A stretch of DNA of 64,000 bases from Spinacia oleracea (taxonomy: Eukaryota > Streptophyta > Magnoliopsida > Caryophyllales > Amaranthaceae). Shown piece by piece: positions 1 to 64,000 of this stretch (its first letter is position 1; every line of letters starts with the position of its first letter). Where the stretch lies: the NCBI RefSeq assembly GCF_020520425.1, contig NC_079491.1, forward strand, positions 4,327,143-4,391,142, read 5' to 3'. The position numbers and the translations under genes were made by a program. The notes beneath the pieces were generated by a model. It searched no databases. It was not told the DNA's origin and saw only the letters and a list, made by a program, of their open reading frames with translations.

Positions 1-238
1 TGTTTTGGAGTTGATTCCTCTGCTGCAGTCTTTAAATCTGGTAGTTTGATCATAGTTCATCATGTTTTTCTGTTTTTGTTATCAGCATCCATTCAATTTA
101 TTTTTTTCTCTTTTACCATCATTTTTCTAAATTCTGTTGAATACTTCGTGTATTACTTGCTGTAGTATAGATCACAAACTGTAAACGTGTTTGGATTTTT
201 GTTTTATTTTCAATCTTATGCATGTACTTCCTTTGCAG

Positions 239-2184
239 GTTGGCATACGTACTTCTGGATTGCGTTTATTCCTTTCATTGTGAGTATTTTTTTTTACTGT
301 CATGCACATCAAATGTACCACTTGATATGTTACAGTTTAAGCACCTCTTATGAAACCTCTTTTACTATTCGAATAGTCTTATATAAATATGGAAAATTAG
401 GGCGGGGGTAGATATCTTGCTGGTGCAATGTGCTAGTTTGTTGTCCGACCAACCCTTCTATTGATAAACATTCTTACAAAGACTACACCCAATTTCTTGG
501 TTTCCAAAGAACGAAATGACTGACTATGTGTCTGGCTTAGGCGTCAAACTAGTTGACCTTCCCTTATTTGAGGAAAAATAAGTTCAAATAAGTTCAGATT
601 AACAAGTACAATTTATAATTGAAATAAGTTTTGATAAGTTCCAAAGTTAAGTTCAGAAAAAATAAGTGATAATCTGTTCCGTTCACCTTATTTTGACTTA
701 TTTCAAGAAAAATAAGTCCAGTTAAGTTCAGTTAAAAGATAAATTTGACCAAATACAATTTATAACTGAAATAAGTTTTGCTAAGTTCTAAAAAGTTTAG
801 TCCAAAAAAATAAGTGATAATTAGGTGAATAGAACGCACCCTAAGGCATTACCAAGTTACTTGCACTGGAACACCATGTTTGAAGCCATCAAAGTGATGT
901 ATTGTATATTGCTCTGGAAAAATGATAAGCTCCATTCCTTAACATTTCAATCTAAATCTTTGTTTTCAACTGTTTCCAGCTTCTCCTTGCCGTGGGTACA
1001 AAACTGGAGCATGTAATCACCGAACTTGCTCATGAAGTTGCTGAAAAACATGTTGCCATAGAAGGAGACCTGGTGGTTAAGCCTTCTGATGAACATTTCT
1101 GGTTCAGTCGGCCTCAGATCACCCTATTCTTGATCCACTTCATCCTATTCCAAAATGCATTTGAGATAGCATATTTCTTTTGGATTTGGGTGAGTTAGCT
1201 GCTGTTTTCGAGTCTATATAGGCTGTTATTGATATCTTAGTAACTGCATTTTAGGTTCATTATAATCCGGGCTTAAACTTTTTTTTTTCTTGAAAAATTG
1301 CAGGTGCAATATGGTTTCGACTCTTGTATAATGGGTCAAGTGCGCTATATTGTGCCACGGCTCATCATAGGGTAAACACTCGTGCTCAAGTTCTTGTCGG
1401 AATTTTTACATATTTCCATATTCGGTTCCTCTTGCTGATTTTTTTCTCCTCTTCTACAGTGTTATCATCCAGGTTCTGTGTAGTTACAGCACTCTGCCTC
1501 TTTATGCGATTGTTACCCAGGTATATTTTAATCCAGACTCCGTTTGTTTTGATGGAAAATACTTTCCCGGGAAAAATGATTTTCCCATTTTCTTTTGTTT
1601 GTTTGTTTGTTTTGACAAGGGTGGAAAACTATTTTTCCAAAGGTGGAAAACTATTTTCTCTAGGGTGAAACCAACTTTCCCTTTAAAAAGAAGGAATGCC
1701 GCATTTTCCACTCTAATCTCTTACATTTCCTTTTCTCACCTCTCATTCATTCCCTATTCTATGTTCTTTTTCTCTATAATTTTTCTTGCAAGGAAACAAA
1801 CAAAAGAAAACTATCCCTTTAAAATGTTTTCTGTTGAAACAAACGGAGCCTCAGTATCAAATGTTTGCTCTTTGTCCAAAAAATTCTTCTCTTAGATACT
1901 ATGTTTTGTTGTTTTTTTAATGTTGAACTTTATTTGGGGTTATATTTTGTAATATTATGTAGATGGGAAGCAACTTCAAGAAGGCGATATTTGATGAGCA
2001 TGTACAAGCCAACATCCTAGGATGGCGAGACAAGGCAAAGAAGAAGAAAGGATTGAAAGGTTCAGCTAACGGTGGTTCCACAACCGGCGGGACACCCACC
2101 GAGGGTTCTACTACGAGAATTCAGATGGCGAGACTTGTTCAGAAGACGAAAGAAGGAAATGAGATTCAACCAAGTAACACATGA
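239..2184 (+). CDS. MLO: MLO-family seven-transmembrane protein, C-terminal part
   Basis: Five last exons of an MLO gene, at 239-279, 980-1189, 1304-1371, 1460-1520 and 1963-2184 (stop TGA); the earlier exons lie before the window. All junctions are GT/AG and the phases agree. The peptide runs through the family signatures GTKLEHVI, SDEHFWF, SCIMGQVRYIVPR and VLCSYSTLPLYAIVTQMGS, which cover the last membrane segments of the plasma-membrane MLO fold. After these comes FKKAIFDEHVQANILGW followed by RDKAKKKK, the basic amphipathic stretch where the family binds calmodulin. The cytosolic tail is short (about 73 residues in the last exon) and rich in Gly/Thr/Ser. MLO proteins are calmodulin-regulated membrane proteins; some are powdery-mildew susceptibility factors, others act in root or pollen-tube responses. 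The clade cannot be assigned from this part. Introns 1 and 4 carry MITEs. Confidence 0.93.
538..843. mobile_element. Tourist-like (PIF/Harbinger) MITE, possibly two in tandem
   Basis: Repeated 'aaaataagttcag/aataagttttg' blocks end in GAATAGAACGCACCC followed by TAA, the same terminus as the copies at 11584-11755 and 2759-2867. An internal TGTTCCGTTCACC near 669-683 looks like a second left end, so this may be two adjacent or nested copies. The outer left end near 538 is diverged and less certain. It lies inside an MLO intron. Confidence 0.55.
1538..1848. mobile_element. MITE with CTCCGTTTGTTT terminal inverted repeats
   Basis: The left end CTCCGTTTGTTTTGATGGAAAA is mirrored at the right by TTTTCTGTTGAAACAAACGGAG. 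The interior is made of GGAAAA/TTTTCC-rich inverted blocks. It lies in the last MLO intron. A related terminus occurs at 39178-39520. No clear target-site duplication is seen. The ends suggest a hAT- or Mutator-type non-autonomous element, but the superfamily is not settled. Confidence 0.6.
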
Positions 2185-4084
2185 GAAAAACAACGGTTGT
2201 TACTCGTGTTAAAGTAAATGGTAAAAAAATCAATGGTTAATGAAAAATGTAATCTTTTGCAACGCGTATTTGGAGACGTGGACCGGTAAATACATATTCC
2301 GTATTATATTGCGAAATGAGGTGGTCGTTTTAATGTGTTTTTATAGGATGTAGAAAGTCAAGTAGAACGAAATTGGTATATATTTATAGGAGTATAATAT
2401 AACCACTGCAATTTTGTATTCCCTGATCTTGGTGGATGAGAGTAGTATGGTACATTTCACTACCCTGAAGAAATTTGCAGTTGTAAAGAGTTGTATGTTT
2501 TCTCCATTAAATTCATGTATTTGTGCATGACAAATTAAATAGCTATTAAATTTCAAAGTTCTTATCTAAAAGTTATAATTATAACATGTTAATTATATTT
2601 CATGCGTTCTATTTTAGTGCATTACTTTACAATTTAGATGGTGGACAAAGGACTTGAATTAGATGGTGCTGACTGGCATATGATGCTCACCATGCACGTG
2701 GTTCAAAACTTCAAAATAACGACCGACAAAAAGACACAATTCAACATTAAAACATTAAGGTTGCGTTCTATTCACCTGATTTTTCACTTATTTTTCATGA
2801 AATTATTTGAACTTATTAAAACTTATGAAAACTTATTTTAGTGAAATAATGTGAGTAGAACGGAGCCTAAATCTCGATCAGCAAAATAACATAGACTTTC
2901 AACAAAAGAATACGCATCATACTAAAACTAAAACCCCTTTCTATAGTATGTCCATATTCTCATGTATGTCCATAGTGTGTTATTATTCAATCTATCAAAT
3001 AGTTTTGAATTCTTTAAAAGCCGGTTACAATCGTTGTTCGACTATCTTGTCATATTCACCTTCTTTGTTCCATTTTTTTTTTTATAAACAAATTAATTAA
3101 TTGATAAAAAGTCATACAACATCTACATAAAGATTTAAATCTAGCAAATACATAACAATCGATCGTAGTATTTCAAAAAATTTGTATACCATCTTTTATA
3201 TCGCGGTGATTTTACAGCCTTCATTGATGAGGCACGAGGGGTTATATAGATCTGTTGTAGCCGTGACAAATATGATTTCCGTTTGATTCGCTTGATTGTA
3301 GTCGAAAGATTGACATCCTCTTCGATCCCGCATAAATCTTTACCAAAGAAACAACATGAACTAAACTAAACACACAAAACTTAACTAAAAACAAATCCAC
3401 CATAGGGGTACTTACTACACTGAAACAATCAAACCCACCATAGGGGTACTTACTGCACTGAAACTATGTAGTTTTATTGAAATCTAATGCAAAAACACAA
3501 CAAAATTGAAAGAGAAGGGGCGAAACTAACCAAATTTCCGAAGAAAATTGTCTATCTCCGCACTAGAAAACCCTAATTTTTGTAAACCCTAAAAAGAGAG
3601 AGAAAAGAGGAGGAGAGGGGAGAAGCGGCTCTGAGTATCACTAATTAGATTGTTCTTTGTTCCATTTTCTCTATCAATTACAATCCGAAAAAATTATCTT
3701 TTATTAACAAAATAATTTCACATCAATAAACAACAATACTACACTCAGTTAACCGTTAGGGCCATTATTACAACAATAACATGTAGTATTGAATACTAAT
3801 AGCTAACTATCAGACTCTTATCATATCGTGTTACACTTAGTAATATTTTTCGACAATTAAGTAAATGTTGGGTGATCTCATCATCTCATGCTTGTCCTTT
3901 CAAAAAACAAATGTTTGTTCATATTGTCGTCCCCAAAAGTCCCAACTTACAAACCCCTTTCCCCTAGCTCTCTGCACTACCATTTTCAGGCGGGAAACCA
4001 AGAAAACCTTTCCATTTTCAAAATTATTCCTCTAATTTCTCTCTCCTCGGGGTTTCCCTCTTCGTTCCTTCAATACCCATTTCC
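2185..4084. other. Intergenic region, MLO to MUTYH
   Basis: AT-rich DNA with no recognisable gene. It contains a Tourist-like MITE at 2759-2867 and a 38-bp direct duplication (unit containing CCACCATAGGGGTACTTACT) at about 3395-3470. A purine-rich stretch of AGAGAG and GGAG near 3590-3630 follows two AAACCCTAA-type motifs (about 3565-3595). The last 200 bases are presumably the MUTYH promoter and leader, but I see no clear TATA box. Confidence 0.6.
2759..2867. mobile_element. Tourist-like (PIF/Harbinger) MITE, 109 bp
   Basis: The ends GGTTGCGTTCTATTCACC and GTGAGTAGAACGGAGCC are inverted repeats. The element is flanked by direct TAA copies at 2756-2758 and 2868-2870, the 3-bp TWA duplication typical of PIF/Harbinger elements. 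The interior repeats AAAACTTATT units. It belongs to the same family as 11584-11755 and the element around 49512-50023. Confidence 0.75.
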
Positions 4085-7000
4085 ATGTCCAAAACCCCCA
4101 TCACCAGAACCCTAAGAAATGGCACCAATTCCTCAACAAAACCCTCTGAAATCACCCCCACCAAGAGAAAACGAGCCGCCAAACCGAAGATTTCTTCTAA
4201 AAATAAAGGGGAAAGTGGGGGAATTGAAGATATAGAGGATTTGTTGAAGTTCAATGAGGAGGAAATTGCAGAAATTAGGGGTTCTTTGTTGGAATGGTAT
4301 GATAAAAATAAGAGGGATTTGCCTTGGAGGAGATTGAAAGACGATGATGATGGAGGAGAGAGAAAGGCATATGGGGTTTGGGTTTCGGAAGTGATGCTGC
4401 AACAAACTAGGGTTGCTACTGTCATTGATTATTTTAATCGTTGGATGCTCAAATGGCCCTCACTTTACCATCTTTCTCTTGCTTCTCTTGAGGTTGTTCT
4501 TCTTTCTCCTTCTTTTCATGCTTTCTTTTGTGATTAATTCGCAATTAGTGCATACTATTTTCTGAGAATATGCATAAAAGACTGTATTTTTCCTACCTGA
4601 AATAGTAATGAATTATGCTTGATATTGTTAATTGAGCAACTAAGAGAGTGTGCACAGTGTGGGAATTGAATGGGTTTTATAGTGGATTTTAGAGTGATTT
4701 ATAGTTTGTCTTAATTATAACTTATAAGGGGTGAAGACAGTGTGACAAGTTTTCGGCTATGAAATGAGGTGCCTTCAGTTGGTATTGGAGATTGGGCAGT
4801 GAGGAAAGTAGATGCCTTTTCTGGGAAGAGTTGAAGATTTATGGGGGTGATATCATCTAGGAATAAAGTTAGAGTCTTGAATGCTGAGATTCACCGGGGA
4901 TTGAATCTTTGTCATGCTGTTTGCTGATTTTATGTCACCTAGTGTTTTTAACTTGGATTTTATGTAACCTTGTGAGTTGTGATTCATGTCTGTAATTCAG
5001 TTGAACTTTTTAGTTTGACTTGCAAACCTCTGAAGTTGCTCCAATTTCTTAGAACGAGTGGCTAGTGGATGTTGTCTTTGTCGCGTTATAATAATGAGTT
5101 ATCTTTATATTGCTTGGATATCGATGTTTTATTCTCACGATGCAAATGAATGTGTGGATGTATCAAATGTGACTGTAAGCATATGAAACACGAGTGAAAT
5201 AGCTGGATTTTATTTGACTTTTGGATCAATTCCCGTACATGATCTTGTTCTGATCCAAGTAACATAATAGTTTGAAATTGTTGACAAGTTTGCACAATGT
5301 TGGGGCTTGTTTATCTTCATTTGTGAAGTTACATAGTAGTACTGCTTTGCAGGAGGTGAATGAAATGTGGGCAGGCTTGGGATATTATCGAAGAGCAAGG
5401 TATTTGTTAGAGGTAATCTCTTACTCCAAATTTTCTTCACTCATTAAGTTCTGGCTTTTGTTTTGTTGCTCTTAGTTCCTAACGATTTATCAAATATTGA
5501 TGGAATTTATTTGGTTCTTTGAGCAATGCTTTCAATTGATTTTTGTTATTATGATTGATGATGACGGAAGAGGACCTACATTGTTTATAGGGGGCAAAAA
5601 AGGTTATTGAAGAAGGAGGCAGTTTTCCCAGAACAGTCTCTTCTCTAAGGAAGGTCCCTGGCATTGGAGATTATACATCGGGTGCCATTGCCTCTATTGC
5701 ATTCAATGAGGTGTGACTGCTTAAAACTGAGTGTTTATGGTTTCTTATTAACTTATGCGAAGTATATCTTACTATCTATTGCTCACTATTTCAGGCTGTG
5801 CCTGTTGTAGATGGCAATGTGGTCCGGGTACTTGCTAGACTGAAGGCTATATATGCTAATCCAAAGGACTCGGTGACTGTAAAGAAATTTTGGTGAGTAT
5901 GTATCTTTTCTCCCTTATTGAAGGTGTTCTTCAAATCATTTTCTTGTACTTGGGAAGTAATGAAGGCTTGAAACCAAGTGGAGCATTATGCTCATTTCTC
6001 TGAGATATACACTATTAGCAAATATCAGACATGCAGTGCCTGAAATTTCTGCAACTGTCTTCACCATTGTTTGGTTATATGCTTCTGAGGTATTCGGAAA
6101 GTTTTCATCATGATTTTTCGTTCTTATCATACCCTAGGGTGTCAATTACATGACAAGGAGCCCGATGCTGTAGCCTGTAGCTCAATAGGTTGAGTATCTC
6201 ATTCTTGAATTTGAAATTTGTTTGTGATGACACGGGAATTATGAGATGATAACAGTACATATGCAAGTTCAATTAAGCCACTTATAACTGTTGTTAGTGT
6301 AACTCTTTACCTTATCTTTTTGCTTGCTCGTAGAGTCGTAGGGCTGTTAGTATAGACTTACTATCAATAGGAAACATTATTTTGTACTGCTATGACAAAT
6401 AAATGACATTTTCGCTTTTATTATGTCTACGACTGCCAATATACACTTTTCGATGAACAGCATGATATGAAGCACTGACTGACTAATTAAGCTATATTTC
6501 CCCGGTGCGGATTGAATATTCTCTTACAACTGTCATTTGTAAGTTTTTGCTTTGTTTAGAGGAAGCCTCTGCAATTTGGTCTATCTGCATTGCATTTTCT
6601 ACGATGCATTTTTGTTTCGGAGTTTATCTTCTATAAAAAGAACTCCAACAAATAATATTAGGGTTTGGTATTCCCTATATTAGTTTATCCATCCAAAATT
6701 ATGTGGTAGTTTTTCACTGTTTTTCATTAGTGTAACTGAATGTTTTAGGGGTTGTTAGTGTCCGATGTGAAATTTGCCCACTTCTACTGGCTCCTAAAGA
6801 CATGCCTTTTCTTTTTGCTTTGATAATAAGAAACTAAAATAAATTATCTCATAGAACTGAATGTGATTTTTACCATGAAGCAGAAGACAGGTGATTCTTT
6901 TTAGGCAGAAACTCAACCACATCCTCTTTGGTAGTTCAGGGGTAAGCTTGCACACTTGACTCCTTACCCTGACAAAAAGCGGGTCTTCTTTGAGGACATT

Positions 7001-9461
7001 GGGATAATAATATTAATGTTGAAGTTAAGTGTAGAAGTTTGAGAATAGCCTATTAGGACATGTTAAATAAAAAGGGAAAAATACAAGGCCTTTTGTAATG
7101 AAGTAGCCTAGTAGGAACTAGGAAGGGGTTGTGTACGTATTTCATAACTAGCTTGTTAAGGGTAGATGAAGAGAAATATAGTTGGTTAGTTTGAGGGAAA
7201 AGTGAATAAAATATGCTACTCCCTCCGTCCTTAAAAGATTGCCCCATTTGACTTTTCGCGGTCTCCAATACACGACTTAAAACGTAAATAACTCCTAATT
7301 CTACACGCGTAAAAATTATAAAAAGTTGATATTCTGAAAATATATATTGAACAAATCTAACAAGATCCCACATGGCTATCCTATTTCTTAGGATAATGAA
7401 TTCATGGTTAAAGTTTGACCCAAAAAAATGCAATGGGGCAATCTTTTAGGGACGGAGGGACTACAAAATAAGGGATAGTAGTGAAAGAAGAGTGCATACA
7501 GAGTATTGAGTTGTCAATTTAGCTTAGTTTAGCTCTTGGGAGTGAATCAAGCCACTCGAAAGCTTGATAACTCTCCTCTTTTTTCTGTACCTCCATTATT
7601 ATCAATCAAAATCTCTTTCTTCTTCCTTTAACTCCTGCTTCAGTTATGTTAATCCGAGCCTCTGACTGCTGATATAATTCTTTGACAGGAGTTTAGCAGG
7701 CCAACTAGTGGATCCGTACAGACCTGGAGAATTCAACCAGGCACTTATGGAGCTTGGTGCAACCCTATGCACACCAACAAGCCCAAGCTGTTCTGAATGT
7801 CCGGTTTCAGTTCAATGTCAAGCATTAACACTATCTCGGCAGGGTGGTTTAGTTACCGATTATCCATTGAAAGTTGTAAAGGCTAAACAGAGAAATGAAT
7901 TTTCTGCTGTATGTTTTTTAGAGATATCAGAATCCCAGAATTTGGTAGAAGATACCCAGAAAACGAGACGCTACCTTCTTGTAAAGAGGCCTAATGAAGG
8001 TTTGCTAGCTGGCCTTTGGGAGTTTCCATCTGTACTACTGGGACAGGAATCTGAAATAACAATTAGAAGGAAAGAAATTGATAAATTCTTAAAAGCATCA
8101 TTCAATCTTGATGCAAAGAAAACCTTCAAAGTGATTTCGAGAGAGGAAGTTGGAGAGTACGTCCATATCTTCTCTCATATACGACTGAAGATGTATGTTG
8201 AATACTTGATCATACATCTAAAAGGTACGAGTTGTTTTCTCTTCCCGCTGTTCACTATCCCCTGTCACTCGAATGTTGTCAATGTTATCGTGTATATAAA
8301 AATGTTGATTCTATGTATGGTTGTTAAAATCACGATTCAATTCGTAGAATCTCACGACTATGATTCGATTTATGATTCTCCACTTTCTTTTTACTAGCGA
8401 AAACCTCGTAAATTTGAATCATGCTGAGAAAGTTATTAATAGATAAACATTGTTAATTGTTGCTTATTTAGCTAGTAAACAGTATAATGTATGCACTTTC
8501 AATGAAATTTGAGAATACAATCTTGATCATACTTGTTCGTAGAATTGTACGATTCTAGGATTCGATTTTATGATTCGATTCTAAGAGTCCCTTCCGATTC
8601 AAAGTAGAATCCCGATTTTGACAACCTTGATTCTATGTTAATGAAGGTGGGTCAAAACTCTTGCAAAGTGCGCCTGATGAAGGAAGTATGATCTGGAAAT
8701 GTGCTGACAGCAAAGAGCTTTCGAGCATGGGTCTGACATCTGGTGTCAAGAAGGTATTACTTGGTCCTCTTCCTTCTCTTTCGGTCTTTCCCCTTTTATT
8801 TTAGGTATTTGAAAGGACAATGACGTGAGAAAAGTATACCTGTACTAAAAAAATATTGCTTCTTCACTGAGTGAACTTGTAGTTTAGCTTGTTGTTGGAG
8901 CAGAACAGTCCGAAGTGTTGCCTTTTTTCTTGTATTTGTTTGGTCTTTTTGGGTCTTTTTGGGTCTGTAAGCCTGTTGTATAACTATTACACTTCAGGTC
9001 ATCTTGACAAGGTACTCCAGTTTGGATTGATTTCAGATGGATGAAACTTTGGTTAATTAGTCACTTTTGCTACTTTCTTCATACCAGTATTGCTCTGTTG
9101 GAACTTTGGTTAATTAGTCACTTTTGCTACTTTCTTCATACCAGTATTGCTCTGTTGGAACTTTGGTTAATTAGTCACTTTTGCTACTTTCTTCATACCA
9201 GTATTGCTCTATTGGAACTTTGGTTAATTTGTCACTTTTGCTACTTTCTTCTATTGCTATGTTGGAACTTTGGTTAATTTGTCACCTAGTTATGGATGAT
9301 CTTTTCTTTCATGGCTGCAGGTTTACACCATGGTTCAGCAGTTCAAAGAAAACAGCTTGACTGCTGCCCCAACTCAAGATACTAAACAAACAAAATCGAA
9401 AAACAGCTTAACTGCTGCAACTCAAGATACTAAACAAACAAGACAAAGAAAGAAAAGATGA
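4085..9461 (+). CDS. MUTYH: Adenine DNA glycosylase (MutY homolog)
   Basis: Seven exons: 4085-4492, 5353-5412, 5591-5710, 5795-5892, 7689-8224, 8647-8753, 9321-9461. Together they encode 489 residues. The enzyme excises adenine mispaired with 8-oxoguanine in base-excision repair in the nucleus and perhaps organelles. The order is a basic Ser/Thr-rich N-terminus (~1-50), then the catalytic motif [12 protein letters not shown] containing the expected catalytic Glu. Next comes the helix-hairpin-helix [17 protein letters not shown], followed by [13 protein letters not shown] with the catalytic Asp. The iron-sulfur loop C-X6-C-X2-C-X5-C ([17 protein letters not shown]) comes next. The C-terminal NUDIX-like 8-oxoG recognition domain includes [21 protein letters not shown] and [12 protein letters not shown]. 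The protein ends in a Lys/Gln/Thr-rich tail with a twice-repeated TQDTKQT motif. The start is the first Met ahead of the conserved body; other N-termini are possible. Introns hold a Stowaway, a Mutator-like MITE and a minisatellite. Confidence 0.95.
7217..7463. mobile_element. Stowaway MITE (Tc1/mariner), MUTYH intron
   Basis: The ends TACTCCCTCCGTCC and GGGACGGAGGGACTA are inverted repeats that extend inward (AAAAGATTGCCCC / GGGGCAATCTTTTA). Flanking TA dinucleotides match the Tc1/mariner target duplication. One extra base at the right end departs from the consensus. Confidence 0.85.
8317..8626. mobile_element. Mutator-like MITE in MUTYH intron 6
   Basis: The left end GGTTGTTAAAATC is mirrored by GATTTTGACAACC at the right. 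The interior is foldback-like, built from GATTCGATT/AATCGAATC blocks. The direct repeat TTGATTCTATGT (8305-8316 and 8627-8638) flanks it and is read as a target-site duplication somewhat longer than the usual 9 bp. The right copy lies only eight bases before the exon at 8647, so the element sits immediately upstream of the splice acceptor. Confidence 0.7.
9045..9286. repeat. 57-bp minisatellite, about four copies
   Basis: Tandem units beginning AACTTTGGTTAATTAGTCAC with a 57-bp period: 9045, 9102, 9159, then a shortened fourth copy and a partial fifth. The first three copies are nearly identical, so the array is young. It lies in the last intron of MUTYH, about 35 bases before the final exon. 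Because 57 is divisible by three it reads as an open frame, but it is not coding. Confidence 0.9.
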
Positions 9462-9718
9462 TTGAAATGTATGCCTTTGCATTTCTCATGGTTGCATGAC
9501 AACCAAATGTAAAGAACTTTTGGTGATCCAGCAAGCGTACTGATGGCTTGGGTCTGATTTTTTGTAAATTTTGCAGCAAAATCTGTTTATTGAAAATAGG
9601 TTTTCTAGAGGCATTTTATTGGTCTTCGCGAGAAGATATGTATTTGAACAGAGATGAAGTACTGATTGAGCATATATTTTGAACACAATTTAGAAAACTT
9701 CATCATTCATTGAGGTAC

Positions 9719-9850
9719 CTTTGGCTAAAGATGGTTGTAGGGCAGGCCAGGCCGGCTCGGGCTTCGTGCTGAACAGGCCCGACCGACACCAAGCCCACTC
9801 AACATCATGCCGGCCCGGCCCACAGCCATCTTTACCTCTTGCTAGAGAAT
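9719..9850. mobile_element. Short GC-rich inverted-repeat insert with 20-bp flanking direct repeats
   Basis: TAAAGATGGTTGTAGGGC at the left is mirrored by GCCCACAGCCATCTTTA at the right, enclosing a GGCC-rich core. The 20-bp sequence TTCATCATTCATTGAGGTAC occurs on both sides (9699-9718 and 9851-9870). The 'CCATCTTTA' end recurs at the right side of the GC-rich block 12318-12802. The class is unknown. Confidence 0.55.
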
Positions 9851-10311
9851 TTCATCATTCATTGAGGTACATTTCAAAGTCACGCGGAAGTCACGTGGAT
9901 GGAAGGCCTAAAAGAAGAGGAAGAAATGGAGAAGCATTTGAAATAGACCTCAGGATTTGGCCTTACACAGGTGAGGACCTCTTTGTGCCTTTGTGGGGGT
10001 CTTTTTCTTGCCTCAAAGAAGAGACAAAAATATATTTAAAAATAAAATAAAAATTATAACTAAAAATTTCAGTGGCATATATATTTTCCAAAATTCTGTG
10101 GATATCACCTTCTTGGGCTATGCCCCTCCATTCATTCCGTATTCAGTTGATACAGAAAAACTCCTCTTCCACTCTTGTTCCTTTTCACCAGAAATTTCAG
10201 TAATTTTATCTTCATACCGAAGAATTATACCATTTATACGTGACTGTAAGTAAAAAGAGCAACATTTTGGATAAATCAGCAGCTTCACACAGAAGAAAAC
10301 TGAAGGTTCAG

Positions 10312-13015
10312 ATGGCATTATCACCTGTTGGAGTTTCAAGGTTCCATGAATCTTAATTTGCCTGCATTTTTTTATTTATTTTTTACTTTTGTTTTAATGT
10401 ATAACTCTGCATATGATTTGATTACAGGATATCTTTGTTTAAAGCTGCTTCTTTGGACTTTAGTGGAAGTAACAGGGTTTCAAGTGGTTGTGCTTTAACT
10501 CCTTCTTCATCTGATGTTACCCGGGTATGCGCTTCCTGTGTAATCAACTGTTATCTTTTTCTGCAGTAATTTCTTATTGTTACTGATTTTACTGGTTCAA
10601 TCTGCTACACATTTGCTCTTCAACTGATTTAAGCCTCATTATCCCTTATATCCTCACCTGATTTTTCCGATTTAAACTGGTGTCTGCTGATTTTTACTGA
10701 GTTATGTAAGGGTAAAAAGTCTCCTGCCCTATATCAATATCACTCAAACAGAAAGACTATAACATTTGGGTTTCAGATGGTTTCCTGAGAGACTGCGATT
10801 CACCTAAACTAGACCTGATCAAAAGACGGGCCAGGCTGCACTCTTAAAAATCTGCCCATTATGTTGGGCCGGGCCGGACAGGGCCAATCTTCGGTCGCTT
10901 TTGTGTGCCCAAAATCCGTTATTTCGGGTCAAAATGCGGGCTTTCCAGGCCGGAGCAAATTCATAACTAAATTTGTAGTTTTACGTTGCCCTAACCAAAA
11001 GTACCTGTCAATTTTTTAAAATATACGGGACGGGCCCGGAAAAATTTATAACTAAAAGTGTAGTTTTACGTTGCCCAAAACCCGCCATTTTTTTTGAAAA
11101 AAATTGGGGTTCATGCCAAAAACCCGCTAATTTCCAGGCCAGGCTCATGTTGAACAGCTCAAACCTAAACATGATGAACATGATCTTTAAAACAATCCTT
11201 AAACATGCAAATTACTGACTTACAGCTGGTTTTAGCTTGTGGTTCTCAAATCAGCTGCTCCGCGTAAACACATTGCCTGCTCAGCTGTTCAAGAATCATC
11301 AACTCCTACTGGTAAACTATTTCCCTTTCCTTAATTTCACTAAAATCAGCCAACCTTTTTTTAGAGTTCCAATCCTTTTCCTTAGTTTCTGCAGAGGCAA
11401 AGGAAGAAAAGGCAGCAGCAGCAAAACCAGCAGCAGCAGCAAAGCCAAAAGCTGCAGCAAAAGCTCCACCTAAAAAATTGCCTGAAATGATGGAAGAAGA
11501 TATTATCCCTGCACTAAGATCAACTCTTGAAGCTCAAGATGATATAACAGATCTCGAGCTTGCCTTTCAGGATACTACGGTTAGGCCCTGTTCTGTTCAC
11601 CTTATTTCCACTTATTTAAGGAAAAATAAGTTCAGATAAGTTCAGGGAAAATAAGGGTTGACCAAGTACAATTTATAACTAAAATAAGCTTTGATAAGTT
11701 CAGATAAGATAAGTTTAGGAAAAATAAGTGAAAATCAGATGAATAGAACGCACCCTTAGTCATCTGAAACCTATGCATAATTGTATTCGTATTTGATTGC
11801 AGAATGTACAGAATTTTGAGAACTGTATACTAAGTTGCACCTTTTTTTTTTTGGGTTTCTTGTTATGAAAATGAGCAGTTGGAAGGTTCATTCATGCAAA
11901 ATGGAATACCCTACTCATTTTGGGCCTTTTTCCCTGATGGAGAACTTACAGGTAGTTTACTCTTTTCAGCTTCCCTTTGATTCTCAATTTCTCTCCTTTT
12001 ATTTATGTAACATTTGTAGTTTTTTACATACTTTAATACTTTGATGCATGGAAACTCTTATGGAAAGCAAGTTCCAAGTTTGGGAAACTCATGAAGATCC
12101 CTCTATCCATGATCAAGATGAACTTTTCTTTCTGACAGTTAATCTCTTCAAACACACGAAAACTGAAAAAAGAACTTCAGATTTCTAGGCAAATACTTGA
12201 TCATAGCTTCAAATTTTGCATTTCCATGTTTCTTTATTGTTTGAAAATCATGTTTCATCATTTCCCCATTTCCGTGTTTTCAAATTTCAGTTTCCTTGCA
12301 AGTACACCATAGATTTCATTGAACATGGGTGTGGGCCGGGCTGGGCCCCATGGGTTGTGGTTAGGTCGTGTCGGGCCAAAATTTTCAAAATGGGGCTCAG
12401 TGTCGGGTCGGGGCCCATTGGTTGTGGGCTAATGTCAAGCCCGTTTGTATTGGGTCAGGTCGCGTCGGGCCAAAATTTTCAAATTTGGGGCTCAGTGTCG
12501 GGCCGGACCATCGGGAGGGACTAAGCCAAAATTTACTAAATTATCGTGCTTTGTCGTGCCTTGCTTTGTCATACTTTTTCCAAAAAATACTACCCAAGCC
12601 TGGCTCGTGAATCACAACTTCGTCCCCTGGCTGAGCCGGGTTTTCGTGTCAGGTCGGGTCGGGCCTTTGTCGTGATGTTACCTTGTCGTGTTTTTTTTCA
12701 AAAAGTACAGCCCCGGCCCACCCCGGCCCCATGACTTCGTGCCCATATCGGGCTTGTTTGTGCCAGGTCGGGCCTCAGGCAGGGCCACGACCATCTTTAG
12801 GTTTCATCTTTCATGCAGTGTAGATGTATAATTTTCGGTTAACTCTTTCATACACAGGTCCAAAGGGATTTGCGCTTTCCTCTTATGGCTCGGAAGTAAG
12901 CACAGTGGAACCATTTCTTATTGACGAGAAGAAAATCTCTGCAAAACTTGTGGTGTTTTGGGTTGAGAAACGATTGGCAGCTCAAGGGATCATTCCTGTG
13001 TGGGAAAAAATTTAA
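10312..13015 (+). CDS. Small probable chloroplast protein, DUF2996-like
   Basis: Six exons: 10312-10340, 10428-10524, 11236-11311, 11395-11579, 11879-11951, 12858-13015. They give 205 residues in a consistent frame. The first ~60 residues are rich in Ser, Ala and basic residues (MALSPVGVSR, SLFKAASLDF, RKHIACSAV), like a chloroplast transit peptide. An Ala/Lys/Pro low-complexity linker follows (KAAAAKPAAAAKPK), then a compact domain with MEEDIIPALRSTLEAQDDI, YSFWAFFPDGELTGPKGF, YGSEVSTVEPFLIDEKK and VVFWVEKRLAAQGIIPVW. I recognise this as a conserved cyanobacterial/plastid domain that I believe is DUF2996; no function is known to me. The donor of exon 4 touches a MITE (11584-11755). The third exon requires the acceptor at 11234-11235; the acceptor a few bases upstream would give a stop. 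Confidence 0.8.
10810..11165. mobile_element. GGGCC-rich non-autonomous element
   Basis: The left end AGACCTGATCAA and the right end TTGAACAGCTCAAACC are imperfect inverted repeats. The interior alternates GGGCCGGGCC blocks with 'AAATTCATAACTAAA..TTTACGTTGCCC', the latter twice. The same internal phrases occur at 60335-60522 in a related element. It lies in intron 2 of the DUF2996-like gene. Confidence 0.5.
11584..11755. mobile_element. Tourist-like (PIF/Harbinger) MITE at a splice donor
   Basis: The ends GGCCCTGTTCTGTTCACC and GATGAATAGAACGCACCC are inverted repeats. Flanking TTA copies lie at 11581-11583 and 11756-11758. The left TTA begins at the second base of the intron, so the donor GT of exon 4 (11580-11581) overlaps the target duplication. 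Confidence 0.85.
12318..12802. repeat. GC-rich GGGCC/GGGTCGG repeat block
   Basis: A C/G-rich island in an AT-rich intron. It holds two near-copies of 'GGTCG(T/C)GTCGGGCCAAAATTTTCAAA' (about 12363-12393 and 12457-12487) and an end CCACGACCATCTTTA that resembles the insert at 9719-9850. It is probably a decayed non-autonomous transposon; exact ends are not resolved. Confidence 0.45.
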
Positions 13016-14173
13016 ACTTTACAATGTTGGTTCAACCTAATCCATTTTTATAATCACTCTACTTGTATATGAAAGTACAACCTAATCCATTTTTATAATC
13101 ACTTTTCTTAATTAATGAAGTACATATATGAAATGTATTGTCCCTTTTGTGCACATTTTGTTTACAACTTGATAAATACCTAATTGATCATTTCTAATTT
13201 TTACCACGTGGTAAAAATTGGCCCAATGACTTATTGTGGGTGTCCAACCTACTCGTTACACAACTCCACATGTAATTTTTTTAACTAGTACTTCCTCCAT
13301 TTCACAATAGATGCATCATTTCTTTTTTTCACGTATCCCAACATGTTTCTTGGGATTAAAAGAGAAACGATGCATCTAATGTGGAACGGAGGAAGTATTA
13401 GTGAGCCAAAAACATTGGATATGTGGGCCGTGTGTTTAGTTTACTTGGGGCTAAATGAGGTAGCTTGTTTTAGAATTCTTGAAGTGTGAATGAATGTGCT
13501 TATGTTCCAATAGAAAACTTAGGGTATTAACACAAAGCATATAAAAAATACACTCACAAAGAGAGAGGAGAGCTTTGTACGGATTTTCAGGGACAACCCA
13601 CACAAAGTTGTCGATTTCCAGGATTTTGATCGTTGTGTTAGGCAGAAACTTGGTCAACTTGTTGAGGACACATAGGGCCAGTTTTTTTAGTTGCATCGTT
13701 GGATCGAGAGGAGTGAAGAGTCTCACTTTTCAAAGATAAAACAATTTTTTCTATTTCTTGTCAATACAACTTAAGCGTGTTTTGTCACCTTCGTTGAGTT
13801 CTGATAAGTGTAATATGCATTATTAAAAGTTACTAGCCCTTTTTTAAAAGTTACAATTTTTTTTTTTTTTGGCAATGTAAAAGTTACAAGTTACAGACTG
13901 GTTGATTCATAACGTAAAACGGTGGATTTGTATTTTGGATTTACTTTGAGTAAAACGACGTCGCAACATCACCGCGCTGAATCACCATCTTCAACCTCCT
14001 TTTGGGGCGCCAACTCGCAAACTGTCCCAATCAGTTCATTTCGTAACTATAACCAGAAACCTCAATAAATCAAATCCTCTTTTGTAATTTAGGGTTTTGA
14101 AACCCCATAAATTGTTGAATCGTAAAAAAAACAATCCTCTTCAATAAAAAATAAGCGGGAAATTCTGTCGAAA
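13016..14173. other. Intergenic region, DUF2996-like gene to RPAIN
   Basis: No gene is recognised. A short 'CAACCTAATCCATTTTTATAATCAC' phrase is duplicated just after the stop (about 13032 and 13078). A small Stowaway lies at 13289-13397. A T-rich tract occurs near 13856. The last ~120 bases before 14174 contain TTTAGGGTTTTG, typical of a plant leader or promoter. Confidence 0.6.
13289..13397. mobile_element. Short Stowaway MITE
   Basis: TACTTCCTCCATTTCACAAT at the left is mirrored by TGTGGAACGGAGGAAGTA at the right. TA target copies flank it. At about 109 bp it is the shortest Stowaway in the window. It lies downstream of the DUF2996-like gene. Confidence 0.8.
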
Positions 14174-17100
14174 ATGGAGGTTAAAAAGAAGCAATTGAAG
14201 CCAGAAAGACAACCCCTCAAAACCCTTAATCATATTTCATGGAAAGAAAAGGTAAAAGTTCTTCAATTTAACCCTTAATTATTTACAGATTCCATTTAAT
14301 TGAATGGGTGTTCTTCAATTCATGTTTCTAATGTAGCTTATTGTCCTTTGTTTGATTTTTTTTTTTTTTTTTTTTTCTGGAAATAATTTAGTTTTGGTTA
14401 TCTGGGTTTGTTTGAATGGAAGAGTAGTTGAAGGAGAGCTGTTATCGGAGGGTAAAGGAAAACCGAACCCGCCTTCTATGGAATTCTAGATCACCTCTTC
14501 ATCAATCCTCCACCCAAAAGGTTTGTTCTTCAACTACAGATATATTGATATGATTCATATTTGTGCTTTTTATTTCTGAATGAGCTCACCACCAATAGAA
14601 TCAAGATAGCTTACACTTGTTAATTAGAATGTGAAACTATAGAACATTTGCTATATAGAGGAATTTCTAGGAGTCACTTGGATTTTTGAGGTGCTTGAGA
14701 AATTTAAAATGCATTAAACAATGTTAATGTAGGGTGGACAATAGGTAGTTAGGTATCTAGTGGAGGTGCTAGGGTTTGATGTGCAACGAGCCAACGAGGC
14801 GGTTAGCCAATATAAAGGGTAGGAGGGGTTGCTTGAAAAAGCAGAGGCGAATAATCAAAGGAGGTTGAAATGAGGGAGGGAAAGTGAAAGGAGAGAAGAG
14901 GGACTGAGTGCGAGTTGTGGTAGGAGGAGAGTAGAATCAAGAACAAGCTACAAAATCTTTTGTGAAGATTGTTAACTAAAGGTGGGTATTCCCGTATTCG
15001 GCATTTCTTATTTGGTACATAGACTTTTAGAGCTTCCAAACTCCGGATGAACAACTACTGTTAGATCAGTTTGGGAAGATAAAGATGGTTGTTTATATTG
15101 TTAGGCTGTGCTCTTTGTGGTTCCAGGCTTCCAGCTGACACCACACTGTTTCTTGTTTGCAAAGGTGAGATGTTGTCTGTTATGTTTGCGCAGCAGTGCA
15201 GTGGTAGAGCCTTTTTCATGGTGCCATCCCTACAGAAATCAAGTGTAATGATACATTTAAAATTAAACAATGGAAGGTCTTGATGTTTCATAGATGCTGT
15301 TGATGGATGGAATCGGCTGTGAAATGTTGGGATTGGTTCAATAGTCTGAATATTAATATATCCGTAGATGCTCCTGTGACCCTGTCCACTGGGTCCGAGA
15401 GAAGTTATAAATACAGGTATGCTATAGAACACCGAACTTTGGGTATGACTATGTTGGATGTTAAAAATAACCCGGGTATAGATATTGGATGAAATCTCAA
15501 TTCTAGAAGAAATCGAAGAATAACTGGGTTATTTTTTCTCAGAAATACAAGTATGCTATAGAGCACATGTAATATGGTTTAGAACACTGAACTTTGAGGA
15601 AGGCTGTGTAAGATATTAGGAGGTTTGGTTTTCTTTCCCTGATTTTTGGGTCAAAATTCATTTTCAGGAAGAGAAGAATACTGATTTTGAGCTCTTACAT
15701 GTACTTCTTGTTGCTTCTTAATTCTCCACACGACTTGTTATTCTTTTCCGCAATTTATATTTTTTGTTTCCAATATCTGTTTCTTCAAAGATGTCAGATG
15801 ATTTTGAACTTAGAAGCATTGTTTAAGAAGAAATATTTCCTTTCATGAATTGTTTGCAGGAATTCCTCAAGTCTGCTTTCGAGGATATAGTGTCTGACGA
15901 GTTGAATAAGATAAAGAACCAGCATTCTGATGCTTCAGAAGTTCAAACTTCGTTATCTGGAGATGATGACATTTTGTGGGAATATGATAGTCACCGTACG
16001 GATGATAAAGCTGAATGTGAAGAGATATTGCTAGAAATGCAAAGGATCTTCTATGAGGATATCAGTTTGGAGTTGAGTCAAAAAGGTAAGCTCTATCCCC
16101 TCTCGAAACGAAGAGGAGCAAATTACTGTTGGTTTTCCTGGAACACTTATGACATCGTTGCCCGCCAAAAATAAAGGGAAAATATATCTAGAAACTAGAT
16201 ATGTTTATTTGAATAGTGTTTTGAGTCTGACATTGGTTCTAGTCTTTCCCAGAAGCAGAGAGATCTGTTGTTTTGGAGGATGAAGAAGATGAGTACTTGG
16301 CATTTGCAGTTAATCAGCATATGCAGTTGAATGATGGAAAGGTATGTCACTAGTAAGTAGAGAGTTAGAAAAGTGTGGTAGTTCTAGTTGCAGTTTCTTC
16401 AAAATAGTTTCTTTGGGTTAGCTCATGCCAATTATAATTCAATAACAAAGTGAAAAAAAAAAGCCTGATGTCCCATGTAAATGTTTTTGGAACAGTCGCA
16501 GGATATCTTTTCATTATGTGATATATCATTTCATTATTTTGTTGCCTGTCTACTTATAGATGGAAGCATTTGGCATTCATTCGATTGCTTGTTTTTTGAG
16601 ATGTGAATTTCCTAATTCCTGGATTTACAGTGTGATACCCTGAATCCCTGATAGTCAAGAACAACTGATGTTGCTTTATCTTTGCAATTAATCTTCGATG
16701 CTTCAAAATATTGTATTTGTTTGTATGCATTGGAAACTTGTCTTGTAGATGTAATTCATATCCTTCAACAAAACTATTAAGGAGAACTAGTATTGATCCC
16801 GTGTCATGCACGGCTTTTGTTTTGTTTTAAAAGCGAGTTTAACTTTTTAATTCAACAAAAAATGAGTAAATGAATTTCATTCCGTGTTTCACTAAGAAAA
16901 CAACGAAGATAGAAATATAATTGGTATATTTCTTGAAATTAATAGAAAAATTTAAAGATAAAGGGGCATGAAATGTATTGGAGGTGAAGGGGCATGACTT
17001 CTTTTTTTGTGGTGAAGAGACATGACTTTTTTTTTGTGGTGAAGAGGAATGAAATTGGAGAAGGAAGGGACAAGAAATTTTTAAAAAATAAAATGGGAAG

Positions 17101-19060
17101 ATATTTGCAAGGAAGGACATGTGGCACTCCACATTTCTTGCAAATTTTCCTGTTATTAAATATTAGTATAGATATGGACTCACCAACATCAGATTTTGCA
17201 AACCTCACCAAAAGCTCAAATATCTAATATAGCTAGTGTTGAGATTTCATGGACCATAAAAGAGACTTCATGTATGGGCAAAAAGGTTCAATTGTATAAT
17301 ACTGTTATGTCCTCAAGATGCAGGATCCCAAGTCAATCATTTGGTCATTCCCACTTCTTTTTTGCACAAAGCAAGAAAAGGATTCCCATTTATCATCTTT
17401 ATTGTACTGAATGTTGTCAAATAAAAAGGAAGTTACTATAGACAAGGCTGAGTGCTAGTGACATGAGAACATTGCAAAACAGTTGCCTCTCCTAGGTTGA
17501 TCATGTGATTGAAGAGTATCATCACTTCTTCTGGCATTTTGATTCAATTTGGCCGATGCTCGAAAGTGTTATTCATGTGATAATTTAGATTGTTTGGATC
17601 TTGACATCTTTTTGGAAGACCCTGTTTCATTGCATAGTGCTTTGGTATTTTCTAAGTTCTATGAATTGTTTATCTTCTATGCATTGAATTTCTGCAACAA
17701 AACAGAATTCATCAAGATGATAAGGAGTATCAATTAATTTCCTCAGAGATTACTTTACTACATTCTGTCCTAAAAAAAACAATACTCTTCAGTTACCCTC
17801 ATTTAAGCAACATAGTAGTCTTTTATGAACCTTTAAAATTTTGGAATTGTGATTCAGTTATTCATTTCATGTAAGACAAACGACAAAGTTTACCATTTGC
17901 TTAAATAATGGGTGCTTATTTGTTTATAGTCGTTTCTGCATTTCATTCTTTTACTTTCTTTGACGGTGGTTTCTGCTATTCATTCTTTTTTGCCTTGTGA
18001 TTCTCTGGTTGTAGGAATGGAAAGAGCAAACCTGGTGCCCAATCTGCAAGAAAGGAGAATTACAAGAGAATCTCTATCTTGTTTATTGCAACCTTTGTCA
18101 GTTTACGCTCAACAGGGGAGATCAGGTATTGCAATTATCACTCTGACAGTGTGGATCTCTGTCTTTATCCCGTTTTTATCCTACACAGCCACATTAGTTC
18201 TTATTAAAGGTTGTCACGAAAGGTTTCAGGAATTTTTAATGATGGTGAGATAGTCTTTCCTTAAAGTATCTTTATCAGGACCAAGTAAAGCATTTTGCAT
18301 GAGTTGCCAATTTTAAATCATACGGTCGTAGTAAAAGCATAGAACGATATGGTTACCACTCACTCCCCCTCCCCCTCCCCCTCCCCCCAAAAAGAAGAGG
18401 TAGGTAGTTAGCTCTCTAGTGTGCTTTTCTTGGAGATACTTTGTTTGGTGGTAAACCAACACAAGTTGGTGGGGAACTCACCTTGTGACTTGGAGGTCAC
18501 AGGGTCGAGCCCCATCAGCTGCGAAATGCTTTGGGAGTGGCTCAAGCAAAGACCTGCGTAGCGGCTAACCTGTGATAGGTGCTGATTCAGTAGGGTCTCT
18601 TCTTCTTACCTTTAAAAAAAAACTTTGTTTGGTGGTTTCAATGTTAACGAACCCTGGGACCCTTTGTTCTTATGGTTATTGCTGATTCCAATAAACGGTA
18701 TTTTACTTCTCGGAGAGTAGGGATGAAAATGGGTCGAATCAGACCACTGGACCCTACTTTTTCCGGATATGGTCCAGTTTATTTTTCATTACCATGTTCT
18801 GGAATTAGTACAACTCTATTTGTGGCTTGTTTGTGAAGATTTGATCAAAACCCTCATCTAAGTATTTGTTTATAACACCAATACCATCTGCCTGATAGGT
18901 TAATTTGAGCTTGTTGAAGGATCGGCTAGCAGAAGCTCATGAAGAACATCTTGATAGAGGTTGCAGATCAAAACCCGAGTTCTGTATCGAGACTGTATTT
19001 GATCTGACCGCGCTGTACATTCAATGTCAGCATTGTGATACATTTGAGATTGTAATATAA
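14174..19060 (+). CDS. RPAIN: RPA-interacting protein (importin-like RPA chaperone)
   Basis: Six exons: 14174-14251, 14428-14520, 15860-16085, 16253-16341, 18015-18125, 18899-19060. They encode 252 residues. RPAIN family proteins bind replication protein A and help bring it to the nucleus. The N-terminal module reads WKEK/LKESCYRRVKENRTRLLW and ends in NSRSPLHQ, the arginine-rich family start. The middle part is acidic (LSGDDDILWEYD, EEILLEMQRIFYEDI). The C-terminus is a zinc-binding domain: CPICKKGEL, YCNLCQF, then RGCRSKPEFC and IQCQHCDTFEIVI at the end. Phases across all introns agree. The second intron is 1.3 kb and the fourth 1.7 kb; intron 5 holds a SINE. A broken copy of the last exon lies at 24764-25494. 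The start codon is the first Met before the conserved WKE motif. Confidence 0.9.
16795..17172. mobile_element. Probable degraded non-autonomous element in RPAIN intron 4
   Basis: It opens with ACTAGTATTGATCCCGTGTC and a short palindrome around 'cgtgtcatgcacgg', and closes near AATATTAGTATAGAT. A 'GACATGACTTTTTTTTTGTGGTGAAGAG' unit is repeated at 16993-17045. Similar CCGTGC..GCATGG phrases occur at about 49092-49109. The class is unresolved. Confidence 0.35.
18453..18621 (+). mobile_element. tRNA-derived SINE with 15-bp target duplication
   Basis: A 169-bp insert ending in an A-tract. It contains CACAGGGTCGAGCCCCATC, close to a pol III B box, preceded by TTGGTGGGGAACTCACC. The direct repeat ACTTTGTTTGGTGGT flanks it at 18438-18452 and 18622-18636. 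A-tail, variable-length duplication and B-box-like core are SINE hallmarks. A second copy lies in reverse at about 25530-25695. It sits in the last RPAIN intron. Confidence 0.82.
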
Positions 19061-19988
19061 GCAGGATTTTGTGTATCTTGTATTTAAAACTTTTTCTTTG
19101 AAAATTACCGCGTGTGAAGTATTGTTTTCCTTCCCATTTTCTCGAGGATTTTTTGTATTGTACAAGCAACAATTTTTTAGGTCAATGTATGATGTGTTGT
19201 TGGGCTGTTGCTGTTTTTGTTGTTTGTTACCCGAAATCAAAATTCCTTTGTTACCTAACCATACTCTTTTTGATGGACAAAACATACACCACATATTTTT
19301 ATTCATGGTTGGAATAGCAAAACACTCATTGCCAAAATGAGTTTGCCTCTAATTAGTGTTATCCAACAACCAAATTATTTAGTCAATACTAAGATGATTT
19401 TTTGTCTCTCGGCTTTATCATCTAATACTAGTGAAATCGTCTGATTGGATTAGGTTAAATCGAGAGATTTCACACTCTAGTTAGTCGATAAAATTTTGCT
19501 TAGCTTAATTTACATTCCGTCTTACACCTAAATATTTTTGTTAGGGGATCAGAACTTGGACCAACAAAAAATTTATTAAAAAACTTACCATCTTAGCTAC
19601 GCAGTATCTATTAATTTTTTAAAAAAACTCTGCATAAACTTCACACATTTTATGTTATTTGCTGAAATTTTCAAACATAGGAATCCCAACTTTTTGTTAT
19701 GAATTAATGATTGGAAATGATTTCGAACTATTTGACATTTTTTATTTGTCCACTTTACATATAATATAACATGCTTTTGTCATTACAAGTCATCAACTTT
19801 TGAATTTCTCCATCATATCAGGGGCATGAAGCACATAACTTTGAATAAATCTTCATAAATTCTCAATTTCATCACCATAGTAAGTTGTTCATCAAGGGTA
19901 AATAACCCAATTTAATAATAGGATTAACGAAAAAGAGTTTGCCTAAAAAATCAAAAATTCGACTCAAATCATCTAAAAAATTATCACA
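19061..19988. other. Intergenic region between convergent RPAIN and GMPS
   Basis: AT-rich sequence with no gene or clear repeat. It holds the 3' ends of both genes. The first 75 bases after the RPAIN stop are matched by the broken copy ending at 25494, which suggests they belong to the RPAIN transcript. Confidence 0.6.
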
Positions 19989-22900
19989 TCATTCCCACTC
20001 AATGGTTGAAGGAGGCTTTGATGTTATGTCCAGTGTAACTCGGTTCACACCCCGAACATTGTTGGTAATTTTACGGGACACCTGATCAAGGAACTCTGAA
20101 TCAAACCGATACCTGGAAAAAAAAATGCCACATCAATTTCAATCAGTATAAATAATCAACATCGATGAGATATATCACGAATAAGAACTTGAATCTACAG
20201 ACAGAAAAACAATACAAATTTGACAGTATTTATTGAAGTCAGGTCGAACTTCAACCTAAAGCTGATGAGATCGATCATAGCACAGAACATTGCCCATTGA
20301 ATTGGAGTATTAAGGCCAGATTATAAGTGGTAAATGTCATGAACATTATCATTATCATCATTATCATTACCCCATTGCCTCAAAGAGGCTCCCGCAAGAA
20401 GCGGGGTAAGGGGGGGTCGGACGTACGCAACCTTACCCCTGCAATTGCAGAGAGGTTGTTTCCAATTGACCCAAAAGCGATAACGGGACAACAACGGGAC
20501 GACCATCTTCTACTTCATGGAAAGGAAGCGAAGAGGTATTAAGAGCCATTTTGATTTAGTCCATCACATCCCACAGCCAAAAGAACAAATGAATCTTTGG
20601 CTCCATCGGAAATGGACAATGGTAAATGTCATGAACATAACCACAAATTCACAATATCAAAAAGTTGCCATTTAACAGTAAAAAGTGTGAGAGTAATTCA
20701 AGACAATGTTCTTCAGAAAAAACAACATGCTTTTCACATTTACACAATTATCAGAAAGGCAAGCAAACTGGTGAGAGTTGAGAGGACAATAGATTCAAGA
20801 ATAGCATAGGATCTCACCACAAAGTGCTCACAAAATAAAAGCTCATGGGCAAAGAAATACCGGTTGTACATAGAAAATTACCACAATTGATTGAAGTCTA
20901 ATACTCATGTATAGCGTTTTCTAGAAACACAAAGAAGTTACTCTCTCCATTCCTAAATAAGTGTCATATTTCGATGAATGCGCGAGGATTAAGAAAAATG
21001 AGAAGTGTGTAATTAAAAACAATGATTGAGAGTGTTTATTTTTTGGGAAAAGGATAAAGTAGATAATTGTATATTGATAAAGTACAAATAAAAGTTGATG
21101 TGGTAATGAAAAAGTGGAAAAAGTGTAGAATGTGTAAGAAAAAACAATCATAATTTATGGAAAAGTGTATGTCCAAAAATAGAAATTGAACACTTATTAG
21201 GGAACGCTATTTATTGAAATAGGACACTTATTTAGGAACCGATGGAGTACATACTAATTGAATTAATACATGCAAGATAAATAAAAGATGTCTAGTATAG
21301 TATTACTACTCACCAATCAGCTGTCATCCCATCTTGACTTGTAACAGCTCTTAGGCTTACAACATGTGAATGAGTTCTTTGATCACCTTGAACTCCTACT
21401 GATAGAATGCCCAAGAAAACAGCGAAAGCTTGCCAAATTTCATCATAAAGTCCCGCATCTTTGATTGATTGGATAAATATCTCGTCAACCTGAACCAGAA
21501 AACCTTTATGTTAACACAATTTTTTTATTTTTTTGGCAAATAAACGTAAACTTTTAATTACCAAAAGGTGGGGGTATGTAAACACAAATTTATTGTCAAT
21601 TGAAGGGAATAATATATGTTTACCTGTCGAAGAATTTCCAAATGATTTCCTTCAGTAACATCACCAAGAACACGCACAGCGAGCCCTGGTCCTGGAAATG
21701 GGTGACGCTTCAAAAAACCCTCAGGGATATCCAAGATCTTCCCCAATGCCCGTACCTACCAAAAAAGAGAACACGGAATACCAAAAATTATAAAAATTAT
21801 ACCAAAATACAATACTTTTTCAGACCAAGGGGTACAAATTCAAACCTCGTCCTTAAATAAAAGTTTTAAGGGTTCAATGAGCTTCAACTTCATGTCCTTC
21901 GGAAGTCCACCAACATTATGATGACTCTTGATGGTGTGCGAATGATTTCTTCCACTTCCAGGAGGTGGGCAGGATTCAATAACATCTGGATATAGAGTTC
22001 CTTGTACTAAGTAAACAGGTTTCTTCCCCAATTTTTTCTCCAGTTCTTGTGCAAATTCATCAAAAATACAAATGAATTCTTTTCCAATTATCTTCCTTTT
22101 CGTCTCAGGGTCTGCAACACCCTTCATTTTGCTAAGAAATTGCTCGGTTGCATCAACACAAGTTACAGGGAGGTGAAGGTGTTCCTTAAAGGTACTCATC
22201 ACACGCTCTTGCTCCTTATACCTACAAAAACAAGATACAAAATAATACGATCAAACAATCCTGCTTCTAGAATCTTCTACAACTTTCTTAGTACAGTAAT
22301 TTCCTCTCATTCAAAACTTATTTTTAGTCAGGTTTGAGATATCTCACCTTAACAAGCCATTATCTACAAAGATACAATGAAGTCTGTCTCCTATGGCCCT
22401 GTGAACAAGGGTAGCAGCAACAGTGGAATCCACGCCACCAGATAAAGCACAAATGACATGATCATCAGTGCCTACGGTTTCCTTAATAACTTTAATTTCT
22501 TCATTCAATACATCCTCCATATTCCAGTCTGCATTGATCCCACAAACATCAAAGAGAAAGTAGCGCAATGTCTTTATTCCTTGAGGCGAATGTGTAACCT
22601 AAATATGTCAAACAACCTTGTTAAGAACTTCAATTCACAACTACCAAAAATTAATGGGAAATTCTCTTTGGTAGTAATGAACTTTGGCAAATTCTCAATG
22701 GTAGCAAAAATTTTGCCAAATCCTTCCAAATAGCTTTGCTTTTCAAAATTTTCTCTCAAGTAACATTAGTTTTATAATTAGCACTTAATTTTTTAAAAAA
22801 ATAGCAACTGATTAATAGAAAATTAACCTAATAAAAAGAAGTTATGAATAAAATTTTACAAGCTTAATTTGTATCCCAAAAATCTAAGTAATCCAACTAA

Positions 22901-24550
22901 CACAACAACAACCGTTCGTTTCATCTTAATCTTCAACCCCACTTCTTAAATCAAGAAAATCAATCTAAATTTTAGCTAACATAGTGGGTTGAAATTTTTA
23001 TACTATACTGATAAACTTTTGGAGGAAAATTTCAATTGCTACTGATAAACTTTTGGGGGGAAATCTTCTTCATTTCTTTGCAGATTTCTGCTGGACTTAT
23101 TCTTCCAGTTTCTATTTTCTTTTTTATTTTACTTTTCTTGGTTCTGACTTCCATGCTTTTTGATGTTTTCATTTTTTTCCTCCTCGTTGAATTTCTGAAT
23201 TAATCTCTGTTTCTCTCTTTCTTTGGAGCTGCAAATTCCCTCAATTGGCTAACATAAATCGTTTTTTGTAATTTAAGTTTTTAACCGCTTTCAATAATCT
23301 TATGCATTCACACTGTTGCTGCTTCCTTTGATATCTGTTGTTGTCAAAAAAAATTACATGTTCTCTTATTAATGTTACTCTGTAATTATTTGTCAAGATT
23401 ACTTGCATTTCCTACTGTTCTAAGTTCCTTCAAATCCAATTATCCTAACCTGCAACAAAAGGCTTGTTCTTTAGGATCTTAATCTTCATCTTAATTAGTT
23501 GCCAATCACAAAATAATGCTAACATAGAGAAAATTTCAAAAAGTACTGCTATTTGGGAAGAATTTGGCAAATACTTTCCAACCATTGAAAATTTGCAAGA
23601 GTTCAGTCACTTGCACAATATTCAATTCACTCCTGTAACACTCTTCTCCAACTTAACAACACGAATACGAAACTCATTCAATTACTTAAACAAGGTCACA
23701 TCACACAATACAAGTACAGTCAACTAAGCACACACTACAAAAATCTTTTTTTCAGTCTTATTCTAATACACCTAATAAACTACATTTTTACATATCATAT
23801 TGTAATTAACTGAGATAACTACAAAATTTGGCTAATCATACTTTGACAGAGCATCTCATAACAGAGCAAACACACCTACAATTAAATAAAGAAAATCAAA
23901 CCAATTAATCAATTCAACTGTACAACTTTATAACCAACCAAGATCATTTTATCCAATCAAAGTAATCAATAATGATTAGATTCTAATTTTGTCGAATTTA
24001 CCTCAGGATGATATTGGAGGCCATAGAACTTTCTAGAAGGATTCTCAATAGCAGCAACAGCACCTTGTTGACTAACAGCAACAACCTTAAACCCATCAGG
24101 AAGTTTCGAAACCTCATCACCATGACTCATCCAAACATCCTGTTTATCCCCCTTAATCCAATTCCCAAAAAACGAGCTATTCTCAGAAATCACCTCAATA
24201 TTCATCTTCCCATATTCCTGCTTTTCCCCAATCTTAACCAAACCTCCAAGCTTCTGCACAATCAGTTGCAGACCATAGCAGATACCCAGAACATGAATAC
24301 CATTCTTTTCAACGTATTCGATGAACCCGTCGCAGAACACCGGCGCGTCAGGCGCGTGGACACTGTGGGGCCCACCGGAGAGAATGATTACACGTGGGTT
24401 TAAGTCGGTGATGGCTTTGAGAGGGGATGTGCCGGAGATACAAAGGGAGAAGACGGAAAGTGCCCGGATTCGACGTGTGATGAGATGAGTGTACTGGGAC
24501 CCGAAATCCAAGATTAAAACTAAGTCGGATTTCACTTTTTGAGCTTCCAT
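19989..24550 (-). CDS. GMPS: GMP synthase [glutamine-hydrolysing]
   Basis: Six exons on the minus strand: 24550-24002, 22598-22348, 22221-21846, 21755-21624, 21489-21314, 20112-19989. They encode 535 residues, close to the usual plant length. The enzyme makes GMP from XMP, glutamine and ATP, the last step of guanine nucleotide synthesis. The N-terminal class I amidotransferase shows [17 protein letters not shown], the nucleophile in GICYGLQ and the His-Glu pair in QYHPEV. The ATP-pyrophosphatase domain has the P-loop [10 protein letters not shown], then FVDNGLLR and [13 protein letters not shown]. The C-terminal dimerisation domain contains [15 protein letters not shown] and ends [11 protein letters not shown], the conserved terminus. 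The start is the Met ten residues before the amidotransferase domain. There is no transit peptide, so it is probably cytosolic. Intron 1 is 1.4 kb; intron 5 contains a SINE and a Stowaway. Confidence 0.97.
20347..20619 (-). mobile_element. SINE-like retroposon with GATAAT-type tail
   Basis: A 273-bp insert flanked by TGGTAAATGTCATGAACAT (19 bp) at 20328-20346 and 20620-20638. Next to the left duplication lies a tract of ATTATC/ATCATT units, which on the minus strand is a simple-repeat 3' tail. The core includes CTCCCGCAAGAAGCGGGGTAA and GGTCGGACGTACGCAACCTT. A shorter relative lies at 30904-31007. It sits in a GMPS intron. Confidence 0.78.
20939..21249. mobile_element. Stowaway MITE in GMPS intron
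   Basis: TACTCTCTCCATTCCTAAATAAGTGTCAT at the left is mirrored by ACACTTATTTAGGAACCGATGGAGTA at the right, with TA target copies. The interior is AT-rich with further internal inverted stretches. Confidence 0.85.
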
Positions 24551-24763
24551 AATTTTTGTTGCTTTTGATTTTTGGAAGAGAAAATGGAGGATTGAGGAGA
24601 GAGGAAATGGAGGGTTTAAGAGGGGAATAAGGCGGGGGTTTGGCCGTTTGGGGATGTAAAAGAGAGTATGAGAGATTAGGGTTTTAGAAAGGGATTGAAT
24701 ATTTGAATTTCTATTTTTATTTTATTTTTATGTTTTTTGTTATTTTTAACTAGGATCCGAACC

Positions 24764-25494
24764 CGAGTTCTGAGCTTGTTGTGAAGGGTCGGCTTAGGGT
24801 GCAAACGAGTCGAGCCAAGTACTGCCATGCTCATATTCATTTAATTTAGGCGAGTTTGATCACGGGCTCGCTTTCAACCGAGCTCAAAAATCTGTTCAAG
24901 TTCGATTCGTTTAAGAGATTTTGTGGTCGTGAACGGTTCATGAACGTCTCGTTTATTAACTGAGTCGAGTTCATAAACAAGTTTTTTTTGTTAAACGAGC
25001 TTTGCACTTTAAAGTTTAACCATTTGAAGACATAATTTTTAATATGCACTAATTTAGCAATTTAAATTCAAAATATTTTTATTCTATAATACATTTTTTG
25101 GATGCTAAAATTAAAGTCATAATACGATTTTTATCTAAAATCATGCAATTATGTATGGAAATTTGATTATGAACACAAATAGACGAGCTTGTTCATGGAC
25201 AATAAATGAACGAGCATATGTATGTTCATGTTCAAGCTCGTTTATTAAATTATTAAACGAGCTTCAAAAGTTGTTCAAGTTCGGCTCATTTAGATTAAAT
25301 AAACGAACATGAACGAGCTTTAACCGAACCCGAACTCGGATAGTTTATCGAGAGTCTCGGCTCATTTGCATCCCTAGATCAACTAGCAGAATCTCATGAA
25401 GAACACCTTGATAGATTGAGATTGTAAGGTAAGCATGATCTTGTATTTAAACTTTTTTATTTGAAAATTACCGCATGTGAAGTATTGTTTTCCT
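24764..25494 (+). pseudogene. Broken copy of the RPAIN last exon, split by a hAT-like element
   Basis: 24764-24794 (TGAGCTTGTTG..AAGGGTCGGCT) and 25377-25494 match the RPAIN last exon and its 3' flank (about 18905-19132). Shared phrases are AGCAGAAGCTCATGAAGAACA with one change, then CTTGTATTTAAA and GAAAATTACCGCRTGTGAAG. Roughly 100 bases of the exon are missing inside the second part, and the hAT-like element 24795-25376 interrupts the copy. It includes sequence past the RPAIN stop codon, as would be expected of a retroposed 3' cDNA end or a small genomic duplication. It cannot encode a protein. Confidence 0.75.
24795..25376. mobile_element. hAT-like non-autonomous element, ~582 bp
   Basis: The left end TAGGGTGCAAACGAGTCGAGCC matches the inverted right end (TAGGGATGCAAATGAGCCGAG when reversed). 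The flanking octamers GGTCGGCT (24787-24794) and GATCAACT (25377-25384) are both one or two transitions from GATCGGCT, the uninterrupted sequence still present in the RPAIN gene. This supports an 8-bp hAT target duplication. The interior is rich in GAACGAGCT / AGCTCGTTC inverted motifs. Confidence 0.75.
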
Positions 25495-25529
25495 AGAATA
25501 TACGGAGTATTTCATATAAGATTTTTAAA

Positions 25530-25695
25530 AAAAAAATTGTCAAGAAAAAGAAACCCTACTGAACTAGCACCTAGCACAGGTTAACCAGCCTAGCTACGCA
25601 AGTCATCGCTAGAGTCACTCCCAGGCATTTTGCAGCTGATGGGACTCGACCTTGTGAGGGTCACAAGGTGAGTTCCCGACTAACTTACGTTAGTT
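25530..25695 (-). mobile_element. Second copy of the tRNA-derived SINE, reverse orientation
   Basis: The reverse complement carries CGGGAACTCACCTTGTGACC, AAGGTCGAGTCCCATCAGCTG and GTGCTAGTTCAGTAGGGT, matching the SINE at 18453-18621 throughout. The B-box-like GGTCGAGTCCC is better preserved here. A poly-T/A run lies at its 3' side (about 25525-25540). It is older or more diverged than the other copy. Confidence 0.7.
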
Positions 25696-26642
25696 ATTCC
25701 CTATACGAATATGTAAGTAAAATTTTCGATCTATAGACAACAAGGGACAGTCATATGGATGTACAAAACTCGATCGGAAATTTCAGTACCCAATCCCCAA
25801 GAATTTACTAATTTAGGTAGCTAATTAGCAGCTACAATACCAAAGTAAATAAATAAAGATAACATGTCATTGGTTTCATCCTTCACCATGCCCCAAACAT
25901 AACGGCTGACAATCCCTGATTCGACCCGATAACCCGACTCGTATCCGGCCTAAAGTTACCGAGAGAAACCCGAACTGAACCGACCTCGAAGTACTTGAAA
26001 TCGACCCGATTAGAGCCATTTACCATATTTTGTAGTAATATTATGTTTACAATATTTCCGATATTTTTGACACAACCCGAAACCAAAACCAAATCTGACC
26101 CGTTGACCCGACCCCTATTAATCAATGAACAGAAGTGCATAACAGTCTTTACTGATTCTGCATCTTTGATAGAGGTGAAGGTCACATGAATTGTAAATCC
26201 TGCAGTTGAAGAAGTAAAGAACAAACATCACAATCATTGTTCTTTCAGTCTTAACATTTCAGCAAAAACAGAAAAGGCGACAAAGAGTTAAACAAAACAG
26301 ATAGATTTGTATCGTAACATACAGATAAAGACATGTAAATTAAAATACCATTTCTAAAGTGTTTAGCATGAATACTATAACATACCACTTCCTCATCACC
26401 AAGCATACAACAAATATACTATAAAGTATAAACTAAAAGTAATATATAAACCAAAAAAAAAATACATCAAAACCAGGTGACAACAAACATGGTCAACTGC
26501 TTACAAGTCCATGTGGTGGGAGATGGTTACCTACCACATTGCCTTCATTCAAAGTAACCAGATTACATGAACCACCACATAACTGAAAATCCCACCACAA
26601 TAACAAGAAAAACAAAAAAAACAGAGAGAAACAGAGAAAGAG
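25696..26642. other. Upstream region of the DOMON/b561 gene
   Basis: No gene is recognised. A block rich in GACCCGA/CCCGA motifs lies at about 25915-26115 and resembles the GGGTCGG repeat family of 44192-44737. The final ~60 bases (AACAAAAAAAACAGAGAGAAACAGAG) look like a typical purine-rich plant leader before the ATG at 26643. Confidence 0.5.
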
Positions 26643-29600
26643 ATGAAACAGACGGTTTTCATCTTTTTCACAGTAGTCTTCTTCCTGAATCCGTATTTGC
26701 TGGTGCTGTCACAAAATGCAGAACCCTGTAACAGTGTTATTGACTACAATGAAAATGTCAACTTTGACACCACGGCCATGTTCTGCCAAACTGTCTGGAA
26801 ATCCTTCCCGGAAATCGTTCTTCGGGTAAGTTTCCCAAATTCAAACCAATAATTTGCATTCAACAGTACGTTGGCAGGAAGCCAAGAACACTATGAAGAT
26901 GGCAAGGGAGCAAATGAGCAATAAGCTTTCCAATAAGAAAGCAACCATCAATTCTAGACTATTTTAGGGGGTGTTTGGTTCACGGATTCTAGTTATGAGG
27001 TATAAGCTTATAATGGTCTAAAGTCTAAACTCATACCATGTATTTGGTTGGAAATTTTAAGAGCTTTAAACCCATACCTTAAACCGAAAGGCATGGAGTT
27101 TAGAAAAAAAAAAGGGGGGGGGGGGGGGGGGGGGGGGTGAGGTGGGTTTGACTCGTACCTTTATTCAGGTATCAAATAAAAGGGGAAAAACTCATCCCCA
27201 AACTGAACCAAATACATGGTATTAAGAATCAAGCTCCAACCCATAACACCTTGAATCCTTGATATCTTTCATGATTCCAACCCAAACCAGTCTGTGAACC
27301 AAACGCTTACAGATTTACATTGAGCAAGGTTTGTGGATGCGACAATGTCTTACTAACTAATTGTGAGATGTTAATACGCTCCAAGACGGGTTCAAATTCT
27401 CCTATGCAGCCTCATTGGCTTACCTTTGTAGGCTGTAGCTATTAAACAAACATTTCATATCAACTCATTTCAGCTGTAGACTTTGGTTTACATTACAATG
27501 TAGTTTTAGAACACATATTTTAAGGTCAATTTTCAGGTCAGCCCAATTTTAAACCAGCATTCGACCTTTTTGATGTCACTTAGATTCGGTTAATTCTGGT
27601 TTAGGGTCATAAATCTGCATTGCTGAATGCCGATACATGTCATGTACCTTGGGTCAAGGTCTAATCATTTTTCTTTCTCTTGCTTCTCTAGTATGTACAA
27701 GCAGGACCACAGTTGTGGAGCTTCCTACTCTCAGCCCCGAACGAAAACTCGTGGCTCGGGATTGGTTTCTCAACTAACGGGCAGATGGTGGGGTCCAGTG
27801 CGATGGTGGGTTGGTTCTACGAAAATGGGACGGGTGGCATGAAGCAGTACTTCTTGCAGGGTCAAGTTACTAATAAGGTGGAGCCTGATGCAGGTGAGCT
27901 GACTGTGGTGGATAACTCGTCAACGGTGTTTATCCAAGCAAGCCGCATACACCTGGCTTTCCAGATCAATACAGTCGAACCAAGAAAAGAACTGCTCTAC
28001 GCTGTGGGACCCTACGGCCAGCTGCCAGTAGCTAATGGCGGATTTCAACTGATCGAGCACCGAGAGAAAAGCCAAGCCTCATTAGATTATACTACAGGTA
28101 AAGCTTAGTTATGTTAATTACTCTCTCCGTCCCTTAATACTCGCCCCGGTTTGACCAACACAAAGTTTTAGGCATTTAATTAACTTATTAATTTATTAGG
28201 TGGTAGTTGATAGTAGAGTATTTTTTAATATAGTCAGTGGGAAATATGTCAAATAAAGGAGTGGGGATGGAGTAGGGGTGGGTGGGGATTGAATTTTTTA
28301 ATGTTATGTTTGGGAAGGAATATATGTGGGTCCATGGTTAAGTGAGAAATGATATAATATTAGTAGAAGTTTGTCATTCATAGAAACGGGGCGAGTATTA
28401 AGAGACGACTTTATAAAGAAAGCAGGGCGAGTATTAAGGGACGGAGGGAGTATTTGCTATGATATCAGAACAAGTTTATAATTGGTTACTTGGTCAAAGA
28501 CTCAAAGGACGGTTTCGTTCATGCACCATACTGGTCGTGAATCATGCCACACAAATACTGAATTTAGAATGAGAATGATAGATAAAATGACATTAGCATA
28601 AGGGAAGAAATAACAAAACCAAAAAAAAATTGAAAAAAAAGGAACAAATGCAGACAGTCAGACAGAAAAAAAGATAGAGAAAGTACAGTTGGTTAAGTGG
28701 AGGCCATGTTCAAAGAACCAAGAATAATTCTCCCAACTACTTAATTCTGCTTGCATTATGAAATGCATAAACATATCCCTATCAAATCTCACCATATCTA
28801 CTGACACCACCAAAGTATTAACTATTAACTATCACCTTGTTTGGAGAATGTCAACAGCCAGTTCTTTATTAACAACATGCTTTCCAAGTAGTAACTAGTG
28901 AATGGAAGACCAATTACATTGAAAACCTCACAGAAACATCTTCAAACTGAAGCCTTTGTAGGAGAGAAAATTCGAAAATCTGTGTCCCATCTTATGTCTC
29001 GTTATATATATGTGTGCCACATAACCTATAATCACCAACAACACTAGGCTGCTACCATAGATAAAAATGCCGTCCTATGAGACAACTGATTTTGAAAATC
29101 AGAAAAACAAGTCCGCTCCAAATATCTTCTCCAACTAGTTCGTTCTAGACTGCATCACAGCATTAACTAAACTGCCTTATTATAATTCACTTTGCCCAAG
29201 ACTCACCCTCTCAAATTCTTCCCTAATCAAGGGAAATGGAAAATGAAAAAATGAAGCAACATTCTACTGTTTCCCTTCTACATGACTAATATGCTTCAAT
29301 TGCAAACTTAGAAACGACAATTTTTAAACTTTGACTCCGAACAACAATGTGTCACTCGTAAAATTGCTTTTTTCGGGAAGATGACAACACTTATCTATCT
29401 TCAAAGGGTACGTAAAATTTAGTACTTTGACAAATCACTTTAGTTCTTTTATTATGTATCAGGAAGAAGTCAGACAATGAGCAGCCCATACACTGGAATA
29501 AGAAGGACCCATGGTGCTCTAAACATGATTGGGTGGGGAATCTTGATGCCAATCGGAGTAATAGTTGCTAGGTATTTCAGGCAGTGGGATCCAATCTGGT

Positions 29601-30474
29601 TTTACTCTCACATTGCAATCCAAATCTTCAGTTTCCTATTTGGACTAGTCGGCTTCATCTTAGGATTTGTAGTAGAGGGATTTACAAAAGCAGAAGTAAC
29701 ACACCACAAGAACATCGGTATCCTAATCCTAACACTTGGATGCCTTCAGGTAAGATTCATATACATATACTACATCTGCACGGAGAGTGTGTTTGTTTAG
29801 TGGGAAATGTGATGGGAATGGGAATTAGTTTCCCCGCTTGGTCCATTTCCCATGTTTGTTAGGTGGGAATGAGAAATAATTATGGGTTTGAGAATGGGAA
29901 ACGTAGGGCTCATTTCCCTTCATTTTATTCCCAAGGGAGGGGGTGGGAATTGAGAAAATGAGCAAAATGTCCATAATGTCATTAATGAATAATAAAAATG
30001 AGTTACATTATAAGGGTGTTCGAGTAACTTTTAATATTTTCCCAATCTATTTCCCATAACTATCCAAACAAGAGAATGGGAAAAATATCAAGGTATTCCC
30101 ACATACAAATTCCCTTCCTAATCTCACACTCTATTCCCTAAATTCCCATTCCCACATACCAAATGCCCCCTGAAAGATAAATTTTTTGAAAGACAGGAAA
30201 AGGAATGAGAATTCAAGATATAAAAGTGTTCAATTTTGTGCAGGTAATGGCTCTTTTGATTAGGCCAAAGAAAGGAACAAAACCACGGAAATACTGGAAT
30301 TGGTACCACCATAATGCAGGAAGAAGCTTGGTTATCTTTGCTATCTCAAACATATTCTATGGTATCCGTTTGGGTATGGAGGGAGCTGGTTGGTATGGTA
30401 CCTATGCAGCGATTCTCACTCTTATGGTTATTGTGGCTATCGTCCTGGAAATCAGGTTATGGAGACAAAGATAA
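26643..30474 (+). CDS. Cytochrome b561 and DOMON domain protein
   Basis: Four exons: 26643-26825, 27692-28097, 29463-29749, 30244-30474. They encode 368 residues. The N-terminal signal peptide is hydrophobic (FIFFTVVFFLNPYLLVLS) and ends before QNAEPC. A DOMON domain follows, seen in LWSFLLSAPNENSWLGIGFS, MVGSSAMVGWFYENGTGG and YFLQGQVTNKVEPD; this domain is extracellular and binds haem or sugar in relatives. The cytochrome b561 core has five membrane spans with paired haem-ligand His residues: RRTHGALNMIGWGILMPIG, WFYSHIAIQIF, VTHHKNIGILIL and WNWYHHNAGRS. It ends in the basic RLWRQR. The family carries electrons across membranes, often from ascorbate, and is placed at the plasma membrane. 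Introns 1, 2 and 3 contain repeats. The ATG is the first one downstream of a purine-rich leader. Confidence 0.95.
26966..27310. mobile_element. MITE with GTGTTTGGTTCAC ends and a poly-G core
   Basis: The left end GGTGTTTGGTTCACGGATTC is mirrored by GTCTGTGAACCAAACGC at the right, and inner blocks (ATACCATGTATTTGGTT / AACCAAATACATGGTAT) also pair. The centre holds a run of 10 A followed by 24 G (27104-27137). It is a non-autonomous DNA element of hAT or Harbinger type; the duplication is unclear. Confidence 0.7.
28119..28452. mobile_element. Stowaway MITE in b561 intron 2
   Basis: TACTCTCTCCGTCCCTTAATACTCGCCCC pairs with GCGAGTATTAAGGGACGGAGGGAGTA, with TA target copies at both ends. A third copy of the 'GGCGAGTATTAAG' phrase lies just inside the right end. 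Confidence 0.9.
29788..30172. mobile_element. MITE in b561 intron 3
   Basis: Left TGTGTTTGTTTAGTGGGAAATG and right ATTCCCATTCCCACATACCAAATGCCCCC are imperfect inverted repeats, with GGGAATGGGAAT/ATTCCCATTCCC blocks running inward. It ends about 70 bases before the last exon. The superfamily is uncertain. Confidence 0.6.
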
Positions 30475-30903
30475 CGTTGTGTGGCTTTGAACTAGAAGTT
30501 GCAGGACAAAATCTAAACATACTTATTTTGACAGGGATACTGACTAATCTGAGATAGGAAGTATTTACAGTATTGTTTTCATAGATTTAAAATCACCATT
30601 AATTTCTTTTGTGAATGTACTGTATGCTTTTCATTACCGTTCCTGGTTTTTAGATGATAGTCTGTTTATGTGTAACTTCTGCTTATTACTTTCACTGTGA
30701 CTTTGCAAGTCCTTGACTCCAATTTAAATTGCGGGGCTGCATTCTGTACATCCCCATTCTATATAGCTTACTCAAACATCGTTTATCCATTTAAGACCTC
30801 ATACGTTATAATTCTCCTAATGACACACTCAACAAAAATTGCACAGGTCCCATCCTGAAGGAATGCAGCCCTTTTGCCACTAGCATCTACTGGTAGAAAA
30901 TGT

Positions 30904-31007
30904 CATTACCCATTGCCTTCAAAGAGGCTCCCGCAACAAGCGGGGTAAAGGGGGTCGGATATACGCAATCTTACCCCTGCAATTGCAGAGAGGTTGTTTC
31001 CAATTGA
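30904..31007 (-). mobile_element. 5'-truncated SINE related to 20347-20619
   Basis: A 104-bp insert flanked by the 16-bp direct repeat TACTGGTAGAAAATGT (30888-30903 and 31008-31023). The core has the same CTCCCGCAACAAGCGGGGTAA and CGCAATCTTACCCCTGCAAT as the longer copy, which it matches over its 3' part only. Truncation at the 5' side plus a clean duplication fits target-primed reverse transcription. Confidence 0.8.
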
Positions 31008-31478
31008 TACTGGTAGAAAATGTGATATAAACAAATCTGAAAAAGTAATGCAATGTTTAAAGCATCTCTACAGTATTGAGAATCAAGAAGGAATACAAAC
31101 TCATGAACGTTATATCCTTTAGGAATTACGGACTACATTGTTTTCTTAGTTTCTTTCAGCTATCACTGATATCATTTGGCGAACATGAATGTTTACAAAA
31201 CATATCATCAGCTGAAAAAAAGGAAGACACAAGCTAAACTGACCAGTTGCAGCAAGGTTACATAATCAGATATCAATACATCAACAAAAGGTGTCACAGA
31301 AAAACTGCAAACAAGTAAAGATGCATGGATGACCAAAGATAAACCAGGAAAAAAAATCACTCTGAATATATAACATGATGACCATACAATATTCTGCTTT
31401 TATAAATAAAAAGTTGAAATAATGCTGCAAAATCAAAGTATTGAACATACTTGAAGTGTATCAATAGCATTCTGCACA

Positions 31479-32510
31479 TCAGCTATCAGCAGTTGATACA
31501 CGCAACGAGCTAATTCGTTCATTTTCTGGAAGAACAGACCAGTTAGGAGACTGCACAGCACGCAACCACTTAAAATCATCAACGTTTTCCCAACTCCCAG
31601 TCTCCTCATCAAGTCTTGACTCCGTTAAATCTTCCTCGATCCCATCGTAATGCAAACAATAGGGAGCAAATCTCACCTCACTACTATCCTCAATAATGGG
31701 ATGACTCCGCACCCTCAAATAAAAGTCGCATCTCCTAGCATTATGAATCCTTATCTGATGCGATGCCAACACGAAAACACACCCTTCAACATCATCTATC
31801 AGCACTGAGCCCAGAGCAGGCCCGGCATAAACTTTGCAATTCCTTAACCGGTGAATGAAAATTGCCCTCGGCCTACCTATCAGTCTCACCTCACAAGAAC
31901 CGAGGTTTGACAATGTGAACTCACCCATGTTCTTACCCTTTAAATTCTCCACCAGAACCTCTCCTTCTCTGTTTCTAAAACCCGGGGTGTCCAACATAAT
32001 ACAAGCTTTATCACTTGAAACCACTTTGGGTTCCTCAACAATGGCCACAACTGGTTGTTTCTGCTTCGCAACTTTGCTTCTGAAAGAGAATTTTTTCTTG
32101 GGTACCATTTTGACCGACACGTTATCGAGGGACTCCCTCAATTCAGAGATAATCTTGAGAGAGGCACGGACTTCGTAGGAAGGCAAGTGGTAGGAATTTT
32201 CTGCAAGAAGCTTCTCGAGGTCGTTGATAAGAGCAGAAACATTATCAAGGTCCCCTTTGGTGAAAGACTCAAGGGCTTGTTCAATTTGATCAATTTCAGA
32301 TGTAATTGATTGCTTGAGCTCAGAAAACCGAGCAAGGAATGTTTCAGTTGACTCAAACGACGGGGATGAATCCGAGTCTTTGCTCTGAACACGGGCTTGG
32401 TGGCGATTAGAGAGGCGTTCGATCATTGCTTGGCGCTTCTTTTCAACAGCTGGATCTAAGGATTGATCAGAGTTTGAGGTTGGGTTTGGGAAATTATTCT
32501 GATCTTCCAT
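31479..32510 (-). CDS. TFCC: Tubulin-folding cofactor C (PORCINO-type)
   Basis: A single uninterrupted frame of 343 residues, the usual plant length for this protein. TFCC acts with cofactors D and E as the GTPase activator of beta-tubulin and releases assembly-competent tubulin dimers. The N-terminal ~120 residues are charged and helical (EKKRQAMIERLSNRHQARVQ, then a Ser-rich part and a coiled coil around FLARFSELKQSITSEIDQIE). The C-terminal TBCC/CARP beta-helix spans about 175-300 with LDTPGFRNREGEVLVE, CEVRLIGRPRAIFIHRLRNC, VYAGPALGSVLIDD and ASHQIRIHNARRCDFYLRVR. The QIRIH stretch holds the expected arginine finger. The terminal Trp-containing segment (FKWLRAVQSPNW) is conserved. The start is the first Met. 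The upstream flank has been tandemly duplicated (32524-33281). Confidence 0.95.
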   Translation of the reverse strand: MEDQNNFPNPTSNSDQSLDPAVEKKRQAMIERLSNRHQARVQSKDSDSSPSFESTETFLARFSELKQSITSEIDQIEQALESFTKGDLDNVSALINDLEKLLAENSYHLPSYEVRASLKIISELRESLDNVSVKMVPKKKFSFRSKVAKQKQPVVAIVEEPKVVSSDKACIMLDTPGFRNREGEVLVENLKGKNMGEFTLSNLGSCEVRLIGRPRAIFIHRLRNCKVYAGPALGSVLIDDVEGCVFVLASHQIRIHNARRCDFYLRVRSHPIIEDSSEVRFAPYCLHYDGIEEDLTESRLDEETGSWENVDDFKWLRAVQSPNWSVLPENERISSLRVSTADS

Positions 32511-32523
32511 TGCACAAGGTGAC

Positions 32524-33281
32524 TCAAATCTAACACACCTTTGAAAAGCTTCTCTAAATCCCTAGAAGACAATGACAACATCAAGGTTCCATACGACGAT
32601 TTTAATTAGGGTTTCCAGAACATTTATGCAATTGCCCTATGATATGAATCCCATAGCAGTTAATTGACACAAAAATGCAGTTTAGCATATCTTAAGCATC
32701 AAAATTGGATAATGTACGACAAATTATGGACTCGATCAAAGTAATTAGCAAAATAATTGGTGAGTGTTGAAGTTGGGGAATTCCTAGCCATTTACATTTT
32801 CAAATTTCAATACTGACAAACTACTACCTAATTATCTAGAATTTGGGATTTCTGAATTTTGAAAGATAAAGAGCACATGGCTTCCCTTAAAATCTAACAC
32901 AACTTTGAAAAGATTCCCTAAATTCCTAGAGGACAATGACAACATCAAGGTTCCATAGGATGATTTTAAATGTTAGGGTTTCCAGAACGTTTATGCAATA
33001 TGTGTCCTATGATATGAATCACATCGCAGTTAATTGATCTAAAATACAATTTAGCATATCTTAAGCATCAAAATTGGATAATGTACGACAAATTGTGGAC
33101 TCGATCAAAGTAATTAGCAAGGAAAAATGGCGAGTGTCGAAATTGGGGAATCCCTGTAACTTCAACAAAAATCATGGGACAAAGGATGTGGTAATCACTA
33201 GCCAATTACATTTTCGAATTTGAAATATTGACAAACTAATACCTAATAATCTAGAAATTGAGATTTTGAAAGATAAAGGGG
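32524..33281. repeat. Tandem duplication of ~370 bp upstream of TFCC
   Basis: Copy 1 (32524-32877) and copy 2 (32887-33281) share long phrases such as GACAATGACAACATCAAGGT, AAGCATCAAAATTGGATAAT and GACTCGATCAAAGTAATTAG in the same order. They differ by scattered substitutions and small indels. The unit starts within the presumed TFCC leader, so the promoter or leader was duplicated. Confidence 0.85.
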
Positions 33282-33694
33282 CACAAATTGAAGAAAATTT
33301 GCTTCGAATCTTACCTGAATAACAAAATGGCTGTTACGTAAAGTTGATTTCTGTTAAATGATGCTGTTTTACAGAAAGTAGAAGATGGATTTTGCCACCG
33401 TTCGTCCGCCGTTCTCGGTGGCGCTGGTGCTATTCAACGGCGGTTGATTTCGACTCTGTTTGGTCGTTGTCCTTTGTTAGCTTTGTCCAGAAATGTTTCT
33501 TTTCACAATGATGTCAATTATGGAAAATGATTTTTGTCACACTAAATTTTGATTTAAATGGAAGCGATTTACTTTAATATTGCATAAAGATCCAATAATT
33601 CCCTAAATATGTTACTTTCTAAGTTATTTTCCACCTTACCGTACACGTAAGCAAGGGAGAAAGAGAAGTAATTTATTTTTTCGGTTCAGCATTG

Positions 33695-33821
33695 AACCGC
33701 CATATGAGATAGCGGTTTCGTTTTAAAGCAAACCGCCATCTGAGATGGGTTCAATGTTATAAACCGCTATCTGAGATAGCGGTTTGCATTAAATCAAAAC
33801 CGCTATCTCAGATGGCGGTTT
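33695..33821. repeat. Cluster of four AACCGCYATCT..AGATRGCGGTT hairpins
   Basis: Hairpins lie at 33695-33717, 33731-33751 (right arm damaged), 33761-33785 and 33797-33821. The third is perfect: AAACCGCTATCT, one G, then AGATAGCGGTTT. A lone right arm AGATAGCGGTTT recurs at about 34122-34133, after the second tRNA-like gene. Similar hairpins occur in the element at 41634-42000. Confidence 0.85.
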
Positions 33822-33902
33822 GCTTAATTGTAAATTATTTTTAACATGAATTACAGTTTAAATAGAAATATAACTTAGAAGTAACCTCTTGTGATATCAA
33901 TT

Positions 33903-33973
33903 GTGTCTGTAGCTCAGTGGATAGTGTGTGCTTTCTAAGCAGGAGATCGTGGGTTCAAACTCTACTTGACGCG
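33903..33973 (+). pseudogene. Degenerate tRNA-Arg-like sequence
   Basis: 71 bases: GTGTCTGTAGCTCAGTGGATA, a disturbed D/anticodon stem, a loop TTCTAAG, and a T arm with GTGGGTTCAAACTCTAC. Compared with the copy at 34041-34113 it is two bases short in the anticodon arm and its D-stem no longer pairs (GCTC/GTGT). It is probably not functional. Confidence 0.6.
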
Positions 33974-34040
33974 TTTATTTCTTTTTAACCATTTCTTAAT
34001 ATTAATTATAAACATTTCCAAATTTAACTTATCAATATTA

Positions 34041-34113
34041 GTGTCTGTAGCTCAGTGGATAGAGCGTTTGTTTCCTAAGCAGAAGGTCGTGGGTTCAACC
34101 CCTACATGACGCG
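34041..34113 (+). tRNA. tRNA-Arg(CCT)-like gene inside a transposon
   Basis: 73 bases that fold as a cloverleaf without an intron. The D stem GCTC/GAGC is perfect. The anticodon loop TTCCTAA has anticodon CCT. The T arm GTGGG-TTCAACC-CCTAC pairs with one wobble. Pol III A box TAGCTCAGTGG and B box GGTTCAACCCC are present, the latter with one departure from consensus. The acceptor stem GTGTCTG/ATGACGC has a wobble and two mismatches at its base, so it may be a relic. It resembles plant tRNA-Arg(CCT). Confidence 0.55.
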
Positions 34114-34624
34114 GCTACCTAAGATAGCGGTTTAGTGCCGCTTCGTTAAAAAAAAACGGTTTTAATGCTGACGTGGACGGTATGGTGGGAATTAACTTAA
34201 AAAGTGGCGCATTTTGGGAATTTGATGTTCTTTAAACAATATTGAAGGAAATCGCTCACTAAAATGGTAGAACATAAGAAAATAATCAAATATGTTACGA
34301 AATTAAGGTGGTGTTCCCGACTTCCCGTATTAACTTTTTCCAGTTAAGTTCAATTCATTTAATATTACACGTTTTTCCTTCCTAAAAATTAATATTACTC
34401 TATTTAGTCGGTTTTTATATAATTAGTTTAGTTGAAATTCATTATGTCTAACAAAACGGAGAGTTATAAATGTCAAAAGCATACTGCAAGCTTTGTCCAC
34501 CCAGATAAAGTTTATGTTAAAAGTGGTTTGTGTCTAAAATTGACGCAAATGACTTGTATTAATATTGATTAATTTGGTATTGATATAGATCAGTGTGTAA
34601 TTGGTATATCATTACGCTGCTAAT

Positions 34625-34949
34625 TACTCCCTCCGTCTCTTTTTGTTTTTTACGTTTTCCTTTTTGGGTATTTTAAAATGTTCTTTACATTTTTTTATAT
34701 TATCACATAAATGACTTAGTATTTTATCAAAATTTGTGTCCGATTATTATTTTAACCAATTAAATTCACTGGGTCATTAACTTTTCTCATTTCCCAATAT
34801 CAGAATTTTGATAAAAGCGAAAACATTATAAATAAACGTAATTTATCTTGTTTAAATAAAAAAAATTAGGAATCTCGATGCAAATTAATTAATCCTTAAA
34901 ACGCGTGAAAAATATCAAACGTAAAAAACAAAAAGAGACGGAGGGAGTA
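34625..34949. mobile_element. Stowaway MITE
   Basis: TACTCCCTCCGTCTCTTTTTGTTTTTTACG pairs with CGTAAAAAACAAAAAGAGACGGAGGGAGTA; the inverted repeat is long and nearly perfect, so this copy is fairly young. TA target copies at both ends. Intergenic, upstream of the fibrillin gene. Confidence 0.92.
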
Positions 34950-35118
34950 GTAATTAGTACCAATAAGAGTCCCTTGTATTATTGAGGTAACTTGAAAAAT
35001 GTTATATGAGGTTGGTAACTCGAAAAATGTTATATTATGTAGACGAGATTCGATCTTAGGTCTTGAGTACCACATCTTAACTTTACCGACTAAGGTAATT
35101 AACATAGACAAAATGTAA

Positions 35119-35380
35119 TACTACATCCGTTCCACAATGATGTTCCAATTTCTTTTTTCACGTTTGCCAACGCACATTTTGTATCGTATTTATCTATAGT
35201 TATACAATATTAAAAATTATAATTTTTTGATATTCTTAAAGTGTTCATGAAGACGAATCAAACAAGATCCCACATGTATATATTTTTTCTTATATATTGT
35301 AAATAATATAGAAGATTCTCTTCTATTGTGAATAGTGTCAAAAACCTCAAGTGGAACATCATTGTGGAACGGAGGGAGTA
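35119..35380. mobile_element. Stowaway MITE
   Basis: TACTACATCCGTTCCACAATGATGTTCC pairs with GGAACATCATTGTGGAACGGAGGGAGTA. TA target copies are present. It ends about 250 bases before the presumed fibrillin leader exon. Confidence 0.9.
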
Positions 35381-35634
35381 GATCTGTAGATGACTACTTG
35401 ACTAGTGTCAAATTTGATCAATGCAAAAATAAAATTAAAACCACCTACCTTTTGCAAAAATAAAATTAAAACCACTTACCTTTTGTAAAATTAAAAATTA
35501 AAAATTAAAAATAGAAATAAAGACTTTTCTGAACAGAAATCTATCTCCCAATTTTATCCACTCAATTTCACATTTGCTGGCCTTGTTTCTCACTTACGGA
35601 CTGTTCCGATAACCTCATTCTTCAAAATCTTCAG

Positions 35635-36735
35635 GTAATTCTCTTTTGTACTTTCTTCTTGGTTTCAATTTCCTTCTATTTTTGTTGGGTTTTGTTTCAA
35701 TTTCAGTTTCATAGTATACTTATTTGACATTTTTTTAGGAATATTGCATATAATCGTAAAAATTCCAGTTCCTGGGTATGAAAGATTAAGTATGAAAATT
35801 AATCAAAACATCCCATTTAAATTAGGTAATCAAGATAATGGATGAACACAATTTGATCAAACTTAGATGTTAACGTTAGTTCACTGATTGATAATTGGCC
35901 AAAATTATTGATAATTGAACAATTTGTAAGAACTGACTAGGTTTAGAATGTTGTACCAGCTCAATTCCAGAATACTCGTATGCTTTATACATCCAATGAT
36001 CACTTTATACTATCGATTTTCGTCGAAAAGGTATGTCACTGAAATCTCAGTACAATCAGACTCTAATACAATCATCTAGTATGTAGGTTTAGTTAGAAAA
36101 TAGATTGAGATGTTTCAAAATGGGAATACAAATTAATACCGACTTCGACATTGTCCGACTTATAATTTTGAAGTTATTCAACTTTTAAGGAAAAAATGGG
36201 ATGTGGTTGCTTACTACACAAAACACGGGCTATGTAGGGCCGCCCCTGCGTGTTTCAGAGTTCTGAGGCTGTTCTAAGTTAATCAATTAGTTAATGGTTA
36301 GTAACTATTGATTCAGGTTGTGATGTGGTTGCTTATACACTAAACACGGTCTATGTAGGGCCGCCCCTGCGTGTTTTAGAGTTCCGATGCTGTTCTAAGT
36401 TAATCAACTAGTTAATTGTTAGTACTTATTGATTCAGGCTGTGATGTGGCTGCTTACTACACTAAACACGGGCTATGTAGGTCCGCCCCCGCGTGTTTTA
36501 GAGTTCCGAGGCTGTTCTAAGTTAATCATCTAGTTACTGGTTAGTACTTATTGATTCAGGTTGGGATGTGGTTACTTACTACACTAAACACAAACACGGG
36601 CTATGTAGGTCCGCCCCTGCGTGTTTTAGTGTTCCGAGGCTGTTCTAAGTTAACCAACTAGTTAATGGTTAGTACTTATTGATTCAGGTTGTTCAATCCT
36701 ATAGCTGTTAACAAAATTTTGTTCCCTTTGCGCAG
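35635..36735 (+). other. Presumed leader intron of the fibrillin gene, with ~122-bp tandem repeats
   Basis: A donor at TTCAG/GTAATTCTC (35634/35635) and an acceptor TTTGCGCAG two bases from the start codon (36735; ATG at 36737) define a 1.1-kb intron in the 5' untranslated region. About half of it (36199-36690) is a four-copy tandem repeat, each unit starting GGGATGTGGTTGCTTACTAC or a close variant and containing GGGCTATGTAGGKCCGCCCC. Units start near 36199, 36321, 36442 and 36564. Confidence 0.7.
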
Positions 36736-36736
36736 T

Positions 36737-39700
36737 ATGGCATTTGTCATGGCACCTTTAACGATTACTCCAGCTTATAAAATAGTTCATAACGGGCGAA
36801 CTTCTCAAGTTACAATTCCTAATGCTGTTAGAATGCCTAGAAACCTCCCTAACACAACATACTGGCGATGCTCGGCTACTGCTACTGATACTTCATTGGT
36901 TAATATACTTTTATTTTCGCTTCAAATTGTTACTGAACATTTTGTTGTTCATTTTCTTGACCATGATGACTAATTTGCCTTTTCTTTTTGGTATTTCAGT
37001 TATATGAGGTAGAGAATAGAAAACATGATTTGTTGAGAGCAGTTCAAGAGACTGAAAGGGGTCTCAAAACAACGCCTGAACAACGGTCTTCCATTGAGGA
37101 GGCACTAGTATGTATTTACTTTATTACCCTGTATTGAAGAAATTAGTTTGGCAAGTAAATGGCTTAGTAAATGATGTCAGATTTGAAAATATCTTGTATA
37201 AATTCAGGTGACTGTGGAGAAATATGATGCCGGTGAGCCAATTGATTTGGCTAAACTGGACGGTACATGGCGTCTTCAGTATACTTCTGCTCCTGATGTC
37301 GTTGTCCTTTTCGAAGCTGCTAGTAGACTTCCCATCTTTCAGGTACTGCCAGAATCCCTCAACACACAACCATTGGGTTATGGCTAGGCCTGGGTATTGC
37401 GCGGGTCGGGTTGGGGCAGGTCACTATCGGGGCGGGTCATAGAAAAATACAAGCGGGTCAGGGTGATAACTTATGGCGTTAAACCGATGTTTAATGCTTG
37501 TGATTGTGGAGGCATTTTGTTGTGATTCTATGTTCATTATCTCTCAAACTTCTGTTTTTGTGTTCTTTCCCTTCTTATTTAAGTCATTTTGCATAAAATT
37601 GACATTTGTGTCTTACATATTCTTGTTTTTCAGTGGTAGTTGTCTGTTGGTGTGATGCTAGGTGGGTCAGATTTTCCAGAAATTTGAATGCCGTAATGAA
37701 TCTGATGGCGGTGTTGTCCGCAATATTATCAAATGGGGCATTCAAAACCTACTAGAGGTGAATTTCACTTGCTTCTTGAATTCTTAGTATGTCTTTGATT
37801 GAGTTTTTTCATTGAAGCTGTATATATATACTGTGATCTATGCACTTCTGCAGTACCTGGACATTGTTAGTAGGACTATTATTAGCGTTTTCTGTGATCC
37901 CGCTATGTCACCTGCCTTGAGCCTGCAGATGTGGCACTCGATCATACTTCCTTTAGCTAACAAATAAATTTCAGACTGACATATGAAACTTAGAACCTGT
38001 TTGGCCAAGCTTCTCCAAGTGTTTTCAGACTTAAATAGTAGAAACTAGGCCAAACAAGGATTTGTTGGAAAGTAGTTTCTATTTCTAGAGAAGCCCAAAT
38101 AAGTTCTCGACGGTCTTTTTTCACTACTCCTAATGTCCCAATGTAGTCGCCGCACTAAGATTTTCACAGAGTTTTAATGTTTTATCCAATAAGTTTTTGT
38201 AAGCTTATCTATTATAGTTTAATAGAAAAATAGGTATGGTGGGAGATAATGGAAGAAATTTTTAATTGAATGTGAGAGGATGAGGGGCCATAACTTTGGT
38301 AGTGAAAAGAGATAATTAATAAAATATTAGAGTGAGTCCATGCTATAAAAGGAAGTGTGACGATTAATTGGAACAGACGTAAATGAAAAGAGTAAAGATT
38401 AAATTGGGACGGAGGGAGTATTAAAAATAATCAAAGAAGAATAGGGGAAAAGGCAAAGGATAAGTAAAGAAAAACCAGTGAAGAATTCTATACAGGAATT
38501 TCCTTCTATAAAGTAAATTTGCAATTCCGGTTAATCACTTAAAAATACAATTGATCATTTGAGACCCCCTTCTTTCGGCCTTTATGTTGTATTTGACTTA
38601 CAAGAAGTCGTATCTGCTGAAGTTCTTTTACAATTTGTAACTGATTTATGCATTGGAGTTGTCTTCAAAGTCACTGTTGTATTTTGAGAGCAGGTTGCTT
38701 ATCTGTTTTGTACATTGTTCAATCACAAATGCTAAGAACTAAATCAGATTTTGGTTGATAGGACAATGAAGGTGCTACCCTGCTTGTATCTGCAAAGTTT
38801 TCAGTGGTTTCACGTCGCAATATCTTCCTTCAGTTTGAAGAGGTTAGTTCCTGACATTTTTATGTAAACTGGTGTAAAGTTACACTTATCTCCTTCACCT
38901 CAGTATTTTACTCTGGACAAGGCATTTTTTGAACTTCCATATTTGATGTCTGAAATTTTGGATTTTTCGGCAGATTACTCTTCAAGACATTGTTATAAGT
39001 GAGCAGTTACAGGCTGTTATAGCTCCAGCCCTGCTACCACGAACATTTTTAAGCTTACAGGTAGTAAACCATGACACCCATATGTCCTTTTTGAATCAAT
39101 ATTTTAGGGCATAGAACTACTCCGTACATGCTTAGAACTCTTGCTTATTTTGATAATTGATACTCTGGTAGTCTATTAGGCTCCGTTTGGTAGGGTGTAA
39201 AACGTCTTCGTGGAAAACAATTTTTCCCTATTCAATCACGTTTTTTGATTTGGCAATGGATGAAAAACAATTTTCCATAACTCACTCAAAGGTAGAAAAA
39301 TCTTTTCCATTTGAAAGGAGGAAACCACTTTTCCACTTTTCCACCTTTCCTCTTTACCTCCCTCTCCTTTCTTCCCTTCAATCTTCACCATCTTCTCCCA
39401 TTTTCTTTTAAGGAACCAAACAAAGGAAAACTAGTTTGGAATTGTGTTTTCCTTTGGGAAATGTTTTCCATGGAAAATCATTTTGCGCTGAAAACGTTTT
39501 ACACTAAACCAAACGAAGCCGTAGCGGTTACTAGTACAATCTTTTTATTTTGTTCTTCCTTCTATAAAATCAGTTGTCAACCTATTTCGGTTTTATTGTA
39601 CCGTAAGCCTCCTCATTTAAGCACCACTTGCTATGATACTTACTATCCTTAGCTTCATCCAAAGCATATATGAACGCCAACTGTCATGGTAATTGCTATT

Positions 39701-39974
39701 TGCAGATTCTACAGTTCATCCGTTCCTTCAAAGCTCAGATTCCTGTAACAAGCACAAGTCCACAGAGGTACTTAATTTATAAGTTCATATGATTTTGTTG
39801 GTCTTTTCTTCTCAATTGAAGCTTCACTTCAGCATTTGATTTTTTTGTGATTTCAGGCGATCAATAGGAGGATTATATTACCTTTCCTACATGGATAACA
39901 ACATGCTCGTTGGTCGTGCAGTTGGAGGTGGAGGGATCTTCGTGTTTACTCGAGCTCAACCTTTTGTCTGCTGA
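36737..39974 (+). CDS. PAP10: Plastid-lipid-associated protein / fibrillin, PAP10 type
   Basis: Eight exons: 36737-36898, 37000-37107, 37208-37342, 37662-37757, 38762-38842, 38974-39060, 39706-39767, 39857-39974. They encode 282 residues. Fibrillins are lipocalin-like lipid-binding proteins of plastoglobules and thylakoids. The first ~50 residues are Thr/Arg/Asn-rich without acidic residues until TDTSL, as in a chloroplast transit peptide. The PAP/fibrillin domain follows: LLRAVQETERGL, LDGTWRLQYTSAPDVVVLFE, GQIFQKFECRNESDGGVVRN, FSVVSRRNIFLQFEE, LLPRTFLSLQILQFIRSF and the diagnostic RSIGGLYYLSYMDNNMLVGR. It ends GGGGIFVFTRAQPFVC. It matches the PAP10 group best by memory. A second in-frame Met is at codon 5. 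A Stowaway lies in intron 4 (between 37757 and 38762) and a MITE in intron 6. Confidence 0.93.
38125..38420. mobile_element. Stowaway MITE in fibrillin intron
   Basis: TACTCCTAATGTCCCAATGTAGTCG at the left and AAATTGGGACGGAGGGAGTA at the right are diverged inverted repeats flanked by TA. The left end has drifted from the CTCCCTCCGTCC consensus, so this is an older copy. Confidence 0.75.
39178..39520. mobile_element. MITE with GGCTCCGTTTGGT ends in fibrillin intron
   Basis: GGCTCCGTTTGGTAGGGTGTAA at the left is mirrored by TTTTACACTAAACCAAACGAAGCC at the right, and TGGAAAACAA/TTTTCC blocks pair inside. The region 47079-47422 in RPL5 is a weaker relative (TTACACCCAACCAAAGAGAGCC). No clear target duplication. 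Confidence 0.75.
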
Positions 39975-42077
39975 TAACATTGAGCCCTGGGTTTTTAGTA
40001 ATTGAACTCTCAATACCAAACATGTATTTTTGGCCAGAATTTGGTTCACAATCCAACAGTTTAATTTTGTTTTGATCAGTAAAGCATCAATATACTTGAT
40101 TTTGGTTTGTGTAAAGCTATAGCTTGAAGACTTGTAGTTTTTTCAATTGTTACAGGGTACTCGACCTGTCAAAAATTGACCCGACTTGAACCCGGCCCGA
40201 AAATATTGGGTCTTGAACATGTTTTGATGACCTGTAATCCGAACAACCCAAAAGTAATTAGTTAAAATCCGACCGAACACGTTTTGACCAGATTGATAAA
40301 AAAAATGTCCCGTCTGATTAACAATAACTCAATAGAATTTCGAAGTCGTCTTTACCCAATTGGGTCGGGCAGGAAACCATTAACTTAAAATATTATCCGG
40401 CATATCGTCATCCCACGATCTCATCCTGAACTCCCAATGTTGAAAATGGACTAATTTATAGGCTAACTTATTGTCACTAAGCTTAACAAAAGACCAAACC
40501 ACCTTAACAAAACTAGAACATGATGCAAAAATGTCATCAAAATTTAAACTAAAGTTGTTGCCACATATTTTACAAATGGGTTTACATAAACATAATAAAT
40601 ATTTTCATGTTAGTACCTAGAAAAGTAGAAATGGTTTCCTGCACAAAAAAAGAAAATAATAAATAAATAAATTATTAACCTGTAAAAAAATGTGTTTTTA
40701 ATAAATTTGTAATAACACTTGTGAAATATGAGTTATTTAATTATTTAAAAGTGTTTGATAATGCCATACGCTATGATCTGAAGATATAAACACGTAATAA
40801 TATGGAGTTGGACTAAGCTGAATAAAACTGCAATAAAGTCCAAAAGAATAGGACCTTAATATGATATTGTCATGTCAAATAAGTGAATAACACAAACTTT
40901 TAAATTTGACATGGGGAGAAGTATACGAAATAACAAGGTGTAGTAGGAGAGATTGTCCCACATGTTGAGCATCAAACGTCATAACCAAATTAAGAGAAAA
41001 TTAATTTATTTGTATATAAATTATAATCAAAACTGATAATTGGGATCAAACCCAACGGAAATAAGCATAAACATCGTTCTTATTGTTCACGTGATTTCGA
41101 TAAACTTTATTTCGTTTGGTTGTGAATGACAAGGGCATTACAAAATACGGATGGGGAAGAGGAAACTCAAATCTATCGTACACATGTCCTTACTATTCAG
41201 ATTCTTAACCATTAGACCAATATATTATTAGTATCTTGATAAATTTATTGAAGTGGGAAAACATGTACACCTAATATTACAACTTGTATTATGTTGTAAA
41301 AAAAAAAAAAGACATTAATCTTACAAACTATCGACAAACTAAAGAATGATACAAACTATCAACAATCTCCATCTATCTTAGACCGGGAAGTTCTGTTCAT
41401 TTTGGACACTAACCAGCTTTATTAGTAGTGAATAGTACCAACAAAGTCTATTTGGTAGTGATTAGTAAAGTATGTTTAATAATTATAACCAAATAATTAT
41501 ACATTGTGATCAAAGAGTTATGTTCAATAATTATAATCAATCAAATATTTATTCATTGTTTAATAATAACATCAACGGTCTTATACGCGTATGGCAGTTT
41601 CATAGGATATTTGGTCAAGATAGTGAAAAAGTTGAGTGATTTTCTTCAATAATGCTTGAAGATTCGTAAATTCCCAAAATACGCTACTTTTTCACTTATT
41701 TCCCACTCTATTGTCCACTTCAGCAAAAAAAAACGGTCTAATTTTTTTTTATAAAATCTACAACAAACCGCTATCTGAAATAGCGGCTTATGTATTTAAT
41801 GAACCACCATTTCAGGTAGCAGTTTACATATCACAACAAAGTCAAATCACAAGAAGTTATATAGCAGTTTTGTTTTAAAGTAAACTGCCATTTGAGTTCG
41901 TGGTTTATACCATTGAACCGCCAATTCAAATGGCAATTCAATTCAAGTGGCGTATTTTGGGAATTATTGAGTCTTTAAGCAATATTGAAGGAAATCGCTC
42001 GAAAAAGTTTGACAATAATCAAAACTGATACAAACTTCTTGAAAGTTTGAAGCTAAAAAAAACAGAGATCTATATAA
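39975..42077. other. Intergenic region, fibrillin to F-box/LRR gene
   Basis: No gene is recognised. At about 40160-40370 there is a decayed copy of the CCCGACC-rich element (end ACCTGTCAAAAATTGACCCG). The Mutator-like MITE at 41634-42000 lies close to the 3' end of the F-box gene. The remainder is AT-rich single-copy-looking DNA. Confidence 0.5.
41634..42000. mobile_element. Mutator-like MITE, 367 bp, perfect 9-bp target duplication
   Basis: The inverted ends are ~55 bp: GAGTGATTTTCTTCAATAAT at the left and, reversed, GAGCGATTTCCTTCAATATT at the right; both continue through AATTCCCAAAATACGCYACTT. The nonamer GAAAAAGTT flanks it exactly at 41625-41633 and 42001-42009. The interior has hairpins at 41765-41789, 41801-41825, 41882-41906 and 41916-41939, related to those of the tRNA-bearing element at 33561-34257, but no tRNA. 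Confidence 0.9.
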
Positions 42078-43358
42078 TTACTCCACAAAAATTCTTTGGT
42101 GCCACCAAAATTGCCACTTTGGGCCAATTGTGAAATGTTCATCTTCTTTGATAAGATCACCTCTTGATAACCTAAACAATTCAATTGCTATTGTACTAAT
42201 TTGAGGACATCCATTCATATGCAAAACATCAAGCTTCTTGCAACCATTCTTCAAAGCTTCCAACCCACGATCACATAAGTTCCTACATCGATTCACATGG
42301 AGTCTTTCCAAATTGTTACAATTCAAGGCAATCGACTCCCACCCTAAAACTCGAATCTCATGACATGATGCCAAATTCCACTCCACTAATGATGGACAAC
42401 CTCGAGCAATTAGTCCGACACCCTCATCCCTAATTGTCCTACATAGTCTCATATTCAAAACCCTAATCATTTTTCCAAATCCTCCCCCAATTGCTGATAA
42501 TCCATCTCCAAGAATCGACCAACTAAGATTCGAAGTGTTTAGATACTCTAATCCTCCTCCGCTCACCATACTTGCTATCCCTTCAGGGTCGAGCTTACAA
42601 GATTCAGCTTCCAAATAAGCCAAACTTCGTGAACACCCACGAAACCCAACGCCCTTTATGTTCCTACAATTGCTGATTCTAATCCCATATAGATGAACAC
42701 AATTCCGAACAAGAGAGTTTATACCACTATCAGTAATACCCAAACAATAGGTAAGATTAACATCTTCCAAACCCGAACAAAACTTAGCCAAGCTTTCTAA
42801 ACCTACATCAGTAACGTTGCAACGATATAGGCTGATAAACTTCAACAAAGGGCAACCACTTGCAGCAAACGAAACACCATTATCACTGATCTTAAAACAA
42901 CAATCCAAATGTAAGGCTCGAAGATTTGAACCAGAGTACTGTAATAGCTTTAGGCCTGAATCTGGTAGTGTAGTGCAACCAGATAAGGATAGTGATCGTA
43001 GGTGTTGGTAACGTGACAGTGTTTTATGAAGGTCATATGTGTTGATCATGTATGGGTTTCTGAAGAGATGTTTAGTGTAGGTGAGTGAGCAATCAAACTG
43101 TAAAGATTGCCGGTTTCGGTTTTGAAGATCTAGCCACTTACTGCAGGTTAATCCAAAGGATACTCGATCATGTTCGGTAGTAAGGTGTTTGAAGATGAAA
43201 ATAAGGCAATCATCAGGAAGATCAATTATAGTAGTGGGATTATTATCACTCTCAGAATCCTCAATTGTATCATCAGGAAATTCCAATTTGGTACTGGAAT
43301 TATTAATCTGAGATTCCTCCATTGCACAACTGAACCCTAAAATTCTGCAACCAGTCAA
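42078..43358 (-). CDS. F-box/LRR-repeat protein (FBL12-like)
   Basis: One uninterrupted frame of 426 residues; starting at the second Met (43322, MEESQ) would give 414, and I think that is the more likely start because the first 12 residues lie in sequence otherwise behaving as leader. The F-box is at about residues 44-90 (IIDLPDDCLIFIFKHLTTEH, then SFGLTCSKWLDLQNRNR). A run of about ten cysteine-containing leucine-rich repeats follows, with motifs such as LRSLSLSGCTTLPDSGL, LRALHLDCCFKISDNGV, LEDVNLTYCLGITDSGI and LERLHVNRCRNLCDRGL. It ends in FTIGPKWQFWWHQRIFVE. Such proteins are substrate receptors of SCF ubiquitin ligases; the target cannot be told. The region around the start codon is tandemly duplicated upstream. 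Confidence 0.92.
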   Translation of the reverse strand: MTGCRILGFSCAMEESQINNSSTKLEFPDDTIEDSESDNNPTTIIDLPDDCLIFIFKHLTTEHDRVSFGLTCSKWLDLQNRNRQSLQFDCSLTYTKHLFRNPYMINTYDLHKTLSRYQHLRSLSLSGCTTLPDSGLKLLQYSGSNLRALHLDCCFKISDNGVSFAASGCPLLKFISLYRCNVTDVGLESLAKFCSGLEDVNLTYCLGITDSGINSLVRNCVHLYGIRISNCRNIKGVGFRGCSRSLAYLEAESCKLDPEGIASMVSGGGLEYLNTSNLSWSILGDGLSAIGGGFGKMIRVLNMRLCRTIRDEGVGLIARGCPSLVEWNLASCHEIRVLGWESIALNCNNLERLHVNRCRNLCDRGLEALKNGCKKLDVLHMNGCPQISTIAIELFRLSRGDLIKEDEHFTIGPKWQFWWHQRIFVE

Positions 43359-43990
43359 TTAAAGCAGGCAGTGTCTGACAATAGACCACAATTATTGATT
43401 TTGAATCAAAATCACCAGCGTAAACCCTAAATCAGCTAATGCAGGGAGGGAAAGCATAGGAAATTTATCAAATTTGAGTTAATTCAGGCCAAAAAAAACA
43501 ATAGCTAATAAGCAAATTTCTGAATTTGACAAAATAATAGAACATGGATGAACAAATACAGAGCGCCCATATTGAATTCTCTCAAAACTGATGCTTTTGG
43601 ATCAAACCATCAAAGTGAACCCTAAAATTATTAATCTGTGATTCCTCCATTGCACAAATGAACCCTAAAGTTCTTCAATTAAAGCAGGCAGTATCTTACA
43701 ATAGCCCACAATTGTAGATTTTGAATCAAACCCACCAGTGTAAACCCTAAATCAGCTAATGCAGTGAGGAAAGTATAGGAAATTAATCAAATTTGAGCTA
43801 ATTCAGGCCAAAAAACCAAAGTTAATAAGCAAATTTCTGGAATTTGACAAAAAAAAAATTGAAGATTGATGAACAAATTGAGAGCGCCCAAATTGAATTC
43901 TATCAACAACCAAAAAAATTACAAAGAAACAGTAAGATAGCTCAAAACTGATGATTTTGAATCAAACACATCAAAGTGACCCACAAATTG
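43300..43990. repeat. Tandem duplication (328-bp spacing) over the F-box gene start
   Basis: The stretch from about 43300 to 43627 recurs at 43628-43990 with 328-bp spacing. Shared phrases include GATTCCTCCATTGCACAA (43312 and 43640), TTAAAGCAGGCAGT and GTAAACCCTAAATCAGCTAA. The duplicated part includes the second ATG of the F-box frame, so an upstream orphan copy of the start codon and its first codons exists at about 43628-43650 on the minus strand. Confidence 0.85.
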
Positions 43991-44191
43991 TTCATAATTT
44001 AATTCGGAAAATGTAAATGTTTAGGAACGACACTTTAGAAAATTGAAAATTGAATACTAGTAACTGCGGGTATTAGGAAATACCAGATGAAATGTAGTGA
44101 GCTAGATTGATGGAAGGGGTGAACTCATGAACAAGAGAGAGAAACGTTTAGACTTGAGAGGGAAAAGGGAGAATTTTTATGTGAACACGAT

Positions 44192-44737
44192 AGAGTTGTC
44201 AAAAATCGACCCGACCCGAAAACCGACCCGAACTCGACCCGAAAATACTGGGTCCTGAACAAGATTTTGTGACCCGTAACCCGATTTTATCCGAACCCGA
44301 ACAACCCGAAAAGGAATGGGTCAAAACCCGACCGAACCCGTTTTAGACCCGACCGATTGAAAATCATTGTATTTATAGTAATAAATGAGATTATGAGAAA
44401 ATTTAAGCATAAAAGACACGTTGTTTTTACTATTTTCTGTGTAATATGATTTTAATTTGAATTATACGCCATTTTATGATTGAATTTGACAAAATATAAA
44501 CTTTCGTAGGAAAATTTGTTAACTTGTGCCAATATTTTGTATATTTTTCACCTAAATTAATGAAAATATAATGCGCGTTTTAAAATCTCTCAACCCGTTG
44601 GGTCGACCCGAACCCGAAAGTTCTGGGTCTTGAACAAGCATTTGTAAACCCGAACCCGAAAGTGACCGACCCGATTCAACCCGAACCCGAAAGTAAATTT
44701 TTACAACCCGACCCGACCGACCCGTTTGACAGGTCTA
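44192..44737. mobile_element. CCCGACC-rich Mutator-like non-autonomous element
   Basis: The left end AGAGTTGTCAAAAATCGACCCG and the right end, reversed, TAGACCTGTCAAACGGGTCGG are imperfect inverted repeats. The exact nonamer GAACACGAT flanks it at 44183-44191 and 44738-44746. The interior has strings of GACCCGAACCCGAA around an AT-rich centre. Decayed relatives occur near 40160-40370 and 25915-26115. Confidence 0.75.
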
Positions 44738-45933
44738 GAACACGATGATTATGTCAACACGATGATTGAGTCAAAGAGTTTTTGAGTGAACACAAATTCA
44801 CTACCCCAACGTCCCCAAGAGGGGTTTCTAAACCTCAAGTGGTTTGTGTCCATATGAAAATAACTGATCTAAATACAACCATCTTGAGTACCAACATATA
44901 ATATATCGGTACCAAAATGCAAAATTGCTTAGAAGTACCACCGATACAATTCATATTGTGTTATTGGCATTCACATAATTCGTATTGGTACTAACATATT
45001 CTGTATTGGTACTCCAGATTCTGTATTGGTACTCACTTGTGTCCTGTGACAAAGACTTCCTCCGCCTCCAAGGAGATTTGTTAAAATTTGACATGAACCA
45101 AAATTTAAGTGGAAAATGACTATTTTTTTCGTCCTTGATTGTATGCCATGAATCAAACAATAAAAAAAATAGTGAAATCAAATGTATTGAAGTATATGAG
45201 AGTAAAGTTGTGATCCCTAAAAGTATTTATATTAACGGAAAAATATTTTGGAGACAGACTAAATTAACAAATGAGACAACACAAATAGGAACAGAGAGAA
45301 ATAGTTGACTACTCAAGAAATATTGCAATTATCTCAACATAGATCGTACCAGGTACACACAATTAATCAACCAATGTATGGTAGTATGGTGTATTATTTT
45401 ACCCATATACACACCACGCAAGGTACACGTACGTTGACAAAGAAATAAAGTTAGTTGTACTGACAAAAGTTGTGAATTAAAAACTTGAATCTAACTCCAA
45501 CTTTCTTGATTCGGATTAAGAGATTAGGTGGGGTTTAAGCTTTGATAATTTGTTTTGTTATGGGTAACAACTAACTGATCAACCCGAAAACTTCGAAGTG
45601 ACCTTAGTTTGTAAAATCAATATGAATATCAACTAGCTTAGTTTGTAAAGTTTTGAGATGATGGTGAACAAGACCTGTCTACACCAGTTGTCCCTTGCAC
45701 ACTACACAAAAGAAACTATGGCGTTCAAGAAATAAAAGTTTAAAAAATGAATGGTCACTATGAGTAACCGAACCAAACCAAACCAAACCAAACCGTATGA
45801 TCCAACCCAGTCAGACTAATCCGACTTTACACAACCACACCCGATTTGACCAGGCCAAAACCCGATCATAACCAGGCCAAAACCCGATAATAACCTCACA
45901 TAACTAATTGACTAACATGGTGAAGGGCCTGAA

Positions 45934-46000
45934 GGCCCAAGAAGGAAACCCAATCGATTGAACAGATGGCCTTTGGCCCAAATAATATTGTTTAGGGTTT
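45934..46000 (+). promoter_or_regulatory. RPL5 promoter: site II and telo-box motifs
   Basis: GGCCCAA at 45934-45940, GGCCCAAA at 45975-45982 and TTTAGGGTTTAAG at 45991-46003 lie 85-150 bases upstream of the RPL5 ATG. GGCCCA (site II) together with AAACCCTAA-type telo boxes is the known signature of plant ribosomal-protein promoters, where TCP factors drive expression in dividing cells. Confidence 0.75.
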
Positions 46001-46084
46001 AAGAGTAGGTATATGAACATCCCCGTTTTCTGCTTCACTCCCTTTCTCTCTTTCGTCTCTGCCATTTTCTCTGCGTCTAAAACC

Positions 46085-50211
<4,127 letters not shown>

Positions 50212-50532
50212 AGACATACAGAGTGTTTTTTTTAATCCTGATTTTGATACAGATTGAAGAATTTCAGTTTTGTTAGTGACAAGGTTTGAGAAAAATGTTA
50301 TAGAAGTTTATTTTTGCTATGTTTTTAATATGCCAAACATTCAATTGTAGCTGGATTTAGTTTGAGTTGCTACAACTATTCTATGTTTGATTGTTTGGTC
50401 AAATTAAATTATTAGGCTCTTGAACTCATACATACACAAGCTTCATGAAATATAAGGTATTATAAATTCCCTATGTTATAATACCGAGTAAGAGTTAAGC
50501 CAAGTTTAGTTCAAGATAAAAGTTTGAATAAA

Positions 50533-50694
50533 GGATTTTTTGGATAAAATCACCTTTTAAAGTTCACATTTTTGAAATAACCACCTTTTATGTTTTTTTT
50601 TTTAAAAAACCACCTTATATCTTCAAAACTTTAGATTTCACCACCTTTTTCTAACGTTTGTCAAATGTTCCGTTACTGGGGCCCACAACCAACG
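50533..50694. repeat. MULE left terminal inverted repeat
   Basis: It begins GGATTTTTTGGATAAAATCACC and ends at GGGGCCCACAACCAACG. The motif CACCTT occurs four times within it (near 50551, 50583, 50611, 50642), spaced ~30 bases apart, which is a plausible arrangement of transposase-binding sites. Confidence 0.93.
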
Positions 50695-51405
50695 ACTCAA
50701 AATTGATTTCCCTCCAATTCACTCGTCACTCTCTGTCTCTCTCTTCTCATTTACTGCTCTCTTCATCTCCCTTCATCTTCCAATTCCTTCCCCTCATTTA
50801 TTCCCTGTACTTTTGTCCTCAACCACCAATTTCGAATCTCTCTCTTCCATCACTGTCTTTTGTTGCAACAAAGTACAAGAAGAAGCCAAGATTGGGGATC
50901 AAAGCATCTTCTTGGACGTCACAAGGGGGGGACCAAAAACTCCAAATGTGTGGTGTAATTTGTTGCGATTTTAAGGTATTAAACAATAACCCTAATCTCG
51001 ATTTTGGTAAATAATTAGTTAAAAATTTCTGATTTTGTTGATTATGAACCCTAAAAAATTGAATTGTTAAAATTGATGCTATTTGGTGGATTAAAATATA
51101 ATTAGGGTGTTATTCTATGAATAAATTAATTGACAATTTGTAATTGGGTTTGATGTCATTGAAATTAGTTAAATAATCATGGATTTATGTTATTTGCTTG
51201 CCTTTAAATTGTCCCTTATTATCCAACATTGTAGGTATTTTTTGTCACCATCATGTTCTTGTCGTGTGTGTGTTACGTGTTTGTGTTCGGGTCCGTTAAT
51301 ATATTCGGGTTTCGTGTGTCGTGTTCAACCTCGTTTCGTGTTTCTGTTTTTTTTTGTTGTGTATTGTGAATTGAAATTGGGCTTTATTTTCGGATTTTCA
51401 GCAAA

Positions 51406-54400
51406 ATGGCACACTTGTATGAGGATGGGTTTGCTGATCTTAGGATTAAATTAGGTGGGGAATTTAGGGACTCAACATTTAAAGGCAGGCACATTGTGGA
51501 GTATGTGGGGGGTTGTGTTTACTTAAAACCATATGTTTGTATTCAAAACAAGGGAGTGAGTGGGCTTAGACAGATTGTAATCGAGGGGTTCAAAGTCTCT
51601 AATCTACCTATACCATCGGATGTGAGGATGTTTTACCGGATGAACGGGCGGTCATTAACCACTGGGAAGGTTGAAATTAGCAATGAAGAGGACATTTTAG
51701 GAGTTTTACAGACTAAGGACATACATGGGTATGTTGAGATTTTAACCTTAGCAACATTTGAGCGACCCCAATTACCACCACTTCCTGTAACTCCTTTGTA
51801 TAGAATCAAACTTCCCGGGTTTTCAGATATTTTAAGAGGGGAAAGCAGGCCCAGAACCAATCTGATCAACCCATTCAGACCTCCTTCCCAAACTGCCCAC
51901 CCAATTGAACCCACCACACACAAATCAGCCCAACCCAATATCTCTTCCTTACTGAAATTAGCCCACCAAAAACATTCACAGTATAGAGCAAGGTTGAGTG
52001 AAGATGAGGGTTGCAGCAGCCAAAACACAGGGTTTGATTTCAGTGGTATAGGGGGGAGAGTGAAATTGTCTGCTAGGAGGAGCATTAGAAAAAGTGCAGC
52101 AGTTGGTTCTTCTTCCTCCAGTTGGGCAGAAGCTGCTGTTGTGTTGAGTGAAGAAGAGTGGTTAGCTAGCCTATCCAACAAACAGCCATCTCCACATCCA
52201 TCTCCACAGCCATCTCCACAACCATCTCCCCAACCATCTCCAGCTGAAAACACACCCACCAAGACTCCAAAACTGAAAAGAGTTGCACAGAAGAAGAAGA
52301 AGAAGAAAGGGGAGAGAGGGAAGAAGGGTAAAGCTAAGAAGAGGTTGTTTGAAGGATCATCTAGTTCAGATCTGTCTGATTTGGATATAGATTGGGTTGC
52401 AGGGGAGGAAGAGATAGGCTTAGATGATGATGAGTCTTTGTTTTTGCAAACACGAGCCAATGATGATCTGTTTAGGCAGCTGAGACAAAGTATTGGGGGG
52501 AATGCTAACATTGGGGATGAAAGTGTTCAGAGGAATTTCAGAGACCTAGAAGAGCTTGAGGTGAATAACCAAGAGGAGGTTCATTGGGACAGTGATGAGC
52601 TGAGGAGTGTTGCTGGATCTGATGATGATTCAGATGTTGATTATTGCACTTTCAACCCAGTGGTAGACTTCAAAAGGGACATTCAATTGAAGGTTGGGCA
52701 AAGATTTTCTTCAGTTGCTGTGGTTAGGAAGGCAATTAAGGCACATGCTGCTGAGAAGAAATATGATTTTTACTACCTTCACAATGAGCAAAAGAGGTTA
52801 ACTGTCCAGTGTAGGAATAGGTGTGCTTGTCCCTGGGACAGTGTTAAAGGTAGGAAACCTAACTGTGATTGTCCAAACAAATGCCCTTTCAAAATCCATG
52901 TGAGGATGTTGCCACAAACTGATTATATGCAGATTAGAATAATGAATCTGAGGCATACATGTGTTAGGACTACAGTTAATAAGAGTGTGAAGTCTGATTA
53001 CCAATGTGAGAGGTATTTGGAGACTTGGAGGTCAGATCCTCATTGGAAATTGAAGCAATTCATGGAAAGGGTGATGCTTGATATGGGTGTGAAGATAGCA
53101 TATTCAACAACTTGGTTGGCTAGGGCTAGAGCTAAGTTGGCTCTGTATGGTTCATCAGCTGAGCAATATGGTAGAGTGTGGGAATATGCCAGAGCATACT
53201 TGAAATTTAACCCTGGCAGCAGCTGTTATGTGTTGGTTGATAATAGTTTAGGGCCTGAGAAGCCCCTATTCATGAGGATGTACTGCTGCCTAGAGCCTTT
53301 GATGAGTGGTTTTAGGAATGGATGTAGGCCCATTGTTGGTTTAGATGGGTGCCACTTGAAGGGGGCTTATCCAGGTCAGATATTGGTGGCAGTTGGGAAG
53401 GATGGGAACAATAATATCTTCCCCATTGCTTGGGCAACTGTTGAAATTGAGAACACAGAGACATGGTGTTGGTTTATTGATCTGTTCATTAGGGACTATG
53501 ATGGTGGAAATGGTGAGGGGTTGACATTTATGTCTGACAGACAAAAGGTAAAGTATTTTGATTATGGTGTTTTTATTTATTTAATTACATGGACATTTAG
53601 GTTGCAGAAACTAATTCTAATTACATTTTGTAGGGTTTGCTTGAAGCAATTAAGACTGTGACTCCTCAAGCTTCCAACAGATTCTGTGTGAGGCACATAT
53701 GGGCAAACTTCAAGCTCAATTTTCCTGGCACTCTGTTTAAGGATCTGTTTTGGGATGCAGCAAGAACAACAACATATGTAAACTTCACTTTTATCCTTTT
53801 AAAGTTCATGGTTATCTCATTTTAAAAATTGTCATAGTTGACTTATGTTGAATTAGACCAGAGTTGACTTATGTTGAGTTAGGTCATACTTGACCAAAGT
53901 TGACTTATGTTGACTTAGGTCATACTTGACCAAAGTTGACTTAGGTTGACTTTGGGTGTGTTTTGGTGATTTTTGATGATTTGGGGAACGTAATCGTTCC
54001 CGAGTAGATTTTCACTAAAATTAGATATTTAGAGTCTTTTTCGTTCCCGATTAAGTGTGTTTTGGTGATTTTGGATGATTTGGGGAACGTAATCGTTCCC
54101 GAGTAGATTTTCACTAAAATTAGATATTTAGAGTCTTTTTCGTTCCCAGTTAAGTGTGTTTTGGTGATTTTGGATGATTTGGGGAACGTAATCGTTCTCG
54201 AGTAGATTTTCACTAAAATTAGATATTTAGAGTCTTTTTCGTTCCCGATTAAGTATGTTTTGGTGATTTTGGATGATTTGGGGAACGTAATCGTTCCCGA
54301 GTAGATTTTCACTAAAATTAGATAGTTAGAGTCTTTCTCGTTCCCGATTAAGTATGTTTATATGATTTTTGCAGATGGACTTTGAAATTGCCATGGAGTC

Positions 54401-55343
54401 AATCAAATTCCTTGATGAGGATGCTTATTGCTACCTAGATGACATTCAACCAGCTCATTGGTGTAGGTGGGCCTTCATGACTGAACCCAAGTCTAACATG
54501 TTGTTAAACAACTTGTGTGAGACTTTTAATGCAGTCATCAAGGAGGCAAGAGACAAGCCAATTCTGACTCAAATGGAATGGATGAGGAGGTACATGATGA
54601 AAAGAAACAATGACAAATGGGAGGCTGCAAAGAAAATGCAAGGAAGGAAGCTAACCCCATACATAGGAACTGTTTTTGATGGGTTGGAGAAGTACAGCAG
54701 GGGTTGTATTGTGCAACAAAGTAGGGATGATCAATATGAGGTGGAATTAGGCAGTGATCAAGTCACTGTTGATTTGGCAAAGAGGACTTGTTCCTGCTTC
54801 CACTGGGATCTGACAGGCATCCCTTGTGTGCATGCATACTCCTGCATCATGGACAAAAGAGCAAATCCATATGACTATGTACATGAGTACTACAGCTTGG
54901 ATACCTACCTAAAAGCCTATGAGAAGCCAGTGAAAGCAATGACTGGTGCTAAGTTCTGGGAGAAAGTTAACCTTGCTGCACCAGCACCACCTAGGTATAA
55001 GGTACAACCTGGTAGGCCCAAAGCTAACAAGAGGAGACTGGAAGCAGGGGAGAAACAGGGGAAAGGGAAGAAGGCCAAGGGAGACCAACCTACCCAAGCT
55101 GAGCATCCTAAAAGACCTAAGAAACAGAACAAGTGTGGGAAGTGTGGTGGGCTAGGACACAACAGAACCACTTGCAAGAGCACTGGTCCATCTGAAAAGC
55201 CAGCAAACAAAGGGAAGGGTGGTAGGCCCACATCCAACACTCCATGGGTTGCTGAACATAGAAGAAAGAAGGAAGAAAGGGTACATAAGGCTGTTGTGGC
55301 TGCAGCTGCATGTGCAGGATCTTCAAGTCAGCCACAATCCTAA
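51406..55343 (+). CDS. MuDR-family (MULE) transposase
   Basis: Three exons: 51406-53547, 53634-53777, 54375-55343, giving 1084 residues. A leader intron (50976-51401) probably precedes the ATG. The order is as follows. The N-terminal MuDR module (~1-115) is followed by a Pro/Ser-rich linker with SPQPSPQPSP repeats and a Lys-rich stretch (likely nuclear signal) at about 285-310. An acidic region follows (~310-420). The FAR1/WRKY-like zinc module at ~455-530 has CRNRCACPW, CDCPNKCPFKIHVR and RHTC. The MULE DDE core has D1 in PIVGLDGCHLKGAYPGQIL, D2 in GLTFMSDRQKGLLEAI, and the Glu in NNLCETFNAVIKEARD. A SWIM finger (CSCFHWDLTGIPCVHAY) comes next, then a CCHC knuckle (CGKCGGLGHNRTTC) and a basic tail. 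It cuts and joins element ends. No stop or frameshift is seen. Confidence 0.95.
53956..54355. repeat. ~99-bp tandem repeat in the transposase intron, four copies
   Basis: Units start GTGTGTTTTGGTGATTTTGG (53956, 54055, 54155, ~54254) and contain GGGGAACGTAATCGTTCCCG, itself an inverted repeat (GGGAACG..CGTTCCC). Adjacent copies differ at only a few bases. Just before it (53835-53955) are repeats of GTTGACTTAKGTTGA. The array spans nearly all of the last transposase intron. Confidence 0.9.
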
Positions 55344-56389
55344 GTAACCCAATCACAACAGTCTCAACCCCATCAGCACCAGACTCATACTCATCAGCAC
55401 CAGTCACAACCTAGGGATAAAATGCATATCAGGAGGAACATAACTTCGGATTTGTAATTTCTAGTGTGTAGTTAGTAGCATTTGAAGAAAACAATGTCTT
55501 TAAGTGTAATTTTAGTGTTTTTTGAACAACCAAACAAATGGAGGTCTACTTTTGACTTAGTATTATGACAAGTAATGATAAGTAGTTGCTGCTGGTATTG
55601 TGTTCTTGTTCTTGCTGTTGCTGTTGTACTGTTTTAGTTGCTGCTCCTATTGTGTAGTTGTTCTTGGTGATGCAATTGTGTTGTTTGTTGTTGGTGTTGT
55701 TCTTCTGCTATGTTTAGCTGCTGGTGGTGTTCTTCTTGCTGCTGGTATTGTTGTTCTTGCTGCTGCTTTAGTTCTTCTTGCAGCTGGTGGTGTTCTTATT
55801 GCTGCATCAGTTCTGAATTGGCAACCCAACCAAAGTTGACTTAGGTTGACTTTGATCAGTCAACTTTGGTTGGTAAGTTGTTGCTTAGGTTGATTTTAAA
55901 CATGTTTCATTTTTAATTGCTGGCTTAAAGTTGACTTAAGTTAACAAAAGTTGACTTAAGTTGACTTATGTCCGCAATAATTCACTTTTAATTGTTCAAT
56001 TCAACTCATTCTCGAGTTGCAATGACTAAATCTTTGATCGTTTACAATTCTTTCAAGATTGATCATTTCTTTTCAACCATTATTTCAATGTCGAATAATT
56101 GACGGGATTAGGAGAGGCCATACTCAATTTGAAAAGTTTTGAGTTGACGGAGTTTAGACCTAAAAGAACAGAAAAATGACCAGATTTACGACAATTGTAG
56201 CAACTTATTTGCCTCTTCATTACTCCTAATTAAAACAGAACGGTAAGACAAACATATTCATTCAATGATTCCAACGATATTACATTGTCGTCCATCAATT
56301 AAACGCAATCAATTCAACCATCGTTACACTAGATCATTCAATCATACCATCCTACATTCGGATCACTAACGACACCACTAATTCAAAAA
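55344..56389. other. MULE spacer between its two genes
   Basis: It contains a GTTGCTGCTGGTATTG-type simple repeat (about 55585-55810) that reads open but is low-complexity. This is followed by GTTGACTTAGGTTGAC repeats (55836-55970) like those in the transposase intron. The 3' ends of both convergent genes lie here. Confidence 0.7.
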
Positions 56390-56883
56390 CTACTTGAATA
56401 AAATCACAACACCAAATACAATAACTACAAACATTAGGCAAGCCACGAATAACAAACTTTGATCTGCTCCTCCGTTAAGAATGTGCTTTTCCGGACCATT
56501 CATGACCCACCTTTTCGGGTAGCTCAACTCATCAAGCTTTTTTTTCATGTCATTCATCTCAATTTGCATCAATCTTTTCTCCAACAACAGATTCCTTATG
56601 ACATCCCTCTGCCAGAAAGTGCTCTCCAAATCAGTCCACCAAAAATACGAGCATCTCCGTGTATCGGTTTCTCGATCATAGAATTTGCAACCAAGGAATT
56701 TCCGACCCGGATTTTCGTGGGTCCAAGAAGTCAGCCTTGCCACAGGAGCTCCGCAATAACAATACTCTCGTGGACCATCAACCTGCAACAATCAATTGAG
56801 TTAAATTCCCCAAATTGCAAAACCCCCAAATTCAACAATTAAAAACCCTAATTTCAATTAACCTGTTTAAGCACGCGAACCAT
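56390..56883 (-). CDS. GRF zinc-finger, coiled-coil, membrane-tail protein carried by the MULE
   Basis: Two exons on the minus strand, 56883-56863 and 56782-56390, give 137 residues (start MVRVLKQ, then VDGPREYCYC). A GRF-type zinc finger covers residues ~14-60: CYCGAPVARLTSWT, ENPGRKFLGCKFY and RRCSYFWWTD. This is the Cys-X-Cys..Cys..Cys pattern that binds single-stranded nucleic acid in relatives. A coiled coil follows (LLLEKRLMQIEMNDMKKKLDE). The C-terminus is a hydrophobic tail anchor (SLLFVACLMFVVIVFGVVI) with LFK at the end. It lies inside the MULE, convergent with the transposase, much as mudrB accompanies mudrA in maize MuDR, though it is not a mudrB homolog that I can recognise. The first exon's ATG precedes a short intron with good GT/AG ends. 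Confidence 0.8.
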
Positions 56884-57055
56884 GTTTGTTTTGGGGGGAA
56901 AGTGCCGAAATTGGATTGTTGATGAATTGTACTTGATAATTTGTGAGAAAAATTGGCAAATTTTTGAGAATTTTTTGAGGTTGGAGTGCAACAATGGAGG
57001 TTCAGATTAAAAGGAAGAAGAAGAAAGAAAAAAAGGAGGAAAAATGAATATGGCC

Positions 57056-57217
57056 GTTGGTTGTGGGCCCCAGTAACGGAACATTTGACAGACGTTAGAA
57101 AAAGGTGGTGAAATCTAACGTTTTGAAGATATAAGGTGGTTTTTTTAAAAAAAAAAACATAAAAGGTGGTTATTTCAAAAATGTGAACTTTAAAAGGTGG
57201 TTTTATCCAAAAAATCC
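57056..57217. repeat. MULE right terminal inverted repeat
   Basis: The inverse of 50533-50694. Reversed, it starts GGATTTTTTGGATAAAACCACC. It differs from the left copy by about three substitutions and small length changes in the poly-A run. The GRF gene starts about 170 bases inside, so this end probably serves as its promoter. Confidence 0.93.
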
Positions 57218-57226
57218 TTGAATAAA

Positions 57227-58086
57227 TGAACTTCATGCGAAAAGGTGTGTAACTCGGGTTTTTTGATCTAAAACGAAGTTAGAAATAAGCTCTGGTAAAC
57301 CGGGTGTGATTCAAGTGGTTAATTGATTGCAAATGTTGGTCGGGTAATCATTTATAATGAAGTTACCGTTTCTACTTTTCACATTTGTCAATATACGTAG
57401 TACATTTTAATTATATCATTTTTATCTCAATTACAAATAATTAAAATTACAAAATTTTGACATTTTAAATATGAAGCAAGACAAACAAAGAAAACCTATA
57501 TGAATATTTTTATTTTTTCCCCTTATTATTAGAAAGAGTTTTAAATATTCATGTGAATAGTATCAAAAATCTGAATCGAAACATCATCATAAAACCGAGA
57601 AAATTACTACGGAAGATGATTTTTCTATTAACTCTTGAATCTTGATGAATTTTATTGTGTCGATGTATAGAAAGACTTATTTTTCCAATAAATATGTCAA
57701 AAATATACTCCGGCATGTAATAATAATATATCTCTTATGTCAAATAAATAAATAAAATAAAAATACCCACGTAATTAATAAGGGTCCAAGATATCAATTT
57801 GCATTTGATGTTAATCAACTTATACGATGGAGTATGTCGTGGTAGTTGCCTCTTTGTTATTTAAGGTAGGGTCTAATTTGGCCATCCCAAAAGGTAAAAA
57901 AATGGGGCAAACAAAAAAAGACGGAGGGAGTATATATAAATTGATATAAAATGAAATTAAAGTGGGGTACTCTGAGGGAGAGTTTTTTCATCTTTCTCTC
58001 AAGTTGTTTAGCCCGTTAATCCGGACCGGGTTAACTCGAGAAGGACATTTGGAAAAAGAATTAAAAGATACAAAATAAATAAGGAA
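57227..58086. other. Intergenic region after the MULE
   Basis: AT-rich, no gene. A right Stowaway end (AGACGGAGGGAGTA) at 57918-57931 has a partial ATGGGGCAAACAAAAAA inner repeat, but I could not find a matching left end, so it is a truncated or diverged MITE. Confidence 0.5.
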
Positions 58087-59064
58087 TAATTGACTGGAAA
58101 AATCCCAACTTTGAACGTTTCACTTTTATTAATCCCAACTATGGTTTTTTTTTAATAATCCAAACTTTTACCCCTAATGACTTTTAACAATCCCAAAAAC
58201 CGGTAACCTGTTAAAATGGTAAACACTTGCAAACTTGGACTTGGGCTTTTAGTTTCTCTCTAAAAAATTTGGTACACGTCATTCATTCAATATCCATTCA
58301 CCCAAAGTTAAACCCTTTTTGTTTTTCATCTGCTGTAAAATAAAATAAAAACAAAAATCAAACACCTTCCATGTTCGTATGTTTAACCTTAGATTGTAAT
58401 TTGACAATTTTTTGATTGTAAAAGGAGGTTCATTTTGACATTTTTGTTTTTACTTTGTGTTATTTGTTTAATTTGGCAGGTAAATAAACTTAAATCATAC
58501 TACATCATCTTCATCGTGCTTCATTTGGTAACCACCATTTCTGCTATGGTTGTATCCCTTTCAAATAACTGAAATCAAAGGTCATCAACCTTGTTACTAC
58601 TAGTAAGTTACTGGTAGTAACCCATTTAAATAAATTAAACTCTGTATCCTTTAAAAAAAAAAACCAAAGGAATACACCCCCTTGAACCCAAAAATGACCC
58701 GGTGGATCTAACATATGAGGTTTACTTCGTTCAGCTATTAAATGTCACATTAAAATATGAGGTTTGAAAACATTTAAAATTTTGGGTGGAGAATCAAAGA
58801 AAATGACGAAATGAGAAACAAGGGTTATAAGGAGATTTATTAAGGAAAATAAATAAGGGGGAATAAATGCATTTAAAGAAAAAAAAAACTAACTCTCTAT
58901 TGCCATGTCAGCGCCACGCCATACATTACCTGCTACAGTAAGTAACTTACCTGCTAGGCCCGTTAAAAGTCAATAGGTGTAAAAGTTCGGATTATTAAAA
59001 AAAAACTTATAGTTGGGATTATTAAAAGCAAACCACCTAAAGTTGGGATTATTCTGGTCAATTA
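58087..59064. mobile_element. Non-autonomous element with ~105-bp inverted ends
   Basis: The left begins AATTGACTGGAAAAATCCCAAC and the right, reversed, AATTGACCAGAATAATCCCAAC. Both continue through TTTTAATAATCCCAACTAT-like, AATAATCCRAACTTTTACMCC and TGACTTTTAAC. The interior (~770 bp) has no recognised gene. The long ends fit a Mutator-like foldback element, unrelated in sequence to the 6.7-kb MULE. The target duplication is unresolved. Confidence 0.7.
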
Positions 59065-62000
59065 ATCCAATAAATAAAATAAATAAAATAAAAAAGAAGA
59101 ATTTCAAACACGCAGAAGCTCGAAACAGGAACAAACCTGAATTCATTCACGCAAATTATTTCTCTCTTCTCGAATTTCACAGTAGCGCGGCCACTCGTCC
59201 AGCCACAGACCCACCACCGCCGATCTACTGAGTCTTCTCCACAAGTGCCAGAACCAACCCGCTTTCACCAACGTCGCCGCCTACTGCGAGGAGAACTTCC
59301 ACCGACTCGCCGGTGTCGCCGCCCCTCCCCCTCCACGGCCGGACATCTCACGATTATCGAATCAGAAAGTTCAGGTACATTCCTTTCAAAATTGAATTTT
59401 ATCCATGATTTTTTTCAGTTATGTACATTCCCAAACTCTTGGTATACTCTAATTCTCTTATCACTCAATCACTCTCTTAAATTGTAGACATTTTTATTAA
59501 TATCATTGAATTGATAATTATTTGTTTATTTTGTGATTATTTGTTGATTCTCTTAATTTCTTGCTGTTGATTTTGTGAATTTTGTTATATTGGGCCAATT
59601 ATAATGTGATATAGTGAATTAGTCATTTAATTGATTGCTTGAGTAGTTGAATTAGTTGAATCCCAGGAAGAGGATTAGAACAAATATTTGTGGTCCATAG
59701 CCTATACATTTGACTATAGGATGGAAGTTGATATACTTCTTGAATTGTTGAAAGAAATCAGTGTTCATAGAGGATTAAAAGATGTAGTAGAAAGTTATCT
59801 GCTTAGTTGAATTATGCTGTTTGGAAGTCTATCATCCTAGTGTTTGCGCGGAAAACTCTTAACGGGTCTATGAGTGATCCCGACCTACTCATTGGACAGG
59901 AATTCATCCTTTTCTACCATTGTCAAATACAAATTTGAGTTGTCTATGTAAGCCAAGTCATTTGGGGAAGTGGTCGCAGATCAAAGCATCTTGTACCGGA
60001 AACCTATCATAGTATCATATGCTCTACAATCACAAATTAGAAGGTGCACCAGATTGGGGTTTTCAATGAGCCGCACTAAGGTGTAGTAGTGATTGCATTA
60101 ATTTTACTAGAACCCTGCTGTCTAAAACATGGTTTAACCCACATAGTTATTTTTTTATTTTAAGAACCGCGCCTCACTTCAACTAGGTGCATGCCTCAAC
60201 CCTATGCTGAGAAACATTGGTTAATACGTTGAGTGATGTAGGACTCGCCCAATTTACTAGATTTTGGTTTACCATTAAGGGCTCGCCTGGTTCGTTGGTA
60301 ACTGGCCGTAGTTATACATAACTTAATTATTACAGACCAAGTCGTAGTCATGAAATGGATTCGGGCCATTTTCGGGCCGGGCCAAATCCATAACTAAAAT
60401 TGTTGTTTTACGTCGCCCAAAGCACAATTTTTTTAAAAGTTCGGGCCGGGCTCAAAACCCGGGCTGGAAAAATCTGCCCACAACCCCGTCAAATTCGGGC
60501 CGGGCTGGCATTGATCAGCTCTAGTAATACATTACCCTAACCCCCTAGGGTAATTATCCATGGGTTAAAACTTTTAGCCAATTAAACTCTTCTCATATGT
60601 CACATCCTGTAGCACTGTACAATCACATCGTCGCCATTTTCAGTGTCTCTCCACTGCACCAACGCCGTATCTCCTTCTCCTCTTCTCTCTTTCTATCTCT
60701 TCAAGATTAGCCATGTTTGTTCAAAGGCGAGTTGAATATGAAGCTTCGTGTATCAACTTTTCCTATTTTACATCTTCCATTCGTTCATGGATTCCTTTCC
60801 AATTTGTTATTTGTTTTGTAAGTCAGTTTCAAATTTATATAGGTTTTACTTTATTGCAATTTGAATTTTAGTTGAATGTTTTTGGTTAAACACTCAAACA
60901 TATGTTGTGCTTTATCAGATTTATCAGATTTGTTTTTGAAGTATTCTATTCTGGTCATAATTATGTCTAATTTGATGACTTTTGGGTGTAATTCTGTTAA
61001 TTTTCAATTGAAATTGGTTTTGATATTGTTTGAGAATGTGCATGTTATTTTTTGGAATATAAACTTGAAAGATCCTGATTAGTTTCCCTCATGCCAAACC
61101 TTATCAAAATTACCTTTAGTTGCTTAGGTGTAGAGGCTTTTCTCATCTATTTCAAGTACTTTTGTCTTGTACATAGGATGTAATGGAGCCTATACACGAG
61201 CAATACCTTATAGAATTACACCTTACACAATCTGATTGCAATCTATCCATGGGGCTCAATTTGCATTTGTCCTTGACCATTCTATAAAGGCAGGAAATTT
61301 TCCCATAAAAAGTAAAATATAATAAGTATGAGTTTACGATGACCCCGGAAACCTTGCTGCAGGAGGAAGACTATCCTGATTGCTTTTACAGTTCGTTTGG
61401 TTAAAAACATGAAATTGAGGGAGTATAGCTTGGATGATTATAGGGATGTGTATCCTTCACTTTCCTCTTCTTTTGCGGCTCCATGTTTCGTCCAAATCTA
61501 ATTTTGGAGGGATGATGTTTATTAAAGAAGAATGGAAAATGGATCCTACCCTAGTCCCCTTCCATCCCTTGAAAGGAATTGTTCCCCTTCTTTTCTTCCC
61601 CATTTCCTCTTATCCAAACAAAGTGTTAATTTTGGATTGGATAGAATTAGTTTACTAATTTATAGTTTGTGCATATTCATTTGGGTTTGGATAAAATAGT
61701 TTTTCAATTTATGTACAAATTTGTCAGTAATTAAACAACTCAACTATACTTCAGAAATTCAGAATTATTAAGAGACTACAAGAGAGAAATGTTTGAAGTT
61801 TTTTGTACAAAAAGGACACACAGAAGGGGGAGAGAGAATTCTAGTAGACAATAAAATTCTTCTCCATCCCCATGATTCTTGTCATTCTTCTTCATTATGT
61901 GAAGAAGATGGAGATGATACTTTAGTAACGATTCTAGAGAGAGAGATTTGTTTCTAAATGGAGATTGTAAATTGTTTCCAAAATATGCAAACTCAGCGAG

Positions 62001-62197
62001 AAACACATTTGTGATTATTGTTAAAGTACTTTTAATCGAATAGGTTTTTTTTTTTTGCTTTATCTTGTCTTGAATATTGGTGCTATCTCTCTTTCAAGAT
62101 CATGGATCGGCCACTGCTTACAATGTATGAATTACATATGCAGAAGTCTTTAGTTTCGTCTGTATTTGGAGGCAAAGCACACTAATTGTCCGTCCTA
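59065..62197. other. Region between the inverted-repeat element and RPC9
   Basis: A GC-rich, CpG-containing stretch at 59175-59372 could be a leader or exon: one frame is open from a TAG at 59183 to a possible donor (CAG/GTACATT, 59374) but has no Met. A GGGCCGGGC repeat lies at 60335-60522 and a C/T-rich leader-like stretch at 60640-60715. A weak MITE-like pair (GTTTGGTTAAAAACATG / TTATCCAAACAAAG) lies at about 61390-61630. No complete gene is seen. Confidence 0.45.
60335..60522. mobile_element. GGGCC-rich non-autonomous element, partial
   Basis: It contains CCATAACTAAAATTGTTGTTTTACGTCGCCC between GGGCCGGGC blocks and ends GGCATTGATCAGCTCT. These phrases match the element at 10810-11165 (AGACCTGATCAA end, TTTTACGTTGCCC). 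The left border is unclear. Confidence 0.5.
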
Positions 62198-62672
62198 ATG
62201 AAGATGTACATTCTTCCACTTTTCATTAGTCAATTCTCCTTGGTTCATTTTATCTTTTTTATTTGCTTGTGAAATAATTACATGGTAATGTTGCAGCCTA
62301 AAGACCAATGCTGGTCCTCTTACTAATTTTGAAGTGCTTGACCTACTACGATCGAAAGGGGCTTCAACGGATCCTACTCGTGTTATGTCTTTGTTAACGC
62401 CTTCTGAGTTTAAGGTTACTTGTTTAATAGCTATGATAATTTCTTTTAAAGCCAAATGTTCTGTTTTCATTTACGGAAACAATTATATCACAGTTTCTGT
62501 TTTACAATTTGTGATTCAGGTTTATGATTATTTGGTTCAGAGTCCTGCTTGTGATCAGACTAGAGAAAGTGTTGATGAGTTTTTAGAGAAATCCAAAGAG
62601 TACCAGCTAGCAAAAGCTGAGGTCATCAACATCCTTAACAACCGTCCCTCTTCAGCAGCTGAATTGGCTCCG
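62198..62672 (+). CDS. RPC9: RNA polymerase III subunit RPC9 (C17/CRCP), 5' part
   Basis: Three exons: 62198-62205 (ATGAAGAT), 62297-62414, 62520-62672, giving the first 93 residues in frame; the rest should lie beyond the window. RPC9 pairs with RPC8 to form the stalk of RNA polymerase III and helps initiation at tRNA and 5S genes. The peptide starts MKILKTNAGPLTNFEVLDLL and continues RSKGASTDPTRVMSLLTPSE, FKVYDYLVQSPACDQTRESV, DEFLEKSKEYQLAKAEVINI and LNNRPSSAAELAP, which is the HRDC-like Rpb4/RPC9 fold typical of the family. The tiny 8-base first exon was placed because MKI precedes the LK-NAG motif in plant homologs and its donor ATGTACAT fits; the family usually adds ~25-45 acidic residues after this point. 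Confidence 0.88.
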
Positions 62673-64000
62673 GTATTGTTCTGTTTGAATGCTTTATTCT
62701 TAATGTTATGTTTTAATTGCTCTATAATCTATGAAGCATGGTTGTTTTTGCATAATTCTTCTATACCTTTTACTTGTTGACAGCTTGGCAGTACTCATGC
62801 TTGTTAATTACTCTCGAGCCTATTATTTACCCGCCTCATCATGCAATGTAACAGTTTGTTACCATATTATGGGGTTTGTAAATGGTGGTGCAGGTTCCAT
62901 GTTGACAAATAGAGACATTATTATAGAAATTAACAATTTTACATCTTCAGGCATTTTGTATGATGATTTTATTTAGCTGTACTTCGTTCATTACTGTTTG
63001 CAATTGGTAAATGTCATGATCTGAAGTTGATGCTTTCTGCCTGATAAGGTTGTACGTGCTTTATAGTGCGCTCTTCTAGTTTTGTTCTGTGCAAACCTTT
63101 ATGTCAATGAAAAACATATTTTGTTGTGAATTTTACTTTATCAGAACAAATGCTTAGTTTTATGACAGAATATACAAAGTATTAGTTGTAGAATTGAAAG
63201 CAGTCCCTGAATTTCACTTTATAGGATATCTAAAAAGAAGCACAACCTAGATAGAAGTTCTTAGTCATATTATGATAGACCTCTTGAAAAATGATGGTTG
63301 TCTTTCTTATTTCCTGCTAAATGTCTACATACACTGCAAGCCCTGACTCGTTTTCGTTCAGATGAACTGTTTATGATGATGGAAGCCTAATACTTACACT
63401 TAAGGACGATATTTATGTTTCTTTGAATATGCCTGAAAAAGTAATTATAGTTCCAAATTCGGTTTGGAGTGCTTGCCAATGATTAGATGAACTTATACCT
63501 ATGTTCTATGTTACTCGAACTCTTTATTTTACCTAAAGTACCGGTGTGCGGACATGCGGACACTTCATTTGGACTAGATTATGAAAAAAAGTCAAAATTT
63601 AGCTGAGCCGGAGTGATGTAGCCCGTAATTTACAAAGCTAGATTATGGGATACGTATCCTATATGGGACTAATGAGAGAATCCTATGGAAGAGATGACTC
63701 AGTTGCAGCGTAGTTACTTCCTTGACCATGGAGCTTATAGTGTACAATGGTTAGTTCAAGTGTAGAGCCTATAAGTGTCTTTGAGGCTCCATATGAGCGG
63801 ATTCATTTTCATGATGTATCTTAGAGCATGTAGAGTTTTAAGTGATGGAAATAGAATCAATTAACTAATGGTTGGTAACTAATGGTTACCCTCCTGAATC
63901 CCCAATTTGTTACAACTTATTCCTTTTCTAAGGTATGACCAGACAAACTAATAATGGTAATAGCTAACACTACCCTTTTCCCTTCTTAATAATTTCTTTT
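62673..64000. other. Presumed RPC9 intron and beyond
   Basis: No exon matching the expected C-terminal part of RPC9 could be found. The sequence is AT-rich, and no repeat with clear borders was seen. It is most likely intron 3 of RPC9. Confidence 0.45.

Follow-up and report, generated by a model that had tools for sequence, protein, structure and literature searches.

A Mutator-like element of spinach with a convergent gene for a GRF zinc-finger protein

Structure of the element and its two genes

The analysed window, a stretch of 64,000 nucleotides from Spinacia oleracea (contig NC_079491.1), contains at positions 50524-57226 a Mutator-like element (MULE) with terminal inverted repeats (TIRs), a target-site duplication (TSD), a transposase frame and a convergent gene for a GRF zinc-finger protein. 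The features are as follows.

50524..50532, no strand: left TSD TTGAATAAA, read from the sequence
50533..50694, plus: left TIR, 162 bp, from end-to-end alignment
51406..53547, plus: transposase exon 1, with the N-terminal part (codons 1-235), DBD_Tnp_Mut and the MULE domain, from splice search and Pfam
53634..53777, plus: transposase exon 2, from splice search
53857..54374, no strand: repeats in transposase intron 2, a 99-bp tandem and TTGACTTA-type repeats, from sequence repeats
54375..55343, plus: transposase exon 3, carrying the SWIM finger and the CCHC knuckle, from splice search and Pfam
56390..56782, minus: GRF gene exon 2 with stop, encoding GRF finger, helical region and C-terminal hydrophobic tail, from Pfam, hydropathy and structure model
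56783-56862, minus: GT-AG intron of the GRF gene, gene model by eye
56863..56883, minus: GRF gene exon 1 (MVRVLKQ, 7 codons), gene model by eye
57055..57217, minus: right TIR, 163 bp, from end-to-end alignment
57218..57226, no strand: right TSD TTGAATAAA, read from the sequence

The ends agree with the initial annotation, which had described inverted repeats of about 162 bp and a perfect 9-bp TSD: the TIR alignment (162/163 bp) contains 159 identities, 3 mismatches and 1 indel, and TTGAATAAA occurs without change on both flanks. Long TIRs together with a 9-bp TSD place the element in the Mutator superfamily. Its description as apparently recent is supported by locus L001, a copy that is about 99% identical over most of its length and is flanked by a different TSD; TIR identity was left out as a measure of age, since it does not serve as a clock in such elements.

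The open frame of 1084 residues noted initially was recovered as a gene of three exons encoding exactly 1084 aa, the sole GT-AG combination within the searched splice ranges that reads through with no internal stop. Pfam matches to DBD_Tnp_Mut (PF03108, 46.9 bits), MULE (PF10551, 28.9 bits) and SWIM (32.9 bits) were all above their cut-offs, and the frame carries the SWIM-like motif CSCFHWDLTGIPCVH and, by pattern match, the CCHC motif CGKCGGLGHNRTTC. The combination of PF10551 and PF03108 with a SWIM and/or CCHC finger is that of MULE-superfamily transposases. For the DDE motif of the initial annotation, the match to the Pfam MULE domain served as the test. Residues 1-152 gave no match in the Pfam scan. 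The best explanation of the whole, which we consider probable, is an autonomous-looking MULE from a large lineage whose second, convergent gene codes for a small accessory protein.

The second gene lies inside the TIRs and is convergent with the transposase gene, a two-gene arrangement of the MuDR type. As first annotated, it encodes an antisense protein of 137 aa with a GRF finger and a tail: in the model drawn by eye, the 7 codons of exon 1 are joined to 130 codons of exon 2 (56782-56393), followed by the stop at 56392-56390. The Pfam GRF domain (PF06839) scored 25.9 bits, exactly the curated cut-off, and 22.0 bits, below it, in the protein of locus L024; the four cysteines that serve as zinc ligands are invariant across eight divergent GRF proteins. 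The hydropathy of a 19-residue segment reaches its maximum, 3.35, two residues before the C-terminal end, and 29 of 30 intact GRF proteins have a hydrophobic tail within 12 residues of their C-terminus (28 of the 30 come from the 36 loci that have a GRF match, the others from L045 and L046). A hydrophobic segment at the extreme C-terminus is characteristic of tail-anchored proteins, and a membrane tail anchor is thus predicted from sequence. Among the 28 intact frames, the ends of L028 and L034 are altered, and the frame of L030 runs beyond the usual stop. A single-sequence structure model was weak overall (mean pLDDT 52.7), with the last 20 residues helical at a mean pLDDT of 90-95. A search of solved structures gave eight weak matches, including NEIL3 (7jl5, E 0.073; 7omk, E 0.1); a likeness to glutamate dehydrogenase in the top three matches (E 0.03-0.05) was taken as chance. 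One search with the GRF query contained a W typed for a C in the tail (self identity 99%).

Pairing of GRF and transposase genes in the spinach genome

The pairing was searched in the element's own genome (894 Mb). Since only part of the candidates was scored per search (40/240, 150/402, 124/1234, 150/485, 150/1960, 150/1051, 40/171, 150/777 and all 138), a gene missing from a match list is not thereby missing from the genome, and all pair counts, which score only the nearest GRF gene per transposase, are lower bounds. In the main lineage, to which the window element belongs, the nearest GRF gene was found within 20 kb at at least 85 of 120 related transposase loci, in all 85 cases downstream and convergent; an explicit upstream check found no GRF gene within 20 kb on that side among the matches listed. 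When positions were rotated as a control (six long contigs, 200 rotations), a GRF gene fell within 20 kb on either side at a mean of 1.7 and a maximum of 7 loci. A second, recently amplified family (the best 70 rows of a search with 150/1051 candidates scored and some of these listed) has a convergent GRF gene at at least 58 of 70 copies, 57 of them within 567 bp; six of the 11 copies without a scored GRF gene keep its 5' flank at 752-762 bp (reference 759). The next 27 rows comprised 12 convergent pairs and 15 loci without a GRF gene among the matches listed. A third clade, at about 25% transposase identity (the best 62 of 150 rows, 150/777 candidates scored), has convergent GRF genes at at least 47 of 62 loci, 39 within 3 kb. 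Many loci are recent copies and non-independent.

Of 26 stretches tested, 11 have their GRF gene enclosed by a TIR pair with a 9-bp TSD, although L003, L004 and L013 have low-complexity TSDs. A copy from the second family likewise encloses its GRF gene within a TIR pair (175 bp, 88%) and a 9-bp TSD. The GRF gene as a general component of MULEs was considered and, for the loci listed, rejected: among the 150 best PF10551 loci, at least 16 have one within 20 kb, of which 14 are downstream and convergent (ranks 76-150), one is downstream in the same orientation as the transposase and one is upstream, and a smaller GRF list paired at least 5 of the 150. Conversely, among the matches listed, 103 of 259 GRF loci lie farther than 20 kb from any scored transposase belonging to the first two groups. 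These do not prove the existence of host genes, given that four of ten inspected (L035, L036, L045 and L046) contain a transposase; it was absent from the stretch in the other six (L031-L034, L047 and L048).

The GRF gene is not universal. Among the matches listed, 35 of the 120 related transposases have none; in six of these inspected, five have no GRF gene in about 2.6-4.0 kb downstream and one holds a finger-less remnant. Three of the five belong to a single sub-family (97-98% identical), with none in about 2.6 kb, and L039 and L040 have none in about 3.9-4.0 kb. An intact GRF frame is missing at 8 of 36 loci with a GRF match; in L001 the GRF frame is shifted beside a third transposase exon that is open. 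The refuting case of the initial annotation, in which other family members lack the gene, is thus partly borne out among the matches listed, against the at least 85 of 120 loci that are paired. The gene is therefore widespread and under selection but not present in every copy.

Selection, co-divergence and exchange

Between families, dN/dS of the GRF gene was 0.07-0.32, close to the transposase values where both were measurable (a close-family transposase value that included L007 was discarded and the cleaned mean used). In the youngest pairs the ratio was not significantly below 1 (window element versus L002, confidence interval 0.07-1.33; L026 versus L030, 0.74). The tail is the least conserved part of the protein. 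GRF and transposase distances are correlated in a Mantel test, with r = 0.94 over 22 loci and r = 0.89 over 10 representatives (p = 1e-4). The 22 are those of 28 with a usable transposase row; L007, which is broken, was excluded, as were L031-L034 and L036, for which no transposase row was long enough.

A single capture of a host GRF gene that has since travelled as a neutral passenger would accord with the tendency of MULEs to acquire host gene fragments (PMC6446971) and with the missing or broken GRF genes of some members. The initial annotation had raised such a captured gene without selection, and we rejected it as highly improbable: position, orientation and architecture are common to three transposase groups, selection between families is purifying, and GRF and transposase distances are congruent within the main lineage. 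Because the pairing recurs in distantly related elements of the same genome, the GRF gene appears to be a working part rather than a stray capture. Another reading is that the convergent layout itself is kept, for the overlap of the transcripts or for signals at their 3' ends, and that the protein matters less. This would fit the spacing of the two genes, which in the main lineage is mostly about 0.9-1.3 kb, compared with about 0.56 kb for the second family and about 1.3-2.2 kb for the third clade; in view of purifying selection at the protein level and the conserved zinc ligands, this too has very little probability.

Gene structure varies: the first exon is short in the family of the window element, others have an intron-less start just upstream, and L046 has an intron inside the finger. 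This, and the separate comparison of the three groups rather than in a joint tree, would suit several independent gains of host tail-anchored GRF genes by separate MULE clades, each then selected. The paired GRF genes are, however, downstream and convergent, the order of finger, coil and tail is constant, and distances co-vary within the main lineage, so that we consider independent gains quite unlikely.

The GRF and transposase trees conflict at L023, L016/L017 and L005. The GRF tract and the transposase N-terminus (codons 1-235) have both been exchanged between two subfamilies, according to a test on four related copies that assumed independent sites and whose tract limits were chosen after viewing the profile. 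This joint exchange points to a partner of the transposase.

Proposed role of the GRF protein

The GRF gene lies inside the TIRs and recurs in very divergent MULEs with its position, orientation and architecture unchanged; its divergence follows that of the transposase, and between families it is subject to purifying selection. The suggestion that it is an accessory gene unlike mudrB gains support from convergence in three groups, co-divergence and purifying selection, and we regard it as very probably a true accessory gene of the MULE. The best reading is a conserved gene for a predicted membrane-anchored nucleic-acid-binding protein, which would stand in the place of mudrB while being of another protein type.

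From N- to C-terminus, the predicted layout comprises a GRF zinc finger, a helical region that is probably a coiled coil, and a tail anchor. By analogy with the Zf-GRF of APE2, which binds single-stranded DNA (PMC6122073), the finger may bind single-stranded nucleic acid. The coil may form dimers or dock a partner, and the tail may anchor the protein in the membrane of the ER or of the nuclear envelope. Such a membrane-tethered helper would act with the transposase, probably via its N-terminal part, on element DNA or cut ends, and could affect integration, repair or dosage in trans. We give this slightly less than an even chance, and it is the most likely single mechanism.

A counter-measure against silencing, in which the membrane-bound protein binds ssRNA or ssDNA and so keeps the element from yielding small RNAs or being methylated, draws on the siRNAs associated with long MULE TIRs (PMC6446971, section 6) and on the same single-strand binding of the APE2 finger. 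The gene, if active, can also act in trans, because near-identical copies have broken GRF frames. The joint exchange with the transposase N-terminus favours a transposase partner instead, and we hold the counter-measure to be unlikely; a mechanism other than either is possible but doubtful. A more speculative and rather unlikely reading is an old, widespread class of plant MULEs with its own membrane-anchored nucleic-acid-binding partner, which would dock on the transposase N-terminus and tether the DNA or RNA of the element to the nuclear envelope or the ER, to complete integration or for hiding from silencing.

The second genes of MULEs are poorly understood, the function of mudrB among them (PMC6446971). 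GRF-type fingers are enriched beside transposon-related entries in an Asteraceae genome (PMC10359422), and GRF zinc-finger proteins appear among transcription factors or stress genes in transcriptomes (PMC3146458, PMC5206262); these entries may be MULE genes. If the GRF gene is a MULE partner, many plant "GRF-type domain proteins" would be genes of such elements, and in annotation plant GRF protein families may be transposon genes. A conserved membrane-tailed accessory gene common to very divergent MULEs would link transposition, or its control by the host, to a membrane at some step.

Comparison with known systems

VANC, the anti-silencing factor of VANDAL elements, is one of the few MULE accessory proteins with a known job. 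It is likewise MULE-encoded and, with a GRF protein acting on silencing, would be similar in purpose and different in sequence; we know of no tail anchor or GRF finger in VANC. MuDR of maize is likewise a MULE with a second gene, its two genes, mudrA and mudrB, being convergent. The second gene of the window element differs in its GRF finger and hydrophobic tail (Pfam gives GRF only, and mudrB was compared by description). The mudrB protein, of unknown function, is apparently required for integration (PMC6446971).

Other MULEs carry second ORFs or motifs of the PMD, FAR1, SET or MutB type, often antisense, in elements with TIRs (Table 1 of PMC6446971). In contrast to the present element, a GRF partner domain is absent from that table, and the term GRF does not occur in the main text of the article; it is equally absent from the main text on the mobile element of Kochia EPSPS (PMC6808082), which was considered as a published case and rejected. 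A search of the openly licensed literature found no prior report of a convergent GRF gene in a MULE. With APE2, NEIL3 and related repair proteins the GRF protein of the window element has the GRF-type zinc ribbon in common; unlike them, it is encoded by a transposon, has no catalytic domain and ends in a hydrophobic tail.

Structure of the window element

The initial annotation had described a complete two-gene MULE carrying a convergent GRF gene, and this description proved correct in detail, as the target-site duplication (TSD), the terminal inverted repeats (TIRs), the 1084-aa transposase and the antisense 137-aa GRF gene were all found again. Window positions are as follows:

50533-57217, element body, flanked by perfect copies of TTGAATAAA
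51406-52110, transposase codons 1-235
53857-54374, within transposase intron 2, a 99-bp minisatellite together with TTGACTTA-type repeats
near 55826-55981, further TTGACTTA repeats
55901-56883, GRF tract, on the strand opposite to the transposase
33902-33974 and 34041-34113, two adjoining tRNA-Arg genes (anticodons TCT and CCT, respectively)

The TIRs share 159 identities over 162/163 aligned bp. The transposase frame requires three exons and contains MULE-typical Pfam domains. The GRF gene consists of two exons and ends 1046 bp past the transposase stop; its product combines a GRF finger with a helical region, and its C-terminus is hydrophobic.

Pairing of GRF and transposase genes

The genome (894 Mb, 242 contigs; window at C5:4327143-4391142) yielded matches mostly on six long contigs. 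The GRF protein query gave at least 150 matches (147 loci after merging) and the third transposase exon at least 126 (120 loci), identity to the window transposase falling to ~40% over aligned parts in the latter set. Among the matches listed, 84 of the 120 transposase loci had a downstream GRF gene within 20 kb, convergent in all 84 cases and within 3 kb in 78, with no GRF found upstream over the same distance. This left 36 transposase loci and 63 GRF loci without a partner in the scored set. Adding a Pfam GRF search raised the paired loci to 85/120 among the matches listed. In a control that rotated the transposase positions (200 rotations, six long contigs), a mean of 1.7 and a maximum of 7 loci had a GRF gene within 20 kb on either side.

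A GRF class of dozens of near-identical copies was located in a different MULE, represented by locus L045, whose transposase is 34-41% identical in aligned parts to those of L014, L016 and L020 from the window's lineage. In the best 70 transposase copies listed for this second family, all at least 95% identical to L045, a convergent downstream GRF was present at 58 (57 of these within 567 bp) and unscored at 11, six of which retained the GRF flank at 752-762 bp (759 in the reference); the nearest GRF of the remaining copy lies upstream and is part of an adjoining copy. One copy followed to both ends is bounded by 175-bp TIRs (88%), and its direct repeat is up to 10 bp long. Over the greater part of the query, the transposase of the third class (reference L046) is ~25% identical to those of L006 and L023; one short part reaches 48% against that of L013. 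Its GRF gene has a GT-AG intron within the finger and still keeps the helical region and hydrophobic tail. A convergent downstream GRF was nearest at 47 of the 62 best transposase loci listed for this class (39 within 3 kb); 15 had none.

Among the best 150 Pfam MULE loci, mostly of other MULE kinds, 14 had a convergent GRF within 20 kb and 134 had none among the matches listed; as far as these matches go, the GRF gene is thus a feature of particular MULE lineages, not of MULEs in general. Twelve of the 14 GRFs lie 8-13 kb downstream, with distances recurring near 8.5 and 11 kb (e.g. PF10551 loci C3:133654224, C4:96796853 and C1:56542443), and these are possibly larger or nested elements.

Element ends and related sequences

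In 11 of 26 stretches of at least 3.4 kb (the window element, L001-L006, L012, L013, L016 and L017), the GRF gene lay between paired TIRs flanked by a 9-bp duplication. In L014 and L018 TIRs surround both genes and the duplication is unconvincing; no TIR pair was found in the fetched part of 12/26. The window TIR query gave at least 54 genome matches (40 of 240 candidates scored), some pairing around full-length relatives. The TIR matches listed include 14 short fold-back elements, 318-355 bp long and each made up of two TIR copies (83-88% identity), likely non-autonomous relatives. At L033 (C2:39735500-39739500), TIR-like ends (83%) ~1.8 kb apart enclose an intact GRF frame alone; neither a TSD nor, in the fetched stretch, a transposase was found.

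A group of 16 GRF loci among the matches listed (L031 with L041/L042, L032 with L043/L044, L034 and nine listed loci) is 63-70% identical to the window GRF, 12 being stop-free. The three examined (L031, L032 and L034) have neither transposase nor TIR pair in their stretch. At the L031 locus, units with B3-domain ORFs are repeated in tandem and there is a single XS-domain ORF. At each of the nine listed loci, an L046-type GRF also lies 1.1-5.8 kb upstream in the same orientation. The group may represent a composite mobile unit or a gene cluster made from MULE GRF genes.

Conservation and exchange

Eight divergent GRF proteins share four invariant cysteines, and their W, NPGR and F-W-D positions are invariant too. 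Of 30 intact proteins, L045 and L046 among them, 29 have a hydrophobic stretch of 19 residues no more than 12 residues from the C-terminus, the sole exception being L030, which reads through the usual stop; tail hydrophobicity is retained between families though the tail sequence differs. In the predicted structure of the window protein the tail helix is the only confident part, and from helix and sequence we infer a putative coiled coil.

Between-family dN/dS (NG86) of GRF and transposase genes; several of the synonymous distances are near saturation
L012-L018: GRF 0.10, transposase 0.11
L015-L018: GRF 0.17, transposase 0.13
L024-L025: GRF 0.16, transposase 0.07
L023-L026: GRF 0.07, transposase 0.11
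L012-L016: GRF 0.21, transposase 0.19
L018-L016: GRF 0.15, transposase 0.14
L024-L023: GRF 0.23
Window element or L002 vs L031/L032 (the latter without transposase): GRF 0.25-0.32

For close pairs the GRF intervals span 1 (L026-L030, 0.74). GRF and transposase protein distances correlated (p = 1e-4, 9999 permutations), with r of 0.94 (22 loci) and 0.89 (10 family representatives). The main groups are common to both trees, with L023, L016/L017 and L005 placed differently.

Between two subfamilies, the window element with L001 on one side and L002-L005 on the other, TIRs, leader and transposase core differ by ~11-19%, transposase codons 1-235 by only 2.0-4.3% and the GRF tract by only 2.8-5.6% (p < 1e-13 per tract and copy, with tract limits set post hoc from the profile and copies that are related). 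Since the GRF tract takes in non-coding sequence, its low difference reflects exchange and not constraint alone. The movement of both modules between subfamilies suggests that the transposase N-terminus and the GRF protein may work together.

Possible role of the GRF protein

The GRF gene is frameshifted in L001, near-identical to the window element, and an intact frame is absent from 8 of 36 GRF-match loci (L001, L004, L009, L011, L014, L019, L020 and L029). No GRF was found in ~2.6 kb of the L037 sub-family (three copies, 97-98% identical) or in ~3.9-4.0 kb at L039 and L040, and L038, a relative of L026 (transposase 96%), has lost the finger of its GRF behind an insertion. Therefore, GRF is not required in cis by every copy, as expected for trans-acting proteins. 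We favour the GRF protein as a putative transposase partner that would work in trans on element DNA; the main rival reading is a putative suppressor of silencing.

No published link of GRF with MULEs, Mutator or transposons was found in the openly licensed papers searched, and one may be in print elsewhere. The main text of a MULE survey does not name GRF among second ORFs and motifs, which include mudrB, MutB, PMD, FAR1, SET and others (PMC6446971). In APE2, single-stranded DNA is bound by the GRF finger (PMC6122073); with a putative coiled coil and tail anchor, the protein encoded here would be a dimeric single-strand binder held at a membrane.
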